Shown here piece after piece: positions 1-64,000 of a stretch of 64,000 nucleotides of DNA (position 1 is its first letter; each line of letters begins with the position of its first letter). The stretch is from assembly GCA_025141015.1 (NCBI GenBank), contig CP081098.1, forward strand, positions 4,222,501-4,286,500, in the 5' to 3' direction. The notes under the pieces are model-generated. The model did no database searches. It worked only from the letters and a program-made list of their open reading frames with translations, and was not told the DNA's origin. The translations under genes were made by a program, and so were the position numbers. The DNA is from Rhodobacteraceae bacterium M382. Its GTDB lineage: Bacteria > Pseudomonadota > Alphaproteobacteria > Rhodobacterales > Rhodobacteraceae.

Positions 1-225
1 GATAAAACCGGGCGCAACAACGTGGCCCGCAGCATCGATCACAACCTCGCCCTCCAAAGGAAACTCGCTGACGGAAGCTATTTTGCCATCCTTAATGGCC
101 ACATTGCGGATCGCATCCAGACCGGTTTCGGGATCAATAACTCGACCATTCTCAAGGACAATATCGTTGGCGAATGCTGAGGTCACTGAAATGCTGAGCG
201 CCAATGCAGAAGCGAAAAATTTCAT
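1..225 (-). CDS. Exported amidohydrolase, N-terminal part (cut by window edge)
   Basis: Only the first 75 residues are present; the gene runs off the left edge. The start ATG is preceded by GGGAGA at good spacing. Residues 1-19 form a signal peptide (MKFF, then a hydrophobic stretch ending in AFA). The mature part opens with the typical metal-dependent amidohydrolase / D-aminoacylase entry: ENGRVIDPETGLDAIRNV, followed by IKDGKIASV and DAAGHVVAPGF, which is the small beta-sandwich of the family. The metal-binding HxH that normally follows lies outside the window. The substrate cannot be told; N-acyl-D-amino acid deacylase and dihydroorotase-like enzymes share this start. A periplasmic location is inferred from the signal peptide. 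Confidence 0.82.
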   Translation of the reverse strand, partial: MKFFASALALSISVTSAFANDIVLENGRVIDPETGLDAIRNVAIKDGKIASVSEFPLEGEVVIDAAGHVVAPGFI

Positions 226-558
226 AGAGTATCTCCCTATTTCGAACCTTAGGTGCTTGGCCGAGGCAACCATTGTTTCGGGCTGTGGACATTGAGATCC
301 AAATACGACGTGTCTAGAACCTGATGAGTACCTTCCAAACAGGCGGCAGTCTGCGCAAGTAAAATTCGTCCATGACGTGCATCCATCGCACGACACGGGT
401 GCTTTTCAATAAAATACTTGCATTGGATTTTTGTCACAAGGGGCCATTGCCCGCCACCGGCTGCAGCCTGCATCCTGATCCGTCACAGCGAAGGTCAGCT
501 TTCACAACCCTCGTCAATTGCCTAGCCTAAGACCCGAACAAATACCACCGAGGGCCGA
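226..558. other. Non-coding stretch between divergent genes
   Basis: This 333-base gap separates the minus-strand amidohydrolase start from the plus-strand pseudogene. I see no convincing coding frame, RNA gene or strong hairpin. The short open frames lack ribosome-binding sites and resemble no family I know. It should contain the amidohydrolase promoter. Confidence 0.4.
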
Positions 559-888
559 ATGAGGTGTTCTGCTTATATCGACAGGCGCGGATGGATTCAT
601 TGCCAGAACGGATAGCAGCGTTAATTGGCTACAACTGCTGGAAAACCAGAGGCTGATATGGACGAGAGTTATATCGACTTTGCGACCGCCATGAACACGG
701 TTGATTGCATGATCATGGGGCGCAAGTGCATGGAGAAGATCAGCAGCTTCGATCTTTCGCCCAAACAATGGCCTTATGGAACGATGAAGGTCATCGTTCT
801 AAGCAACACGGCTCAAACACCCCGGATCTGTCATATCGGGGATGCACCCCACATTGCCGACATTCGTCGCACCTCCAAAAACTCTTAG
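559..888 (+). pseudogene. Frameshifted dihydrofolate-reductase/RibD_C-like remnant
   Basis: Pieces of a RibD C-terminal/DHFR-like protein appear in two frames. Frame one from 559 gives MRCSAYI. A second frame from 587 gives ADGFIARTDSSVNWLQLL, matching the family's 'S-x-DGFIA-x-xD-x-S-x-WL' block. The first frame then resumes near 628 with YIDFATAMNTVDCMIMGRK (family: F-x-x-x-VD-x-x-x-MGRKT) and QWPYGTMKVIVLSNT. The C-terminal half of the domain is missing and the frame stops at 888. Two compensating frameshifts plus a truncation make a working protein unlikely. A sequencing error could explain the shifts but not the missing end. Confidence 0.72.
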
Positions 889-1144
889 GTCGTGACCATG
901 CACTGTGCGGGACACTGGGCGGGACAAAGCCGCCCCTCATCGGGATCAGTTTAACAGGGTCTTCCTGCGCCTTCCCGACATTGAGCGGCGGTTACGAATG
1001 CTGCAACGCGATCCATACACAGGAGACGCGCATGCGTTATGCAGAATTTTGGGGCGCGCATGACGACACAGCAGACGAAATGAGTTTCCACTGAGGCGAT
1101 TGAAACGGCAGATTTGAAAAACCCGTTGTCATGGCTTACAGAAT

Positions 1145-1162
1145 GTTACTTTATAAAATAAC
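1145..1162. promoter_or_regulatory. Candidate Zur operator upstream of the zur gene
   Basis: GTTACTTTATAAAATAAC is an 18-base palindrome with a single mismatched pair (GTTA-x-TTTATAAA-x-TAAC). It lies 26 bases before the ATG of the Zur-type gene. AT-rich palindromes with GTTA/TAAC arms are typical of Zur sites. Regulation of the downstream zinc operon, including autoregulation, is inferred from position and family. Confidence 0.6.
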
Positions 1163-1188
1163 GAACTTGAAATGATGGAGTCCAACAC

Positions 1189-1575
1189 ATGAGAAAACGC
1201 GCGGCGGCCCGGCAAGATGACGTCCTGAGCGTGCTAAAATCATGCGACAGGCCGATGACAGCCTACCAAATTCTTGAACGACTTCAGGTCGGGGAACCTG
1301 ACATTGCCCCGCCGACCGTTTATCGCACGCTTTCGGCGTTGACCGATCAGGGACGTGCGCATCGTTTGGAATCCATCAAGGCCTTTGTCCCGTGTCGCTG
1401 CAGTCACGTTGAAAGTGTGCCTGTTCTCGCGATCTGCGAGGATTGCGGGTCGGTCGATGAACACGATGGAAGCGACCTCCTGCCACAACTCACAGCGCTC
1501 ACAGATCAAACTGCATTTCGCGCGGATCGGCACATTGTTGAGATTCACGGGCAGTGCAGGACCTGCGCGGCCTAA
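1189..1575 (+). CDS. zur: Fur-family zinc regulator (Zur-type)
   Basis: A 128-residue Fur-family repressor. The N-terminal winged helix (about 1-75) contains MTAYQILERL and the recognition region PPTVYRTLSALTDQG. The C-terminal dimer domain carries two CxxC pairs, CEDC (about 83-86) and CRTC (about 124-127), which build the structural zinc site, plus CRCSH around 64-68. Full-length Fur has a longer HHDH-rich metal region; this short form with a Pro-Pro-Thr-Val-Tyr recognition helix fits Zur. It is the first gene of a run of zinc-uptake-like genes and sits behind a palindromic operator candidate. In Zur family members, Zn-bound protein represses uptake genes. Its specificity for zinc over iron is inferred. 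Confidence 0.85.
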   Translation: MRKRAAARQDDVLSVLKSCDRPMTAYQILERLQVGEPDIAPPTVYRTLSALTDQGRAHRLESIKAFVPCRCSHVESVPVLAICEDCGSVDEHDGSDLLPQLTALTDQTAFRADRHIVEIHGQCRTCAA

Positions 1576-1607
1576 CCCACCCTGCTTTCAATCATACCGG
1601 ATTTATC

Positions 1608-2174
1608 ATGAAACAGTCCCTATCTCTCTTTGCTCTCCTTGCAACGCTGCCTGCATTTGCCGAAGACACACGTCAGCTTGACGCCCATGAACATGGCGTT
1701 GGGGCGCTGAACATTGCGATTGATGGAAATATGGTCGCGATGGAGTTCCATGCCCCTGGCGCGGATATTGTGGGATTCGAGTATATAGCGGAAACTGACG
1801 CTGATCTCGCCGCGATTGATGCAGCCGTATCGACCTTGGGTTCACCACTTGATCTATTCGTTTTACCCGCTGGCGCTGGCTGTACGGTAACTGCTGCTCA
1901 GGCAGAATTGGAAAGTGATGACGAACACGACGAACATGAAGAAGAACATCATGGCGACGACCATGATGAACATGCCGACGAAGCGGGTCACACCGAATTC
2001 CACGCGGAATATACGCTGACCTGCGGCAAACCCGAAGCGTTGACTGAGATTACCTTTGCCTATTTTGAAGCGTTCCCGAACGCAAAAGAGGTCGACGTTC
2101 AGATCATCAGTGCCTCTGGGGCACAGGCATATGAAGTGGAACGCGATGCGCCTGTGTTAGATCTTGGGCGCTGA
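1608..2174 (+). CDS. zrgA: Periplasmic His-rich zinc-binding protein (ZrgA/DUF2796)
   Basis: 188 residues. The start is the ATG of MKQSLSLFALLATLPAFA, a clear signal peptide; the open frame extends upstream but overlaps the regulator gene. After the cleavage site comes QLDAHEHGVGALNIAIDG, the signature opening of DUF2796/ZrgA proteins. Residues about 105-130 are a His/Asp/Glu-rich segment (DEHDEHEEEHHGDDHDEHAD) well suited to capturing zinc. The end (TLTCGKPEALTEITFAYFE, FPNAKEVDVQ) is also family-like. In Vibrio cholerae ZrgA belongs to the zinc-regulated ZrgABCDE uptake system. Here it follows the Zur-type gene by 32 bases and precedes an ABC ATPase and permease. Confidence 0.85.
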   Translation: MKQSLSLFALLATLPAFAEDTRQLDAHEHGVGALNIAIDGNMVAMEFHAPGADIVGFEYIAETDADLAAIDAAVSTLGSPLDLFVLPAGAGCTVTAAQAELESDDEHDEHEEEHHGDDHDEHADEAGHTEFHAEYTLTCGKPEALTEITFAYFEAFPNAKEVDVQIISASGAQAYEVERDAPVLDLGR

Positions 2175-2180
2175 ACTCAG

Positions 2181-2876
2181 GTGACACAGGCGGTTCTTTC
2201 ACTTTCGGATGTCAGTTTCCAATGGCCGGGGCGGGCAGGGTTTTCCCTGACCGTGCCCGATTTTTCGGTCTCAAAGGGTGAGTCGGTGTTGTTGCTGGGG
2301 GAAAGCGGGTCGGGAAAGTCGACACTCTTGTCGTTGATCTGTGGCACAATTCTACCGAACAGGGGTGTTATCACAGCCGCGAACCAAGATGTCACGGCGT
2401 TGTCTGGTGGTGCGCGTGACAGGTTTCGGGTCGAACAGATCGGCGTGATTTTTCAGCAGTTCAATTTGCTGCCTTTTGGCGCGGTTATGGACAACATCCT
2501 TCTCCCTTTGCGCTTTGCTCCCGAACGCCGCAAACGCGCAGGGAATACCAAGCAAGAGGCGGTACGTCTTTGCGCGGCGTTGGGTCTGCCGCAAGGGGTG
2601 ATCCGCGCCAAGGCCAACACCCTGAGCGTGGGTCAGCAACAGCGCGTGGCGGTTGCACGGGCTCTGATCGGGCAACCGCCCTTGATCATCGCGGATGAAC
2701 CGACGTCGGCGCTGGATGCCAACAGTCAAACTGCATTTCTCGACCTGCTGTTTGAACAGATAGACGCGCACCAAACCTCGCTTTTGATGGTCAGTCATGA
2801 TCCCCGCCTTGGGGAGCGCTTTGACCGCGTTGTCCGTATGGAAGATATTGCACATATTGAAAGGGCGGCGGCATGA
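2181..2876 (+). CDS. ABC transporter ATP-binding protein (LolD/MacB type)
   Basis: 231 residues from a GTG start six bases after the ZrgA-like stop. Walker A is GESGSGKST (about 38-46), the Q-loop is FQQFNLLPFG, the signature is LSVGQQQRVAVARAL, Walker B is LIIADEPTSALD and the H-loop is MVSHD. All catalytic residues are intact. Length and the FQQFNLLP segment place it with the LolD/MacB/FtsE-like exporters that pair with FtsX-type permeases. Its stop overlaps the next start (ATGA), so ATPase and permease are translationally coupled. The link to zinc is drawn from the neighbours, not from this sequence alone. Confidence 0.9.
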   Translation: MTQAVLSLSDVSFQWPGRAGFSLTVPDFSVSKGESVLLLGESGSGKSTLLSLICGTILPNRGVITAANQDVTALSGGARDRFRVEQIGVIFQQFNLLPFGAVMDNILLPLRFAPERRKRAGNTKQEAVRLCAALGLPQGVIRAKANTLSVGQQQRVAVARALIGQPPLIIADEPTSALDANSQTAFLDLLFEQIDAHQTSLLMVSHDPRLGERFDRVVRMEDIAHIERAAA

Positions 2877-4123
2877 TTTTTCGCCTCGCCATCGCGTCGC
2901 TGTTTGCCCGCGCTCTGACAGTTGGCATGACCATTCTTGCAATCGCTCTGTCCGTGGCGCTTTTTCTTGGTGTTGAAAAGGTGCGCACAGGGGCCAAAGC
3001 CAGCTTTGCCGACACGATTTCCGGGACTGATTTGATTGTTGGTGCGCGCTCTGGTTCCGTGCAGCTGTTGCTTTACTCGGTATTCCGCATTGGCAACGCG
3101 ACGAACAATGTGACGTGGGAGAGCTATCAAGACATCGCAGCGCGACCCGATGTCGATTGGATTGTTCCGATTTCATTGGGGGACAGCCATCGCCAGTTTC
3201 GGGTCATGGGCACGACCCATGCTTTTTTTGAACATTACAAATATCGCAGAGGCAAATCCCTGGAAATCGCTGATGGTGCCATTTTGGACGATCTGTTTGA
3301 CACGGTTATCGGCGCAGATGTCGCCGCGTCTCTGGGCTATACCGTAGATGACCCGATCGTTGTTGCGCATGGGCTCGCCTCTTTCACAGAACACAAGGAT
3401 CAGCCTTTCCGCGTGTCAGGTATTCTGAAAAAGACGGGTACTCCTGTGGATCGCACTGTGATCGTGAGCATGGAAGCGATTGAGGCGATCCACGTTGATT
3501 GGCAAGGCGGCGCACAAGTTCCGGGTCAATCTACACCTGTCGACGCGATCCGTGCCATGAATCTGACGCCAAAAGCTGTGACTGCCGCCCTTGTTGGCGT
3601 CAAAAGCCCTTTGCGGAGCTTTGCCCTACAGCGGGCGATCAACGAGTATTCAAAAGAACCGTTGCTTGCGATCTTGCCCGGTGTCGCCCTGCAAGAGCTT
3701 TGGGGCATTGTCGGAATTGCGGAAACAGCCCTTTTGGCGGTATCTGCTATGGTGGTTGTCACTGCGCTGATCGGCATGATGGCCACAATTTTTTCGAGCC
3801 TCAATGAACGCCGCCGCGAGATGGCGATCTATCGGGCCATGGGCGCGCGGCCTGTAACAATCCTCGGCATGCTGGTTTTTGAAGCAACGATAATTGCAAC
3901 CATCGGTGCTTTGCTTGGGCTGGCGCTTCTCTACGTGGGCCTGATTTTGGCGCAGCCTATTGTCGACAGTGCTTTTGGTCTTTGGCTGCCGATTGATGCG
4001 CCCGCGATGCGCGAAGTCTGGGTCATGCTCGGTGTCGTCTGTGCTGGCGCAATCGTGAGCCTTGTACCTGCACTACGGGCTTACCGAATGTCTGTTGCCG
4101 ATGGTATGATGGTAAAAACCTGA
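2873..4123 (+). CDS. FtsX/MacB-like ABC permease
   Basis: 416 residues with the four-helix FtsX layout. One N-terminal membrane helix (LTVGMTILAIALSVALFLGV) is followed by a long extracytoplasmic MacB_PCD-like domain (about 35-270, with TDLIVGARSGSVQLL) and three helices near the C-terminus (TALLAVSAMVVVTALIGMM, EATIIATIGALLGLALLYVG, GVVCAGAIVSLVPAL). The coupling segment LNERRREMAIYRAMGARPVTI is characteristic of FtsX permeases contacting their ATPase. It overlaps the ATPase gene by four bases. Such transporters act mechanically on periplasmic partners rather than as classic importers. Here the partners are likely the ZrgA-like and DUF3299 proteins. Confidence 0.9.
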   Translation: MIFRLAIASLFARALTVGMTILAIALSVALFLGVEKVRTGAKASFADTISGTDLIVGARSGSVQLLLYSVFRIGNATNNVTWESYQDIAARPDVDWIVPISLGDSHRQFRVMGTTHAFFEHYKYRRGKSLEIADGAILDDLFDTVIGADVAASLGYTVDDPIVVAHGLASFTEHKDQPFRVSGILKKTGTPVDRTVIVSMEAIEAIHVDWQGGAQVPGQSTPVDAIRAMNLTPKAVTAALVGVKSPLRSFALQRAINEYSKEPLLAILPGVALQELWGIVGIAETALLAVSAMVVVTALIGMMATIFSSLNERRREMAIYRAMGARPVTILGMLVFEATIIATIGALLGLALLYVGLILAQPIVDSAFGLWLPIDAPAMREVWVMLGVVCAGAIVSLVPALRAYRMSVADGMMVKT

Positions 4124-4133
4124 TGCTGAACCT

Positions 4134-4601
4134 ATGGGTTTTCAAAGGATGAATCGTAGGTCGACACAGATGCTTTTGACCGGCGCTGCGATTACGCCAC
4201 AGTCGACGCTTGCGGCGACACCGCAAGAGATCATGTGGAACGATCTTATTTCACCTGGTGTGGCGTATTCCGAAATTATCGGCCAAGGCGAGATGGACGA
4301 AACCAACGACCAGCGGACTTCGATCGACGATGCAGATGCCGCCAAATTGAACGAAGAACTTGACGGCGCGTACATAAAAATGCCCGGGCTCGTTGTTCCC
4401 TTTGACCTTGGCCCGGAAGGCGTGACAGACTTTATGCCCGTGCCTTATTTCGGCGCATGTATCCACACGCCTCGGCCAACCGATAATCTATGGGACCCCA
4501 TTTGGGTCACTGGGCTGATGCGCACACAATTGCCATCCACCAATCTTAGCCAGACTGGATACGCGATCACGGCCGATGAAATGGAGATCTATGTATGGTG
4601 A
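4134..4601 (+). CDS. DUF3299 protein, first tandem copy
   Basis: Up to 155 residues. Two starts are possible: ATG 4134, or ATG 4149 (MNRRSTQMLLTGAA), which begins a Tat-like export signal with RR then a hydrophobic stretch. Neither has ideal Shine-Dalgarno spacing. The body shows the DUF3299 core: IKMPGLVVPFDLGPEGVTDF and VPYFGACIHTPRP, with Cys and His in a G-A-C-I-H motif. DUF3299 proteins are exported and found beside FtsX/LolD-type ABC systems. It is 43% or so alike by eye to the next gene, so the pair is a tandem duplication. Its biochemical role is unknown. Confidence 0.8.
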   Translation: MGFQRMNRRSTQMLLTGAAITPQSTLAATPQEIMWNDLISPGVAYSEIIGQGEMDETNDQRTSIDDADAAKLNEELDGAYIKMPGLVVPFDLGPEGVTDFMPVPYFGACIHTPRPTDNLWDPIWVTGLMRTQLPSTNLSQTGYAITADEMEIYVW

Positions 4602-5098
4602 GCAAACTTTTTAAAAGACGTATGGTTTTGGCCAGCATGGCTGCGACTATGCTCGTGCCCGGAAATGCGCGGGCCGAAGATTTCATCGACCTCGTTTGGG
4701 AAGACCTGCTCCCCGAAAACGAAACAGCGATCCCCAACTCGTTACGTGGGTTCATTGAACACGACAACAATAGCCTCTCAAGTCAACAGCCGACGTCCAG
4801 TGGCGTTCGGGCGGACTGGAATGGGAAAGTCGTTCGCTTGCCCGGATACATTGTTCCGGTCGACTATGACGGCACCGGTGTCACGGCGTTTCTGCTTGTG
4901 CCTTATGTTGGAGCTTGCGTGCATGTACCGCCACCTCCCGCCAATCAATTGGTCTTTGTAACGACAGAAACCCCCTATGAAAGCGCTGGCCTGTTCGAGG
5001 CGGTCAACGTGATTGGGAAGTTTAGCGTGTCGTCCATTCAGACCCAGCTCGCCGACGTTGGGTATATCCTGTCGGCAGATGATATCGAACCATTCTAA
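4595..5098 (+). CDS. DUF3299 protein, second tandem copy
   Basis: 167 residues, starting at an ATG that overlaps the end of the first copy by seven bases. The N-terminus (KLFKRRMVLASMAATMLVPGNARA) is an export signal with an RR pair. The core VRLPGYIVPVDYDGTGVTAF and VPYVGACVHVPPPP matches the DUF3299 pattern, again with G-A-C-V-H, where Cys and His could bind metal. Last gene of the zinc-type operon: regulator, His-rich binder, ATPase, permease and two DUF3299 proteins, all closely spaced or overlapping. A hairpin without a T-run lies about 360 bases downstream. Confidence 0.82.
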   Translation: MVSKLFKRRMVLASMAATMLVPGNARAEDFIDLVWEDLLPENETAIPNSLRGFIEHDNNSLSSQQPTSSGVRADWNGKVVRLPGYIVPVDYDGTGVTAFLLVPYVGACVHVPPPPANQLVFVTTETPYESAGLFEAVNVIGKFSVSSIQTQLADVGYILSADDIEPF

Positions 5099-5632
5099 GG
5101 TAAGTGCCAGCTGAGCATCAGGAACATCACGCTGCTGATACCAACGTTCAAATCCATATTCTGTTTGCCAGGAATACGTTTTACCAAGGTGACCCAAATT
5201 TAAGCCGAAACCTCACAAACCGCCATTGATACCCTGCACAGCGTTCGTCAGTTTGAGCTCAGAACTGTCATGCGGTGCCACAGCAGGCCCCTCTGAAACC
5301 TCACTGATTGAAGATCGGCTTTCAGCATTGCTGCCTGATTGCTTGGCGACTGCGGAGAAGGACCGGCGATGGGTGAAAGAACCATCCTCTCGCAGTGGTC
5401 ACAATGACCGCTGGCCATGGACAGCTTCCTTAGTGGCCGTGTGTGAAAACGAGGCACCACCCCTCCCCACGAACCGGGGTGGGTTCCCTACTATTGAGCG
5501 TGTCTAAAGTGGAAAATGGGAGTCCGCGGCCCGTCGTCGGGGCCCGCGCCATTCGGCCGCGACCATTCGTGCGTTGCGTCTTATAGTCAATATTGGTAAA
5601 AAAGCTTTACCACCTCGAGAGGAATCGCTTCT
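5099..5632. other. Intergenic region between the zinc operon and lldD
   Basis: A 534-base stretch without a convincing gene. An open frame at 5226-5507 has no ribosome-binding site or recognisable motif. A perfect seven-base stem, CCACCCC (5457-5463) with GGGGTGG (5476-5482), could be a weak terminator. The last 40 bases hold the lldD operator candidate. The change in base composition near 5.5 kb suggests an old junction between accessory DNA and core DNA (impression only, not computed). Confidence 0.4.
5594..5612. promoter_or_regulatory. Operator-like palindrome before lldD
   Basis: TGGTAAA-AAAGC-TTTACCA is a perfect seven-base inverted repeat with a five-base spacer, ending 20 bases before the lldD start. 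TGGT/ACCA arms are typical of GntR-family (FadR/LldR/PdhR subfamily) operators. No such regulator gene is adjacent, so the binding protein would be encoded elsewhere. Confidence 0.55.
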
Positions 5633-6796
5633 ATGCCCGTGATTACGAATATTGATGATCTCAAACGCATCTATCAGCGCCGGGTCCCCCGGATGTTCTA
5701 TGACTACGCGGAAAGCGGCAGCTGGAGCGAGCTTACCTTTCGTGAGAACACCACCGACTTCGACCTACTGCGCCTGCGCCAACGGGTGGCAATAGACATG
5801 ACCGGCCGCAGCACGGCCAGCCAGATGATCGGTCAGGACGTTTCTATGCCCGTCGCATTGGCACCTGTTGGATTGACTGGTATGCAGCACGCCGATGGCG
5901 AAATCAAAGCCGCCCGCGCTGCTGAGAATTTCGGGGTTCCCTACACACTGTCCACCATGTCGATCTGCTCGATCGAAGATGTCGCCGAACACACGTCAAA
6001 ACCGTTCTGGATGCAGGTATATACCCTCAAGGACGATGATTTCATGCAACGGCTGTTTGATCGGGCCAAGGACGCCAAATGTTCCGCCGCAGTGATCACC
6101 GTGGACCTTCAGCTTTTGGGTCAACGCCACAAGGATCTCAAAAACGGCCTGTCGGCTCCCCCCAAACTCACTGTCAAATCTGTCACCAACATGATGACCA
6201 AGGTCCAATGGGGCCTTGGAATGCTGGGAACCAAACGACGCTTCTTTGGCAATATCGTCGGCCACGCCAAGGGCGTCAAAGACCCTTCGTCGCTCAGCAC
6301 ATGGACCGCCGAAGCCTTTGATCAGGCCCTGGATTGGGATCGAATCCGCGAGTTTCGCAAAATGTGGGACGGACCGCTGATCATCAAGGGCATCCTGGAC
6401 GCCGAAGACGCCAAGGCTGCGCTGAATGTCGGTGCGGATGCGATTATCGTCTCCAACCATGGGGGGCGCCAACTGGACGGCGCACTCAGCGCCATCCGTG
6501 CCCTGCCCTCCATCATGGATGCGGTGGGAGACAAGATCGAGGTCCACCTGGACAGCGGCATCCGCTCTGGCCAGGACGTGCTCAAGGCCCTGTCGCTGGG
6601 TGCCAAAGGCACCTATATCGGACGTGCCTATGTTTACGGACTGGGCGCGATGGGGGAACAGGGCGTCACCAAGGCGCTGGAGGTCATCCACAAGGAACTC
6701 GACACCTCGATGGGCCTGTGCGGCGTGCGCAAGGTGTCCGATCTTGGCCGTGACAACATGCTGGTCCCCGAAGATTTCGCCGGTCGTTGGGCCTGA
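5633..6796 (+). CDS. lldD: L-lactate dehydrogenase (FMN, quinone/cytochrome-linked)
   Basis: 387 residues, the usual length for LldD. Start ATG follows AGAGGAA at good spacing. It is a TIM-barrel alpha-hydroxyacid dehydrogenase: MFYDYAESGSWSE at the N-terminus, PVALAPVGLTGMQHADGE for FMN binding, WMQVYTLKD, ITVDLQLLGQRHKD, and the catalytic-base block IIVSNHGGRQLDGA (His about 279) with the substrate arginine. The end, VHLDSGIRSGQDVLKALSLGA and IGRAYVYGLGA, binds FMN phosphate. It oxidises L-lactate to pyruvate and passes electrons to the respiratory chain at the inner membrane. No lactate permease or regulator is adjacent; control probably acts through the upstream palindrome. Confidence 0.93.
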   Translation: MPVITNIDDLKRIYQRRVPRMFYDYAESGSWSELTFRENTTDFDLLRLRQRVAIDMTGRSTASQMIGQDVSMPVALAPVGLTGMQHADGEIKAARAAENFGVPYTLSTMSICSIEDVAEHTSKPFWMQVYTLKDDDFMQRLFDRAKDAKCSAAVITVDLQLLGQRHKDLKNGLSAPPKLTVKSVTNMMTKVQWGLGMLGTKRRFFGNIVGHAKGVKDPSSLSTWTAEAFDQALDWDRIREFRKMWDGPLIIKGILDAEDAKAALNVGADAIIVSNHGGRQLDGALSAIRALPSIMDAVGDKIEVHLDSGIRSGQDVLKALSLGAKGTYIGRAYVYGLGAMGEQGVTKALEVIHKELDTSMGLCGVRKVSDLGRDNMLVPEDFAGRWA

Positions 6797-6812
6797 GGAG
6801 ATTGGTAAACTT

Positions 6813-6846
6813 GCTTTCCCGGGTGGATTTCATGCCCCGGGAAAGC
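6813..6846 (+). terminator. Hairpin downstream of lldD
   Basis: A perfect 11-base stem, GCTTTCCCGGG with CCCGGGAAAGC, and a 12-base loop, beginning 16 bases after the lldD stop. There is no clear T-run after it, so it may stabilise the 3' end rather than terminate by itself. Confidence 0.5.
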
Positions 6847-7045
6847 ATGCGCGGAACACCCTGGAATGGTGAGGTGCACAACCAGTCCTCAACTGGGGCC
6901 CGAACCCGGCGTCACCTGAACACGAACAGGCCGCCGAATTTGCAGCGATTGCCCCTTCCCAACCCCGGCAAAACCGTCTATATGCGCGGCTTCACGCGGG
7001 GATACAGCCTTGGAGGATCCCTGCCCTAACATTTGGAGAATTATC

Positions 7046-7684
7046 ATGGCTGGAGAGATTCCTGATCTCGTAGCTCTGGAACGGACGGGGACAGGCAAGG
7101 GCGCCGCTCGTCAGGCACGCCGCGACGGCATGGTTCCGGGTATCGTTTTTGGTGGCGACGTTGACCCGCTGGCAATCAACATCCCGTTCAACGAACTGCT
7201 GAAGAAGCTGAAAGCAGGCCGTTTCAAGTCGACCCTGTTCAACCTGAAGGTTGAAGGCCACGACGATGTGCGTGTGATCTGCCGCGACGTTCAGCGTGAC
7301 GTTGTCAAAGACCTGCCCACCCACCTGGACCTGATGCGCCTGCGCCGCACCTCGAAAATCAACCTGTTCATCCCGGTTGAATTCATCAACGAGGAAGAAG
7401 CGCCCGGCATCAAAAAGGGCGGTGTTCTGACTATTGTTCGCCCCGAAGTCGAGCTGGTCGTGACCGCCGGCGACATCCCCGAGAAACTGACCGTCGATCT
7501 GACAGGTCTGGAAATCGGCGACACCGTAACGATCTCGTCCATCACGTTGCCCCAGGGCAGCAAGCCGACCATCGACCGTGACTTTGTCATCGGCAACCTT
7601 CAGGCTCCGTCGGGCCTGCGGTCGGCTGACGATGAAGAGAGCGAAGAAGGCGAAGCAGAAGTCGAAGTGGCTGCAGAAGAATAA
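7046..7684 (+). CDS. rplY: 50S ribosomal protein L25 (CTC type)
   Basis: 212 residues, the long form with a C-terminal TL5/CTC domain. The open frame extends upstream, but ATG 7046 ([21 protein letters not shown]) with TTTGGAGAA before it is the natural start. The N-terminal 5S-rRNA-binding domain contains [17 protein letters not shown]. The C-terminal domain contains [20 protein letters not shown] and [14 protein letters not shown]. The tail is acidic ([16 protein letters not shown]), as in alphaproteobacteria. It binds 5S rRNA in the large subunit. It is followed by a strong terminator and then pth; rplY-pth is the usual pairing. Confidence 0.95.
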
Positions 7685-7716
7685 GATCTCATTGCCCCTG
7701 TGGCATGATGATTGTG

Positions 7717-7745
7717 AACGGGACCCAGTCGGGTCCCGTTTTTCG
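7717..7745 (+). terminator. Rho-independent terminator after rplY
   Basis: AACGGGACCC, loop AGTC, GGGTCCCGTT, then a T-run. A ten-base perfect stem 33 bases after the rplY stop. It separates rplY from pth transcriptionally. Confidence 0.88.
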
Positions 7746-7822
7746 TTAATCTGCCTTGTCACTGGAATTCCGAGCTGTTTACAGGCATTAGACGTCCCAT
7801 AGGTTTGTCGGAGAACTCTGCC

Positions 7823-8560
7823 ATGAAATTGTTTGTCGGCCTGGGCAATCCAGGGTCCAAATACAGCGGGAACCGCCACAACATCGGATTCATGGCGCTG
7901 GACCAGATTGCAACAGATCATGGGTTCGGTCCCTGGAAATCCAAATTCAACGCCCTCATCACCGAAGGAACGTTGCAAGGTGTGAAAACGCTTCTGCTCA
8001 AGCCACAGACTTTCATGAACAGGTCCGGGCAGTCGGTCGGCGAAGCCATGCGGTTTTACAAACTGACACCGGATGATGTTTTCGTCCTTCATGATGAATT
8101 GGATCTGGCACCGGGCAAGGCCCGCGTCAAACAAGGCGGCGGCCACGCCGGCCACAACGGATTGCGGTCGATCCACGCCCACATCGGCGCGGACTATGGC
8201 CGGGTGCGGCTGGGAATCGGGCATCCCGGCCACAAGGACCAGGTGGCGCGCTACGTGCTCAACGATTTCGCCAAAGCGGATGCTGATTGGCTGGATGATC
8301 TGATGCGTGGCATTTCTGATGGGGCCGGAGCGTTGGCAAAAGGCGACGGCGGCAAGTTTATGAATGCCGTCTCGCTGCGCACGGCACCGCCGCGCTCCTC
8401 AGGTGGGCAAAAGTCTACCGGCCCAAAACCTGCAACGCCCCAGCCGAACCAAACGGCCCCGCAGCAGCAGCCACAACAGCAACAACCGCGGCCCGAAGCC
8501 AAAGAAGATGCGACATCCACCAAATCCCCCCTGCAGCGACTGGTTGATAAATTTCGATAG
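7823..8560 (+). CDS. pth: Peptidyl-tRNA hydrolase
   Basis: 245 residues from ATG 7823, preceded by GGAG with nine-base spacing; an upstream TTG in frame is rejected. Motifs: MKLFVGLGNPGSKYSGNRHNIGF, with the catalytic His about 20 and substrate Asn about 9; KPQTFMNRSGQSVG; and LHDELDLAPGKARVKQGGG, with Asp about 93. It releases peptides from peptidyl-tRNA in the cytoplasm. The core ends near residue 185. The remaining 60 residues form a low-complexity tail rich in Pro, Gln and Lys (APQQQPQQQQPRPE), an extension seen in alphaproteobacterial Pth proteins. Because of the upstream terminator it probably has its own promoter in 7746-7822. Confidence 0.95.
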   Translation: MKLFVGLGNPGSKYSGNRHNIGFMALDQIATDHGFGPWKSKFNALITEGTLQGVKTLLLKPQTFMNRSGQSVGEAMRFYKLTPDDVFVLHDELDLAPGKARVKQGGGHAGHNGLRSIHAHIGADYGRVRLGIGHPGHKDQVARYVLNDFAKADADWLDDLMRGISDGAGALAKGDGGKFMNAVSLRTAPPRSSGGQKSTGPKPATPQPNQTAPQQQPQQQQPRPEAKEDATSTKSPLQRLVDKFR

Positions 8561-8663
8561 CTCCCGGTGACCCCAAGGCGGTGGCATCAGGGCGGTTGCC
8601 GCAAGGTCCCGATTGCCAAGTCAGGCCCAGACCGCTTTCCTTGACCTGCGGGGAGGAACGCAC

Positions 8664-9827
8664 ATGCGCAGATTCGGAAAATGGCTGGGGCGTATCCTGG
8701 TCTTGTTGGTTTTGGCCGCGGCCTTGGTCGGGTTCTGGAAACGCGAAGAAGTCAATCGCCTGCTCGCGGTCAACTCGCTGTTTTCACCGGAGAAGATTGT
8801 TCACAACTTCTCCAACATGGATTCCGCGTTCCTCAGTACGCCAGTGTCCCGCGGCAATGCGCCGGTCTCTCCCCTACTCCAGGGGGCCGAGATGGAATTG
8901 CCCGATGGTGTCGATCAGTGGGTAATAGACAGAAGCGTCACCTCGATGCTGGTGATGCACGGCGGCGAGGTGCGATTTGAGGCCTATTACCTCGGCACCA
9001 ACCCTGATGACAGGCGCATTTCCTGGTCCATTGCCAAAAGCTATCTTTCGGCGTTGTTCGGGGTCCTGCTGGACGACGGTACCGTGGCGTCCATAACGGA
9101 TCCCGTCACCAAATACGCGCCCAAACTGGTCGGGTCGGCCTATGACGGTGCCAGTATCCGCGATGTGCTGAACATGACAAGCGGCGTGACATTCGACGAA
9201 GACTACTTTGACAAGCTGTCGGATATCAATCGCATGGGATATGTCGTGGCTTTGGGCGGAACCCTGGATGATTTCACAGCCAGCTTTACCGACCGCTTTG
9301 CCGATCCAGGCAAAGTCTGGGAGTATGTGTCGATCGACACCCATGTGCTGAGCATGGTGATCCGCGGTGCCACTGGGCGCAGCATTTCCGATCTGTTGGC
9401 AGAAAAGATCATTGCCCCGCTCGGATTGGAACAAGATGGCTATTACGTCACCGATGGTGCAAGCGTCGCCTTTGTTCTGGGCGGCTTGAACTTCACCACA
9501 CGGGACTATGCCCGTTTTGGGCAGATGATCCTGCAAGATGGTCAATTTAACGGGCAACAGATTGTTCCCGCCGACTGGATCAGAGCATCAACAACGGCTA
9601 CCGCCCCCACAGAACCAGGCAAGCTTGGCTACGGCTATCAATGGTGGATCCCCAAGGGCGCCCACCAAGGCGAATTCATGGGCCACGGTGTGTATGGGCA
9701 GTATTTGTATGTGGACCGGGCCAATGACGTGCTGATCGTGACCACCGGTGCCGACAGGCGGTTTCGGGACACAGGAATAAGCGACAAGAACGTGGAAATG
9801 TTTCGCAAGATCGCTCAAAGCCTGTAG
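8664..9827 (+). CDS. Membrane-anchored serine hydrolase (class C beta-lactamase family)
   Basis: 387 residues. ATG 8664 follows GGGAGGAACG; an upstream in-frame TTG is rejected because the N-terminus MRRFGKWLGRILVLLVLAAALVGFW is a clean signal anchor. The catalytic SxxK is in ISWSIAKSYLSALFG (Ser about 116, Lys about 119). The second motif reads Y-V-S-I rather than Y-x-N, and the C-terminal region has HGVYGQYLYVDRANDVLIV. This resembles COG1680 enzymes and the 6-aminohexanoate-dimer hydrolase branch more than true beta-lactamases. It likely faces the periplasm. The substrate is unknown; resistance should not be assumed. Confidence 0.85.
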   Translation: MRRFGKWLGRILVLLVLAAALVGFWKREEVNRLLAVNSLFSPEKIVHNFSNMDSAFLSTPVSRGNAPVSPLLQGAEMELPDGVDQWVIDRSVTSMLVMHGGEVRFEAYYLGTNPDDRRISWSIAKSYLSALFGVLLDDGTVASITDPVTKYAPKLVGSAYDGASIRDVLNMTSGVTFDEDYFDKLSDINRMGYVVALGGTLDDFTASFTDRFADPGKVWEYVSIDTHVLSMVIRGATGRSISDLLAEKIIAPLGLEQDGYYVTDGASVAFVLGGLNFTTRDYARFGQMILQDGQFNGQQIVPADWIRASTTATAPTEPGKLGYGYQWWIPKGAHQGEFMGHGVYGQYLYVDRANDVLIVTTGADRRFRDTGISDKNVEMFRKIAQSL

Positions 9828-9836
9828 GCTGCCCCC

Positions 9837-10211
9837 ATGAAACCAGATGCGTCTATCAACGTTTTGGGAGGCCCGCTGCACTCCTGCTCGACTGATCCGA
9901 TCACCGGGTTCTTTCGCGACGGCCACTGCAACACATGCGAACAGGATCAGGGCAGCCACACCGTCTGTGCGGTGATGACGGCCGAATTCCTGGCATTCTC
10001 GAAATATGTCGGCAACGACCTCAGCACCCCACGGCCGGAATTTCACTTTGCCGGACTAAAGCCAGGAGACCGTTGGTGCCTGTGTGCCGCTCGTTTTCTG
10101 CAAGCGGCCGATGAGGGGTGCGGCCCTGGGGTCCATTTGGCGGGAACACACCAACGGGCGCTTGAAATTGTGCCGTTAGACGTTTTGAAGCGACACGGCA
10201 CTGACGTTTGA
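9837..10211 (+). CDS. DUF2237 family protein
   Basis: 124 residues, starting nine bases after the serine-hydrolase stop, so probably cotranscribed. The sequence is a textbook DUF2237 protein: NVLGGPLHSCSTDPITGFFR, GSHTVCAVMTAEFLAFSKYV, GNDLSTPRPEFHFAGLKPGD and RWCLCAARF. Several conserved cysteines are kept (C-S-T, H-C-N-T-C, V-C, C-L-C). It is a soluble cytoplasmic protein of unknown function, widespread in bacteria. Confidence 0.9.
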   Translation: MKPDASINVLGGPLHSCSTDPITGFFRDGHCNTCEQDQGSHTVCAVMTAEFLAFSKYVGNDLSTPRPEFHFAGLKPGDRWCLCAARFLQAADEGCGPGVHLAGTHQRALEIVPLDVLKRHGTDV

Positions 10212-10243
10212 CACGCCGCGACACTGCCCCGACCGTTCCAGGC

Positions 10244-10282
10244 AAAAAGAGGGCGACGCATCCCCCCGGAGGCGCCGCCCTT
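10244..10282 (-). terminator. Probable terminator of trpB
   Basis: Read on the minus strand, a short GC stem (GGGCG at the one side, CGCCC at 10251-10255 complement) is followed by TCTTTTTGC. The stem is only about seven pairs with a long loop, so this is a moderate call. It lies in the gap where DUF2237 and trpB converge. Confidence 0.5.
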
Positions 10283-10314
10283 GTACTCGTCGCGGTTGAC
10301 CCGTCAGTGCAAAA

Positions 10315-11568
10315 TCAATCCGTATCGCGGCCTTCGGTGTCGGACATGTCAAAACCCAAATGCCGTGCAACGGTAAAGATGTCCTTGTCGCCCCGCCCAC
10401 ACATATTCATGACGATGATGTGATCCTTTGGCAGGTTCGGTGCGATCTTCATCACATGCGCCAAGGCATGAGACGGTTCGAGCGCGGGAATGATCCCTTC
10501 CAGAGCACAGCTGACCTGAAAGGCTTCCAGCGCTTCTTTGTCGGTGATCGACACGTATTCGGCGCGGCCAATTTCGTGCAACCAGGCATGTTCCGGCCCG
10601 ATACCAGGATAGTCGAGCCCAGCCGAGATCGAGAAGCCTTCCTGAATCTGACCGTCTTCATCCTGCAGCAGATAGGTGCGATTGCCGTGCAGCACGCCCG
10701 GTCGACCGCCAGTCAACGAAGCACAATGCTCCATCTTTTCGTCCACGCCTTTGCCGCCGGCTTCGACACCGATGATCCCGACAGATTTGTCATCGAGGAA
10801 CGGATGGAACAGCCCCATGGCGTTCGACCCCCCGCCGATGGCCGCAATCACTGTATCCGGTAGACGTCCCTCGCCTTCCTGTTCCGCCAGCTGCCAGCGG
10901 ACTTCCTTGCCGATGATCGACTGAAAATCACGAACCATCGCAGGATAAGGGTGCGGACCAGCAACAGTACCAATGCAGTAGAAGGTGTCGCGCACATTGG
11001 TCACCCAATCGCGCAGGGCGTCGTTCATAGCATCCTTGAGCGTTCCGCGGCCAGAGGTCACCGGGATGACGTCGGCCCCCAGCAGACGCATTCGGAAAAC
11101 GTTGGGGGCCTGCCGCCGAACGTCATGAGCACCCATATAGACAATACATTTCAAACCGAATTTGGCACAAACCGTGGCGGTGGCCACCCCATGCTGGCCT
11201 GCTCCGGTTTCCGCGATGATACGGGTCTTGCCCATGCGACGCGCCAGAATGATCTGGCCCAACACGTTGTTGACCTTGTGCGCGCCGGTGTGGTTCAACT
11301 CGTCACGCTTCATATAGACCTTGGCACCACCCAGATGGTCGGTCAGTCGTTCCGCAAAATACAGCGGGCTCGGACGGCCGACGTAATGCTTCCAAAGATC
11401 ATCCATTTCCGCCCAAAAGGTCGGATCATCCTTGGCCCGGTCGTACTCCTCTTCGAGGCTCAGGATCAGCGGCATCAGGGTCTCGCTAACGAAACGTCCC
11501 CCAAAAATGCCAAAGCGACCCCGTTCGTCGGGACCATTCATGAAGCTGTTGAAAAGATCGTCGGCCAT
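10315..11568 (-). CDS. trpB: Tryptophan synthase beta chain
   Basis: 417 residues, normal length. It starts [20 protein letters not shown]. The PLP-binding lysine is in [14 protein letters not shown] (about 98). Other hallmarks are [17 protein letters not shown], the PLP-phosphate loop [10 protein letters not shown] and the C-terminal [12 protein letters not shown] and [10 protein letters not shown]. It condenses indole with serine to give tryptophan in complex with TrpA. It lies downstream of trpF on the same strand, but a 414-base gap containing a broken small gene separates the two. trpA is not in the window. Confidence 0.97.
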
Positions 11569-11718
11569 ATGTCACGCCCTCTGTTGGCTTTGCTTATGTC
11601 CTAGAGCGCAAAGCCGCCAAGGGCAAGCCAAGGCATTTCAAAATGCCTGGTAAACCGCGTCAAAGCCGCTCGCTAGCGACGTTCACGATCGCTTTCAATA
11701 CCCCTGTACCCGCAGGCC

Positions 11719-11954
11719 CTACCGCACACGACGCATGGGACACTTATTGCAGAAAATCACAAAATGCCTTCTGTGTTCCACAGCTTGAAATCCAGGCCTA
11801 TCCGCCGCACGCACGAAAACCTGTCGGCCAAACAAACGTTCCACGCCCCCACCTGACGTTGCACAATTCCACCGTGCATCGCTTTGGTCGGCCTGAAGAC
11901 CTGGCGGAGCCACGTTTCCGGGGTCAAATAGTCAAACACACGTGAGATGCCCAA
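11719..11954 (-). pseudogene. Frameshifted small conserved gene between trpF and trpB
   Basis: Two minus-strand frames join into one plausible small protein. The first, upstream of about 11852, reads VFDYLTPETWLRQVFRPTKA then MHGGIVQRQV. The second continues VERLFGRQVFVRAADRPGFQ, AVEHRRHFVIFCNKCPMRRV and stops at 11719. The joined pattern, ending in F-Q-A-V-E ... F-V-I-F-C-N-x-x-P-x-R-R, matches a roughly 75-residue protein commonly seen beside trpF in Rhodobacteraceae and often carrying a misplaced 'phosphoribosylanthranilate isomerase' label. A one-base change in a G-rich run (GTGGGGGCG) accounts for the shift. Start is uncertain: TTG 11954 or GTG 11939. Sequencing error is possible. Family recognition is from memory. 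Confidence 0.6.
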
Positions 11955-11982
11955 GCATCATCAACGCGTGGTTAAAGTCTCG

Positions 11983-12630
11983 TCACGCTTGAGCCGCACG
12001 CACCAAAGCCGCAATCATTTCGGGGTCTTTGACACCCGGAGCGGATTCCACCCCGGAGGAAACGTCCACTTGCCGCGCGCCAGTCATCCGCACCGCTTCG
12101 ACCACATTTCCGGGGGTCAGGCCGCCGGCCAGCATCCAGGGTTTCTGCCAGTATTTCCGCCCGGCCAGCAACCGCCAGTCAAACGCGAGCCCGTTACCAC
12201 CTGGCAAATCAGAGCCTTTTGGCGGTTTGGCATCGATCAACACCTGATCAGCCACCTGAGAATAGAGGTCAATTTTGTCTAGATCTTCGGCCGTAGCAAC
12301 ACCAATCGCCTTCATCACCGGCAAGCCAAAACGTGCCTTGACCTCGGCCACACGATCCGGGCTCTCGGAGCCGTGCAATTGCAGCATATCCAGCGGCACA
12401 GCCGCAACAATCGCATCCAGATCGTCGTCAGTGGCATTCACCGTCAAGGCAACCTTGCAGATCCCCGCGGGCACTGCCGCAGCCAATTCTGCCGCCACAG
12501 TCACCGTCAAGTGTCGGGGAGATTTGGGAAAGAACACAAAACCCACATAGGCTGCGCCAGCTTGTGCCGCAGCTGTCACGTCGGCCTGTGTGCGCAGCCC
12601 GCAAATCTTGACCCTGACATCCTGGGACAT
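11983..12630 (-). CDS. trpF: Phosphoribosylanthranilate isomerase
   Basis: 215 residues. The TIM-barrel TrpF motifs are [14 protein letters not shown] at the N-terminus (catalytic Cys about 10), [36 protein letters not shown], a catalytic-acid region around [10 protein letters not shown] and FDWRLLAG, and the phosphate loop [11 protein letters not shown] with [15 protein letters not shown]. It catalyses the Amadori rearrangement of PRA to CdRP in tryptophan synthesis. It starts six bases after lapA's stop, so lapA-trpF (and probably ihfB) form one transcript. Confidence 0.96.
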
Positions 12631-12635
12631 GGTGT

Positions 12636-12986
12636 TCAGCTTGCCTCGTCCAGAATGGCAAGCACTTCATCCTTGCCCTGGTTCTTCTGCTTTTTGAGCT
12701 TACTCACTTCGCGAGACAGCTTGCGCACTTCACGGGCCTGAGACCCGGCTTCGCGGCGATGTTTGTGTTCACGGAACCATTCCCAGATGAATCCAACAAT
12801 CAACCCGACAACAATCCCGCCCAAAACAACCACGAACAACGGCAGCGTGATCCCGAGATTGAAACCCAGCAATTCCGCGACAGCATCAGGCATCAGCTTC
12901 AGCTCGACCATGGCACGATTGGCCAGCGACACCGAGATCAGAATAATTCCCAGCGTGGCGAGAAAGGCATAGCGAATATAGCGCAT
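12636..12986 (-). CDS. lapA: LapA-domain inner-membrane protein (DUF1049)
   Basis: 116 residues. Two membrane helices ([19 protein letters not shown] and [20 protein letters not shown]) are followed by a cytoplasmic basic coiled-coil tail ([27 protein letters not shown]). This is the LapA/YciS architecture. In enterobacteria LapA works with LapB to control LPS synthesis by regulating LpxC turnover; no lapB is nearby here, so that role is only a family guess. It sits nine bases downstream of ihfB and six upstream of trpF. Confidence 0.85.
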
Positions 12987-12995
12987 TTTTTCGTT

Positions 12996-13277
12996 CTACT
13001 TTCCGTTTAGTCGGTCCCGCAGCAGCTTGCCGGTCTTAAAGAACGGCACGTGCTTTTCCTCTACATGAACCGTTTCGCCGGTTCTTGGATTGCGACCAAT
13101 GCGCGCGTCCCGTTGTTTGACCGAAAATGCGCCGAACCCACGCAATTCGACCCGATCACCCCGGGCCATTGCATCAGTCACTTCTTCGAAGACCGTATTC
13201 ACGATACGTTCGACATCGCGTTGAAACAGATGCGGATTCTCGTCTGCGATCTTTTGGATCAATTCGGATCGAATCAT
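12996..13277 (-). CDS. ihfB: Integration host factor beta subunit
   Basis: 93 residues from ATG 13277 ([20 protein letters not shown]); an upstream extension of the frame is rejected on length and homology. It has the HU/IHF fold: [20 protein letters not shown], then [20 protein letters not shown], and the beta-arm tip [20 protein letters not shown] containing the DNA-intercalating Pro. It pairs with IhfA to bend DNA sharply. The rpsA-ihfB order is widely conserved. A roughly 310-base gap with the rpsA terminator sits between the genes, so ihfB likely has its own promoter. Confidence 0.96.
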
Positions 13278-13530
13278 TTTCGTGTTCCCTCCCCAGAGAC
13301 CTGGCGGCATTGCGCCCATTTTCTGAACTATAGGAAGAATTTGACGATCCCGAAACAGCGAGTATGCGCTAGAACCCGCAAATTTCCCCTCTCCGGCATG
13401 TTTCTGCCGTCCAGGTCACCAACTGCGCGTCATTTCCCGCCCCCACTCACTCGAATTGGATTGGCGCAATAACCTATTGATTCGGTTCACTTCACTCCCG
13501 GCACCCGATCCACATCGCCCCGCACAACCA

Positions 13531-13558
13531 AAAACGGCCCCGCAAATATGCGAGGCCG
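13531..13558 (-). terminator. Rho-independent terminator of rpsA
   Basis: On the minus strand, CGGCCTCGCA, a four-base loop and TGCGGGGCCG form a ten-base stem with one mismatch, followed by a T-run. It starts about 30 bases after the rpsA stop. Confidence 0.85.
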
Positions 13559-13589
13559 CCTTTGAATTCTTGTGAGTCAGAAGACTGGA

Positions 13590-15266
13590 TCAGTCGCCGG
13601 TTTTCAGCGCTGCACCCAGGATGTCGCCCAGCGACGCACCGGAGTCCGACGAACCGTACTGTTCCACGGCTTCTTTCTCTTCGGCGATCTCGCGTGCTTT
13701 GATCGACAGGCCCAGACGACGGGTCTTGCCGTCGACATTGGTGACGCGCACGTCGACCTTGTCGCCAACGCTGAACCGCTCAGGGCGCTGTTCGGCACGA
13801 TCGCGCGACAGGTCCGAACGACGGATGAAGGATTTCATGCCTTCATACTCGACTTCGATGCCACCGTCTTCGATTGCGGTCACGTTCACGGTCACGATCG
13901 ACCCACGCTTCACGCCACCAACGGCTTCGGCGAACTTGTCACCACCAACGGCTTTGATCGACAGCGAGATGCGCTCTTTGTCCACATCCACTTCGGAGAC
14001 AACGGCCGAGACCATGTCGCCTTTGCGGTAGTTCTGGATCGCGTCTTCGCCACGTTCGTCCCACGACAGGTCGGACAGGTGAACCATGCCGTCGATGTCG
14101 CCGTCGAGTCCAACAAACAGACCGAATTCGGTGATGTTCTTGACTTCGCCTTCGACCTGAGTGCCCTCGGGGTGTGTTTCTGCAAACACTTCCCATGGGT
14201 TGCGCATGGTCTGCTTCAGACCCAGGGAAACGCGACGCTTGGAACCGTCGATTTCCAGAACCATAACGTCGACTTCCTGGCTGGTCGAAACGATCTTGCC
14301 GGGGTGAACGTTCTTTTTGGTCCAGGACATTTCGGACACGTGAACCAGACCTTCAACGCCGGGCTCGAGCTCAACAAATGCACCGTAATCGGTGATGTTG
14401 GTCACGCGACCTTTGTGCACCGATTCCAGCGGGTACTTGGCGCCAACCAGATCCCATGGATCTTCCTGCAGCTGCTTCATGCCCAAGGAGATACGGTGGG
14501 TCTCTTTGTTGATCTTGATGACCTGAACCTTGACGGTTTCGCCGATCGCCAGGATCTCGGATGGGTGGTTCACACGGCGCCATGCCATGTCGGTGACGTG
14601 CAACAGACCATCAACGCCGCCCAGGTCAACAAACGCACCGTATTCAGTGATGTTCTTGACCACACCATCGACGGCCTGACCTTCGGACAGGTTGCCAATG
14701 ACTTCGGCGCGCTGTTCGGCGCGGCTTTCTTCCAGGATGGCACGACGCGATACAACGATGTTGCCACGGCGACGGTCCATTTTCAGGATCTGGAACGGCT
14801 GCTTCAGGCCCATCAGAGGGCCAGCGTCGCGCACGGGGCGCACATCAACCTGTGAGCCGGGCAGGAACGCAACTGCGCCACCCAGATCAACGGTGAAGCC
14901 ACCTTTGACACGGCCAAAGATCGCGCCTTCGACGCGCTGGTCGTCGGCATATGCTTTTTCCAGGCGGTCCCAGGCTTCTTCACGGCGGGCCATCTCGCGC
15001 GAGATGACGGCTTCGCCGCGGGCGTTTTCAGCCGCGCGCAGGTACACTTCGACCTCATCGCCAACAGCGATTTCAGGTGCTTCACCGGGATTAGCGAATT
15101 CTTTCAGATCAACGCGGCCTTCCATTTTATAGCCGACGTCGATGATGGCCTGGCCCGCTTCAATCGCGAGAACCTTGCCTTTGACAACAGACCCCTCTTC
15201 GGGTGTGTCCATTTCGAAGCTTTCTTGCAGGAGGGCTTCGAATTCCTCCATAGTTGTATCAGCCAT
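13590..15266 (-). CDS. rpsA: 30S ribosomal protein S1
   Basis: 558 residues from ATG 15266 (MADTTMEEFEALLQESFEM), preceded by AAAAGGAAATG; the longer open frame is rejected. Six S1/OB-fold repeats can be followed by their G-x-V-x-x-I ... G-A-F-V-x-L blocks, for example GVVKNITEYGAFVDLGGVDG, GRVTNITDYGAFVELEPGVE and GEVKNITEFGLFVGLDGDID, each followed by LVHVSEMSW- or MVHLSDLSW-like motifs. It brings mRNA to the 30S subunit. S1 normally represses its own translation through its leader; the upstream gap is long enough for such a leader. cmk lies upstream on the same strand, with one extra gene between. Confidence 0.97.
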   Translation of the reverse strand: MADTTMEEFEALLQESFEMDTPEEGSVVKGKVLAIEAGQAIIDVGYKMEGRVDLKEFANPGEAPEIAVGDEVEVYLRAAENARGEAVISREMARREEAWDRLEKAYADDQRVEGAIFGRVKGGFTVDLGGAVAFLPGSQVDVRPVRDAGPLMGLKQPFQILKMDRRRGNIVVSRRAILEESRAEQRAEVIGNLSEGQAVDGVVKNITEYGAFVDLGGVDGLLHVTDMAWRRVNHPSEILAIGETVKVQVIKINKETHRISLGMKQLQEDPWDLVGAKYPLESVHKGRVTNITDYGAFVELEPGVEGLVHVSEMSWTKKNVHPGKIVSTSQEVDVMVLEIDGSKRRVSLGLKQTMRNPWEVFAETHPEGTQVEGEVKNITEFGLFVGLDGDIDGMVHLSDLSWDERGEDAIQNYRKGDMVSAVVSEVDVDKERISLSIKAVGGDKFAEAVGGVKRGSIVTVNVTAIEDGGIEVEYEGMKSFIRRSDLSRDRAEQRPERFSVGDKVDVRVTNVDGKTRRLGLSIKAREIAEEKEAVEQYGSSDSGASLGDILGAALKTGD

Positions 15267-15386
15267 CTGGCGTTCATTTCCTTTTTTAGTCATTTAACTG
15301 GCCGTGCGGTTGTCTCCGCCGGTCTTGTTTGACGTCCCACATAGACAGCGGAACAGGTTGGTCAGACGACCTGATATCGTGCCGCA

Positions 15387-15413
15387 AAACAAAGAGGGCC
15401 GGTGGTCCGACCC
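15387..15413 (-). terminator. Terminator-like hairpin upstream of rpsA
   Basis: On the minus strand GGGTCGG, loop ACCA, CCGGCCC (seven pairs with one wobble) is followed by TCTTTGTTTT. It lies about 120 bases before the rpsA start. It may end transcription coming from aroA-cmk or act as an attenuator in the rpsA leader. Confidence 0.6.
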
Positions 15414-15980
15414 TGCTCGTCTCTTTATTTTATGGCTCAAATCGCCTTGTCGACCGGGGCTCTATAGCGATTCCACCCCACATTCGCAAGGGAAAAGCCA
15501 CACGCCGGGCGTCGCGGCCAGACCATGGTTGGCGAGGATAAGGAACCGGACTGTTGTGGTTCGAAAACGGGAACGAGTCAGACCATGACAGAACCGGAGG
15601 CAGTAAATTTCACGATGGCGGATCAAAGACAGTGGGCTTCATGCCGGTCTGGGGGCGTGAAAGTCTGCTCACGACGTCGGCCAGGCCCTTCAGTTGCTTG
15701 GCCTTGCCAACGATCCGCAGGAACAAGATGACCGGGCCGGAGATCCCAGAACGGATCTGGCCATCGTCGCTATTCCATCAGAAAGGGAGACACGACTACG
15801 TGCGATTTGTAATCCCGATGCGGTCAAGGCCCATACCTGCTCCGACCAAGAACACCGGGTCGCCAAATTGGGAGGCGTGGACACCAGTCGAACTGCGTGC
15901 GTGTTCACCGATACACCAACATCCTCCGAACCAGACCAGTTGTGCAAAAGCCCGCCTTTGCGAAAAACATCACCCCAGTG
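15414..15980. other. Long gene-free stretch upstream of rpsA
   Basis: About 570 bases without a gene I can support. Open frames on both strands lack ribosome-binding sites and family motifs. It should contain the rpsA promoter on the minus strand. A small RNA or a decayed gene cannot be excluded. Confidence 0.4.
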
Positions 15981-16032
15981 TGCCAAAAGTTTTAGGAAAA
16001 ACTTTTGGCAATTTTCTTTTCAAGAAAATTGC
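15981..16032. repeat. Double-hairpin intergenic repeat, copy 1
   Basis: Two perfect stems overlap by three bases. Stem A: TGCCAAAAGTTTT (15981-15993), loop AGGA, AAAACTTTTGGCA (15998-16010). Stem B: GCAATTTTCTT (16008-16018), loop TTC, AAGAAAATTGC (16022-16032). A second copy of the same design lies at 44712-44763. Located 28 bases past the stop of the minus-strand gene at 16061, so it could act as a terminator of that gene. The overlap means the two stems compete for the shared bases. Confidence 0.8.
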
Positions 16033-16060
16033 ACCGCAACATGTGCAAGCGGGGCGCAGA

Positions 16061-16594
16061 TCAAATTTCCTCGCCCCGTTCCAACAAGTCTTCGATAAGC
16101 TGCCGCTGCAGATCATTGCTGTCACCGCCGCCAAATTGGACACCGCCGCCTGAATACAAGGTCCCATATGTCTTGGCCACATTCACGGCCTGCCCCAGCC
16201 CCAAGATGAGTTCATTCTTCTCCAACGGCGACAACGGGTGGATGAAGACAGCCCACAAGGTTCCATTTGCCACCGCATATCGTGCATCCAGCGCGCTATC
16301 AAAATTGGCTTGCATCATTCGCATCAATTCCTGTGCGCTGATACCGGCTGCATCGCGTATGGGAACCATGGCCCGCATCCGATCTGCCCGTGTATCGGTG
16401 ACAACCAGCACACCGACATCCGCAATGGTCAAGCGAAACCCAGTTCCCTGCGGTTGCGCTTCGGGATCAAGCGCAAAAATAATCTTGCCCAATCGCTCAT
16501 AGCTCATCGGTGGCTCTGGCGCTTCCTGCGCCGAGGCCGCGCCGACCAAGGCCGCCAAAATGACACTCAACAGGCTCAACAATACACGGGGCAT
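16061..16594 (-). CDS. Small exported protein, YbjN-like fold suspected
   Basis: 177 residues from ATG 16594 with GAAGAGGAGATC upstream; a slightly longer start is rejected. The signal peptide is MPRVLLSLLSVILAALVGAASA. The mature part contains GFRLTIADVGVLVVTDTRAD, MRAMVPIRDAAG and LWAVFIHPLSPLEKNELILG. Short strands followed by amphipathic helices recall the YbjN/CesT-like fold, but that is a guess. The C-terminus is Gly-rich (YSGGGVQFGGGDSND) then helical. It lies about 115 bases downstream of cmk on the same strand and ahead of rpsA, a place usually empty in related genomes. Function unknown. Confidence 0.75.
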   Translation of the reverse strand: MPRVLLSLLSVILAALVGAASAQEAPEPPMSYERLGKIIFALDPEAQPQGTGFRLTIADVGVLVVTDTRADRMRAMVPIRDAAGISAQELMRMMQANFDSALDARYAVANGTLWAVFIHPLSPLEKNELILGLGQAVNVAKTYGTLYSGGGVQFGGGDSNDLQRQLIEDLLERGEEI

Positions 16595-16710
16595 ATGTGA
16601 TCTCCTCTTCACCCCGACCAGCCTAATTGACCTGTGGCATCCGCGCGATGCACAGATCGGTGAACATCAAGTGACCCATTTGGCGGTCGGGAGAAGACCG
16701 GTTGGAGCGA

Positions 16711-17325
16711 TCAAGAGGTCGGCATCTGCTGTTCAATGGCATCCAGCGCCACACGCAGTGCACCTGGAATGTCCAACGTGCTGGTATCCAGAATCACAGC
16801 ATCTTTGGCAGGCTTCAATGGAGCTTCGGCGCGGTTCATATCACGATCGTCTCGGGCACGCACATCCGCCAGAACATCTTCGAACGACGTGACCAGCCCC
16901 TTGTCGCTCAACTCCAGAAAGCGTCGGCGGGCGCGCACGTCTGCGCTGGCCGTCACGAACAATTTGACCTCGGCATTCGGGCAAATCACCGTCCCGATAT
17001 CACGCCCGTCCAGAACAGCCCCCCCCGCGCGTCGCGCAAATGCGCGCTGAAAATCGACCAAGGCGGCCCGCACTTCGGGCAAAACCGCTACCTTGCTCGC
17101 CGCCTGGGCAACATCTGGGGAACGCAAAGTATCACCGACCAGGTCGTCGGCCACCAAAGCCTGCGCCGCCTCGATTGCCGCAACACCTTGCAGGGTTTTG
17201 GCCCCCACAGCACGGTACAGCAAACCTGTGTCCAGATAAGCAAACCCAAGCCTGTCGGCAATCGCCCTGGACAGGGTTCCCTTTCCAGCAGCAGCCGGAC
17301 CGTCGATGGCAATCGTGAACCTCAT
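16711..17325 (-). CDS. cmk: Cytidylate kinase
   Basis: 204 residues. The P-loop is [20 protein letters not shown] (about 6-25); [13 protein letters not shown] is the NMP-binding region with the conserved TG-x-x-YR, and [20 protein letters not shown] is the family's G-R-D-I-G-T block. It phosphorylates CMP and dCMP. Its ATG overlaps the aroA stop (ATGA), so the two are translationally coupled, a common alphaproteobacterial arrangement. Confidence 0.96.
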
Positions 17326-18671
17326 GTTTGAGTGTCCAGATTGGCACCCAGAGCAGTCATCAACGGCGTGAAAATCGGGAAGGAAGTCGCAATCGGACTG
17401 CCATCATCTACGGTCACGGGGTTTTGCGCGGCCATCCCCAGAACCATGAAGGACATGGCAATACGGTGATCCAGATGGCTTTCGCAGATCGCGCCACCGG
17501 GAACACCTTCTGGACCCAATCCCGTGACGGCCCACCAGTCTTCCCCCTCATCAACAGTCACGCCACAGGCCCGCAGACCCACGGCCATCGCGTCAATGCG
17601 ATCGGATTCCTTGACCCGCAGCTCCTTGACCCCGTCCATCATGGTCTGCCCGCTTGCATGGGCGGCAACGACGGACAAAACCGGATATTCGTCGATCATG
17701 GATGCAGCCCGCTCAGGTGGCACCACAAAACCCTTCATATTGGGCGAATAGCGGGCCCGAAGATCCGCCACTGGTTCACCCCCTTCTATGCGTTCGTTTT
17801 CATAGGTCAGGTCAGCCCCCATATCCCGCAGTGTGGTGAACAGACCGGCGCGTGTCGGGTTCAGTCCGATTCCAGGTACCAGAACATCTGAACCCGGCAC
17901 GATCAGGGCTGCACATACAGGAAACGCTGCGCTGGACGGATCACGTGGCACTTCGATGACCTGAGGCTTTAATTCAGGGCGCCCGGTCAGGGTGATAACT
18001 CGACCCTCGTCAGTGTCCTCGACCGTAATTTCCGCCCCAAAGCCAGCCAGCATACGCTCGGAATGATCGCGGGTGGCTTCCTGTTCGACAACCACGGTCT
18101 TGCCCGGTGCGTTGAGGCCAGCCAATAATACCGCTGATTTCACCTGAGCCGAAGGAACCGGAACCTCATAGCGTACTGGCACGGGGTCCGCTGCGCCGAC
18201 GATGGTCATCGGCAATCGACCACCGGACCGCCCGACAGATTGGGCACCGAACAGAGCCAACGGATCCGTGACCCGCGCCATAGGGCGTTTGTTCAGGCTC
18301 GCATCACCGGTAAAGGTCACCGAAATCGGACAGGTTGCCATCGCGCCCATGATCAGCCGGACCCCCGTTCCGGAATTGCCGCAATCAATGACATTGTCTG
18401 GTTCTGCAAACCCACCGACACCGACGCCATGTACCGACCAGTGGCCGTCCCCATGATTGGTGACTTTGGCGCCAAATGCCTGCATGGCCTTGGCCGTATC
18501 CAGAACGTCTTCTCCCTCCAACAACCCTGATATCCGGGTCTCACCAACCGCCATGGCCCCCAAGATGAGCGACCGATGCGAGATTGATTTGTCTCCGGGC
18601 ACATCGGCAATACCGCTCAAAGGGCCGCAACTGTGCGAAGTCATCGGGGTGGGGGTGGCAGAACCGGACAT
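17322..18671 (-). CDS. aroA: 3-phosphoshikimate 1-carboxyvinyltransferase (EPSP synthase)
   Basis: 449 residues from ATG 18671 ([20 protein letters not shown]), which has AAAGGA at the right distance; an ATG two codons upstream sits too close to it. Motifs: [20 protein letters not shown] (PEP-binding Lys and Arg), [40 protein letters not shown] and [18 protein letters not shown]. It makes EPSP from shikimate-3-phosphate and PEP. An alanine in NSGTG-x-R-L-I-M-G-A-M-A, and the general pattern, fit class II enzymes of alphaproteobacteria, which are often less glyphosate-sensitive (family knowledge). Coupled to cmk. Confidence 0.96.
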
Positions 18672-18786
18672 GGGCATCCTTTGTCATTCGGGCGGTGTCA
18701 TTCGGGTGGCACCAATTGGACGTTTGCGCTATCGGATTAGCGAATTGGCTGGCTGGGGTCCAGCGCTTACCGCCAAAATCCAGCGA

Positions 18787-19518
18787 CTATCCCAACCGGC
18801 GGAAGGTCAAATAGTGAGGCGTGCGCCCCTCTCGCAAGGCCTTTTGTTCATAGCGCGTCGAAATCCAGTCCGGCCATGCGTCACGCCAATCTGTTGGCCG
18901 CTCGGCCAACCATTCAAACCCGGCCTTGGGCACTTCCTCCAGCGTCTGGCGGACATAGTCGGGAATATCGGTCGCTACGCGGAAAATGGCACCGGGCTTT
19001 AGGCAACGGGCCAAAGGCTCCAGATGTTCCTGGGTTACAAACCGACGGCGGTGATGGCGCTTTTTCGGCCAGGGGTCCGGGTACAACAAAAAGGCCCGCG
19101 AAATCGACTCCTCGGGCAGCACGTCCATCAGGTCGCGCGCATCCCCTGGATGAATGGCGATATTGTCACCCCCCGCTTGACGGATCTTGCCCAACAGCAT
19201 TGCCACGCCGTTGATATAGGGTTCGGCCCCGATAATCCCGACATCCGGGTTTTCTGCCGCCTGATGAACCAGATGTTCGCCGCCGCCAAAACCGATTTCG
19301 AGCCAAACATCACGCCCACCAAACAAACCATCGAGATCCAGGTTTGTACGATCCGGGTTTTCGTCCCAGCCCACAGCACCAGGACTCAGATCGCTCAGAT
19401 CTTCTTCCAGATAGCGTTGCTGGCTTTGCTTCAGTGTCTTGCCCTTGAACCGGCCATAAAAATTCCGCCAAGGTGCGCCAGACGTGTGCTTGCCGGTGCT
19501 GTCGGTGTCATCTGTCAT
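18787..19518 (-). CDS. trmB: tRNA (guanine-N7)-methyltransferase
   Basis: 243 residues. The SAM-binding motif is WLEIGFGGGEHLVHQAAENP; the TrmB-specific active-site segment is FLLYPDPWPKKRHHRRRFV; the end T-R-Y-E-Q-K-A-L-R-E-G is also diagnostic. It forms m7G46 in tRNA. The gene lies about 110 bases upstream of aroA on the same strand and could be cotranscribed with it. Confidence 0.95.
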   Translation of the reverse strand: MTDDTDSTGKHTSGAPWRNFYGRFKGKTLKQSQQRYLEEDLSDLSPGAVGWDENPDRTNLDLDGLFGGRDVWLEIGFGGGEHLVHQAAENPDVGIIGAEPYINGVAMLLGKIRQAGGDNIAIHPGDARDLMDVLPEESISRAFLLYPDPWPKKRHHRRRFVTQEHLEPLARCLKPGAIFRVATDIPDYVRQTLEEVPKAGFEWLAERPTDWRDAWPDWISTRYEQKALREGRTPHYLTFRRLG

Positions 19519-19581
19519 GTTTTCAGGCCTTTCGGGTCGATCACGTGCTGCGCGTCCGTGTGCCGCAACCGCTCTCCGGGG

Positions 19582-20229
19582 TCAATCCCGCAGCACTCCG
19601 GCATTGGTCAGTTCCAACCGGCTGGGGTACCAGAAATCCGAATTCCGAATACCTTTGGTCCGGATCGCAAATTCGGGATCAACGCCGCGTTCGATCATAT
19701 AGGTCAGATCCTCGAACACTTCGGTCTGCGTATCTGCATAGACCCACGCGGCAAAATCAAACGGAGTTTCCCACCCCTCACTCTCGCGCCATTCGCCATA
19801 ATATTCCGCGATTGCCGCAGGCGGCCAGGCCGTCTGATGAAAGCCGATCTTGGAGCCGAGCATCATCTGCCGTTTCGCTCCGCCCAAAAAAATCGTGACA
19901 CAGGAACTGAAACATTCTCCGGAAACAATGGTGTCCAACCCGAAATCAATGACGATCCGTGCCATTTCCATCGCAGCGTAGACACTGCCTCCTTCACTGT
20001 TGAGTTCGAGCACCGATATGTCAGGGTTGGCCCGCAGCAAGGTCAGGAGAGTATCAATGTCTTCATTGGCGACTTCATCATTGTCGCCCACAACGGCCAG
20101 ATCCGAATTGTAGATCAGCGTATGTCCAGCCACCATGAACTTGCCGTTATTGAAATCCCTAGCCTGGGTATCCAGCGACCCGGCCAATGTCCCAACGAGC
20201 AAAGCAAAAAATGTCAAAAACAGATGCAT
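19582..20229 (-). CDS. Exported ClpP/crotonase-fold protein
   Basis: 215 residues from ATG 20229 (MHLFLTFFALLVGTLAGSLD, a signal peptide); a longer open frame is rejected. The mature domain follows the ClpP-like pattern: ISVLELNSEGGSVYAAMEMA (oxyanion-type N-S-E-G-G), then the nucleophile elbow TIVSGECFSSCVTIFLGGAK (Ser at about 104 in the C-F-S-S-C context) and ML-G-S-KIGFHQ, where the His could be the general base. This layout is seen in periplasmic ClpP-like proteins of alphaproteobacteria. Two cysteines beside the serine could form a disulphide. Substrate unknown. It lies 63 bases upstream of trmB. Confidence 0.78.
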   Translation of the reverse strand: MHLFLTFFALLVGTLAGSLDTQARDFNNGKFMVAGHTLIYNSDLAVVGDNDEVANEDIDTLLTLLRANPDISVLELNSEGGSVYAAMEMARIVIDFGLDTIVSGECFSSCVTIFLGGAKRQMMLGSKIGFHQTAWPPAAIAEYYGEWRESEGWETPFDFAAWVYADTQTEVFEDLTYMIERGVDPEFAIRTKGIRNSDFWYPSRLELTNAGVLRD

Positions 20230-20305
20230 CAGGGTTTCCAAGTCAGCTGTGGCGATTACATCTAACCCTGCGCCGGCGCGACTGTCCAACCTTCCACACC
20301 CAGAA

Positions 20306-20337
20306 GCAAAAAAGACGGGCCCAAGCCCGTCTTTTCC
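20306..20337. terminator. Terminator of metK (likely bidirectional)
   Basis: AAAGACGGGC, loop CCAA, GCCCGTCTTT, with an A-run before and a T-run after. A ten-base perfect stem. It serves metK on the minus strand, about 20 bases past its stop, and the symmetry would also stop plus-strand transcription. Confidence 0.9.
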
Positions 20338-20355
20338 TGTACAATTCGAAATGGA

Positions 20356-21537
<1,182 letters not shown>

Positions 21538-21542
21538 GAAAC

Positions 21543-21586
21543 GCTCCATTTGGGTTAACCCCATCACGCCAGGAAGCCGTTGTGAC
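21543..21586 (-). promoter_or_regulatory. SAM/SAH riboswitch in the metK leader
   Basis: The minus strand reads GTCACAACGGCTTCCTGGCG followed by TGA, a short linker and GGAGC, with the metK ATG five bases after that. This matches the conserved core of the SAM/SAH riboswitch: stem TCAC/GTGA enclosing the invariant AACGGCUUCCUGGC, whose loop pairs as a pseudoknot with the Shine-Dalgarno GGAGC. The class was described from metK leaders of Rhodobacterales. Ligand binding would hide the GGAG and shut off translation. A poorly paired linker (ATGGGGTTAACCCAAAT) replaces the very short linker of reference examples and itself contains a GGGTTAACCC palindrome. Confidence 0.9.
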
Positions 21587-21624
21587 AGGTGATCTAGGGG
21601 AATTAGGGGGCCAACCTCTTTCGG

Positions 21625-23160
21625 TCAATCCCCAATAGTGTCCCGACGACTGTGTGCAGATCGGGAATGCAGCAATTGCAAGCCACCGAGACAGAAGAGC
21701 AACACACCCAACACCGGCCAATCCCCCGATCTGGAATACAAAGTCGCCTGAACGGGCTTGGGCACTCGGGCATCCACAAATCCCGCCTGCCCCAACGCCA
21801 GAGACGCAACAATGCGCCCAGCTGGATCAATCACAGCGGAGACCCCTGTGTTGGCCGCGCGGATCATCGGCACGCCCTGTTCGATCGCCCGCATTCGGGC
21901 CTGTACGAGATGCTGATAGGGGCCCGAATAAGTCCCAAACCACGCGTCATTGGTGATCTGCACCAACAAGTCGGGACGCTGGGAACCCGATTGAATTTCT
22001 TCGGGAAACACGGCCTCGTAGCAAATCAATGGGCGCACGACCCCAAACCCGGTCAGGGTCACGATCGGCTCGTCCGTTCCAGGGGAAAATCCGCTGCCCA
22101 TCTGCGTTGCAAAGCCAAAGATGCCAACACGCGCGAGCAGATCACCAAATGGGACGTACTCTCCAAAAGGCACAAGATGACGTTTGTCATAGCGCGCAAT
22201 CAGATTTCCCTGTGGGTCAATCACAGCAAGGCTGTTAAAGTATTTTTCACCGTCAGAGCGTTGTTGTCCCAGAATAACCTGTGCCCCACCCGCCTGAAGC
22301 GCAATCCTGTCAAACACAGATCCTGAATGTTCCATCATCACCGGAACCGCCGTCTCCGGCCAGACAATCAGATCAGGCTGCCCCAACTCTCCCTCGGCAG
22401 CGGTAAACCCCATCTGGCGCGAGAAAAAGAGATCCCGATACGCAGGGTCCCATTTTTGGTCCTGCGGGGCGTTGGGCTGCACCAAGCGCACGACTTTTTC
22501 ACCGGTGGCAAATGCAGAAGGTTCCGGCAAGGCCAGGGCCAATGCCACACCCAGCATCGCCGGGAGCAGCGCCACGGCGCGCCCCAACAACCGCACCCCG
22601 GGCCGCGCTGCCAGACCGACGGACAATCCGGCAAAGACAGTCAGCACAGCCAACCCCTGAGGGCCAATCCATTGCAAAACTTGTGCGGCCGGAGTGTCGA
22701 TCCAGAACTGGCCGAATGCCGCCCAGGGCAACCCGGTCAGCACATAGGCCCGGGCGAACTCGGCCAGAGACATCCAAACCGTCAAGGCCAGCACCGCACC
22801 CCATCCTTGTCCACCGGTTCGTGCAGCCAAACCAAAGGCAACCGCCCAGAACAGCGACAGACCCCCAGCCAGAAAAACCAGTGCAAAAGGAGCCATCCAG
22901 GCATGCCGGTCGGGGTCCACCTGAAACGGTTCGACGATCCAGGACAGCCCCGCACCAAAATATCCGACCCCGAATATCCAGCCGATCCAGGCCGCTCGTC
23001 GCATGGTTTCCGCCCGGGTAAACAGAACGAATACACCGCCCAACGCCATCGGCACAGTCAAAACAACATGCAAAGGTGCCAGTGCCTGAGCCAGCAAGAC
23101 ACCCAGCCCAAATGCCAGGACCAGACGTCCACGCCAGCGCCAATGCGCCGGGTTGATCAT
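21625..23160 (-). CDS. lnt: Apolipoprotein N-acyltransferase
   Basis: 511 residues. The first about 200 residues are hydrophobic with several membrane helices; the nitrilase-like domain follows. The catalytic triad is visible: Glu in LIVWPETAVPVMM, Lys in YDKRHLVPFGEYVPF and Cys in PLICYEAVFPEE. It adds the third acyl chain to lipoproteins at the periplasmic face of the inner membrane. Its start overlaps the corC stop (ATGA), as is usual for corC-lnt. Confidence 0.95.
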   Translation of the reverse strand: MINPAHWRWRGRLVLAFGLGVLLAQALAPLHVVLTVPMALGGVFVLFTRAETMRRAAWIGWIFGVGYFGAGLSWIVEPFQVDPDRHAWMAPFALVFLAGGLSLFWAVAFGLAARTGGQGWGAVLALTVWMSLAEFARAYVLTGLPWAAFGQFWIDTPAAQVLQWIGPQGLAVLTVFAGLSVGLAARPGVRLLGRAVALLPAMLGVALALALPEPSAFATGEKVVRLVQPNAPQDQKWDPAYRDLFFSRQMGFTAAEGELGQPDLIVWPETAVPVMMEHSGSVFDRIALQAGGAQVILGQQRSDGEKYFNSLAVIDPQGNLIARYDKRHLVPFGEYVPFGDLLARVGIFGFATQMGSGFSPGTDEPIVTLTGFGVVRPLICYEAVFPEEIQSGSQRPDLLVQITNDAWFGTYSGPYQHLVQARMRAIEQGVPMIRAANTGVSAVIDPAGRIVASLALGQAGFVDARVPKPVQATLYSRSGDWPVLGVLLFCLGGLQLLHSRSAHSRRDTIGD

Positions 23161-24044
23161 CCGGCGGCGTCCGGCAACAGCACCCGCAGGCGTTTGATCC
23201 GGCGTGGGTCGGCGTCAATCACCTCGAATTCTGGACCTTCCGGATGCGGGATGACCTCTCCCCGTGCGGGAACCCGGCCTGACAACATGAACACCAGCCC
23301 CCCCAGCGTTTCGATCTCTTCTTCGTCCACATCATCATGGTTGGTCAAAGAGAGGCCAATCTCGGCTTCGAACTCCGGCAACGGCGTTTTGGCGAGCGCA
23401 GTGTAACACCCAGGCTTTTCCATAACCCAAGTCTGATCTTCGTCAGTATCGTGTTCATCGGCGATTTCCCCGACAACCTGTTCGATCAGATCTTCGATCG
23501 TCACAACACCATCGACGCCACCATATTCGTCGATGACCAAGGCCATGTGACGCCGTTCCGTCTGCATTTTCGTGAGCAAAACCCCGATCGGCATTGACGG
23601 TGGCACGAACAGCAATTGCCGCAACATGCCTGCCAAATCGAATTCCTCGGCGTCACAGTTGAATCCATGCGACAGGGCCAGATCCTTGAGGTGCACGAAT
23701 CCCAAAGGAGTATCCAATGTGCCCTCGTACACAGGAATTCGGGTAAAGCCGCTGTCGCGGAAAACCTGAACCAGGTCGTCCTTGGCGATCGTATTTGGCA
23801 CCGCGACGATCTCGGCAGTCGGAATGGCAACATCCTCGATCCGCATGCGTCGCAGGTTGATCATCCCATGCGGTTGGGATGCGGGTCGGTCATGACCGTT
23901 CACAACGGCTTCTTCCGGTTCATCGGTCGGGGTCAGCGCCTCGAAAATTCGCCCGAAAAACCCACTGCGTTCTGCGGTCGTGTCACCGCTGTTGTCCTGA
24001 TGCGCGCGTTGCGCTGCATTAGAACTGCCGTCTATGTCGCCCAT
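23157..24044 (-). CDS. corC: CorC/HlyC-type CBS-domain protein
   Basis: 295 residues. Two CBS domains (about 70-200) include TAEIVAVPNTIAKDDLVQVF, GFTRIPVYEGTLDTPLGFVH, LKDLAL and ALVIDEYGGVDGVVTIEDLI; a CorC_HlyC transporter-associated domain follows (about 215-290, GYPEFEAEIGL-type). There is no DUF21 membrane domain, so this is the soluble CorC/YbeX form. It is linked to magnesium/cobalt handling and ribosome maturation in other bacteria. The strand order ybeY-corC-lnt is the conserved one. Confidence 0.93.
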   Translation of the reverse strand: MGDIDGSSNAAQRAHQDNSGDTTAERSGFFGRIFEALTPTDEPEEAVVNGHDRPASQPHGMINLRRMRIEDVAIPTAEIVAVPNTIAKDDLVQVFRDSGFTRIPVYEGTLDTPLGFVHLKDLALSHGFNCDAEEFDLAGMLRQLLFVPPSMPIGVLLTKMQTERRHMALVIDEYGGVDGVVTIEDLIEQVVGEIADEHDTDEDQTWVMEKPGCYTALAKTPLPEFEAEIGLSLTNHDDVDEEEIETLGGLVFMLSGRVPARGEVIPHPEGPEFEVIDADPRRIKRLRVLLPDAAG

Positions 24045-24065
24045 TTATCCTATCCAGATAGCGTC

Positions 24066-24593
24066 TCAAAATTCGGACCGCGTTGGCCCGTCTCTCTCTT
24101 TATATGGGTCATCAATACCCATAATGCCAAGTATAGCGACCTCAATTCCTTCCATCAAAGTGGCATCCGGGTCACGGATGTGATCATACCCCAGCAAATG
24201 CAACAGACCATGAATGACCAAATGGGTCACATGATCGGCCACCGGCCTGCCCGCTTCCAACGCTTCTCGGGCGCATGTATCCCAGGAAATCGCAATGTCG
24301 CCCAACGCAATGTCGCCCGTAAAATCCGGCTTGGGCCGCGTCGGGAGACCACCGGGGTCCTTGGCCGAAAGATCGTCGGCGGGCCAGCTCAGCACATTCG
24401 TCGGGCTGGGCTTTGCGCGAAACTCTGCATTCAGTTCGGCGATCCGTGCATCATCGCAGGCGAGAACAGAGATTTCACAACACTCTGGGTCGATCTCAAA
24501 TTTCTCGAGAACCGCACCCACCGCGCGGGTTGCCAATGGTTCAAAATCAATGTCTTGCCAACGGTCGTCTTCGATCGAAAATTCCAGCATCAA
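24066..24593 (-). CDS. ybeY: Endoribonuclease YbeY
   Basis: 175 residues. The zinc-binding signature HLVIHGLLHLLGYDH (three histidines) is intact, as is NVLSWPADDL upstream. YbeY works in 16S rRNA 3' processing and ribosome quality control, together with PhoH and CorC neighbours in many genomes. It is 21 bases upstream of corC and about 100 downstream of phoH. An extended N-terminal segment (MMLEFSIEDDRWQDIDFEPL) is normal for alphaproteobacteria. Confidence 0.95.
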   Translation of the reverse strand: MMLEFSIEDDRWQDIDFEPLATRAVGAVLEKFEIDPECCEISVLACDDARIAELNAEFRAKPSPTNVLSWPADDLSAKDPGGLPTRPKPDFTGDIALGDIAISWDTCAREALEAGRPVADHVTHLVIHGLLHLLGYDHIRDPDATLMEGIEVAILGIMGIDDPYKERDGPTRSEF

Positions 24594-24695
24594 AAGACCC
24601 TTGTCAGACCAGGTATCACCACCGCTGCCGACCTGGCGCGTCCCAGAAAAGCAACAGGCGATGGCCCCTAAACAGTTGACCGGAAGAACAGGCGT

Positions 24696-25703
24696 TCAAC
24701 CCGGTTTGGTGTCGGCCTCATAAGCTTCGATGATCGCAGCCACAAGAGGGTGTCGCACCACATCGCGCGACGTGAAGTAGTTGAAGCTGACCTTGGGGAT
24801 CGACGTGAGCAACCGCTCTGCATCAGCCAGCCCCGACGGAACCCCTCGAGGCAGGTCGATCTGGGTGCGGTCGCCAGTGATCACCATCCGCGATCCTTCG
24901 CCCAATCGGGTCAGAAACATCTTCATCTGCATCGACGTGGCGTTCTGTGCCTCGTCCAGCACTACAAAGGCATTGGCTAATGTCCGGCCCCGCATAAAGG
25001 CCAGCGGCGCGATCTCGATCCGTTTTTCTTCGATCAACTTGGCCAGCTGCTTGCCTGGAAGGAAATCGTTCAACGCATCATAGAGCGGCTGCATGTAAGG
25101 ATCGACCTTGTCCTTCATATCGCCAGGGAGATAGCCCAGTTTCTCACCCGCTTCGACCGCAGGTCGGGACAAAATGATGCGATCCACATGGCCGGTGATG
25201 AACATCGACACACCGACGGCGACCGCCAAATAGGTTTTGCCCGTGCCGGCGGGACCAATGCCAAAAGCCAGCTCATGTTCAAACAGGGATTGCACATAGG
25301 CTTTTTGTGCGTCTGTGCGCGGTTCGACCAATTTCTTGCGCGTCTTGATTTCCACAGCGCCGCCACGAAACATTTCAAGCTGGTCGCCCGGTGCCGGATC
25401 CGCCTGTGCACCCATGCGCAACTCCCGATCAATGTCGGCGTGTTCAACCGCCCGTCCGGTTTCAAGTCTATCATACAACGCTTGCAGGACTTCTGCGGCC
25501 TGTGTCCGCGCCTCTTCGACGCCCATGATCGACAACTGATTACCGCGGCGCACGATCTGCACGCCCAGTTTCTGTTCGATATCTGCAAGGTTGCGATCAT
25601 ATTCACCGCAAAGGTCGATCAACAATCGGTTGTCTGGAAATTCAAGCAGCACCTCGTGCGAGGTGGATTGATCAAGCGGTTCGGTCAGGGCACCCAGAGC
25701 CAT
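24696..25703 (-). CDS. phoH: PhoH-family ATPase
   Basis: 335 residues. The N-terminal KH-like segment contains NRLLIDLCGEYDRNLADIEQ. The ATPase has Walker A GIGPAGTGKTYLAVA and Walker B AFVVLDEAQNATSMQMKMFL, followed by RMVITGDRTQIDLPRG. PhoH-like proteins are probably RNA-associated helicase/nuclease partners of YbeY. It leads the phoH-ybeY-corC-lnt set. The terminator at 25794-25820 sits upstream, so its promoter must lie in about 25704-25793. Confidence 0.95.
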   Translation of the reverse strand: MALGALTEPLDQSTSHEVLLEFPDNRLLIDLCGEYDRNLADIEQKLGVQIVRRGNQLSIMGVEEARTQAAEVLQALYDRLETGRAVEHADIDRELRMGAQADPAPGDQLEMFRGGAVEIKTRKKLVEPRTDAQKAYVQSLFEHELAFGIGPAGTGKTYLAVAVGVSMFITGHVDRIILSRPAVEAGEKLGYLPGDMKDKVDPYMQPLYDALNDFLPGKQLAKLIEEKRIEIAPLAFMRGRTLANAFVVLDEAQNATSMQMKMFLTRLGEGSRMVITGDRTQIDLPRGVPSGLADAERLLTSIPKVSFNYFTSRDVVRHPLVAAIIEAYEADTKPG

Positions 25704-25793
25704 CAGATCTCCTGTGTTGGCGTTCTGGGTTCAGTGTGCAGAAGCTGACGGTCCGGCGCAAGCAAAGCGTGAAAGATTTCATGATTTTGAGAC

Positions 25794-25820
25794 AAAAACG
25801 GCCACCCGAACTGGGTGGCC
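25794..25820 (-). terminator. Rho-independent terminator of the OmpA/lipoprotein pair
   Basis: On the minus strand GGCCACCC, loop AGTTC, GGGTGGCC is followed by GTTTTTGTC. Eight perfect pairs, 26 bases past the lipoprotein stop. It insulates phoH from the upstream pair. Confidence 0.88.
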
Positions 25821-25845
25821 GCCTGAATTTCAAACTGATCTGACG

Positions 25846-26139
25846 TCAAAGAATGTCAGGGATGGTAGAGCCCGATTTGAACGGGCCGGTTGCGACGCCG
25901 GATGGCGCAGCCCCAGAACAAATCGGTTTGCCATCTGGGCCCAAGCGCGCCGACAGATACCCTTCAAGCCCATCATCGATGATCCAGTGGTCACACCCCT
26001 GTGGATCAACCCAGATCCCCGCCTTGAGCTGGGACAGATCCTTGGCATCAATGCCACGGTCACGGGTTTTGTCTTCGATCGTACAGGCCGACATTCCACC
26101 TGCAACGGCCAGGAGAGCGATGTATTTAACGAGTTTCAT
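25846..26139 (-). CDS. Small lipoprotein with the WVDPxGCxHW domain
   Basis: 97 residues. Residues 1-19 are a lipoprotein signal with lipobox A-G-G-M-S-A-C. The mature part has GIWVDPQGCDHWIIDDGLEG followed by P-D-G-K-P-I-C. The same segment appears in the OmpA-like protein just upstream (TIWVDPDGCEHWVMDDGAEG ... G-I-P-V-C). Two cysteines per domain could form a disulphide in the periplasm. It starts 12 bases after the OmpA-like stop, so the two are one operon ending in a terminator. Function unknown. The lack of Asp at +2 of the acylated Cys (C-T-I) suggests outer-membrane sorting. Confidence 0.8.
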   Translation of the reverse strand: MKLVKYIALLAVAGGMSACTIEDKTRDRGIDAKDLSQLKAGIWVDPQGCDHWIIDDGLEGYLSARLGPDGKPICSGAAPSGVATGPFKSGSTIPDIL

Positions 26140-26151
26140 GATCGTTCTCCC

Positions 26152-26736
26152 TTAACGGACACAGATAATTTCAACGCGGCGATTCTGGGCCATGTTGGCT
26201 GCTGAATTGTTTGGCGCGCGTGGATTGCGTTCGCCATAGCCCCGAACATCCAGGATCCGGGCACCGACGCTGCGACCGACACGAGCCACAGAATCCGCAC
26301 GCCGTTCACTGAGACGCATGTTATAGGCATCGGACGCACGACTATCCGTATGTCCAGTAATGATAAACCCGGAAGCGGATGCGCTTTGGAAGAACTCCCG
26401 CAGGCGCTGTTGACCAGCGGAATTGATGGTGTGCCGATCGGTGGCAAAGAACTGATCTGACGGCATCACACCGCAGACATTGCCACGGCGACAGACCGGG
26501 ATGCCCTGACGGTTGACGTGCGGGGTCATATACCCTTCGGCACCATCATCCATCACCCAATGCTCACACCCGTCCGGGTCCACCCAGATGGTCGGAACAT
26601 ACCGTTCGCCAATCACGGTCTTGGTTGTTGTTGTTGTTGTTGTTTGCGCCTGTGCAGGACTGAACACGGCACTGGCAGCCATTGCTACTACAGCCAGGGC
26701 GGGCAGCAGGCTTTTCAAATTGAATTTAATCACCAC
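26152..26736 (-). CDS. OmpA/MotB-domain outer-membrane protein with WVDPxGCxHW domain
   Basis: 194 residues. A signal peptide (SLLPALAVVAMAASAVFSPA-Q-A) is followed by a run of seven threonines coded by an ACA microsatellite. Residues about 48-80 carry the WVDPxGCxHWxxDDGxEGY domain shared with the next gene. The C-terminal OmpA domain (about 90-194) shows F-A-T-D-R-H-T-I-N, FIITGHTDSRASDAYNMRLS, ERRADSVA and V-R-G-Y-G-E-R-N-P, with NRRVEI at the end; these residues bind peptidoglycan. There is no beta-barrel, so it is a small peptidoglycan-linked envelope protein. The pair sits between miaB and phoH, which are often direct neighbours. Confidence 0.88.
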   Translation of the reverse strand: MVIKFNLKSLLPALAVVAMAASAVFSPAQAQTTTTTTTKTVIGERYVPTIWVDPDGCEHWVMDDGAEGYMTPHVNRQGIPVCRRGNVCGVMPSDQFFATDRHTINSAGQQRLREFFQSASASGFIITGHTDSRASDAYNMRLSERRADSVARVGRSVGARILDVRGYGERNPRAPNNSAANMAQNRRVEIICVR

Positions 26737-26943
26737 AGATATCCTTCACCTTTCCCCAGAATTGACGCCAGAGCCCCAAAACTTCAGGTACTCTTACTAA
26801 CCATTTTTACTAAGCTTAGGAAAATACGTGTGAATTGTGAAGCAAATTCCACCATATATTGTGTCGCCAAGCAACACACTCACCGTCAAAGACCGGAATT
26901 GTTAACGCGCTGGCTTCAATCCCGTTTTCCTGGGGGTCAAACG

Positions 26944-26975
26944 AGGATTCGCACCAGGCCCAAGCTGCGAATCCT
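26944..26975 (-). terminator. Hairpin downstream of miaB
   Basis: AGGATTCGCA and TGCGAATCCT form a perfect ten-base stem with a 12-base loop, nine bases past the miaB stop. The minus strand continues CGTTTGACC, so the T-run is weak; termination is probable but not certain. Confidence 0.6.
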
Positions 26976-26983
26976 GACCTGGG

Positions 26984-28306
26984 TCAGCCGATCAATTCAC
27001 CGGCAAGCGAGTTGGGCCCTGACGATGCGATCCGGACCTGAACCAAATCACCCACCGACGCGTCCGGTGCCTGAACATGCACCGCGTGCAAATAGTCGGA
27101 TTTGCCAACCATCTGCCCCTCAAAGCGGCCCGGCTTTTCAAAGAGCACCCCGACTTCGCGCCCGACCATGCTGTCCTGAATTTCACGCTGATGACGGGTC
27201 AACAATGCCTGCAACCGCTGCAAGCGATCGTCCGCCTCGGCTGCAGGTACCTGGGCCCGTTCGGCTGCCGGAGTTCCCGGGCGGGTCGAATATTTGAATG
27301 AATAGGCCGTTCCATATCTGACCTCTTCAATCAGATCCAATGTTGCCTGAAAATCTTCTTCGGTTTCTTCGGGGAAACCCACAATAAAATCGCCTGAAAT
27401 CAAGATGTCGGGCCGCGCGGCGCGGATCCGTTCGATCAGGCGCAGATAGCTTTCTGCCGTGTGGCTGCGGTTCATCCGCTTGAGAATCTTGTCAGATCCG
27501 GCCTGAACAGGCAGGTGCAGATAGGGCATCAACTTGGTACAGGTGGCATGCGCTTCGATCAGATCGTCCTGCATGTCATTGGGGTGGCTGGTGGTGAACC
27601 GGATGCGTTCCAATCCATCAACCTTGTCCAACTCCCAGATCAACTGCGCCAGCGTCATATCACCGTTTGGCCCGGCACCATGATAGGCATTCACATTCTG
27701 CCCCAGCAGCGTGATCTCACGCACACCGCGTTCGACAAGATCCCGTGCCTCGCGCAAGATCCGGTCCGCCGGGCGGCTGACTTCGGCCCCACGGGTGTAC
27801 GGCACCACGCAGAAGGCGCAGAACTTGTCACATCCTTCCTGCACCGTCAGGAATGCGGTTGGACCACGTTTCGCCTTGGGACGGCTTTTCAGTTTCTCGA
27901 ATTTGTCCTCTTCGGGAAACTCCGTATCCAGCGCCTTTTTACCCTCACGGGTTTTGGCCTCCATTTCTGGCAGGCGGTGATAGCTTTGCGGCCCCACGAC
28001 CAGATCAACCAACGGCTGGCGCCGCATGATCTCTTCGCCTTCAGCCTGCGCAACGCATCCGGCCACCCCGATCTTCAGATCAGGCTTTGCTGCCTTCAGC
28101 CCCTTGAACCGCCCCAATTCGGAATAAACCTTTTCGGCGGCCTTTTCCCGGATGTGACAGGTGTTCAGAAGGATCATGTCCGCATCATCGGCCGATTTCG
28201 TCTCGACATAGCCCTGACCGCCCAGCGCTTCGGCCATGCGTTCACTGTCATAGACGTTCATCTGACAGCCATAGGTCTTGATAAAAAGCTTCTTGGGCGC
28301 GGACAT
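26984..28306 (-). CDS. miaB: tRNA-2-methylthio-N6-dimethylallyladenosine synthase
   Basis: 440 residues from ATG 28306 ([20 protein letters not shown]); an in-frame TTG upstream has no ribosome site. The N-terminal cluster cysteines are in [18 protein letters not shown] and [11 protein letters not shown]. The radical-SAM CxxxCxxC is in [15 protein letters not shown]. The TRAM domain ends the protein ([20 protein letters not shown]). It methylthiolates A37 of tRNAs reading UNN codons. Confidence 0.96.
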
Positions 28307-28434
28307 TGGGACGACCTTCGACAAAGGAGTGGATCAGCAGCCCCACATAAGGGGAAATACTGCCGCTTGCAATGCACGTGCGATTAACCGATTTTGGTCA
28401 AAAATGCCAACATCAAGCACGGGCAGAGGCGCAC

Positions 28435-29304
28435 ATGGACCATTCTTCACTGGACGCATTCCTCAGACATGGGGCCGACATCCTGGTCAAGGGCCCGATT
28501 GCCATGATCTTTGTCGAAGACGATATCGAAATTGCGACAACCCTGCGCCACCATATGCAAAGCGGCTTTGACACTATTTTGGTTTTTATTCCGGATGCGT
28601 TCGATCTGCCCGCTGATGTTGCGGCCAAAGTGCATCGTATTCCCTTTGACTGCGGCCCGCGCACGGCCGTGTTTGATGCCATTAACAGGCTGATTGCCCG
28701 GTCAAAACCCGGGACCTGGCTGTATTACTGCTATAACGCAGAGTTCCTGTTCTACCCGTTCTGCGAAACCCGAAGCGTTGCGGAAATGCTGGCTTTTCAC
28801 ACCGAAGAGCGACGCAATGCGATGCTGACCTATGTCATCGACCTTTACGCCAATGACCTCTCATCACACCCCAATGCGGTCTCGCTGGACAAGGCCAGCC
28901 TGGACAAATCCGGGTATTATGCCCAATCCCGCAAGGACCCGGTCACCAACCATCCACGAGAGCGACAATTGGATTTCTTTGGCGGATTGCGCTGGCGGTA
29001 CGAAGAACACATTCCCAAAAACAGCCGCAAGATCGATAGAATTTCGTTCTTTCAGGCGAAACCAGGGTTGATCCTCAATCCTGACCACACCTTTAACGAC
29101 CAAGAGTACAATACCTACGCCTGTCCGTGGCACCACAACCTGACCGCGGCCATCTGTTCGTTCCGCACCGCCAAGGCGCTCAAACGCAATCCAGGCTCTG
29201 CCTTCGACATCAATACATTTCGCAGCTACAACTCGACAGCGTTTGAATGGCATTCGCGCCAACTGCTGGACCTTGGGCTTATGGAACCGGGCCAGTGGTT
29301 CTAG
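28435..29304 (+). CDS. Glycosyltransferase-like protein
   Basis: 289 residues from ATG 28435 with AGAGG upstream; the open frame extends further but without a ribosome site. The N-terminal half alternates strands and helices like a GT-A fold (IAMIFVEDDIEIATTLRHHM, TILVFIPDAFDLP, GPRTAVFDAINRLIARSKPG, TWLYYCYNAEFLFYPFCETR). The family's DxD is not obvious; the candidate acidic motif is V-E-D-D. The C-terminal half has a KPGLILNPDHTFNDQEYNTY stretch and many aromatic residues. It is divergent from miaB. I call it a family-2-like glycosyltransferase with moderate confidence; sugar and acceptor are unknown. Confidence 0.6.
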   Translation: MDHSSLDAFLRHGADILVKGPIAMIFVEDDIEIATTLRHHMQSGFDTILVFIPDAFDLPADVAAKVHRIPFDCGPRTAVFDAINRLIARSKPGTWLYYCYNAEFLFYPFCETRSVAEMLAFHTEERRNAMLTYVIDLYANDLSSHPNAVSLDKASLDKSGYYAQSRKDPVTNHPRERQLDFFGGLRWRYEEHIPKNSRKIDRISFFQAKPGLILNPDHTFNDQEYNTYACPWHHNLTAAICSFRTAKALKRNPGSAFDINTFRSYNSTAFEWHSRQLLDLGLMEPGQWF

Positions 29305-29328
29305 GCACCGCTCCCTAGGTTGGCCCTG

Positions 29329-29353
29329 CCCTGTGGCCCAAAAGACCACAGGG
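29329..29353. terminator. Hairpin between convergent genes
   Basis: CCCTGTGG and CCACAGGG form a perfect eight-base stem around a nine-base loop (CCCAAAAGA), between the glycosyltransferase-like gene and the convergent PhyH gene. There is no strong T-run. Confidence 0.45.
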
Positions 29354-29449
29354 AATTCGGTTGCGGAACCAGGGACACAGCCCCCGGTCCACACGTACTA
29401 TTTCCCCACCAAAGAACACGCACCGCGCGTCCCTGGCAATGACCGTCGA

Positions 29450-30247
29450 TCAGCGTTCCAACAGAAAGGGAAACCAATCCTGACGCAATATCTGCCCCGG
29501 GATCATGTCATGTCCCGGATAGGGCGGAGACGTCCGGCCCGGGCGTTCGATATACCGCGCATCGTCGCCAACAAGACGCAACGAAAACGCACGCCGTCGC
29601 TGATCGCTGGTGTTGCCGCGGGCACCATGCAGAATCTTGTAGTTAAAGGCCACAGCGTCCCCGGGCTGCATCTCGTACTCGAGAACGGTCATATCTTCGG
29701 CGTCTGGATCCGGGATCGGCATGTATTGACCTTCGTCGGCAAAGAACCCTTCTTCGGACACCCAACGGGTTGGCAACACTTCCTTTTCCCAGCGATGTGA
29801 CCCGGCGACACAGCGCAGGGTCGCTTCCTTTACCGGATCCAGCGGCGACCAGAAGCTGACAGTCTGCTGACCTTCGACAAAATAATACGGTCCGTCCTGG
29901 TGCCAGGGAGTCGGCATAGACGTGCCGGGCTCTTTGACCAATACATGATCATGGAACATCTGAACGCGTTTGGACTGCATCAGATCGGCCGCAACATCCG
30001 CCACAGGAGAGTCCAGGATCGCCTGCTTCAGCGCCGGGATCCGCTCCCAATTGCAATAGTCATCAAAGAACAGCCCCGTCTGACCATCCTTTTTGTTGTT
30101 CGAGGCAAAGGGCCCCGGGTTTGCCATGTTCTCGGCTACACCCTGGCGCAGCAGATCGACCTGATCTGCAAACAATCCTCGGATCAGCACAACCCCATCG
30201 CGCTGAAACTGTTCGACGTCAGCTTTGGAAATCAGTGAATGGACCAT
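29450..30247 (-). CDS. Phytanoyl-CoA dioxygenase family protein
   Basis: 265 residues. A Fe(II)/2-oxoglutarate oxygenase of the PhyH family: it starts with FQRDGVVLIRGLFADQVDLL, and the facial triad is His and Asp in MPTPWHQDGPYYF, with the second His in AFNYKILHGARGNTSDQRRR, where the Arg residues bind 2-oxoglutarate. It hydroxylates small substrates; related bacterial enzymes act on ectoine, syringomycin-type residues or alkylphosphonates, so the substrate is open. It is transcribed divergently from a LysR-type gene with 97 bases between, which suggests direct regulation. Confidence 0.88.
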   Translation of the reverse strand: MVHSLISKADVEQFQRDGVVLIRGLFADQVDLLRQGVAENMANPGPFASNNKKDGQTGLFFDDYCNWERIPALKQAILDSPVADVAADLMQSKRVQMFHDHVLVKEPGTSMPTPWHQDGPYYFVEGQQTVSFWSPLDPVKEATLRCVAGSHRWEKEVLPTRWVSEEGFFADEGQYMPIPDPDAEDMTVLEYEMQPGDAVAFNYKILHGARGNTSDQRRRAFSLRLVGDDARYIERPGRTSPPYPGHDMIPGQILRQDWFPFLLER

Positions 30248-30344
30248 TTGTTTTGCCTTTGCTGAAAAGATGCATGTTTTACAATCTTTATCCGACTGCC
30301 TTTGTGCCTTTCAAATCATATCTCGCAAAGGTAGTCTTAATCTC

Positions 30345-31268
30345 ATGTTATACCTAACCCTGCGCCACTATGAATATGTCACCGCCGTCGCCCATCATGG
30401 CAGCCTGTCGGCCGCGGCGCAGGCCGTACATGTCAGTCAACCGGCGCTGTCCAACGCATTGACCAAAGTCGAGGAACATCTGGGATATCCCTTGTTTCTG
30501 CGCCGACGCGGCGCAGCGTTGATCCTGACCCCTCAGGGGCGCAGCTTTGCCGCCCGTGCCCAGGCTGTTCTGGATCAGGCAGCACAATTGGAGAATGCAG
30601 CGACGGCACCCCCGGGACTTCAGCGGCTGGCGGTGGGATGTTTTGCCGATCTGGCACCGTTTCTATTGGCTCCAGCCCTGCAAATCCTGCGCCTCGCTTT
30701 GCCGGATGTTTCGATCAGCTACCGGGCAGATCCGTTTGACTCCATGATCACGGCCTTGCTCAAAGGCGATATCGATCTGGCCATCACCTATGATCTGGGG
30801 CTGGATGCCGGATTTCACCGGATCGAACTGGACAGAGTCGCTCCGCATGCCCTGATGTCTCCGTTGCACCCTCTGGCCGCGCAAGGCAGCGTTACCCTGC
30901 ACGAACTGAGCCTCCACCCATTGGTGCTCTCACAGGAAGGCCTGTCGATCCAACACATGCTCGGCTTGTTCAAAACCCACGACCTATTGCCCAAAGTAGC
31001 ACATCGGGCATCATCGCTGGAATTGTTGCGCAGCCTGGCCGCAAATAACGAAGGTGTCGGCATCAGCTATAGCCAGCCGCCTGGAGTGATCAGCTATGAT
31101 GGCAAACCGCTGGTCACCATCCCAATCAGCAATCCATCGGCCCAAGAGCCAATTGTCCTAGTCAGCCACATCCAAACCCGGCTTGGCGAAACGGTCAACA
31201 CCGCACAAACGGCTCTCGCAGCACAGCTGAGCCATCAGCACACGGCATCACAGCCGATACAATCATGA
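30345..31268 (+). CDS. LysR-family transcriptional regulator
   Basis: 307 residues from ATG 30345 (MLYLTLRHYEYVTAVAHHGS); an upstream in-frame start would overlap the divergent promoter. The winged helix contains LSAAAQAVHVSQPALSNALT and the C-terminal effector domain is a periplasmic-binding fold (LQRLAVGCFADLAPFLLAPA, GDIDLAITYDL). The pattern is close to OxyR/CynR-like members, but no redox cysteine pair is present. Divergent from the PhyH oxygenase, its likely target. Its stop is only three bases from that of irr, which converges on it. Confidence 0.88.
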   Translation: MLYLTLRHYEYVTAVAHHGSLSAAAQAVHVSQPALSNALTKVEEHLGYPLFLRRRGAALILTPQGRSFAARAQAVLDQAAQLENAATAPPGLQRLAVGCFADLAPFLLAPALQILRLALPDVSISYRADPFDSMITALLKGDIDLAITYDLGLDAGFHRIELDRVAPHALMSPLHPLAAQGSVTLHELSLHPLVLSQEGLSIQHMLGLFKTHDLLPKVAHRASSLELLRSLAANNEGVGISYSQPPGVISYDGKPLVTIPISNPSAQEPIVLVSHIQTRLGETVNTAQTALAAQLSHQHTASQPIQS

Positions 31269-31271
31269 ATG

Positions 31272-31694
31272 TCAGCGGTTGATTTTGCGCAATCGGATTA
31301 CAACGTCGACTGACGCGATTTCGACACCCTCAGGCGCGTCCGGAACCCTTTGGATTACCAGTTGATCCGACGGGGCGTCGGTCAAACGGCCCTCATCTTC
31401 CCAGAAGAAATGCGGATGGTCGTGGGTGTTGGTGTCAAAGTAGCTTTTGGAGCCGTCCACCGTGATTTCCTGCAGCACCCCAGCATCGCAAAAGGCCCGC
31501 AGCGTATTATAGACCGTCGCCAACGACACCGCCGCTCCGGTATCTTTGGCAGCGTCAAACAGACTTTCTGCAGTGACATGACGGTGTTTGCCGTCCCCGA
31601 CCAACAATTCGGCCAACGCCACCCGCTGCCGGGTCGGACGCAACCCGGCTGTAACCAGCCAATCGGTTACAATTTCCAAACTGTTCGGCGTCAT
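31272..31694 (-). CDS. irr: Iron response regulator Irr (Fur family)
   Basis: 140 residues. Fur-like winged helix LRPTRQRVALAELLVGDGKH and VSLATVYNTLRAFCDAGVLQ. The diagnostic Irr element is the His-rich segment T-H-D-H-P-H-F-F-W-E-D. No C-x-x-C zinc pairs, unlike Fur/Zur. In alphaproteobacteria Irr represses or activates iron and haem genes under iron limitation and is degraded or inactivated by haem. Divergent from fabA; the irr/fabA pairing is conserved in rhizobia and Rhodobacterales. Confidence 0.9.
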   Translation of the reverse strand: MTPNSLEIVTDWLVTAGLRPTRQRVALAELLVGDGKHRHVTAESLFDAAKDTGAAVSLATVYNTLRAFCDAGVLQEITVDGSKSYFDTNTHDHPHFFWEDEGRLTDAPSDQLVIQRVPDAPEGVEIASVDVVIRLRKINR

Positions 31695-31748
31695 GGACGG
31701 ACCTGCTTTGATGCTATTGATCGTATATATAGGGCCAGTGCGAGTTGG

Positions 31749-31762
31749 AATTCAAATGAATT
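31749..31762. promoter_or_regulatory. AT-rich palindrome in the irr-fabA gap
   Basis: AATTCA-AA-TGAATT is a six-base perfect inverted repeat with a two-base spacer, extended by partly matching GG/TC flanks. It lies 55 bases before the irr start and 140 before fabA. It resembles iron-responsive sites loosely; autoregulation by Irr is a guess. Confidence 0.4.
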
Positions 31763-31902
31763 TCATTCGCAACAGTGACGATTTACCTTGAAACGGGGCG
31801 CTTTCGCACACTTGCGGGACCCTTTGGCCCAATGCTAGAGGGGTCAGGATACTCGTGCGCGAGATCAGAAACGCAAAGACCCTACCCAGGAGACGGATCA
31901 GC

Positions 31903-32412
31903 ATGTCCCAATACCCCACCAGCTTTGACAAGGACGACCTGCTGAAATGTGCCCGTGGCGACTTGTTCGGCCCAGGCAACGCTCAGCTGCCCGCACCGCC
32001 CATGCTGATGATGGACCGGATCACCGAGGTGAGCGCCGATGGCGGTGCCCATGGCAAAGGTCATATCGTCGCCGAATTCGACATCAACCCGGATCTGTGG
32101 TTTTTCGAGTGCCATTTCCCTGGCAATCCGATCATGCCCGGCTGTCTGGGACTGGACGGTTTGTGGCAGCTGACCGGGTTCAACCTGGGTTGGCGTGGCT
32201 GGTTGGGCCGTGGTTACGCGCTGGGTGTGGGCGAAGTCAAACTGACCGGCATGGTCCGCCCTGACCGCAAGATGCTGACCTACAAGATCGACTTTACCAA
32301 AGCGATCCAGACCCGTCGCCTGACAATGGGTGTCGCTGATGGTATCGTCGAGGCCGACGGTGAAGTGATCTATCAGGTCAAGGACATGAAAGTCGCATTG
32401 AGCGAAAGCTGA
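31903..32412 (+). CDS. fabA: 3-hydroxydecanoyl-ACP dehydratase/isomerase
   Basis: 169 residues from ATG 31903 ([20 protein letters not shown]), with CAGGAGAC upstream. The FabA active site is [20 protein letters not shown], with catalytic His and, on the second strand, the Asp of [22 protein letters not shown] is also diagnostic. It introduces the double bond for unsaturated fatty acids. Normally directly followed by fabB; here a terminator and 5.2 kb of other DNA intervene. Confidence 0.96.
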
Positions 32413-32438
32413 TCAGAACAACACTGACCAGGATAGTG

Positions 32439-32463
32439 AAAGAGGCCCTCGGGCCTCTTTTTT
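32439..32463 (+). terminator. Rho-independent terminator of fabA
   Basis: AAAGAGGCCC, TC, GGGCCTCTTT, then more T. A ten-base perfect stem, 27 bases past the fabA stop. It ends the fabA transcript before the inserted region, so fabB must have its own promoter. Confidence 0.92.
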
Positions 32464-32602
32464 GATTGTCCGCTGCCTGGCCCAATACAAAACGGGCAAT
32501 TGCCATGCGTTCAGGCCACCCAGGGCCACTCACGCTGATCAGGCCGCGACACCGGACCAAACGACGTCGAACTGGAGTGGTTTCCAGACGCCCAAACCCG
32601 CC

Positions 32603-33529
32603 TCAGGCGCGTTCAGATTCATTTTGGTTTATCAAGCCACGCAACAGTTCAAATTTTACACGGTTTGCGCTGACCTGACGGTAGAATGAAATCAAGAACG
32701 CTGTTGGCCCATTCAGCCTGCTCAGCCCCATCGTTGCAGCAACAACGGTTCCAACGTCCGTACGACCCTCCAGAACAAGCACACCGCCAATCATGAATAC
32801 AGCAACCGTTCCAGCACCATTGATTGCGCTCAACAGGAACTTGGTCGACAGCTTCCATTGGAACATTGATTGCCTGACCTGATAGATGCGGTCGAATTCC
32901 TGAAAAACCGTTTGGACAATGGCGTCAAGCTCGGTGGCGGTTATCTGGTCCGTTGCGCGCCGTAAAACCCGGATACGCTCGGCCAGCAGCACGTTCACTT
33001 TGCGCTGCGTCAACAATACGATCAGCACCTGAGGGGCAATGATCGAAAGAGCTATGATCCCGAGACCGGGTTGAGTGGATGCCACAAAGCCAACCACACT
33101 GATCAATGTTCCGATTTGCATCACAGGTTCGGAAAAAGCGCTACCTGTGAACTTGCCCAGCTCTTCGGCCTCGGCCGAAATGGCCGTTGACAGCGTACCG
33201 GTCGGAATTTTTACCCGATCGCGCCCTCCGCCAGCAGAGTCTTCCAATAAACGTTTCCGGATCAACCGGATAACATCTTCACCCAGGATTTGAGAGCGAT
33301 ACCCCATCAGCCATTTGAACCCCAGACTGAGCAAGACAACCCCCATCATCCCTGCGCCAAGCGTAAAAAGCTGCGACACCCCGTAAGATCCCTTTGTCAG
33401 CAGGTTCACGATCTCTTTTTGGAAATGCAGGGGTGCTGCCGCGAGACCCGCAATGGCGAGCGATAGCAGGATAAGAATGATCTGGCGCCGTCCGCTGACC
33501 CGCCAGATCGCACGATAGAGTTGAAGCAT
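32603..33529 (-). CDS. ABC-exporter-type membrane domain without ATPase
   Basis: 308 residues. It has the exporter TMD layout with membrane segments such as IILILLSLAIAGLAAAPLHF, TLGAGMMGVVLLSLGFKWL, GLGIIALSIIAPQVLIVLL and VAVFMIGGVLVLEGRTDVG, and ends soon after the last helix. No Walker A, signature or Walker B follows, and the 139 bases to the fabA terminator code for none. The opening YRAIWRVSGRRQIILILLSL is clearly akin to FGFIWKYSKRDQLILL of the large ABC-like protein near 55 kb, so both belong to one family. Either it works with a separate ATPase or it is a decayed gene. It lies 261 bases downstream of the RTX gene on the same strand. Confidence 0.75.
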   Translation of the reverse strand: MLQLYRAIWRVSGRRQIILILLSLAIAGLAAAPLHFQKEIVNLLTKGSYGVSQLFTLGAGMMGVVLLSLGFKWLMGYRSQILGEDVIRLIRKRLLEDSAGGGRDRVKIPTGTLSTAISAEAEELGKFTGSAFSEPVMQIGTLISVVGFVASTQPGLGIIALSIIAPQVLIVLLTQRKVNVLLAERIRVLRRATDQITATELDAIVQTVFQEFDRIYQVRQSMFQWKLSTKFLLSAINGAGTVAVFMIGGVLVLEGRTDVGTVVAATMGLSRLNGPTAFLISFYRQVSANRVKFELLRGLINQNESERA

Positions 33530-33663
33530 TTGGCCCCCTTGCGCGACAACATTGACACCTGATGGACGCCCACGACTATTAAAAAATACAGGGCCGGGAT
33601 CAACGGGCCACTTTCATGAACTCACAAGTACCGCGGCTAAACCCGCGAAAGCCACAGGCAATC

Positions 33664-33691
33664 GCTCTTGGGCAACCGCTCTTGGGCAACC
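33664..33691. repeat. Short 14-base tandem repeat
   Basis: GCTCTTGGGCAACC occurs twice head to tail, followed by a decayed third unit (GTTCTGG). It lies in the gap between the RTX gene and the orphan membrane gene. Meaning unknown. Confidence 0.7.
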
Positions 33692-33790
33692 GTTCTGGCA
33701 CCGCCCCTACCCATGTACCAGGTCTCCGAACCCAGAACGCCGCCGCTGACTGGCAACGCCTGGTGTTACAGCCTGTAATCCGTGGCCGGG

Positions 33791-36700
33791 TCAGACCAAC
33801 AGGTCAAAGGTTTCGCCTGCGATCCGGAGATTGATTTCGTCCTGGCCCTGACCATCAACCAGCGCCCAGATGATTTGACCGGTGGGCCTGTAGATCACAA
33901 AGGCCTCCTGTTGCAAGTCCTCGCCCGCGCGTTCACCAACACCATTGGCGGTGTGCGCAAAATTGACCTGAAAATCGCCTCGGGCCGCGGCCCCGCCACC
34001 CCAGAGCAGAATATCCCCATCATCAGATGAATAGTCCTGAATCCAGTCGGACCCATGTCCCGGAACTCCGACATGAAAGAAACGATCCGCACCGCTTCCG
34101 CCGTTGAGCCGATCATGCCCAAAGCCGCCATTCAAATAGTCATCTCCATCGCCGCCAAACACCTGATCCGAAAGCGCCCCTCCGCTGAGCGTGTCATTGC
34201 CCTGCTGACCAACCAATGTGTCCGCACCCAGACCACCCAGAATACGGTCATTGCCATCCTGGCCAAACACATGATCATTTCCTGCGCCTGCAAGCACATG
34301 ATCATCACCGTCACCCGCCAGAATCATGTCTGCCAGATCAAATTCGGCCATGTCGCTTCCGCCGATGATCAGATCATCGCCCACACCCCCATTGATCGTG
34401 TCAGAGCCCTGCCCACCATTGATCGTGTCGTTTCCTGCGCGCCCGAACAAATAGTCACTGCCCTCCTGGCCACGAACGTAATCGTCCCCGTCGCCACCAT
34501 CCGCGAAGTCATTTCCTTCGTTCCCGTCGATGGTATCGACCCCGCTTTGACCATACAAAACGTCATCCGCATTCCCACCCCACAGCCGGTCGTCACCCGC
34601 GCCGCCTTCCTGGGTGGTCGGGCCGTACCATCCGTTCAGAGAGTCGTTGCCATCCCCCCCACGCAGAACGTCTCCTTCTCCGCCTCCAGATTGCAATTCG
34701 TCGTCTCCGGGCCCACCATCCAACGTGTCGTTTCCAAAATCACCTTCCAGCGTGTCGTTGCCCCGGCCGCCTTCGATGGAATCATCGCTGAAGGACCCAT
34801 TCAGGTAGTCGTTGCCCGGGCCGCCAAAAATCAGGTCATTGCCTGCGTCTCCGTCGATCTGGTCATTCCCGATGCCACCGGTAATAGTATCAGCACCTGG
34901 TGTGCCATTCAGGTAAAGGTTGAACGTCCCCGCTTCGAGCAAGATCTGATAAGCGCTATCGCTGCGATCCGCGAAAACCAAGTCTTCTATATTATAGAGG
35001 AAATCTGTCTGATCATCACCCAGCGCATCGTCACGCGCGGTCACAACAATGGCCTGCCCCTCCCGCTCCAAAGACATTGGAATCTCGGGTATCGACGAAA
35101 ACCGCTCCGGTATTCCCGTCAACGCAAAGTCATAGTCCCGCCAGTTCCCGGAAAAGACGGCTGTATCGGTGCCTTCTCCTCCATCCAGAACATCGACCCC
35201 GTCACCGCCAACTAGCGTATCGTCGCCGGATCCGCCCTCCAGCAAATCGATATCCTCGCCCCCGACAAGAGAGTCGTCACCATCCAGGCCGCGCAGCGTG
35301 TCGTTCCCGATGCCCCCGTCAAGTGTCTCATTCTCTCCGGGTACACCCTCGATCACATCGTCAAAGGCACCTGTCTCGCGCAGAGTTTCCGTGACCAGTT
35401 CGTCAAGTGTCATCCGACGGTTATCAAAAACAAGCTCTTCGATCCCAAGGATCAAATCCTGCCCATCCCCGGTGCGGCTGTTGCGCCCCGTGATAGCATA
35501 CACTGGCCCCATATCCCGAAGGTGCTCGGGAACCTCCGTCTCCGCGACCAAAACGGCGGTATAATCCTCCCAGTTTCCAGCCCAAAAGGCGACATCCGTG
35601 CCATCGGAGCCGTGAATCGTATCGTCGCCTGCACCGGCAAGAAACAGATCATGACCCAGCCCGCCGCTCAGCATGTCGTTGCCGGTGCCACCGATCAGGC
35701 GATCATCCCCGTCACTGCCAGTCAATGTATCGTCACCGGCGGCCCCATCAACAAATCCAGGGCTGTCCAGTGTTTCCAAATCGGCATCGTCTGTCAGAAT
35801 ACGCGGCGACAGAACGTGAAATGCTGCCCCGTCAATCAATCGTCCGACATAGGGATCACCAGGTTCGCCTGCATTATCCCAAACCGCAGTAATCAAACCA
35901 TCCGCCGTGACGTTCAGTTCTCGCCAGTCGATGTTTCTTTTGTCTCCAAGGCGAATTCCCGGTCCTTCGCTTTGTCCGTCAGCGGCATAGGTTGACAGAT
36001 AAATCACGTCTTCTTGGGGCCCGCCGGTATCCGCAAGCTGCCCGCCTCTGAGCAATACGACACCACCGTCGGGGCGAATTTCCGCGATCGCGGTTCGTTC
36101 ATAAAACAGACCAGCCAGAGGATCCTCTGCCTTGTCGACCAAATTGATGCTGACAACCTCTGTCCCGTCATCCGGCACAATGTGTTTGTCGAAGCCCGAC
36201 CTAACCGAAGACGTTACCAGAACCAAAGCCCCATCCGCATTCAGCTCCACATCCAAAAGCTGGACAAAGCTGGCATAGGACGCGTCGAACCGCACCAACT
36301 CGCGTGCTTCGCCTGTCAAAGCACCGTTTGCGTCGATCCCTTGCATCATGATCGAAGCATGATAATCCAATGACCCGTCTGGGGTTTCACCAACGACAAA
36401 GCCGCGCACGCTCAGAAACGCGGACGTTCCATCCCCAAGCGTCACAATCTGCCACTGTTGGATTTCACCGTCCTGGTCCCAAACAGAAGACGGATTTGGG
36501 TCAGACAGCGGGTTATCGAACAACGTTTGACGCGCGCCCAATGTGCCGTCAGCCTGCAGAATATAGCTGTAAATGTGGGCAGGCGGTTCGAGACCGTAGG
36601 AACGGGATTCGGCACCAAACGGCTCTGCCACGATCACAAGCGCAGTGCCATCCGGGCGTTCAAAGATGCTCAAAACTTCCGACACTTCGACGCCACCACG

Positions 36701-37354
36701 GCCCAGCCCAATGTCACGATCCAGGACTGCAGCGCCCGGGTTGGTCCAAACAGATGGTGAACCAACCGGGTTGCCATCAGCGTCAAATCTTTGCAACAGA
36801 CTGTCCGGATCGGGTATGGACGCCGCAGTATACCCCCCGGGCGAGGCGGGCGCGATCCAGTCCTTTGGTTCGCCCGAATACACAAGCGCCAGACCACCAT
36901 CATTCAACGCCGTAAGGCGGAGTTCCGGAATGTACCCGGACCAGCTGGCAAGACTTTGTGTTCCATCCAAAGCACCGTCTTCGGTCAGCCTGACGTGGCG
37001 AAGTTCCGTTTCCACACGATCCCCGGCAGGCACCTTGTGAGAGTGGAAATAGGACGTGCCTGTAACCACGCTATATTGGATGGAAACGTCACCAGTAGAC
37101 CCAACAACAAAATCGCCTCTCAAATACCCACTGTCCTTTGGCACCGAGGCGAGAACAATTGGGGATCCCACGATTTCTCCCGAAGCATCGAACACAGAAT
37201 ACGTGAGAGTTCGAATTGCCTCGGTCGTGCTTTGAGTTATCACGCCAAGACCGCCATTCGGCAAAATCTGCCAGACAGATCCTGACCCGTCATTCGGTGT
37301 CAGTGTGAGGGTTTTTTCAAGATAACGGTCTTCCAAAAAAATCGACTGAGCCAT
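33791..37354 (-). CDS. Large RTX calcium-binding secreted protein
   Basis: 1187 residues, no signal peptide, as expected for type I secretion. Residues 1 to about 520 form a repetitive beta-rich region (repeating 'L-N-D-G-G-L-A-L-V-Y' and 'D-G-A-L' units), possibly a propeller. RTX nonapeptides (GGxGxDxLx) come in three blocks near 530-585, 670-738 and 815-1108, for example GDDRLIGGTGNDMLSGGLGH and NDYLNGSFSDDSIEGGRGND. The blocks are separated by similar spacers containing D-V-A-F-W-A-G-N-W-E-D-Y and D-T-A-V-F-S-G-N-W-R-D-Y. The last 80 residues are non-repetitive and would hold the secretion signal. No type I secretion genes are nearby. It interrupts the fabA-fabBI order. Adhesin, protease-like or surface protein cannot be distinguished. 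Confidence 0.92.
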   Translation of the reverse strand: MAQSIFLEDRYLEKTLTLTPNDGSGSVWQILPNGGLGVITQSTTEAIRTLTYSVFDASGEIVGSPIVLASVPKDSGYLRGDFVVGSTGDVSIQYSVVTGTSYFHSHKVPAGDRVETELRHVRLTEDGALDGTQSLASWSGYIPELRLTALNDGGLALVYSGEPKDWIAPASPGGYTAASIPDPDSLLQRFDADGNPVGSPSVWTNPGAAVLDRDIGLGRGGVEVSEVLSIFERPDGTALVIVAEPFGAESRSYGLEPPAHIYSYILQADGTLGARQTLFDNPLSDPNPSSVWDQDGEIQQWQIVTLGDGTSAFLSVRGFVVGETPDGSLDYHASIMMQGIDANGALTGEARELVRFDASYASFVQLLDVELNADGALVLVTSSVRSGFDKHIVPDDGTEVVSINLVDKAEDPLAGLFYERTAIAEIRPDGGVVLLRGGQLADTGGPQEDVIYLSTYAADGQSEGPGIRLGDKRNIDWRELNVTADGLITAVWDNAGEPGDPYVGRLIDGAAFHVLSPRILTDDADLETLDSPGFVDGAAGDDTLTGSDGDDRLIGGTGNDMLSGGLGHDLFLAGAGDDTIHGSDGTDVAFWAGNWEDYTAVLVAETEVPEHLRDMGPVYAITGRNSRTGDGQDLILGIEELVFDNRRMTLDELVTETLRETGAFDDVIEGVPGENETLDGGIGNDTLRGLDGDDSLVGGEDIDLLEGGSGDDTLVGGDGVDVLDGGEGTDTAVFSGNWRDYDFALTGIPERFSSIPEIPMSLEREGQAIVVTARDDALGDDQTDFLYNIEDLVFADRSDSAYQILLEAGTFNLYLNGTPGADTITGGIGNDQIDGDAGNDLIFGGPGNDYLNGSFSDDSIEGGRGNDTLEGDFGNDTLDGGPGDDELQSGGGEGDVLRGGDGNDSLNGWYGPTTQEGGAGDDRLWGGNADDVLYGQSGVDTIDGNEGNDFADGGDGDDYVRGQEGSDYLFGRAGNDTINGGQGSDTINGGVGDDLIIGGSDMAEFDLADMILAGDGDDHVLAGAGNDHVFGQDGNDRILGGLGADTLVGQQGNDTLSGGALSDQVFGGDGDDYLNGGFGHDRLNGGSGADRFFHVGVPGHGSDWIQDYSSDDGDILLWGGGAAARGDFQVNFAHTANGVGERAGEDLQQEAFVIYRPTGQIIWALVDGQGQDEINLRIAGETFDLLV

Positions 37355-37391
37355 GAATTCACCAATCTCGTAAATAACTTTATTCTATCGT

Positions 37392-37445
37392 GTGCAGGCT
37401 AAACCCCTGCACGGAAACTTGTCTAGAAATTGTTCGTAAACAATT
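37392..37445. promoter_or_regulatory. Two inverted repeats in the RTX-fabB divergent gap
   Basis: GTGCAGG-N7-CCTGCAC (37392-37412) and AATTGTT-CGTA-AACAATT (37428-37445) are perfect seven-base inverted repeats 16 bases apart. They lie 38-91 bases upstream of the RTX start and about 190 before fabB. Either could be a regulator site for the RTX gene. Confidence 0.45.
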
Positions 37446-37632
37446 GCCCTATCCGGTTCTGTAACAGGAAACAGGATGTGGCCCTGAAGATGGACACCCC
37501 TGTTGTTTCAACTCGTTTGGCACCCGCGTCCCGCCGCGCGATTGGAAACGCCGACTGGGCTCTGCCCCAACCCATCTTGCACCTCTCCCCCTCAAAGCCT
37601 ACTAAGGCTTAAGCAAACAAGGGAGTGCACGT

Positions 37633-38862
37633 ATGCGTCGTGTCGTCGTCACCGGGCTGGGGATCGTCTCGTCGATCGGGAACAATGCTCAGGAGGTCAT
37701 CACCTCCTTGAAAGCCGGAAAATCGGGCATCGTTGCCAGTCCTGAAATGGTGGAACACGGGTTCCGCAGCCAGGTTGCTGGTACGCTCAAGCTCGACATC
37801 AAGGAACTGGTGGACAAACGCACCCTGCGGTTCATGGGACCCGGTGCTGCCTATGCTCATATTGCGATGTCTCAGGCGATTGCAGACGCGGGTCTGGGCG
37901 AAGACGATGTGGTCAACACCCGCACCGGCCTGGTGGCCGGATCCGGCGGGCCATCGACCAGCGCCATGCTGGCCGCGCATCAGGTGGTGGCCAAAACCGG
38001 CGCGACCAAACGCATCGGGCCGTTCGCCGTGCCAAAATGCATGTCCTCGACGATTTCGGCCAATCTGGCCACTGCGTTCAAGATCAAGGGAATCAACTAT
38101 TCGATCACCTCTGCCTGTTCGACCTCGCTGCATTGCATCGGCAACGCTGCGGAACAGATCATGATGGGCAAACAGGACGTGATGTTTGCCGGCGGCGGCG
38201 AGGAACTGGACTGGACCCTGTCCTGTCTGTTCGACGCCATGGGCGCGATGTCTTCGAAACAGAACGACAACCCGGACAAAGCCTCTCGTGCCTTTGACGA
38301 AGACCGCGACGGGTTCGTGATTTCGGGCGGCGGCGGCATTGTCGTGCTGGAAGATCTGGATCACGCCTTGGCGCGCGGTGCCAAGATCTATGCCGAAGTC
38401 ACCGGTTTTGCCGCGACTTCGGACGGACATGACATGGTGGCCCCGTCGGGCGAAGGTGGCGAACGCGCCATGCGTCTGGCCCTGTCCACCCTGCCCGAAG
38501 ATCGCAAGGTCAGCTATATCAATGCCCATGGCACATCGACCCCGGTCGGCGATGTCGGCGAAGTCGAAGCCTGCCGCCGGGTATTTGGCCAAGGGTATGT
38601 GCCGCCCATCAGTTCGACCAAATCCATGACCGGCCACGCCCAGGGAGCAGCCGGTGCGCTGGAGGCAATCTTTTGCCTGCTGATGCTGGACAATGACTTC
38701 ATAACACCGTCGATCAACGTCGAAACGCTCGCCGAGGGTATTCAACCGGGTGAAATTGCCACTGAACTGGTCGAAAACGCAGGTCTTGATTCCGTAATGA
38801 CCAACAGTTTCGGCTTTGGTGGCACCAATGGGTCGATGATCCTGAGCAAGTACAAGGGGTAA
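37633..38862 (+). CDS. fabB: 3-oxoacyl-ACP synthase I
   Basis: 409 residues, ATG preceded by AAGGGAG. A KAS I: VVVTGLGIVSSIGNNAQEV at the start, nucleophile in SITSACSTSLHCIGNA (Cys about 163), first His in NAHGTSTPVGDVGE (about 299), Lys in KSMTGHAQGAAGALE, and NSFGFGGTNGS at the end. Elongates unsaturated acyl-ACPs after FabA. Followed by fabI after six bases. Confidence 0.96.
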   Translation: MRRVVVTGLGIVSSIGNNAQEVITSLKAGKSGIVASPEMVEHGFRSQVAGTLKLDIKELVDKRTLRFMGPGAAYAHIAMSQAIADAGLGEDDVVNTRTGLVAGSGGPSTSAMLAAHQVVAKTGATKRIGPFAVPKCMSSTISANLATAFKIKGINYSITSACSTSLHCIGNAAEQIMMGKQDVMFAGGGEELDWTLSCLFDAMGAMSSKQNDNPDKASRAFDEDRDGFVISGGGGIVVLEDLDHALARGAKIYAEVTGFAATSDGHDMVAPSGEGGERAMRLALSTLPEDRKVSYINAHGTSTPVGDVGEVEACRRVFGQGYVPPISSTKSMTGHAQGAAGALEAIFCLLMLDNDFITPSINVETLAEGIQPGEIATELVENAGLDSVMTNSFGFGGTNGSMILSKYKG

Positions 38863-38868
38863 GCGCTG

Positions 38869-39660
38869 ATGTCGGGACTTTTGCAAGGCAAACGCGGCTT
38901 GATCATGGGCGTCGCCAACGACCGGTCGATCGCATGGGGAATCGCCAAGTCCATGGCCGAAGCCGGGGCCGAACTTGCCTTTACCTATCAGGGCGACGCC
39001 TTTGGCAAGCGGTTGGAACCGCTGGCCGCCAGCGTCGGTTCGGATTTCATGGTCGATGTGGATGTCACCGATGACGCATCATTGGATACCGCATTCGAAC
39101 AATTGGGCGCGCGGTGGCCAACGATAGATTTCGTGGTTCATGCCGTCGCCTATTCGGACAAAACAGAGCTGACAGGCCGGTTCCTGAACACCAGCCGTGC
39201 GAATTTCAAGAATTCGATGGATATCAGCGCCTACTCTTTCATAGAGGTGGCGCGCCGGGCCTATCCGCTGATGCAGGAAAACGGTGGCACCCTGCTGACA
39301 CTCACCTATCAGGGGTCAAACCGTGTCGTCCCCAACTATAACGTCATGGGCGTGGCCAAAGCGGCGCTTGAATCGGCCACCCGTTATCTGGCCAACGACC
39401 TGGGCCCCGAAGGTATTCGCGTCAACGCGATCTCGCCCGGCCCCATGAAGACCCTGGCCGGGGCCGCAATTGGTGGGGCGCGCAAGACATTCAAACATAC
39501 TGACCAAAACGCCCCCATGCGGTCGAACGCAACGCTGGAGGCCGTTGGCGGTACGGCAGTTTACCTTGCATCGGACGCAGGTGCCTGTACGACAGGTGAA
39601 ATCATCCGCGTCGACGGCGGGTTCCACGTTCTGGGCATGCCGCAGCCGGATCATCTCTGA
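38869..39660 (+). CDS. fabI: Enoyl-ACP reductase (NADH)
   Basis: 263 residues. FabI short-chain-dehydrogenase fold: GLIMGVANDRSIAWGIAKSM binds NADH, the catalytic Y-x6-K reads Y-N-V-M-G-V-A-K-A-A, and A-I-S-P-G-P-M-K-T-L-A follows. It carries out the last step of each elongation cycle and is the triclosan target in sensitive species. It forms an operon with fabB. Confidence 0.95.
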   Translation: MSGLLQGKRGLIMGVANDRSIAWGIAKSMAEAGAELAFTYQGDAFGKRLEPLAASVGSDFMVDVDVTDDASLDTAFEQLGARWPTIDFVVHAVAYSDKTELTGRFLNTSRANFKNSMDISAYSFIEVARRAYPLMQENGGTLLTLTYQGSNRVVPNYNVMGVAKAALESATRYLANDLGPEGIRVNAISPGPMKTLAGAAIGGARKTFKHTDQNAPMRSNATLEAVGGTAVYLASDAGACTTGEIIRVDGGFHVLGMPQPDHL

Positions 39661-39759
39661 TCACCTCGCAACTGGCGAGATTTCAAACCCAAGGCAATTG
39701 CCGTGGCTCCGTCATGGCATTGCCCCTTGGTTGCCATGATTCGTTGCTAGACAGACGAC

Positions 39760-40311
39760 ATGAAACAGGAAACCGCTGCCGCCTCATCCGTTCCCACGCT
39801 TCCCGACGAAATCACGCTCGGGGCCGTTTTACGGGAACCAACACGTAAACCCGTCTATCTGCGTGTAGCAGGCTGGTGTCTTGTTGTTGGGTGCGCCTTG
39901 TCCATGGGTGCCATCCTGGCCAGCACACCCCAGGTAACGCAAAAGCTGTCGTCCTGGACCAACCACGTGCCCGCCGCGACCCAGGTAGATACCGCGACGC
40001 TGACCACTGAAACGGTCTCTGAGGCCAACCCGGACACACAAAACCCCGAATTCACGACCGACGGAACGCCACTCGCAGCACCGGGGAAGCTCATGTCTGC
40101 TCTGGGGGCATTGTCGCGATCAGCCCGCAGTGCACTGGGGTATGGCGACCCGATGGACTATGTTGAACTGCCCACGGAAGAAAACACAGATCCTTCCGAA
40201 GGTGGCTTTTCGGCGTTTTTTGCTTCTGACGAGGATCCGGTAGCCCGGCCAGCGGTCAGCGCCATGCCCCAGAACCGCATTCCAATACGTCGCGCAGGCG
40301 TCAGCAACTGA
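39760..40311 (+). CDS. Single-pass membrane protein, unknown function
   Basis: 183 residues. A cytoplasmic N-terminus of about 35 residues (EITLGAVLREPTRKPVYLRV) precedes one membrane helix (AGWCLVVGCALSMGAILAS). The remaining 125 residues are periplasmic, Thr/Pro-rich and low in predicted structure, ending P-I-R-R-A-G-V. No domain recognised. It follows fabI by about 100 bases. The arrangement recalls small anchoring proteins with a disordered arm. Confidence 0.65.
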   Translation: MKQETAAASSVPTLPDEITLGAVLREPTRKPVYLRVAGWCLVVGCALSMGAILASTPQVTQKLSSWTNHVPAATQVDTATLTTETVSEANPDTQNPEFTTDGTPLAAPGKLMSALGALSRSARSALGYGDPMDYVELPTEENTDPSEGGFSAFFASDEDPVARPAVSAMPQNRIPIRRAGVSN

Positions 40312-40384
40312 CACACCCAGGCATCACATGTGGCAGCACAGATGCTGGCACATGCGGGGATTTCTGGGCGCAGGCCGGTTGTGA

Positions 40385-40813
40385 TCAGGCGATCGACACC
40401 AATTCAATGTCAAAATTCAGATCTTGGCCCGCCAGCGGATGATTGGCATCCAGAGTCACCGTTGCGTCATCAACTTCTACCACAGTCACCGGCAAAACTT
40501 GCCCTTCGGGGGTTTGCATCTGCAACTGAGTGCCGACTTCCAACGGAATATCGTCTGGGATCCCTTCGCGCGGGATTGCCTGACGTGCGGCCGGGTTGAT
40601 TGGGCCATAGGCTTTCTCGCAGGCGATATTGATGGTCTTTTTGTCGCCAACCTTCATGCCTGCCATTTCCGCGTCCATACCCGGAATAACCTGACCGGCC
40701 CCCACAGTGAACGACAGCGGATCGCGGCCTTCGGAGCTGTCAAATACGCTGCCATCGGTCAAGGTGCCCTTGTAGTGGATATGCACCGTGTCGCCGTTCT
40801 TCACTTCTGTCAT
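40385..40813 (-). CDS. FKBP-type peptidyl-prolyl isomerase (SlyD-like)
   Basis: 142 residues. The FKBP N-terminal part is DTVHIHYKGTLTDGSVFDSS and SFTVGAGQVIPGMDAEMAGM; the insert-in-flap domain carries KKTINIACEKAYGPINPAAR and QAIPREGIPDD. The end LDANHPLAGQDLNFDIELVS is diagnostic for the SlyD/FkpB branch. It lacks the His/Cys-rich nickel-binding tail of E. coli SlyD. A cytoplasmic folding helper. Confidence 0.93.
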   Translation of the reverse strand: MTEVKNGDTVHIHYKGTLTDGSVFDSSEGRDPLSFTVGAGQVIPGMDAEMAGMKVGDKKTINIACEKAYGPINPAARQAIPREGIPDDIPLEVGTQLQMQTPEGQVLPVTVVEVDDATVTLDANHPLAGQDLNFDIELVSIA

Positions 40814-40959
40814 GAGGGGTCCGATCCTGTTCGGGTTTCAAAGGCGGCAAACCCTATAGCCTCTCACAGGAATGTAAAGACGCGCAGGGGTTTTCCGTCA
40901 AAACCGCCCTTTCCCCATCTGCAGGCCTGTGCCACTCTCCGCGTCAAGGAGAACCCGTC

Positions 40960-41646
40960 ATGCCCATTACCACCTGTATTTTTGATGCCTATGGAACCTT
41001 GTTCGACGTCGCAGCCGCCGCCCGTCAGGCCGCCCAAGACCCCAAGTTTCCACAACTGGCAGATCGCTGGATGGCACTGGCCAACCATTGGCGGCTGAAA
41101 CAGCTGCAATATACGTGGCTCAGGGCCGTGGCCGATGCACATGACAATTTCTGGGAGGTGACCCAGAACGGGCTGGATTGGGCATTGGAGGCAACGGGGC
41201 TGGACGGCGACGCGATTTTGCGCCAGCGATTGCTTGATCTTTATTGGGAGCTGCAAGCCTATCCCGAGGTGCCCGCCATGCTGGCCACTTTGAAACAGGC
41301 GGGGCTGAACACCGCGATTCTGTCCAACGGGTCTCCCGATATGTTGAACGGGGCCGTGCAATCTGCACAGATCGGCGCTCTTTTGGATGATGTCCTGTCA
41401 GTCGAAAGCGTTGGCATCTTCAAACCCCATGCCAATGTGTACGATCTGGTCGGGCAACGATTCAGCTGTGGCAAGGACGAGGTATTGTTCGTCTCCTCTA
41501 ACGGCTGGGACGCGGGATGCGCAACCGGCTATGGGTTCACGACAGCTTGGGTCAACCGGGCAGGAGAACCGATGGATCGCCTGCCCTGGACCCCAGCCCA
41601 TGTATTGTCCGACCTGACCACGATCCCACAGCTGGCAGGAGTCTGA
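40960..41646 (+). CDS. (S)-2-haloacid dehalogenase, type II
   Basis: 228 residues. HAD superfamily with nucleophile Asp in CIFDAYGTLFDVAAAA (about 8), the type II dehalogenase region around L-K-Q-L-Q-Y-T-W-L-R-A, the Ser/Asn motif in AILSNGSPDMLNG, Lys in SVESVGIFKPHANVYDLV, and V-S-S-N-G-W-D-A at the end. It hydrolyses short-chain L-2-haloacids to 2-hydroxyacids. Its stop abuts the next start, so it heads a coupled three-gene set. Confidence 0.9.
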   Translation: MPITTCIFDAYGTLFDVAAAARQAAQDPKFPQLADRWMALANHWRLKQLQYTWLRAVADAHDNFWEVTQNGLDWALEATGLDGDAILRQRLLDLYWELQAYPEVPAMLATLKQAGLNTAILSNGSPDMLNGAVQSAQIGALLDDVLSVESVGIFKPHANVYDLVGQRFSCGKDEVLFVSSNGWDAGCATGYGFTTAWVNRAGEPMDRLPWTPAHVLSDLTTIPQLAGV

Positions 41647-42477
41647 ATGCCCCGGTTCCCAACCGCCGATGGCCTGTCCCTGCACTATACGGATCAGGGC
41701 ACCGGTCACCCCCTGTTGTGCCTACCCGGCCTGACCCGCTGTGGTCGCGATTTTGATTTCTTTGGCCCCCATGCCCGCGACCTTCGGTTGATCACGCTGG
41801 ATTATCGCGGACGTGGAAAATCTGCGTACGACCCAACCTATGCCAACTACAATGTGGTGCAGGAATCCTGTGACGTGATCGAATTGCTCGATCATCTTGG
41901 ATTGGAAAAGGTCTCACTTCTCGGCACCTCACGCGGGGGGCTGATCGCCATGGTGTTGGCCGCAACCCATGCCCATCGTCTGTCAGGCGTCATCCTGAAC
42001 GATGTCGGCCCGGAAATCAGCCCAGATGGCATCGCCCGGATCCTGACCTATGTGGGCAAACCGCCCCGCGCCAAAACGCTGGAGCAGGCCGCCAGCGCCC
42101 TTGGGGATGCAATGACCCCACAGTTCCCGGACGTTCCCCTGTCCCGCTGGCAGCAACAGGCTGAAATCCAGTATCTGGAAACGGACGACGGGCTGACCCT
42201 GCGCTATGATCCGATGCTGGCCCAGGCCTTGCAGGATCAGGCGGCTTCTGGCGAAGCCCCGGACCTTTGGCCGCTGTTTGACGCTCTGGCCTCTGGCCCT
42301 TTGGGGGTGATCCGAGGCGCGAATTCAGACATACTTGGCCCAGAAACGCTGGCAGACATGCAACGCCGCAACCCGGATATGCTGGTTTGCACCGTGCCCA
42401 ACCGCGGCCATGTGCCTTTTCTTGACGAGGCCCCCGCCATTGAATTTATCCATACCATCACGGAGATGTCCCGATGA
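41647..42477 (+). CDS. Alpha/beta hydrolase
   Basis: 276 residues, beginning on the base after the dehalogenase stop. The nucleophile elbow is LLGTSRGGLIAMV (Ser about 99), the oxyanion strand LLCLPGLTRCGRDFD and the catalytic His in VPNRGHVPFLDEA. It resembles the lactonase/haloalkane-dehalogenase-like branch. Its stop overlaps the next gene by four bases. Substrate unknown; context suggests hydrolysis of organic acid derivatives. Confidence 0.88.
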   Translation: MPRFPTADGLSLHYTDQGTGHPLLCLPGLTRCGRDFDFFGPHARDLRLITLDYRGRGKSAYDPTYANYNVVQESCDVIELLDHLGLEKVSLLGTSRGGLIAMVLAATHAHRLSGVILNDVGPEISPDGIARILTYVGKPPRAKTLEQAASALGDAMTPQFPDVPLSRWQQQAEIQYLETDDGLTLRYDPMLAQALQDQAASGEAPDLWPLFDALASGPLGVIRGANSDILGPETLADMQRRNPDMLVCTVPNRGHVPFLDEAPAIEFIHTITEMSR

Positions 42478-43451
42478 CCTCGCTCGCCATGATCGAAGCG
42501 GCCGCCTCACGTCTCAAGGGGCACGCCCGCCGGACGCCACTGCTCAGCTCTCCATTTCTGGATGACATTGCCGGACGACGGGTGCTGATCAAACCCGAAT
42601 GCCTGCAGCATACCGGATCGTTCAAGTTCCGCGGTGGTTGGTCGGCTGTTTCGGCGCTGGCACCGGACGTGCGACAGCGGGGCGTGATCGCCTTTTCCAG
42701 CGGCAATCACGCGCAGGGTGTCGCATTGGCAGCACGCCAACACGGGGTTCCTGCGGTGATCGTCATGCCGGCGGATGCTCCGCAATTGAAAATAGACAAC
42801 ACCCGTGCGCTGGGGGCCGAGGTTGTCCTTTATGATCGTGTCGGCGGTGAAAGCCGTGAAGCCATCGGCCAGGAACTGTCACACGCGCGCGGTCTGACCC
42901 TGATCAAACCCTATGACGAACCGCAGGTGATTGCAGGTCAGGGGACAACCGGTTTGGAGATCGCAGCCCAAGCCGCCGAATTGGGGGTTGAAACCGCGGA
43001 TGTTCTGGTCTGTTGCGGTGGTGGCGGGTTGACGTCAGGTATCGCCCTGGCGCTCGAAGGGCATGCACCGGGCCTGCGCCCGCGCCCCTGTGAACCGGCC
43101 GGGTTCGATGACGCAACCCGATCGCTGGCGTCTGGAAAAATCCAGGCCAATCCAACCCAATCCGGGTCGATCTGTGATGCCATCGTGACACAGCAGCCGG
43201 GCGATTTGACCTTTCCCATCATGTCGCGCCTGTGTGGCCCCGGGTTGGTGGTGACCGATGACGAAGCCATGCATGCCATGGCCCTGGCTTTTTCCCGGCT
43301 CAAGGTCGTGGCCGAACCCGGCGGTGCCGTGGCCCTGGCCGCCGCCTTGTTTCGCAAGGACCAAATCCAGGGCGACACCGTTGTTGCCTTGATTTCCGGC
43401 GGCAACGTCGACCCGGAAATGTTTCGCGCCGCCCTGGCAACCTATGCTTGA
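42474..43451 (+). CDS. PLP-dependent threonine/serine dehydratase
   Basis: 325 residues. Fold type II PLP enzyme: the Schiff-base Lys is in QHTGSFKFRGGWSAVSA, the asparagine loop is AFSSGNHAQGVALAARQHGV and the phosphate loop is VCCGGGGLTSGIALAL. It lacks the C-terminal ACT domain of biosynthetic IlvA, so it is the catabolic or serine-racemase-like form. Coupled to the upstream hydrolase by ATGA overlap. Confidence 0.9.
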   Translation: MTSLAMIEAAASRLKGHARRTPLLSSPFLDDIAGRRVLIKPECLQHTGSFKFRGGWSAVSALAPDVRQRGVIAFSSGNHAQGVALAARQHGVPAVIVMPADAPQLKIDNTRALGAEVVLYDRVGGESREAIGQELSHARGLTLIKPYDEPQVIAGQGTTGLEIAAQAAELGVETADVLVCCGGGGLTSGIALALEGHAPGLRPRPCEPAGFDDATRSLASGKIQANPTQSGSICDAIVTQQPGDLTFPIMSRLCGPGLVVTDDEAMHAMALAFSRLKVVAEPGGAVALAAALFRKDQIQGDTVVALISGGNVDPEMFRAALATYA

Positions 43452-43505
43452 GACCGTGACGAACAAAGCTGGCTGTCCGCAGCCCCAACCCGACCGGAGG
43501 GTATC

Positions 43506-44711
43506 ATGACGCGCTTTACCATCGCCTCGTTCAACGTCAAAAATCTGATCGGCCCTGATCGGGAATACTACAAATTCCAAGTTTACACGCCCGAGGAATA
43601 CGCCTGGAAACTGGACTGGATGGCGGACCAATTGCTGACAATGGACGCGGATGTTGTCGGTTTTCAAGAAATCTTCGAAGAAGACGCGCTGCGTGAGGTC
43701 ATTGCCGAAACCGATCGTCGCGGGCGCGAAGCAAATGCCGCAAATATTCCTGGCCCCGGCAAACGCTATCGGCGCAAGGCAATCTTTCGCAAACTTTCCT
43801 ACACCCCCTATACCAGCGCAGCGCTCGCCTTTGCGCCAAATATGCATGATACAGGTGAACCCGGGCGACGCCGCCCAGGATTGGCGATCTTGTCACGACT
43901 GGGTTTCGTTGGCGCGCCGGAAATCATACAGAACCTGGATGCGCCCCTGGACATCCCGATGGCTGCTCTTGGCGGAGACGAGGATGCAGGGTGTTTTCGC
44001 CTGCACCGCCTGTCGCGCCCAATCCTCAAGGTGCGTATCCCGGTCGGTGGCCAGGTGATCACGGTTTTCAACTGCCACCTGAAATCCAAATTGGGCGAAT
44101 ATATCACGCCCAAAGGTGCCGAATACGCCCCAGAGGCCGTTCTGAGTGCCTATGATCCGGCTGGGCGCGCCATGGGTGCCCTCCGCGCCGCACTGCGCCG
44201 GATGGCCGAAGCTTGGGTTCTGCGCCGTGCTATTCTGGAAGAAATAGACCAGGGCCACCCCGTTATGGTTCTGGGTGATTTCAACGATGGAGAACATGCA
44301 GTCAGCAGCGAAATCATCAGCGGCGAGATCCCCTTTCACAATTATTCCTGGATGCTGCGCCACGATGCCAAGCAATCGAGTGACCGATATACACGCGAAG
44401 AAAACAGGCTAATCACCGAAGCCGTTGATCGGGTCAGACTGCGGTCCGCCGAAAAGATATTCTTGCGAAAATCCTTGAGGGATGTCGTGTACACCACCGC
44501 CTTTGGCGGGGTACATGAAAGCATCGATCAGATATATATGTCCCGCCATTTCGATCCGTCGTGGCCCAAGGCGGTGGGAAGAATGCAGTATTTTAGCGTT
44601 TTCAATGATCATTTGACGGATGGCAGCCACCCCGAGGCTCCCTATAACAAACTCGCCTCGGACCACGGGCAGATCATGGCCCACATGGAACTTGTCTCCG
44701 CATCCGCGTGA
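43506..44711 (+). CDS. Endonuclease/exonuclease/phosphatase family protein
   Basis: 401 residues. EEP fold with the expected steps: FTIASFNVKNLIG (Asn), VVGFQEIFEEDALREV (metal Glu), CHLKSKLG (His/Lys region), VMVLGDFNDGEHA (Asp/Asn) and NKLASDHGQIMAHME (Asp-His). ATG follows GGAGGGTATC. No signal peptide. It could act on nucleic acid or phosphoesters such as inositol phosphates. It ends at the double-hairpin repeat, which may serve as terminator. Confidence 0.9.
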   Translation: MTRFTIASFNVKNLIGPDREYYKFQVYTPEEYAWKLDWMADQLLTMDADVVGFQEIFEEDALREVIAETDRRGREANAANIPGPGKRYRRKAIFRKLSYTPYTSAALAFAPNMHDTGEPGRRRPGLAILSRLGFVGAPEIIQNLDAPLDIPMAALGGDEDAGCFRLHRLSRPILKVRIPVGGQVITVFNCHLKSKLGEYITPKGAEYAPEAVLSAYDPAGRAMGALRAALRRMAEAWVLRRAILEEIDQGHPVMVLGDFNDGEHAVSSEIISGEIPFHNYSWMLRHDAKQSSDRYTREENRLITEAVDRVRLRSAEKIFLRKSLRDVVYTTAFGGVHESIDQIYMSRHFDPSWPKAVGRMQYFSVFNDHLTDGSHPEAPYNKLASDHGQIMAHMELVSASA

Positions 44712-44763
44712 CCAAAAGTTTTCACTAAAACTTTTGGCAAATTTCTTAGTTAAGAAATTTGCC
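44712..44763. repeat. Double-hairpin intergenic repeat, copy 2
   Basis: Stem A: CCAAAAGTTTT (44712-44722), loop CACT, AAAACTTTTGG (44727-44737). Stem B: GGCAAATTTCTTA (44736-44748), loop GT, TAAGAAATTTGCC (44751-44763). Same design as 15981-16032, including overlapping stems. In stem B one base pair differs between copies on both arms (T-A in copy 1, A-T in copy 2), a compensatory change. It begins directly after the EEP-gene stop. Confidence 0.82.
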
Positions 44764-44843
44764 CGCTGCCGCCCTCCAGAACGCTTTACCCCACGGTTGC
44801 AGCCCGGTTACAACGGGCAGATCCATTCACAGGGAGCAAGCCC

Positions 44844-45638
44844 ATGCAGATTGCAGATCTCGGAGACGTACAGCTGCATTACCGGATCGATGGCCCATCT
44901 GATGGAGCTCCGGTGGTGTTTGCCAATTCTCTGGGCACGGATTTAAGACTCTGGGATCAGGTTTTGCCGCTATTGCCCCCGAGGTTCCGCTATATCCGCT
45001 ACGACAAACGCGGGCACGGTCTCTCTTCACTGCCGTCCGGACCATATTCCATGGGCGCATTGGTCAGAGATGCCGAACGCCTTTTGGATCACCTGCAGGT
45101 GCGAGACTGCGTGTTTGTGGGCCTGTCCATCGGTGGCATGATCGCCCAAGGATTGGCTGTCAAACGGCTGGATCAAGTCCGGGCGTTGGTTTTGTCCAAC
45201 ACTGCAGCCAAAATCGGGATTCCCGAACAATGGCAGGAACGGATTCAGACCATCAAGACGCACGGCATTGAAGCTCTGGCTGATCCGATCATGGAGCGCT
45301 GGTTTTCGCGCGCATTCCGCAATACGCCAGAATGCGCCCTGTGGCGCAACATGCTGTTGCGCCAGCCAGCCGAAGGCTATGCTGGATGTTGCGCTGCGAT
45401 TTCAGGCACAGATTTCTTTACCCCAACCAGCGGATTACGCCTTCCGACATTGGGCATCGCGGGCAGCGACGACGGCGCGACACCGCCGGATCTGGTACGC
45501 GAAACAACAGCCCTGATCCCAGGCTCCAAATTTCACCTGATCCGCAAAGCCGGGCATCTGCCGTGTGTAGAGCAGCCCGAGGAATATGCAGCGCTCCTGA
45601 CCCAGTTTTTGACTGACACAGGACATGGTCAGATCTGA
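44844..45638 (+). CDS. pcaD: 3-oxoadipate enol-lactonase
   Basis: 264 residues, ATG preceded by AGGGAGCAAG. The alpha/beta-hydrolase fold matches PcaD: VVFANSLGTDLRLWDQVLPL, IRYDKRGHGLSSLPSGPYSM, nucleophile FVGLSIGGMIAQGLA (Ser about 94) and His in LIRKAGHLPCVEQPE. It hydrolyses 3-oxoadipate enol-lactone in the protocatechuate branch of the beta-ketoadipate pathway. With pcaB two genes downstream it forms a partial pca set; pcaG, H, C and Q are not in the window. Confidence 0.88.
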   Translation: MQIADLGDVQLHYRIDGPSDGAPVVFANSLGTDLRLWDQVLPLLPPRFRYIRYDKRGHGLSSLPSGPYSMGALVRDAERLLDHLQVRDCVFVGLSIGGMIAQGLAVKRLDQVRALVLSNTAAKIGIPEQWQERIQTIKTHGIEALADPIMERWFSRAFRNTPECALWRNMLLRQPAEGYAGCCAAISGTDFFTPTSGLRLPTLGIAGSDDGATPPDLVRETTALIPGSKFHLIRKAGHLPCVEQPEEYAALLTQFLTDTGHGQI

Positions 45639-46351
45639 TGTCGGATTTTCTGCTGATTCATGGATCGTGTCACGGGCGCTGGTGTTGGCGCTTTTTGATC
45701 GCTGCGCTCGAAGCTCAGGGACACACGGCCCGCGCCATCGACCTCCCCGGTCATGGAGATGACCCGACCCCATTGACGGACGTGACATTGGAGATGACCG
45801 CAGACGCCATTCTGAAAGCGTCTGATCCCGGCACCATCCTCCTGGGGCATTCCTGGGGCGGCATTCCGATCAGCCTGGCGGCGGAGATGAACCCATCTGC
45901 GATGCGCGGGCTGATTTATCTGTGTGCCTATGTTCCGGTGGCAGGGCTGTCGATGATCGATCTTCGCAAGCGGGCACGCCGACAACCGTTGATGGGGGCC
46001 ATCGTAAAGGATGAGCTTGGACAGAGCTATACGATTGATCCAGATCAGGTTCCCGCATTGTTTTATCACGATTGTCCTGTTGACTCAGTTGCGCTGGCGC
46101 TGGATCGCCTGACACCTCAAGCCATTCGCCCGCAGGACACTGCGCTGGTATCGACGACCCGCTGGCAGGGCGTTCCCAAAGCGTATATCCGCTGCACACA
46201 GGACAGGACGATCCCACCAGAGTATCAGACCGAAATGACGGCCGATTGGCCTTTGGATCGAGTCTTTGAAATGCAGACATCCCATTCCCCATTCTTTGCG
46301 GACCCACAGGGTTTGGCAACGCTGATGGGACACATCTCACGAGGATTATGA
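45638..46351 (+). CDS. Alpha/beta hydrolase (salicylate-esterase/hydroxynitrile-lyase type)
   Basis: 237 residues, start overlapping the pcaD stop by one base. The pattern F-L-L-I-H-G-S-C-H-G-R-W-C-W belongs to the methylesterase/hydroxynitrile-lyase branch; nucleophile in ILLGHSWGGIPISLAAEM (Ser about 70), and His in MQTSHSPFFADPQ. Such enzymes cleave methyl or aryl esters. Between pcaD and pcaB it may feed an aromatic ester into the pathway (inference). Confidence 0.85.
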   Translation: MSDFLLIHGSCHGRWCWRFLIAALEAQGHTARAIDLPGHGDDPTPLTDVTLEMTADAILKASDPGTILLGHSWGGIPISLAAEMNPSAMRGLIYLCAYVPVAGLSMIDLRKRARRQPLMGAIVKDELGQSYTIDPDQVPALFYHDCPVDSVALALDRLTPQAIRPQDTALVSTTRWQGVPKAYIRCTQDRTIPPEYQTEMTADWPLDRVFEMQTSHSPFFADPQGLATLMGHISRGL

Positions 46352-47694
46352 TGGCAGGTTCGGTTTTTACATCTGCGCTGTATGGCGACCTTTTTTCGAC
46401 AGCCGAGATCGGGCGTTTATTCACCGACAGCGCCGAATTGCGCGCCATGTTGCTGGTAGAAGGTACATTGGCCCAGGTTCAGGGCGCTCTGGGCGTAATA
46501 CCAGCGGACAGCGCAGGTGCCATTCGTAGAGCGTCTTTGGAAATTCAGCTGGATCCTGGTGCCCTGCGCAAGCCGACTGGACAAAATGGCGTTTCGGTTC
46601 CCGGCCTTGTCGCAGCGTTCCGGGCGGAAATGCAAGCACCAGAACATGCCCAATTCGTCCATTGGGGGGCCACATCCCAGGACATCATCGACACCGGCCT
46701 GATGTTGCGGTTGCGGCAGGCGCTGGCCTTGATGGAAACGGATCTGCGTGCATTTGTCGAAACCTTGGCCACTTTGGCCGAACGTCATGCGGATACGCCA
46801 ATGCCTGCACGCACCTATGGCCAGCACGCCACTCCCACCAGCTTTGGCGCTGTGGTGGCAGGGTGGGGGCAACCGGTGATGGACCTTCTGGATGACTTGG
46901 GCGACCTGCGATCTTCCTGCTTGCTGGTCTCGCTGTCAGGCGCTGCCGGGACCAATTCGGCGCTGGGAGAGACAGCAGCACAGCAAAGAGCCGAGCTGGC
47001 AAAGGGCTTGGGGCTGGGTGATCCCGGGCGCAGTTGGCATACGGACCGCAATCCAATTCTTCGTATCGCGGACTGGATGACCCGGGTCACGCTGGCGTTG
47101 GCTAAGCTGGGCGAAGATTCAACCGATCTGGTGCAAAGTGGCATCGCAGAGCTGCGGTTGGGCGGCGCAGGGGCATCCTCGACCATGCCCCAGAAACAGA
47201 ACCCGGTGGCTCCGGCGGTGCTGTGTGCTGTTGCGGCGCAGACTGTGGCCCTGAATGGCACTCTGCAAAACGCGTCAGTGCACCGTCATCAACGCGATGG
47301 GGCGGCATGGTTCACGGAATGGATGTGCCTGCCGCAGATCGTGTTGGGGGCCGCCTGTTCCGCGCGTACGGCATGTGACCTGGGCGCAGGATTGGAACCT
47401 CAGACCAAACAGATGCTGACCACCGTCGATGGCGGCCTGGGCATGATCCACGCCGAAGCGCTCAGCTTTGCTCTGGCAGAAACCATGCCACGACCGGATG
47501 CCCAAGCGGCAGTCAAGGCGCTCTGCCGAACCGCACAGGAAAGCCAGAAGCACCTGCGCGACCTTGTGGCAGCAGCCCACCCTGAGCTGAACGTGGAACA
47601 TTTGTTCGATCCCGGTCGGCAGTTGGGCCATGCCCCGACAGAGGCCCGTGCCTTTGTTGCCCGGGTTGGCCAGAACCGCAACGTGAACACGTGA
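46348..47694 (+). CDS. pcaB: 3-carboxy-cis,cis-muconate cycloisomerase
   Basis: 448 residues, overlapping the esterase stop by four bases. Fumarase/aspartase superfamily with the signature GASSTMPQKQNPVAPAVL and F-V-H-W-G-A-T-S-Q-D-I-I-D-T, typical of PcaB. It forms 4-carboxymuconolactone. The decarboxylase and dioxygenase steps are not encoded nearby. An adenylosuccinate-lyase-like alternative is less likely because of the HWGATSQD block and the pcaD neighbour. Confidence 0.9.
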   Translation: MMAGSVFTSALYGDLFSTAEIGRLFTDSAELRAMLLVEGTLAQVQGALGVIPADSAGAIRRASLEIQLDPGALRKPTGQNGVSVPGLVAAFRAEMQAPEHAQFVHWGATSQDIIDTGLMLRLRQALALMETDLRAFVETLATLAERHADTPMPARTYGQHATPTSFGAVVAGWGQPVMDLLDDLGDLRSSCLLVSLSGAAGTNSALGETAAQQRAELAKGLGLGDPGRSWHTDRNPILRIADWMTRVTLALAKLGEDSTDLVQSGIAELRLGGAGASSTMPQKQNPVAPAVLCAVAAQTVALNGTLQNASVHRHQRDGAAWFTEWMCLPQIVLGAACSARTACDLGAGLEPQTKQMLTTVDGGLGMIHAEALSFALAETMPRPDAQAAVKALCRTAQESQKHLRDLVAAAHPELNVEHLFDPGRQLGHAPTEARAFVARVGQNRNVNT

Positions 47695-47888
47695 AACGGA
47701 ATCGGGCCGCTCCCGCCCGGTTGTGACGCCTCTGCGAGGCACCAAAACCCGTTGGGCCTGGCAGGTCACAAGGCGCTGACGCGCCCAGATGACCTGCCCC
47801 CGGACCTGTTCCCTCGCGTCGCCAAACCGGATCCGAGGTTTTCGCGCTTTCCCGTCCATATTAGCCTGCGCCCAACCCAGATCAATTC

Positions 47889-49100
47889 ATGAGGCCCGCA
47901 TTGCGCCTGTCCGTTCTGTTTCTATTGTCGACCGTGATGCTGGATGCCATGGGAATCGGGCTGATCATGCCGATCATGCCGTCCCTGATCCGCGAAGTTC
48001 AGGGCGGCGACCTCGCGGATGCTGCATTGTGGGGCGGCATCCTGTCCACGGTGTTTGCAGTGATGCAGTTTCTGTTTTCACCGCTTTTGGGCAACTTGTC
48101 GGACCGGTTCGGGCGGCGTCCGGTGTTGCTGGTCTCTCTGACTATGATGAGCTGCTCCTATCTGGTGCTGGCCCAGGCGACGGCCTTGTGGGTTCTGTTG
48201 GTCGGGCAAATGATCAGCGGCATCACTTCGGCCACCCATGCGACCGCGGGTGCCTGTATGGCGGATCAATCCAAACCGCACGAAAAGGCGGCAAATTTCG
48301 GGCTGTTGGGAGCCGGGTTTGGCGTTGGCTTTGTCTTGGGGCCGCTGGTGGGCGGATTGCTGGGAGAATTGGGCACCCGCGCGCCGTTCTACGCAGCGGC
48401 CGGTGTGGTCGGGCTGAATGCGCTGCTGGGCGCGGTCGCCATGCGCGAGACTCTACCCCCCGAAAAACGCCGTCCCTTTGCGTGGCGCCGTGCCAACCCG
48501 TTGGGTGCCTTTTTCGGGATCTCGAAACTGCCGGGGATCGCACCCTTGTTGCTGGTCTATTTCATCTATTCCGTTGCGCTGTATGTCTATCCGGCAATCT
48601 GGTCCTACTTCACGCAGGCCCGGTTCGACTGGAGCCCGCAAACCATCGGCCTGTCGCTGGGGCTGTTCGGGATTTCAATGGCATTGGTTCAGGGTGTGTT
48701 GATCCGACTGGTGCTGCGATGGGTCGGAGAACGCAAGACAGTGATCTATGGTCAGCTGTTCGACGCAGTGGCCTTTTTCCTGTTGGCGATTGTCACCAGC
48801 GGCGCAGCCGCGTTGATCCTGACACCGGTTGCCGCGCTGGGCGCAGTGGTGTCGCCAGCATTGCAGGCCATCATGTCACGCCGGGTCAGCGATGACGCGC
48901 AGGGAGAATTGCAGGGGGTGTTCACGTCGGTTCATGCCTTGTCCATGATCGTGTCGCCTTTGATGATGGCATCCGTGTTTTCCGCCTTTACCCGCGAGGG
49001 CGCGCCGGTCCATTTCCCCGGTGCGCCGTTTTTGGTATCAATGGCGCTGATCTTTGTCGCGTTGGCGGTCTTCCTGCGTCAACCCAAAGAGCAAGGTTGA
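47889..49100 (+). CDS. MFS exporter, TetA/Bcr-like
   Basis: 403 residues with 12 predicted helices. The first (LSVLFLLSTVMLDAMGIGLI-M-P-I-M-P) and motif A (LLGNLSDRFGRRPVLLVSL) match the tetracycline-resistance (TCR) subgroup of DHA1 drug:H+ antiporters; G-F-G-V-G-F-V-L-G-P-L-V-G-G is motif C of exporters. The real substrate is not predictable, and chromosomal members in marine bacteria rarely give resistance. It follows pcaB by about 195 bases with no terminator seen. Confidence 0.88.
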   Translation: MRPALRLSVLFLLSTVMLDAMGIGLIMPIMPSLIREVQGGDLADAALWGGILSTVFAVMQFLFSPLLGNLSDRFGRRPVLLVSLTMMSCSYLVLAQATALWVLLVGQMISGITSATHATAGACMADQSKPHEKAANFGLLGAGFGVGFVLGPLVGGLLGELGTRAPFYAAAGVVGLNALLGAVAMRETLPPEKRRPFAWRRANPLGAFFGISKLPGIAPLLLVYFIYSVALYVYPAIWSYFTQARFDWSPQTIGLSLGLFGISMALVQGVLIRLVLRWVGERKTVIYGQLFDAVAFFLLAIVTSGAAALILTPVAALGAVVSPALQAIMSRRVSDDAQGELQGVFTSVHALSMIVSPLMMASVFSAFTREGAPVHFPGAPFLVSMALIFVALAVFLRQPKEQG

Positions 49101-49211
49101 TCCCGACTGACTTTCGTAGCGTAATAACGACATGAATGGGGCGGTTTACCGCTTGCGGCACCAGGGCTGGCGGGTCACCCTGACCAGAACAAGGCAGCAA
49201 GGGAACTCGCA

Positions 49212-50318
49212 ATGCAAACCATCAAGGCAGCCGTTTGCCACGAATTTGGGGCCCCTCTGGTCATCGAGGATATCCAACTGGCACCGCCGGGAATGGGCGA
49301 GGTCGAAATCACCCTGGATGCCGTCGCGATCTGCCATTCTGACATCTCTTATGCCGATGGGGCCTGGGGTGGACATCTGCCGGCCGTCTATGGTCACGAA
49401 GCGGCTGGAATCATCACCCGCGTCGGCGATGGTGTGACCGGCTTCGATCTGGGGGACAGCGTTGTGGTCACGCTGATCCGCAGCTGTGGAACCTGCCCCA
49501 GCTGTGCCAGCGGCAAGCCGACCATTTGCGAAACACCCCACAATACGGTCAAGGGGCCGCTGCGCACTGCAGAAGGCGGACCATTGGATCAGGCGATGTC
49601 CTGTGGTGCCTTCGCCGAAAAAGTTGTCGTGGACCAGCGCCAGATCGTCCAAATCCCCTCGGATATGGCCAAGGACGTCGCCTCTCTGCTGTCCTGCGGG
49701 GTCATCACCGGCGTCGGAGCTGCTGTGAATGCGGCCGGACTGCGGGCCGGGCAGGACGTGGTGGTGATCGGCGCGGGCGGTGTCGGGTTGAACGCCATTC
49801 AGGGCGCGCGCATCGCCGGGGCCCGGCGGATCGTGGCCGTGGACATGACCGAAGAAAAGCTCGAGATAGCCCGGTCATTCGGTGCCACCCATGGGGTGTT
49901 GGCCAGCGACCCGACCCCGTGGAAGGCATCCTACAAGGCCCTCGGAGGACGTGGAGCGGATGCGGTGCTGGTCACCGTCGGCGCAATCCCGGCCTATGAA
50001 CAGGCAATGCGCTATCTGGGACGGGGTGGCAAGGCAATCATGATCGGAATGCCCCATTCCGGGGCCAAGGCGGCGTATGAACCCGTGGTCATGGCCGCCA
50101 TCGGTCAGGGGCTTATCGGGTCGAAAATGGGGGACGTTGTGATCCAGCGTGATATCCCCTGGATGATCGACCTGTATCAACAGGGACGGCTGAAGCTGGA
50201 CGAACTGATTTCCAGACGTTGGACGTTGGACCAGATCAACGACGCAATTGCCGACACCAAGACCGGTAGCGCCAAGCGCAACGTCATCCTGTTCGATCGA
50301 GACCCGACAGGAAACTGA
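49212..50318 (+). CDS. Zinc-dependent alcohol dehydrogenase
   Basis: 368 residues, AAGGGAACTCGCA before ATG. Catalytic zinc ligands are in AICHSDISYADG (Cys about 37) and VYGHEAAGIITRVGDG (His); the structural zinc loop is SCGTCPSCASGKPTICETPH. The Rossmann NAD(P) motif is VVVIGAGGVGLNAIQGARIA. It is close to the class III / aryl-alcohol type. The substrate is unknown; it sits 20 bases upstream of an acid-sugar dehydratase and may share its pathway. Confidence 0.92.
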   Translation: MQTIKAAVCHEFGAPLVIEDIQLAPPGMGEVEITLDAVAICHSDISYADGAWGGHLPAVYGHEAAGIITRVGDGVTGFDLGDSVVVTLIRSCGTCPSCASGKPTICETPHNTVKGPLRTAEGGPLDQAMSCGAFAEKVVVDQRQIVQIPSDMAKDVASLLSCGVITGVGAAVNAAGLRAGQDVVVIGAGGVGLNAIQGARIAGARRIVAVDMTEEKLEIARSFGATHGVLASDPTPWKASYKALGGRGADAVLVTVGAIPAYEQAMRYLGRGGKAIMIGMPHSGAKAAYEPVVMAAIGQGLIGSKMGDVVIQRDIPWMIDLYQQGRLKLDELISRRWTLDQINDAIADTKTGSAKRNVILFDRDPTGN

Positions 50319-50337
50319 ACACCTGGGAGTGCACGAG

Positions 50338-51576
50338 ATGAAACTGCAAGATCTCGACGTTATCGTCACGGCCCCGCCCGCACCAGGATGGGGCGGTCGG
50401 TATTGGATTTTGGTCAAGATCACCACAGACAGCGGGGTGACCGGCTGGGGGGAATGTTACGCCTCGACCATTGGCCCCCAGGCGATGACACATGTGATCC
50501 AGGATGTGTTCGACCGTCACATGGGCGATCAAAATCCCGAAGACATCGAATTGATGTTTCGTCGTATCTATTCTTCGGGCTTTACCCAACGCCCCGATTT
50601 GACGGTCATGGGCGCATGGTCGGGGTTGGAAATGGCCTGTTGGGATATTCTGGGCAAAGACCGCGACCGGCCCGTGCACGCGCTGATTGGTGGGCGGATG
50701 AATGACCGGATCCGGGCCTATACTTACCTTTATCCGCTGCCGCACCACGATCTGAACGATTTCTGGACGTCACCAGATATGGCAGCCGAAACTGCCTCCG
50801 AACTGGTCTCGCGGGGCTATACAGCCGTAAAATTCGACCCGGCCGGCCCCTATACCATGCGTGGCGGGCACATGCCTGCGATGAGCGATATTTCACAGTC
50901 CGTCGCCTTTTGCAAAGCCATCCGCGAGGCCGTTGGCGACAAGGCCGACCTGCTGTTCGGCACGCACGGGCAATTCACAACCGCCGGGGCCATCCGCCTG
51001 GGGCAGGCGCTGGAACCCTATTCGCCATTGTGGTTCGAAGAACCGGTGCCACCAGACAATTATCCTGAAATGGCCAAAGTCGCGCACGCTGTCCGCATCC
51101 CGGTCGCCACCGGTGAACGGCTAACCACCAAGGCCGAATTTGCAGCCGTCCTACAGTCGGGTGCCGCAACGATCCTGCAACCGGCTTTGGGACGTGCAGG
51201 CGGGATCTGGGAGATGAAAAAGGTCGCCGCCATCGCCGAAGTCTATAACGCCCAGATTGCACCGCATCTGTATGCGGGTCCTGTGGAATGGGCTGCGAAC
51301 ATTCAATTGGCAGCGTCAATTCCCAATATCCTTTTGGCTGAAACCATCGAAACCCCGTTTCACGACGCATTGATCAAAAGCAGCATTCAGGTCGAAGACG
51401 GGTTCATCCCGACGCCGACAGCATCAGGATTGGGGATAGACGTGGACGAAGACCTGGCTCGCGCCCACCCGTTTACAGGATCCGACCTGCATCTGAACAT
51501 GCGCGATGATCCTTGCGACTACGTGAATGGCAATGCGTTCCAGGGCGGCTCTCCGGCCATACTCTCAAAAACCTGA
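50338..51576 (+). CDS. Mandelate racemase/muconate lactonizing enzyme family protein
   Basis: 412 residues from ATG 50338 with GGGAGTGCACGAG; a longer frame overlaps the dehydrogenase. The N-terminal capping domain is followed by the barrel: AVKFDPAGPYTMRGG (Lys base), LLFGTHGQFTTAGAIRLGQA, PLWFEEPVPPDNYPEM (metal Glu), ATGERLTTKAEF and QIAPHLYAGPVEWAANIQLA. The G-T-H-G-Q and A-P-H-L-Y forms mark the sugar-acid dehydratase (galactonate/mannonate-like) subgroup. Probably cotranscribed with the zinc dehydrogenase. Confidence 0.9.
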   Translation: MKLQDLDVIVTAPPAPGWGGRYWILVKITTDSGVTGWGECYASTIGPQAMTHVIQDVFDRHMGDQNPEDIELMFRRIYSSGFTQRPDLTVMGAWSGLEMACWDILGKDRDRPVHALIGGRMNDRIRAYTYLYPLPHHDLNDFWTSPDMAAETASELVSRGYTAVKFDPAGPYTMRGGHMPAMSDISQSVAFCKAIREAVGDKADLLFGTHGQFTTAGAIRLGQALEPYSPLWFEEPVPPDNYPEMAKVAHAVRIPVATGERLTTKAEFAAVLQSGAATILQPALGRAGGIWEMKKVAAIAEVYNAQIAPHLYAGPVEWAANIQLAASIPNILLAETIETPFHDALIKSSIQVEDGFIPTPTASGLGIDVDEDLARAHPFTGSDLHLNMRDDPCDYVNGNAFQGGSPAILSKT

Positions 51577-51664
51577 CCCGACACAGTGATGCGCCTGCAA
51601 AGGGGCATCACCCTTCACCAATTCGTGCGGATTGCAAGAGTCGCTTCACAATGCCTGTAACAAC

Positions 51665-51683
51665 GATATATTCTATCGATATC
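51665..51683. promoter_or_regulatory. Inverted repeat before sqrR
   Basis: GATAT-N9-ATATC, AT-rich, 19 bases before the GTG start. BigR/SqrR proteins bind AT-rich dyads overlapping promoters, including their own. The match is short, so this is a weak call. Confidence 0.35.
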
Positions 51684-51701
51684 AATTCAGGATTCAGGAC
51701 C

Positions 51702-52034
51702 GTGACTGCTCAACCCGCCTCCGCTATCTCACCGGAAATTCCAACCGATATGGAACAGCGTGCCGCCGAGGCCGCAGCCTTTCTCAAGACTTTGGCGCAT
51801 GAGGGACGACTTATGATCCTGTGTCATCTTGGAACCGGCGAACGCTCGGTGGGAGAGCTGGAAGAGCTGCTGGGCATTCGACAGGCCGCAGTCAGCCAGA
51901 TGCTGGCCCGCCTGCGCGACGAAGGGTTGGTGACCACCCGCCGCGATGGCAAGACGATCTATTATTCCCTAAGCGACAGCAACACCGAACAGGTGATCGG
52001 GCTGTTGTATTCCCTGTTCTGCAATCCTGACTGA
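51702..52034 (+). CDS. sqrR: ArsR-family persulfide sensor SqrR
   Basis: 110 residues from GTG 51702. With this start the two cysteines fall at positions 41 (MILC41HL) and 107 (SLFC107NPD), the same numbers as the redox pair of Rhodobacter SqrR, which supports the start. The winged helix is GERSVGELEELLGIRQAAVS and RRDGKTIYYSLSDSN. In SqrR, persulfides link the two cysteines by polysulfide bridges and release the DNA. Its usual targets (sqr, persulfide dioxygenase, YeeE) are not adjacent. Convergent with the ABC-like gene. Confidence 0.9.
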   Translation: MTAQPASAISPEIPTDMEQRAAEAAAFLKTLAHEGRLMILCHLGTGERSVGELEELLGIRQAAVSQMLARLRDEGLVTTRRDGKTIYYSLSDSNTEQVIGLLYSLFCNPD

Positions 52035-52080
52035 TCTTCCGGCTCAGCGACCTGGTGTCCCGCAGCAATCCAGATGACAC

Positions 52081-55026
52081 CTAGGACACATATCCTGCGA
52101 CGACCTGCAACAATTTGAATGCGGTCTGGGCATCATTTTCAACCACCGCCAAAAACTCTTCCTCGCCGATCCGCAAACAATTCAGATCCGTGGCAGCCAC
52201 CATGCTGAGCGCGCGTGGCTCCTTGCGGATAAGGCCCAATTCACCCACAAGCCGCCCCGGGCCAACCGTGACAATCAGCTGATCCTCTGTCTCGTCCTGG
52301 GGCAAATACAAACCCGCTTCGCCATCGATCACGACATAGGCACCGTCTGTCGGCTTGTCCCCTTTGAGGAAAACGACCTGCCCCGGTTCTGCCGTGTACC
52401 AGCGTGCGCCAAAAGCCAGCAACCGCAGCTGTTTGCGGTTAAGCCCGGAGAACAGGTCAATCTGCTCCAGCGCCCGCACTTTGAGCGCCAAATCCTGACT
52501 GGCAGCCCCGTCGCCTGCGACATCCACATGGGGCTCCTCGCTGACCAACCGTCCTTGCCGCAGCTCAAAGAACGTGTCGAACACGTCAGCGCTTTCAAAG
52601 CTGTTGTTCAGATAGATCAGCGTCGTGTCCGGCAGCAGCTTGCGCAGGTTCTTGTAGACCGACACTTGGGTTTCGAAATCGTAGCTGGCCAACGCATTGT
52701 CCAGGATCAGAATGTCCGGCTTTTTGATTGTCGCCCGACAAAAGGCCAATGGTTCAGCAAACACCTGCGCCAACCCCTGGCCGCCCAGCGCAATGGGCAT
52801 ATCGTAGATCAGTGCCACCACCATGTCGCGCAGCCCGTGTTGCACCAGCAGATCCGCCACCAGATTCCGCAGCTCGTCCCCCTTGCTGCCCGCGTTCTCT
52901 GAAACTTTGCCATACATCGCGTTTTCCAGAACCGTCAGGCCCGGGGCAAAGCGGTCCCGCGCCAGCGGTTCGAACAAGTCGCCCAGCGTTTCCAAAATCT
53001 CGGCCGCATGTCCGCGGCGCAGATCCAGTATCCGCTGTTTCATTTCATCGCCAAACCCAGGCCCGATCTGTTCGGCCGAGATCCGCAGGGGCACAATCAA
53101 CAGCTCTACCAGCTCATCAGGTTCCAGCGCCTTGACGCCACCGTCCCGGGTTTTCTCCACCAGCGCCAGCGCAGCATCATAGGTGCGTGGCTCAAGCCCC
53201 AATTTGCGGAACAACGGGTGATCAGTCCCATCCAATCCAAAGATCTGGCGCAGCATGTCAATCACGTCCCGGGCCAGGGCGACCAGGTCATCATCCAGCT
53301 TGAGCTCGGCCAATTTTTCCAGGAACCCGGACTGACCCACCATCATTTCCTTGGTAATCGGCTCCCTTGGCGAGGCAAACAGCAGGTTATCGGCCACCGG
53401 CAGTGCGTGATTGTATTTTTCCGGGTCCAGAAGAAAGGCATACTGGCGCAGGCCGGCCTCGTCGATGGCTCCCTGTATCGCTGGCCGCAATTCAATCAAC
53501 CGGGCCACCAATTCAGGATGGGCGGCCGGATCAAAGTGCTGATCAATCCCGCGTCGGAACAACGCCGTTCCTGATCCCATACCTTCGACGATTTGCAACC
53601 ACCAGGCGCGCAATTCGTCATCATTGGCCAGCCCGGCGATCGACGGATCAACCCAGGGCACGTCAAAGGCATCCGGGCTGTTTCCTGCCCGTGACGCGTC
53701 GGCCTGAACCTTGGGGTCGTCAGACTCCTCTTGCGGACGCGGACGCATTGCCATCATGACATTGTCGCCAAACGTACCCTGGAACATCACTGGCCGTGAC
53801 GTCGCATGACCGATCCGCGCTGCGACAATGGATTGGTGCAGTTTCGTTGCATCCTGATCCCCAAACCGCAGCTTGCCAGCCGACGGCAGCAATTCACGGG
53901 TTAGCAATTCAGCCATCGCGCGGCGGTCTTCTTCGCTGGGGGCTGCAATCCCGATAACCTTGCCCGCCGGCAGCGTTGCGCTCAGATCCTCTAAGACCAG
54001 ATTCCCGTCACTGTCGCGCACATTTACCCCCTCCAGCACGATATCACCGGACAGATGCGACACTTGCTCGGGCTCGCCCTTCATCAGGTCGTCATCCACC
54101 ATCCCCGCCGGGGCAAAGCGTTCCAGGATCACGTCCCAGCGCAGCGCCATATCCTGTGTCTGGTTGTAATAGGCCAACAATTCCTTCCAGGGGCTCGACA
54201 GATCCTTGTAAGCGCCCAGTGCCGCCACCAGCGCCCCCAGCGACACGGTGCCCTGAAGCACCAGAAACCCGCCAACCGAATAGAAAAAGAACGGGGTCAG
54301 GTTCCCGATGAAGTTGTTGAGGAACTTCATGAAGAACTTTTTCTGGTAGATGATAAAGCGGATCTCATACAGACGACCCAGGCGCGACGTGATCATCGCC
54401 AGCCGATAGCGCCAGCCCCCGTTGATCCGCAATGTCGACGCCCCGGCTGCGCTTTCCCCAATCTCCGAAGCCAGCGCCCGCACTTCCTTGATCCGCTTCT
54501 TGTTCAGAAGGTTGATCTGTTTTTGCAGCTTGGGGATCAGCCAGGCCTGTAGCGGAATCAGCGCGACAGCGGCCAGCCCGAACCAGACACTCTGCAGAAA
54601 CAAAAAGGACAGAATGGTGATCATCTGACCGGCCTGCAGAACCGGTTGACTGATCGCATCCCCCATCAAACCGCCCATCGGTTCGCTTTCGGCGGTGACC
54701 ATCGACACCAATTCGCCCTGGCTCACCCGTTCAAAATAGGGCTGCGGGAACCGCAGAACCCGCGCGATCAGCTGGAACCGGAAACGACGCAGCATGCGTT
54801 CGGCCAACACACCCTTCATCGTGTTGATCCGCATTTTCATCAGCCCATGCGCCAGAACCGACAGCAGATAGGCGATACACAAAATCCCCAGGAACATGAT
54901 CTGTTCTACAGGAATGCCAAAGACGTCAATGACGGCGGTCTGTGATCCGATGGCATCGTTGATGATGCGTTTAGGCAGCTCAAGCGTCAGGTAAAGCAAT
55001 GGAAACAAACTGGTCGTGACAGCCAA
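52081..55026 (-). CDS. ABC-like membrane protein with dead ATPase and cyclic-nucleotide-binding domain
   Basis: 981 residues from TTG 55026, but the coding frame continues upstream to a TAG at 55171-55173. The added residues (R-T-L-F-G-F-I-W-K-Y-S-K-R-D-Q-L-I-L) belong to the family, yet no ATG/GTG/TTG exists there, so the true start may be CTG 55158, ATC/ATT near 55092 or lost. Exporter TMD: about 1-310. NBD: Walker A position reads GIAAPSEEDRRA (no GK[ST]), the signature LGGQGLAQVF, Walker B D-I-L-I-L-D-N with Asn for catalytic Glu. About 335 residues separate Q-loop and signature instead of about 60. A cNMP-binding domain (about 853-975) has G-E-L-G-L-I-R-K-E-P-R-A for the phosphate cassette. 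Confidence 0.85.
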   Translation of the reverse strand: MAVTTSLFPLLYLTLELPKRIINDAIGSQTAVIDVFGIPVEQIMFLGILCIAYLLSVLAHGLMKMRINTMKGVLAERMLRRFRFQLIARVLRFPQPYFERVSQGELVSMVTAESEPMGGLMGDAISQPVLQAGQMITILSFLFLQSVWFGLAAVALIPLQAWLIPKLQKQINLLNKKRIKEVRALASEIGESAAGASTLRINGGWRYRLAMITSRLGRLYEIRFIIYQKKFFMKFLNNFIGNLTPFFFYSVGGFLVLQGTVSLGALVAALGAYKDLSSPWKELLAYYNQTQDMALRWDVILERFAPAGMVDDDLMKGEPEQVSHLSGDIVLEGVNVRDSDGNLVLEDLSATLPAGKVIGIAAPSEEDRRAMAELLTRELLPSAGKLRFGDQDATKLHQSIVAARIGHATSRPVMFQGTFGDNVMMAMRPRPQEESDDPKVQADASRAGNSPDAFDVPWVDPSIAGLANDDELRAWWLQIVEGMGSGTALFRRGIDQHFDPAAHPELVARLIELRPAIQGAIDEAGLRQYAFLLDPEKYNHALPVADNLLFASPREPITKEMMVGQSGFLEKLAELKLDDDLVALARDVIDMLRQIFGLDGTDHPLFRKLGLEPRTYDAALALVEKTRDGGVKALEPDELVELLIVPLRISAEQIGPGFGDEMKQRILDLRRGHAAEILETLGDLFEPLARDRFAPGLTVLENAMYGKVSENAGSKGDELRNLVADLLVQHGLRDMVVALIYDMPIALGGQGLAQVFAEPLAFCRATIKKPDILILDNALASYDFETQVSVYKNLRKLLPDTTLIYLNNSFESADVFDTFFELRQGRLVSEEPHVDVAGDGAASQDLALKVRALEQIDLFSGLNRKQLRLLAFGARWYTAEPGQVVFLKGDKPTDGAYVVIDGEAGLYLPQDETEDQLIVTVGPGRLVGELGLIRKEPRALSMVAATDLNCLRIGEEEFLAVVENDAQTAFKLLQVVAGYVS

Positions 55027-55260
55027 CAGGATCAGTTGGTCACGTTTGGAGTACTTCCAGATGAATCCAAAAAGGGTACGTTCGATGTCAATATTCCAGA
55101 AAATAAAAAGCTCTGTCCGCGGGTTCAGCGCCAGATTAGCAAGTTGCAGAGCAAACAGGCAATTGGTTTCCTAAAATAACCGGTGTGAAACGGTTCATTT
55201 GCAGCCCTCCGAAAAATCCGTAAGCTGTGAGTGTAACCGCGCTCAAACCACTCGAGGATC

Positions 55261-55656
55261 GTGATTTTGTTAACGTCTGTCGGCACTGTTCTGCTGTTGC
55301 TCTGCGCCCTGCAGATTAAACATATGTTTGCCGATTATTACATGCAGACGCCCAAGATGTTGTCTGGTCGGGGCGAATACCTGCATATGGGACGTGCTCA
55401 GCATGCGGGCATTCACGCGATTGGATCGTTTCTGGTGCTGGTGCTGTTTGGGGCACCGTTTTTGTTTTCCCTTGTTTTGGCCGGTGTCGAATGGGTGGTT
55501 CATTTCAACATCGACTACTGCAAAGCCCGCTATTCGGACGCCAAACAGTATACCCCGACACAGGCAGGGTTCTGGCGTGCTGCGGGTACAGATCAGGCGG
55601 CTCATCATCTGACGTATATCGCGATGGTCTGGGCCTGGGTGGTTTTCACCGGGTAG
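55261..55656 (+). CDS. DUF3307 membrane protein
   Basis: 131 residues from GTG 55261. Hydrophobic with about four helices; TVLLLLCALQIKHMFADYYM, H-A-G-I-H-A-I-G and WVVHFNIDYCKARYSDAKQY match DUF3307, with conserved His and Asp residues (H-M-F-A-D, D-Y-C-K). Function unknown. Divergent from the ABC-like gene with about 90-230 bases between depending on the true start, and convergent with the cyclase gene. Confidence 0.85.
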   Translation: MILLTSVGTVLLLLCALQIKHMFADYYMQTPKMLSGRGEYLHMGRAQHAGIHAIGSFLVLVLFGAPFLFSLVLAGVEWVVHFNIDYCKARYSDAKQYTPTQAGFWRAAGTDQAAHHLTYIAMVWAWVVFTG

Positions 55657-55680
55657 CCCACGACAGGCGTTGGACGTTGA

Positions 55681-57477
55681 TCAGGTTGGCGCATCTGCAC
55701 CGGTTGTGGCAGATCGCAAGTCCGCCGGAGCATTTTCCGCTTGATATTGATCCCCATGAACATCCGGGCGTGGCGTTGCGGCAAAGACCGGAACCGGGTC
55801 GGCGTAGCCTTTGAGCGGAATTGCCGGAAGTTCGTCGAAATCGACACCCGTCAATCCGCGCGCTGCGTCTCGTGTGGCCCGATCTGTCAACACTTGATCA
55901 GGTGCCGCCTTGGAACACAGGCGGGCCGACAGGTTTACCGTTGATCCCAACACAGTGAAATCCATACGATCACGCGCGCCCATGGCCCCCATGACGACCA
56001 CGCCCGAGGCCACACCAATGCCAACATGCAGTTCATGTTCCGGATGCTCTTCGAGCAGGCGGGCCATGGCCCGCGTAATCCCCACTGCACACGACACGGC
56101 GCGCCGCTCCATGTCATCGCCTTCGAACACGGCGACAAGGGCATCCCCGATGAATTTGTCGACATCCCCGTGATGCTGGACGACGATATCTGTCTGCGCG
56201 TCGAAATACTGATTTAGAACCTCGATCACCCGTTCCGGCGGCACGCGCTCGGAGAATTCGGTGTAGCCACGAATATCGGTGAAAATCACTGAAACGCGCC
56301 TGCGTTCGCCGCCCCGCTCCATTCCGGTCTCTTCGGCGTTCTGAATGGCCGAGACTGTTCCGTGCGACACGAATTTCATCAATTCGACCCGCTCTCCCAG
56401 ATGCGCAATCATCTGATTGAAACGGCGCGCAAGGTCGCCGATTTCATCGCGCGACCGAACATCCTGAACCCGGGCGCCAAAATCACCGCTCCCGACCCGT
56501 TCTGCCACCTCACCGATACGGAGGATCGGCCGCGTCAGGCGACGGGCAAACAGCATTGCACCCAAGCTGGCGATCGCAAACCCAACCAACCCGACCACGA
56601 AAATCTGTCGGGTGATCGCATTGACCACCGCATAGGCATTTGCTTCGCTCAGCTCGGTGATCACAGCCCAGGGAAACCAATCGGGAAAGGCATAAGCCCC
56701 AAGCATCGCCTGGCCGTCAGGACGCACATAGGGTTCCAGCGCGTCGGCCCGCGCCCCGGCCACAATCAGCGGCAGGGCGGATTGAACGATCTGCCGCTCT
56801 GTCAGCAATTGCATATCATCGACCAGAACGGTGCGACCGGCCTGATCAATCACAGTGATTTCGCCCCGTTGCGCAAAGGGATGTCGGCGCACCATCTCTC
56901 CCAGCATGGACAGGTCGACCTTGGCCACCATGGTGACACGCCGGTTTGCGATCTTCTGGTTGAGTGGCAGAGCCAACGTCGCCATCCAACGACCTGTTCC
57001 CGGCAGTCGCGACACCAATGGGCGGCCAAACTGCCCGGTCGCGGCAATGGAGCGCAACAGATCGGGCCCGGTTGTGAGCGCTTGGACCGGGTCAATGCCG
57101 GCCTCGACCAGCTTTTGCGAAAACGCTTCGTTGGTGACCAGAATAGGCTGCGGTGCGCCCTCGACGCTAAGCTGCAGCGCCACCACATCCGACAGTTCCT
57201 GAAGCCCCAGCGTCAGCAGTGACATCTTTTGCGCAACGCCCAGATCGATGCTGTCCACCCCATTGCGGATCACCATCAGCGGGGTCAACCAGCGCCCCTG
57301 AAACGTTGCATCAAAATCTTCACGCAATTGCGCGGCGACCAGGGTCAGGCTCTCGTTGGCGGCGCTTTTCAATTCGTCCCGTGTCAACTGGGTCAGATTT
57401 TGTGCCACCATCACCAAAGGTGCAACCGCCAGGGCCGCTGCAAAGACAAAGAACTTGAGGCGCAAAGGAAACCGCAT
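55681..57477 (-). CDS. Membrane adenylate cyclase with periplasmic sensor and HAMP
   Basis: 598 residues. TM1 (LKFFVFAAALAVAPLVMVA), a periplasmic sensor domain of about 260 residues, TM2 (IFVVGLVGFAIASLGAMLFA), HAMP (about 310-365) and a class III cyclase (about 395-560). Metal Asps are in VIFTDIRGYTEFSERV and DKFIGDALVAVFEGDD; the Lys in D-K-F and D-F-T-V-L-G-S-T-V-N fit ATP rather than GTP. It should make cAMP in response to an envelope signal. Last gene of the minus-strand set with the PKD and FecR proteins. Confidence 0.92.
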   Translation of the reverse strand: MRFPLRLKFFVFAAALAVAPLVMVAQNLTQLTRDELKSAANESLTLVAAQLREDFDATFQGRWLTPLMVIRNGVDSIDLGVAQKMSLLTLGLQELSDVVALQLSVEGAPQPILVTNEAFSQKLVEAGIDPVQALTTGPDLLRSIAATGQFGRPLVSRLPGTGRWMATLALPLNQKIANRRVTMVAKVDLSMLGEMVRRHPFAQRGEITVIDQAGRTVLVDDMQLLTERQIVQSALPLIVAGARADALEPYVRPDGQAMLGAYAFPDWFPWAVITELSEANAYAVVNAITRQIFVVGLVGFAIASLGAMLFARRLTRPILRIGEVAERVGSGDFGARVQDVRSRDEIGDLARRFNQMIAHLGERVELMKFVSHGTVSAIQNAEETGMERGGERRRVSVIFTDIRGYTEFSERVPPERVIEVLNQYFDAQTDIVVQHHGDVDKFIGDALVAVFEGDDMERRAVSCAVGITRAMARLLEEHPEHELHVGIGVASGVVVMGAMGARDRMDFTVLGSTVNLSARLCSKAAPDQVLTDRATRDAARGLTGVDFDELPAIPLKGYADPVPVFAATPRPDVHGDQYQAENAPADLRSATTGADAPT

Positions 57478-57555
57478 GCCCGGCAGATTAGAGGAATCCG
57501 CCGGGAAGTCACCGGTATTGCGCAGCGCGGGCTTGTTTTTACGCTTTGACGTGCC

Positions 57556-60500
57556 TTAGTTTCGGGCAGTTGCGGTGACCTGGAGCTGATCCTGCGCGAC
57601 ACCGCAGGCCAACCCTGTGCTGTCACGTGCCGTCAAGGTCACGGTGTAGGTTCCGGCGGATTGATATCCGTGACGCGCCACGCGCCCGGTTGCCTGTGCT
57701 CCGTCGCCAAATGACCAATCCAGCATCACCCCATGCCCGTCCGGGTCTTTGACCCGAGCAGGTTCAAACCGTTCGATGTCAAAGGATCCGCCAATCGACA
57801 CAGTCCGATCCTCACCCGCATCCAGCTGCGGCGCAGCATTGACCAAAACCCGTGCAGTATCGCGTCCCGTGTCACATGCCGCGGCACCACTGTCATCGCG
57901 CACGGTCAAGGTAACCGCAATGTCGGCGGCGGACTGGAACACCCGTTCAACCCGCGGACCCGTCAGCACCTCTCCGTCCGAAAATTGCCATTCCCATTCC
58001 GTCAGTTTGCCATCCAGATCCGAGGACGCCCCCGCGTCGAATACGACGACGTCTCCGGGGCAGACAATGCGATCAGCCCCGGCCAAAGCGGTAGGCGCGG
58101 CATTGACACGTTGATAGACTTCGATCCGGCGCTGGCTACCGGGGAGGTTGGCCCCGTCGTCCAGAACCGCCGAAACGGGATACAGACCGGGTGCCGAAAA
58201 CGCGTGGCTCACGGCCGCGCCCTCGGCTTTGGTCTCCCCAAAGTTCCAGGCGACCGCAGCGCCTTCGGGCACCTGAACCGACCATGGCACATCCTGTGCA
58301 GGGCATACCTGACCCGACAGCGCCAACCCTGGATCAGGGGCCGGTTCAACAGTGATCGTATGGCGGCGTTCCACAACCGAATTACCGACACCAGCATCAT
58401 CATAGACACGCAGGATCACCGGATAAGTCCCGGCCTGCGTATAGCGGTGGCTCACATCAACCCCAACTGAACTGGCCCCATCGCCAAATTCCCATTCGAA
58501 CAGGGCAATTGCCCCGTCGGGGTCAAACGAACCCAACCCGGTAAACGTCAGCGCTTCACCGATCGACGCCCGGTCCGGTGCGGAGAGTTCGGCCACGGGT
58601 GCAGCATTCACCATGATCTTGCGCACAGCTTCGAGCTGGCCACAGATCCGGCTGCTGTCGCTTGAGCCTTCGGGCAATTGTGCAGTGGCTTTGACCAGAT
58701 ATTCGCCGGGCTCGGCGTACACATGCGATAGGGACGGCCCAGTTGCCGTCGTGCCATCTCCCAGATCCCAAGTGATTTCGACCCCATCCAACGGCAGATC
58801 TGTGCCCCCTTCGCGCAGGCTCAGCGACATCAAGTGGTCCAACCCCTGAGCGGCACGGTCGTTGGTCTCCACCTTCAATTCGGGCGCTGCGATCACTTTG
58901 TAGATCGCCGTGTCGGAATCCAACGGGCTACAACCGCCGCGCGCCTCGCCGGTAATCGTCAGCGTGACCGTATATGTGCCGGGGCGGGAAAAAATATGCA
59001 GCGGGGTTTCGCCATTCGCCGCCTTGCCGTCGCCGAAATCCCAGGCAAAGGCGTTCACTGCACCATCCGCATCGGTCGATCCCGACCCGTCCAGACGCAC
59101 CTGCTGGTTCGAACATACAGTGCGGTCCGCCCCCGCATCCGAAATTGGGCCCTCGCGCACCAATGCCGCGATGCGATCCATGGCTGTTCCCCAATCGGTG
59201 CCGGTTTCATTGCGGATTTTCAGCGTAACCGGGTAAATACCAGGTTGTTCATAGGTCTTGGTCGGGTTGATCAGATCCGAAGTATTGCCGTCCCCGAAAT
59301 CCCATTCATACAGCAACAGCCCACCGTCCGGGTCGGCGCTGGCCGACGCATCAAACAGGATCGGCTGGCCGGAACAGACATCCCGGTTGCCCCCGGCATC
59401 CGCCATCGGGCGGGCCCGCACGGACACCGTTGTGGCGTCGGTGGACAGGGCGTTGGACAATCCTGTGCCGTCGTCCACCAACAGGGTCACCGGGAACTTG
59501 CCAGCCTTGTCATAGGTATGGGATATCGTCTTGCCAAAGATCGGCCCCGACCCATCGCCCATGTCCCAACGATAGATCAGCGGATCACCGTCAGCATCGG
59601 CTGACCCAGAACCATCCAGCGTCACAATCAAACCATCTGAGATCACCGGATCACCGGCATCTGCAACGGGGGCGCTGTTGACCCGGATGGTCACGTCATC
59701 ATCAGCAACTGCATTCAACACGCCGCTGTCATCGGTAACGACCAATTGCGCGCTCCAGGTTCCCGGCGCGTCATAGGCGCGTTCAACCCGCTGTGCATCC
59801 AGCGGCACGCCCAGGTCATCAAACTCCCAACGGTAGGAAATGATCTGACCATCCGGATCAAAGCTTTGGCCCGCGTCAAACACCAGACTGTCTCCCGGCG
59901 CCACCAACCGGTCGGCCCCTGCCACGGCCACAGGTTGGGCATTGACGGTGATCAGGGTCTCCGCCTCATCCTGTGCAGGAGGGCCGGGGAAATCGTCGGT
60001 AACCGTCAATCCGATGCGATACAAACCAGGGTCAGAAATCTGATGCGCCGCCCGTTCTCCAGTGGCTTGGCCGCCGCCAGGGAAGGTCCACAGATATTCG
60101 GAAATCGCGCCATCGGGATCAATTGATCCACGCCCGGACAACAGGAACTCTTCGCCGGGTGCCACGACCTGGGGGCGGCCGGCGTCGGCAATCGGAGCGG
60201 CATTCACCGTGACCCGCATCCGGTCGCGCGCCACATTCAGCGGCGCGCCGCTGTCATCGCGCACCCGCACGGACACCTCATAAACACCCGGACGTGCATA
60301 GACATGGCGCGGATTGGGCCCCTGCCCCGTGCTGCCATCGCCAAAATCCCAGAGCCATTCGGTAATGGTGCCATCGGGATCCGCCGATCCTGCCCCATCA
60401 AATTGCACCTCGCTGGCACTGACAAATTGGTCCGCACCCGCATTCGCCACAGGGGCTGCATCCACACGAACCACACGGGTCGTGCTTTGCAACGCCGAAG

Positions 60501-62445
60501 CGGTGCCACTGTCATCTATCACCGTCAGTGTAACCGTGAATTCACCCGCTTGCGTCCAGGCATAGGTGACCAGTGGTCCCTCGCCAGATGCGCCATCGCC
60601 AAAGTCCCAGATGTAGGACAGAATCTGCCCGTCGGCGTCGCTGGAGGCCCCTGCATCCAACAACGCGGCCTCGGACACGGACACCGGACGATCCGGAATG
60701 GCGAACACTGGCACCGGCGGGGCGTTGACGCTGATCTGCAGGTGATCCACGGCCGAAGCATTGGCGACACCGCTGTTATCCGTCACGGTCAACCGAACCG
60801 TATAAACCCCGGAGTCCCGGTAGATGTGGGAAACATTGGTCCCGTTCAGAACGGTACCGTCGCCCATGTCCCATTGCCAGGCTCCAACGGCCCCATCCAC
60901 ATCATAGCTGGCCGCGCCAGACAGAAACACCGGCTGGTCGACAACCGCGCTCTGATCCGTGCCCGCTTCGGCGACGGGGGCAAAGTTCACAGCAACCAGC
61001 CGCGTTGCCACACCAAAGTTACAAGGATGCTGGCTGTCATCCTCGACCCGCAGCACCGCACGATACTGTCCCGGCTGGGCATAGACATGGGTTGCGCGCA
61101 CCGATTGGGCCAGCGCTCCATCGCCAAAACTCCAGCGATACCGGGTAATCGGGCTGTCCGACGGGTTCGACCCACCGCCTTCAAAGGCAACCGCCTGCCC
61201 GGGTGCAACCACGATGTCCGCCCCGGCGACCGCCACAGGGGCATTGCGCACATGCACTGGCACATCAATTTCGGCACCACGGCCCGGACGAATGCCCTCT
61301 TCGAGAACACGCAAACGCGCCGTATAGCGCCCTGGTTCGCTGTACCGATAGGCGATCACCGCGTCCTGAGCGCTTTGACCGTCCCCGAAACTCCATTCGA
61401 CTCCCAGCGGTGTCAGACCGCGCGACAGGTTGCCGTCAAAGGCCACCGACCGGCAATCGGCCAGAGGTCGCGCCGTACCAACCGCCGTCGGGCGCTCTGG
61501 TTCCGGTGCGCGCAACGGGGGCATCCGCAAAGGCAGCGGATTGCCGTCGCTATCATAGACTGCGAGCGTGACGTCATTTGGGGTTTCAAACCCACCCGAC
61601 AGCGACAACGACAGGTTGCTCTCATCCACCATGACCTCTGCTGAGCGCCAATGGTCCTGCCCGGAAATCGGCAAGTCGATATCCTTGTATTGGGTCAACA
61701 GCGCCAGGCGACCGTTGGCTCCATCAAAGCTTTGGACGGTCAACTTGCCCGGTTTTGGGGCGTCAAACCAAACCTGCGTCGGGGTGGCACCGGCCTCCCA
61801 TCGCACGGTGGGTTGATAGGAAAACATCTCAAGCCCGTCTGGCGCGCGATCCCGATCCCGCGACAGGCTCACCCCCACAGTAAACCCATTGCCGTCATCA
61901 CCGCCGGTGCCCTGCACGTCGATGCGGAACCAGGCCCGTTCGCCGAGGATCTCGCCCTGTCGCGTCCGCACTCCGGTCAGCGTGACCCACCGCTGGTCCG
62001 TCGCACGGTCATTCCCGTATAGTTTTTCGGTCAGCATCTTGCCCGGACCGGTCACGGGGACAGATTTTGTCAGGCGCGGTTCACGCGCGTCATCGGCGAC
62101 GGCCACGGGACGCTCGGCAGCGCTAAAGGCACCTTCGCCCCCAAACACCCGAAACGCAGTTTCCGCGTTGCCGGTCCCCCCATAGGTGAAATCATCCTGC
62201 CCCGAGGTTTCGGGGTCAAACACCCGGATATAGATCCGGTCGCGCAGCCCCTTTGGCACACTGAAGAACACCTGTTCACGCCGGTCCACATCGCCTTCGC
62301 GACTGGGCGCAAGCGCACCATAGACAACCAATTTTCCGGTATCCAGTCGCGGCCCGTCAGCGTCGGCAACTGGTGCGAGACTCAACACTGTCGCAACGGC
62401 CAGCGCCACAGCGCGGGTTGCCCTCCTTGTGAATTGTGCTGTCAT
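57556..62445 (-). CDS. Giant exported PKD-repeat protein
   Basis: 1629 residues. Signal peptide MTAQFTRRATRAVALAVATV ... ADA. Residues about 25-320 are a unique N-terminal domain, then 15 PKD repeats can be counted by their W-x-F-G-D-G core (for example WSFGDGQSAQDA, WDMGDGTVLNGT, WDFGDGASGEGP, WEFGDGASSVGV), three of them degenerate (WTFPGGGQ, WEFDDLGV, WNFGETKA). No membrane anchor or catalytic domain is visible. The start is 66 bases past the FecR stop and the end is 78 bases before the cyclase, so one operon. It probably forms a long periplasmic or outer-surface fibre. Confidence 0.92.
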   Translation of the reverse strand: MTAQFTRRATRAVALAVATVLSLAPVADADGPRLDTGKLVVYGALAPSREGDVDRREQVFFSVPKGLRDRIYIRVFDPETSGQDDFTYGGTGNAETAFRVFGGEGAFSAAERPVAVADDAREPRLTKSVPVTGPGKMLTEKLYGNDRATDQRWVTLTGVRTRQGEILGERAWFRIDVQGTGGDDGNGFTVGVSLSRDRDRAPDGLEMFSYQPTVRWEAGATPTQVWFDAPKPGKLTVQSFDGANGRLALLTQYKDIDLPISGQDHWRSAEVMVDESNLSLSLSGGFETPNDVTLAVYDSDGNPLPLRMPPLRAPEPERPTAVGTARPLADCRSVAFDGNLSRGLTPLGVEWSFGDGQSAQDAVIAYRYSEPGRYTARLRVLEEGIRPGRGAEIDVPVHVRNAPVAVAGADIVVAPGQAVAFEGGGSNPSDSPITRYRWSFGDGALAQSVRATHVYAQPGQYRAVLRVEDDSQHPCNFGVATRLVAVNFAPVAEAGTDQSAVVDQPVFLSGAASYDVDGAVGAWQWDMGDGTVLNGTNVSHIYRDSGVYTVRLTVTDNSGVANASAVDHLQISVNAPPVPVFAIPDRPVSVSEAALLDAGASSDADGQILSYIWDFGDGASGEGPLVTYAWTQAGEFTVTLTVIDDSGTASALQSTTRVVRVDAAPVANAGADQFVSASEVQFDGAGSADPDGTITEWLWDFGDGSTGQGPNPRHVYARPGVYEVSVRVRDDSGAPLNVARDRMRVTVNAAPIADAGRPQVVAPGEEFLLSGRGSIDPDGAISEYLWTFPGGGQATGERAAHQISDPGLYRIGLTVTDDFPGPPAQDEAETLITVNAQPVAVAGADRLVAPGDSLVFDAGQSFDPDGQIISYRWEFDDLGVPLDAQRVERAYDAPGTWSAQLVVTDDSGVLNAVADDDVTIRVNSAPVADAGDPVISDGLIVTLDGSGSADADGDPLIYRWDMGDGSGPIFGKTISHTYDKAGKFPVTLLVDDGTGLSNALSTDATTVSVRARPMADAGGNRDVCSGQPILFDASASADPDGGLLLYEWDFGDGNTSDLINPTKTYEQPGIYPVTLKIRNETGTDWGTAMDRIAALVREGPISDAGADRTVCSNQQVRLDGSGSTDADGAVNAFAWDFGDGKAANGETPLHIFSRPGTYTVTLTITGEARGGCSPLDSDTAIYKVIAAPELKVETNDRAAQGLDHLMSLSLREGGTDLPLDGVEITWDLGDGTTATGPSLSHVYAEPGEYLVKATAQLPEGSSDSSRICGQLEAVRKIMVNAAPVAELSAPDRASIGEALTFTGLGSFDPDGAIALFEWEFGDGASSVGVDVSHRYTQAGTYPVILRVYDDAGVGNSVVERRHTITVEPAPDPGLALSGQVCPAQDVPWSVQVPEGAAVAWNFGETKAEGAAVSHAFSAPGLYPVSAVLDDGANLPGSQRRIEVYQRVNAAPTALAGADRIVCPGDVVVFDAGASSDLDGKLTEWEWQFSDGEVLTGPRVERVFQSAADIAVTLTVRDDSGAAACDTGRDTARVLVNAAPQLDAGEDRTVSIGGSFDIERFEPARVKDPDGHGVMLDWSFGDGAQATGRVARHGYQSAGTYTVTLTARDSTGLACGVAQDQLQVTATARN

Positions 62446-62511
62446 CCGTACCTCGTTGTCGCATTTCCCAGGGGGGTCTTCATCGAGACCCCGGTTAGGC
62501 CCATCCCAGTG

Positions 62512-64000
62512 CTATTCGTATGCCGCGTTTCCGGCGTAATCTTCGATGATCAACTCCACCAACTCGAGCTCCCCAGGCTCGGCCGGCAGGCTCGCCGAAC
62601 ATATATTCTGTGCAGCGTTGCACCGCAGGAAGCCTTCACGCTCCACGTCTCCGATGCGCAGTACATAGGACGCCGCCTGTCGCAGACCGCTGGCGTCAGT
62701 GGCCTCCACCTTCAGTTCGATCGGACCATTTGCCCCGTTCGGCCGCCCCAGATCGACATTGATGATCTGCGGCGGGTCCACATCCAAGAGGGTTTCCAAC
62801 CGCAGAACTCGCAGATTCCCCACTGCGTCTTCAGCGACCAGTTCGAATACGTTCTGCCCCGGTTCCAATTCCGCATCGATCAAAAACCGGCCATCCAGCA
62901 TGGCAAGCGGAGCATCATTCAACATCAGCCGCACCGCATCTCCCGCATCGCCTTCCAGCCGCAACTCCGGCTCGCCGGTGGCCTGCGGCGGTGGCAAGTC
63001 CAGATCCAGATCGGGCGGCGTCCGGTCTTGCAACGCCGAAAACGCTGCTCGGCCTTCGACTGCTCCGGTCGGAGACAGGATCTCTACCCGGTACGTCGAC
63101 GGCTCTTCGTTGACTGGTACAGAGAACCGGAACCCACCATCCGGACCGATACGGGACCGGACGGTCTCGGCTTCGGAACCAATCACAACCATATCCGCCC
63201 CCGGAGCCGCGGTACTGAACCCCCAAACCGAAATCTGTTCCGTGCGTGTGGCAAGCGCCTGACCTGATCTGGGAATTTGATCCGAGAACGTGATCGAAAC
63301 CTGCTCGACGGGACGGTAGACTACCGAAATGGCCCGTGTCGTCCGATTCCCCGCAGGATCCTGAGCATCAACACGGATCTGGTTTTCACCCGGTTCCAAA
63401 GTCAGCGTCGCGGCAAAGCTGCCATCCGCACCGGGTTCCAGCCGTTCCCCATTCAGGTTCAATATTGCATCCGCTTCGGTCACGCCCAGAAATTCGACCT
63501 GGGAACTGGTCACCAGGCTATCCGTGGCAGGTGACAAAACTGTCAGGAATGGCGGGGTTTCGTCTATACGCATGGTAAAAACACGCGGATGACTCCACGA
63601 CCCCGGCAAGCCCAACAAATCAATCGCCGCAACTCGCCAGTGGTAGTCTCCCGGTGCCAGATCCCGCGCCTTGAACCCCGCCTCGGGGATCGCCCACTCG
63701 GACACCTGCATCTGGTTGAAACCGGGGTCGCGTGCCACTTCGAGCCAGTATCCTTTGGCATCCTGTACCACAGCCCAGGCCAGATCGACCTGACCGGCAT
63801 AGGCAATGGCCTCGGCTGCGGGCCGCGTCAGATCGACCGCACCCAGAACATCCGCCCGTTTGGCGTCACCGCCGCTCAGGACCACGCCCTCGTTCGCCCC
63901 GACCATAATCGTGTTTTTTCCCTGCTGGATTGCCAAATCCGGCCCGTCGTAATTGACAAACCGCGCGCCCTTCTGGTCGTTCTTGATCCAGAAGTCGGTG
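62512..64000 (-). CDS. FecR-domain/Ig-like protein, C-terminal part (N-terminus outside window)
   Basis: The last about 496 residues; the gene continues beyond the right edge (frame open to 64000, reading D-F-W-I-K-N-D-Q-K-G-A-R-F-V-N-Y-D-G-P). Near the edge, GKNTIMVGANEGVVLSGGDA fits the end of a FecR domain. After a fibronectin-like segment (V-D-L-A-W-A-V-V-Q-D-A ... Y-H-W-R-V-A-A-I-D) come several Ig-like bacterial domains with T-P-P-F-L-T-V-L and L-E-P-G-E-N-Q-I-R-V-D-A-Q-D-P-A-G-N signatures. Such FecR proteins in alphaproteobacteria are encoded next to cyclases. Exported by inference; its signal peptide is not visible. Confidence 0.85.
   Translation of the reverse strand, partial: TDFWIKNDQKGARFVNYDGPDLAIQQGKNTIMVGANEGVVLSGGDAKRADVLGAVDLTRPAAEAIAYAGQVDLAWAVVQDAKGYWLEVARDPGFNQMQVSEWAIPEAGFKARDLAPGDYHWRVAAIDLLGLPGSWSHPRVFTMRIDETPPFLTVLSPATDSLVTSSQVEFLGVTEADAILNLNGERLEPGADGSFAATLTLEPGENQIRVDAQDPAGNRTTRAISVVYRPVEQVSITFSDQIPRSGQALATRTEQISVWGFSTAAPGADMVVIGSEAETVRSRIGPDGGFRFSVPVNEEPSTYRVEILSPTGAVEGRAAFSALQDRTPPDLDLDLPPPQATGEPELRLEGDAGDAVRLMLNDAPLAMLDGRFLIDAELEPGQNVFELVAEDAVGNLRVLRLETLLDVDPPQIINVDLGRPNGANGPIELKVEATDASGLRQAASYVLRIGDVEREGFLRCNAAQNICSASLPAEPGELELVELIIEDYAGNAAYE

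Follow-up and report, generated by a model that had tools for sequence, protein, structure and literature searches.

The locus analysed here raises the question of what an ABC-exporter-like membrane protein does when its ATP sites have lost their motifs and its chain ends in a cyclic-nucleotide-binding domain (CNB). We examined a 64,000-nucleotide stretch of the chromosome of Rhodobacteraceae bacterium M382 (the window), in which a pseudo-ABC/CNB fusion protein of 1001 residues, counted from an ATC codon, is encoded at 52084..55086; all of its features given below lie on the minus strand. The membrane domain of the protein is that of an ABC exporter; its nucleotide-binding domain (NBD) is complete, though degenerate and split, and its CNB appears intact. 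The transmembrane domain covers approximately 54097..55086 (Pfam ABC_membrane stretch 54220-54891) and contains long runs of invariant residues across 59 orthologues. Both this domain and the NBD have the fold of type IV ABC exporters of the MsbA, HepA, TAP and PCAT type; in contrast to these exporters, the window protein lacks the canonical forms of Walker A, the signature and the Walker B pair, and its chain is lengthened by an insert of about 275 residues. The best NCBIfam match of the more distant relative L136 was HepA (heterocyst formation ABC; E 5.5e-57), with a score far below the family cut-off, and no C39 peptidase domain was present among the Pfam matches of the window protein at E up to 1.

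Three further proteins were observed in the same genome. The window encodes a 308-residue protein at 32603-33529 (minus strand) that consists of an ABC membrane domain without an NBD and is 25% identical to the pseudo-ABC/CNB protein, and, at 33791-37354 (minus strand), a 1187-residue RTX-repeat protein with 13 HemolysinCabind stretches. A second membrane-domain-only ABC protein of 457 residues (L011) was also found.

Inspection of the ATP-site positions revealed APSEEDRR in place of GxxxxGK[ST] at the Walker A position (53920..53943), LAQVF at the LSGGQ position of the signature region (52753..52788, LGGQGLAQVFAE), and DN at the Asp-Glu position of the Walker B and D-loop segment (52678..52713, ILILDNALASYD), where the catalytic Glu is Asn. 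The first-pass annotation had described the loss of Walker A and of the Walker B Glu in this one protein; we confirmed it and found that it is shared across the family. In a table of 51 non-redundant relatives, which retains fragments and includes one misaligned row (L145), Walker A was complete in two sequences, the Walker B Asp-Glu pair was present in two and LSGGQ in none, and no sequence had all three. The Walker A Lys was retained in 27/51 and the Walker B Glu in 26/51, so residual ATP use by the more distant copies may persist. At the Walker A Ser/Thr position, three sequences kept Ser or Thr and 36 had Asp or Glu. The best-kept ATP-site residue counted was the D-loop Asp (48/51). That annotation had also held that homologues with normal Walker motifs would mark the copy as simply decayed; none of the 51 has the full set, and because the same motif loss extends family-wide, the window copy does not appear to be a decayed one.

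A scan of the genome collection yielded 407 relatives, the best 80 of which (66-79% identical) were kept as close orthologues; nearly all are titled Rhodobacteraceae or belong to genera that we take to be members of that family. These close orthologues were more degenerate than the outgroup copies (those from outside the window's family), with the Walker A Lys gone as well. The frame was open over its full length in 78 of the 80, the exceptions being one broken frame (L063) and one contig end (L085). Within the class, Alphaproteobacteria, a homologue was found at E <= 1e-30 in 96 of 289 genomes. An outgroup query matched 22 of 299 phylum genomes at E <= 1e-60, 21 of them within the class, and the sole match outside it (G396) was confined to the membrane domain. 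Plasmid records include members of the family from Rhizobium, Sinorhizobium and Azospirillum, among others. The genome of the window also holds a full-length paralogue (L010, G000:C1:684529-687471) that is 49% identical, starts with ATG, overlaps a gene resembling a CAAX protease and has Asp instead of Glu in its CNB cassette. In S. meliloti, the length of a C-tract in the pseudo-ABC gene varies among deposited strains (L183, L185 and L186), and the frame is open or broken accordingly.

The insert that splits the NBD (52930..53748, limits approximate) had been read from the single sequence as two further post-Q-loop segments, and profile comparison bore this out. The [DE]N motif occurs at three places, around residues 441, 566 and 721: the first in the Q-loop region (53746..53799, SRPVMFQGTFGDNVMMAM), the second at 53371..53415 (YNHALPVADNLLFAS) and the third at 52906..52950 (FAPGLTVLENAMYGK). 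Their Asn residues were kept in 49, 50 and 50 of the 51 sequences, respectively, which is slightly stricter than the conservation of the D-loop Asp. The profiles of the corresponding segments R1, R2 and R3 matched one another, with a probability of 98.5 (E 3.7e-15) for R2-R3, 91.7 (E 7.7e-7) for R1-R2, a pair without a shuffle control, and 70 for R1-R3; in controls against R3 with shuffled columns (30 shuffles for R2 and 30 for R1), the probability never exceeded 5.2 and 1.2, respectively. The insert therefore comprises two further post-Q-loop copies, and the third copy is the NBD's own run leading into the signature. When the insert was folded alone, it gave no confident PDB match.

The C-terminal CNB (52084..52470, limits approximate; PF00027, E 3.1e-16) contains the phosphate-binding cassette GELGLIRKEPRA at 52210..52245, in which E949 and R958 were invariant in 59 aligned orthologue sequences. 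Its description as intact thus stands, with both the domain match and the cassette Glu and Arg present, and the CNB proved to be a constant partner: it was found in all 49 full-length homologues examined beyond the 80 close orthologues, as a downstream gene in 40 and fused in nine. These figures derive from an automatic tally of 50 distinct homologue loci (41 separate, eight fused, one none), from which L102 was reassigned to the fused group, because its frame of 1065 residues can be aligned with the query as far as residue 988 with no intervening stop, and L168, a membrane-domain-only paralogue, was excluded. Of the separate CNB genes, 39/40 lie within 123 bp of the pseudo-ABC gene, and the remaining one (L163) lies at 613 bp. 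Those of their products for which lengths were recorded have about 150-160 residues, which would leave no room for a DNA-binding domain. The strict cassette pattern was present in 41 of the 49 loci, and three more retain both Glu and Arg within a variant sequence; the Glu is replaced by Asp in five, including the paralogue group L101, L157 and L167. The CNB protein of L136 matched TIGR03896 (E 2.1e-14). It resembles these bacteriocin-type transport-associated proteins, whose name reflects a link to transport, in being a stand-alone CNB, but its score (53.6 bits) is below the cut-off of 161 and the partner cluster in the pseudo-ABC family is a different one.

The putative ligand of the CNB would most likely be cAMP. 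A described parallel, HetC of Nostoc, likewise fuses an ABC exporter fold to a cNMP-type domain, and this domain is reported to bind ppGpp and to give no signal with cAMP (PMC10986499); CNB folds may therefore bind ligands other than cAMP. HetC is described as having a C39 peptidase, an N-terminal cNMP-type domain and a required ATPase residue (PMC10986499), whereas the window protein lacks the ATP sites and has its CNB at the C-terminus.

The likely start codon of the gene, identified by orthologue comparison, is ATC (55084..55086). Among the window copy and its 80 close orthologues, the first codon was ATA in 60, ATC in 19 and ATG in two, and it aligned with the starts of 26 outgroup genes (L102-L128 without L105), which read ATG in 19, GTG in five and CTC in two. 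ATA accounts for 3.45% of the other Ile codons in these genes, and the binomial value for this difference ignores descent and is not usable as a probability. No ATG, GTG or TTG was present between the upstream stop and the first codon in 51/81, and the downstream ATG, GTG and TTG codons have no common position across the 81. A match to the Shine-Dalgarno sequence, 3 nt or longer, preceded the first codon in 74/81, compared with 45% at random places. Thus 79 of the 81 seem to start at ATA or ATC and not at ATG, and the NCBI annotation of the Ruegeria TM1040 copy, which begins 17 codons later, apparently starts too late by that number. A weak ATC start would be expected to result in a low protein level.

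The neighbouring gene, 0.6 kb away (55681..57477, minus strand), encodes a class III adenylate/guanylate cyclase with a HAMP domain and a dCache match below the cut-off; it is a neighbour and at most a candidate part of the system. The first-pass annotation had proposed this cyclase as the source of the signal, and the neighbourhood did not hold as a rule. The same cyclase adjoins the gene in at least 11/80 close orthologue loci, a lower bound because some loci end at contig ends, and a cyclase domain was present in at least 4/35 outgroup loci; this count, too, is a minimum, since the query used failed to detect the S. meliloti cyclase, which lies within the glycosyltransferase cluster described below. 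The genome of the window has 15 cyclase domains of this type. The link between this cyclase and the pseudo-ABC gene is weak and suggestive at most. Beyond the cyclase gene, the window encodes a 1629-residue repeat protein, PKD-like by eye (57556-62445, minus strand), which occurs in the same 11/80 loci as the cyclase.

A set of glycosyltransferase genes is a steadier partner than the cyclase. We hand-picked 40 regions from 96 genomes, mostly for long contigs, and the 35 from outside the window's family formed the outgroup set. Around many of these copies we found a cluster of two GT28-like genes (c2a and c2b), two GT4 genes (c1a and c1b), a histidine phosphatase gene (c4), a methyltransferase gene (c10), c9, deacetylase-like by eye, and c6, the last two with no Pfam match. 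The CNB was present in all 35 loci, c1a in 25, c1b in 24, c4 in 23, c2a in 22, c2b in 21, c9 in 20, c10 in 16 and c6 in 11; the cluster was not found in 10/35. Across the same 289 genomes of the class, c2a (E <= 1e-20) and the pseudo-ABC gene (E <= 1e-30) were both present in 92 and both absent from 189, with four genomes having the ABC gene only (G044, G169, G255 and G266) and four the glycosyltransferase gene only (G025, G064, G070 and G124); when four weak glycosyltransferase matches were dropped, the counts became 90 for both, 6 for the ABC gene only, 2 for the glycosyltransferase gene only and 191 for neither. The corresponding Fisher value of 6e-65 ignores descent and cannot be used as a probability.

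In the genome of the window, the cluster lies elsewhere on the chromosome (L170, G000:C1:518500-538400), unlinked from the pseudo-ABC/CNB gene, and was for this reason invisible to the first-pass annotation. It contains c10, c9, c2b, c4, c1b, c1a and c2a together with genes for a nucleotide-sugar dehydrogenase, a mechanosensitive channel and a peptide-type importer. Only one of the 80 close orthologue loci has the cluster near the gene: in L028, which is 72% identical, c2a-c1a-c1b-c4-c2b lie about 3 kb away. The peptide-type ABC importer occupies 14615-19899 of L170, beside the glycosyltransferase cluster, and relatives of its binding protein were found in 11/13 cluster regions and additionally in S. 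meliloti and Azospirillum.

The S. meliloti counterpart on pSymB would connect the cluster with a published phenotype. The gene order there is GT4, mechanosensitive channel, GT4, deacetylase, MBL, DUF3095, nucleotide-sugar dehydrogenase, cyclase, lyase, four importer genes, c2a, c1a, c2b, methyltransferase, pseudo-ABC, CNB and FkbM. This stretch is unannotated in the records of S. meliloti 1021 and 2011, so we infer the locus numbers by gene counting from the anchors SMb21247 and SMb21249 (PMC5498481) and smb21252 (PMC10128002); the gene table used for counting has no entry for two numbers that fall between SMb21249 and smb21252, and SMb21272 is named in PMC11387232. By this count, the cluster would be the phazolicin-protecting polysaccharide (PPP) locus smb21252-smb21271, with smb21265 as c2a, smb21269 as the pseudo-ABC gene, smb21270 as the CNB gene and smb21271 as FkbM. 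The genome of the window resembles this locus, by order and homology, in its GT28-like and GT4 glycosyltransferases, deacetylase, mechanosensitive channel, nucleotide-sugar dehydrogenase, peptide-type importer, a cyclase and the pseudo-ABC and CNB genes; it differs in having the CNB fused on and the pseudo-ABC gene located away from the cluster.

Travin et al. (2023) reported that nine genes between smb21252 and smb21271 are needed for an uncharacterised surface polysaccharide, PPP, and proposed it as a shield against phazolicin (PMC10128002). Mutants in smb21252 and smb21265 were about eightfold more phazolicin-sensitive (MIC from 1.47 to 0.18 ug/mL), and under attack by Myxococcus seven of the nine PPP genes rise (PMC10315480). 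In the same phazolicin screen cyaA was depleted, and a separate cyaA mutant showed a decrease from 1.47 to 0.74 ug/mL, which its authors called small; they propose cAMP regulation of genes as the link (PMC10128002). These published data make a cAMP link plausible. The sections of PMC10128002 consulted give no function for the pseudo-ABC or CNB gene and leave unstated whether they belong to the nine, and in literature searches, covering mostly titles and the openings of abstracts, we recognised no paper on the pair.

We consider it about evenly balanced that the pseudo-ABC protein is a membrane component of an alphaproteobacterial surface-glycan system, acting as a nucleotide-gated, non-hydrolysing glycan transporter or scaffold. 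Such a protein would have arisen from a type IV (MsbA/HepA-like) ABC exporter that gave up its ATP sites. A cyclic nucleotide, most likely cAMP, bound to the CNB would set the conformation of the paired pseudo-NBDs, the pseudo-NBD dimer would relay CNB occupancy to the membrane domain, and the membrane domain would let a lipid-linked glycan pass, or hold the glycosyltransferases at the membrane, without ATP hydrolysis of its own. A purely regulatory membrane scaffold, in which the pseudo-ABC dimer acts on glycosyltransferases by recruitment or inhibition, with the CNB signalling to them how much cyclic nucleotide is present, appears rather doubtful to us. It would fit the lost ATP sites, the glycosyltransferase partners and the extra repeats, which could serve as docking surfaces. 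Against it stand the invariant runs in the membrane domain across 59 orthologues and the finding of no other exporter among the ten proteins of locus L136 scanned with Pfam; the force of the latter is limited by the polysaccharide-export genes that lie close by in S. meliloti.

A working exporter whose ATP sites are non-canonical, possibly paired with a different half-transporter as a heterodimer and regulated by its CNB, would have its precedent in HetC, which carries a cNMP-type domain and depends on its ATPase for export (PMC10986499). The whole NBD fold and the Walker A Lys and Walker B Glu that about half of the relatives retain are consistent with this, but the complete absence of LSGGQ and the rarity of the Walker A Ser/Thr make it unlikely. 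The window protein has moreover lost Walker A, the signature and the Walker B Glu together, and, given how ABC dimers are built, a partner would complete neither composite site. The reading that the gene is decaying, or is a peculiarity of this locus connected with the cyclase next to it, would agree with the greater degeneracy of the window copy and the short distance to the cyclase gene; the open frames of the close orthologues, the scarcity of the cyclase beside them and above all the 51-sequence motif table, with the same loss across the class, largely refute this reading, and we regard it as highly improbable.

Returning to the nucleotide-gated glycan transporter or scaffold, we tentatively suggest a more specific form, in which a cyclic nucleotide has replaced ATP as the controlling ligand, the tripled post-Q-loop segments form a docking platform, and cAMP, acting through the constant CNB, gates either the synthesis of a protective surface glycan or its release. 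If this is true, the effect of cAMP on PPP would be partly post-translational. The apparent non-AUG start in 79/81 orthologues is a separate oddity that is directly testable. For a surface polysaccharide whose antibiotic-barrier phenotype is known, the family offers candidates both for a direct receptor of cyclic nucleotides and for a component in the membrane. It would be unusual for an ABC-exporter family to stay conserved although its ATPase residues are gone throughout a bacterial class, and a small signal molecule may control the surface coat of these bacteria by an uncommon route.
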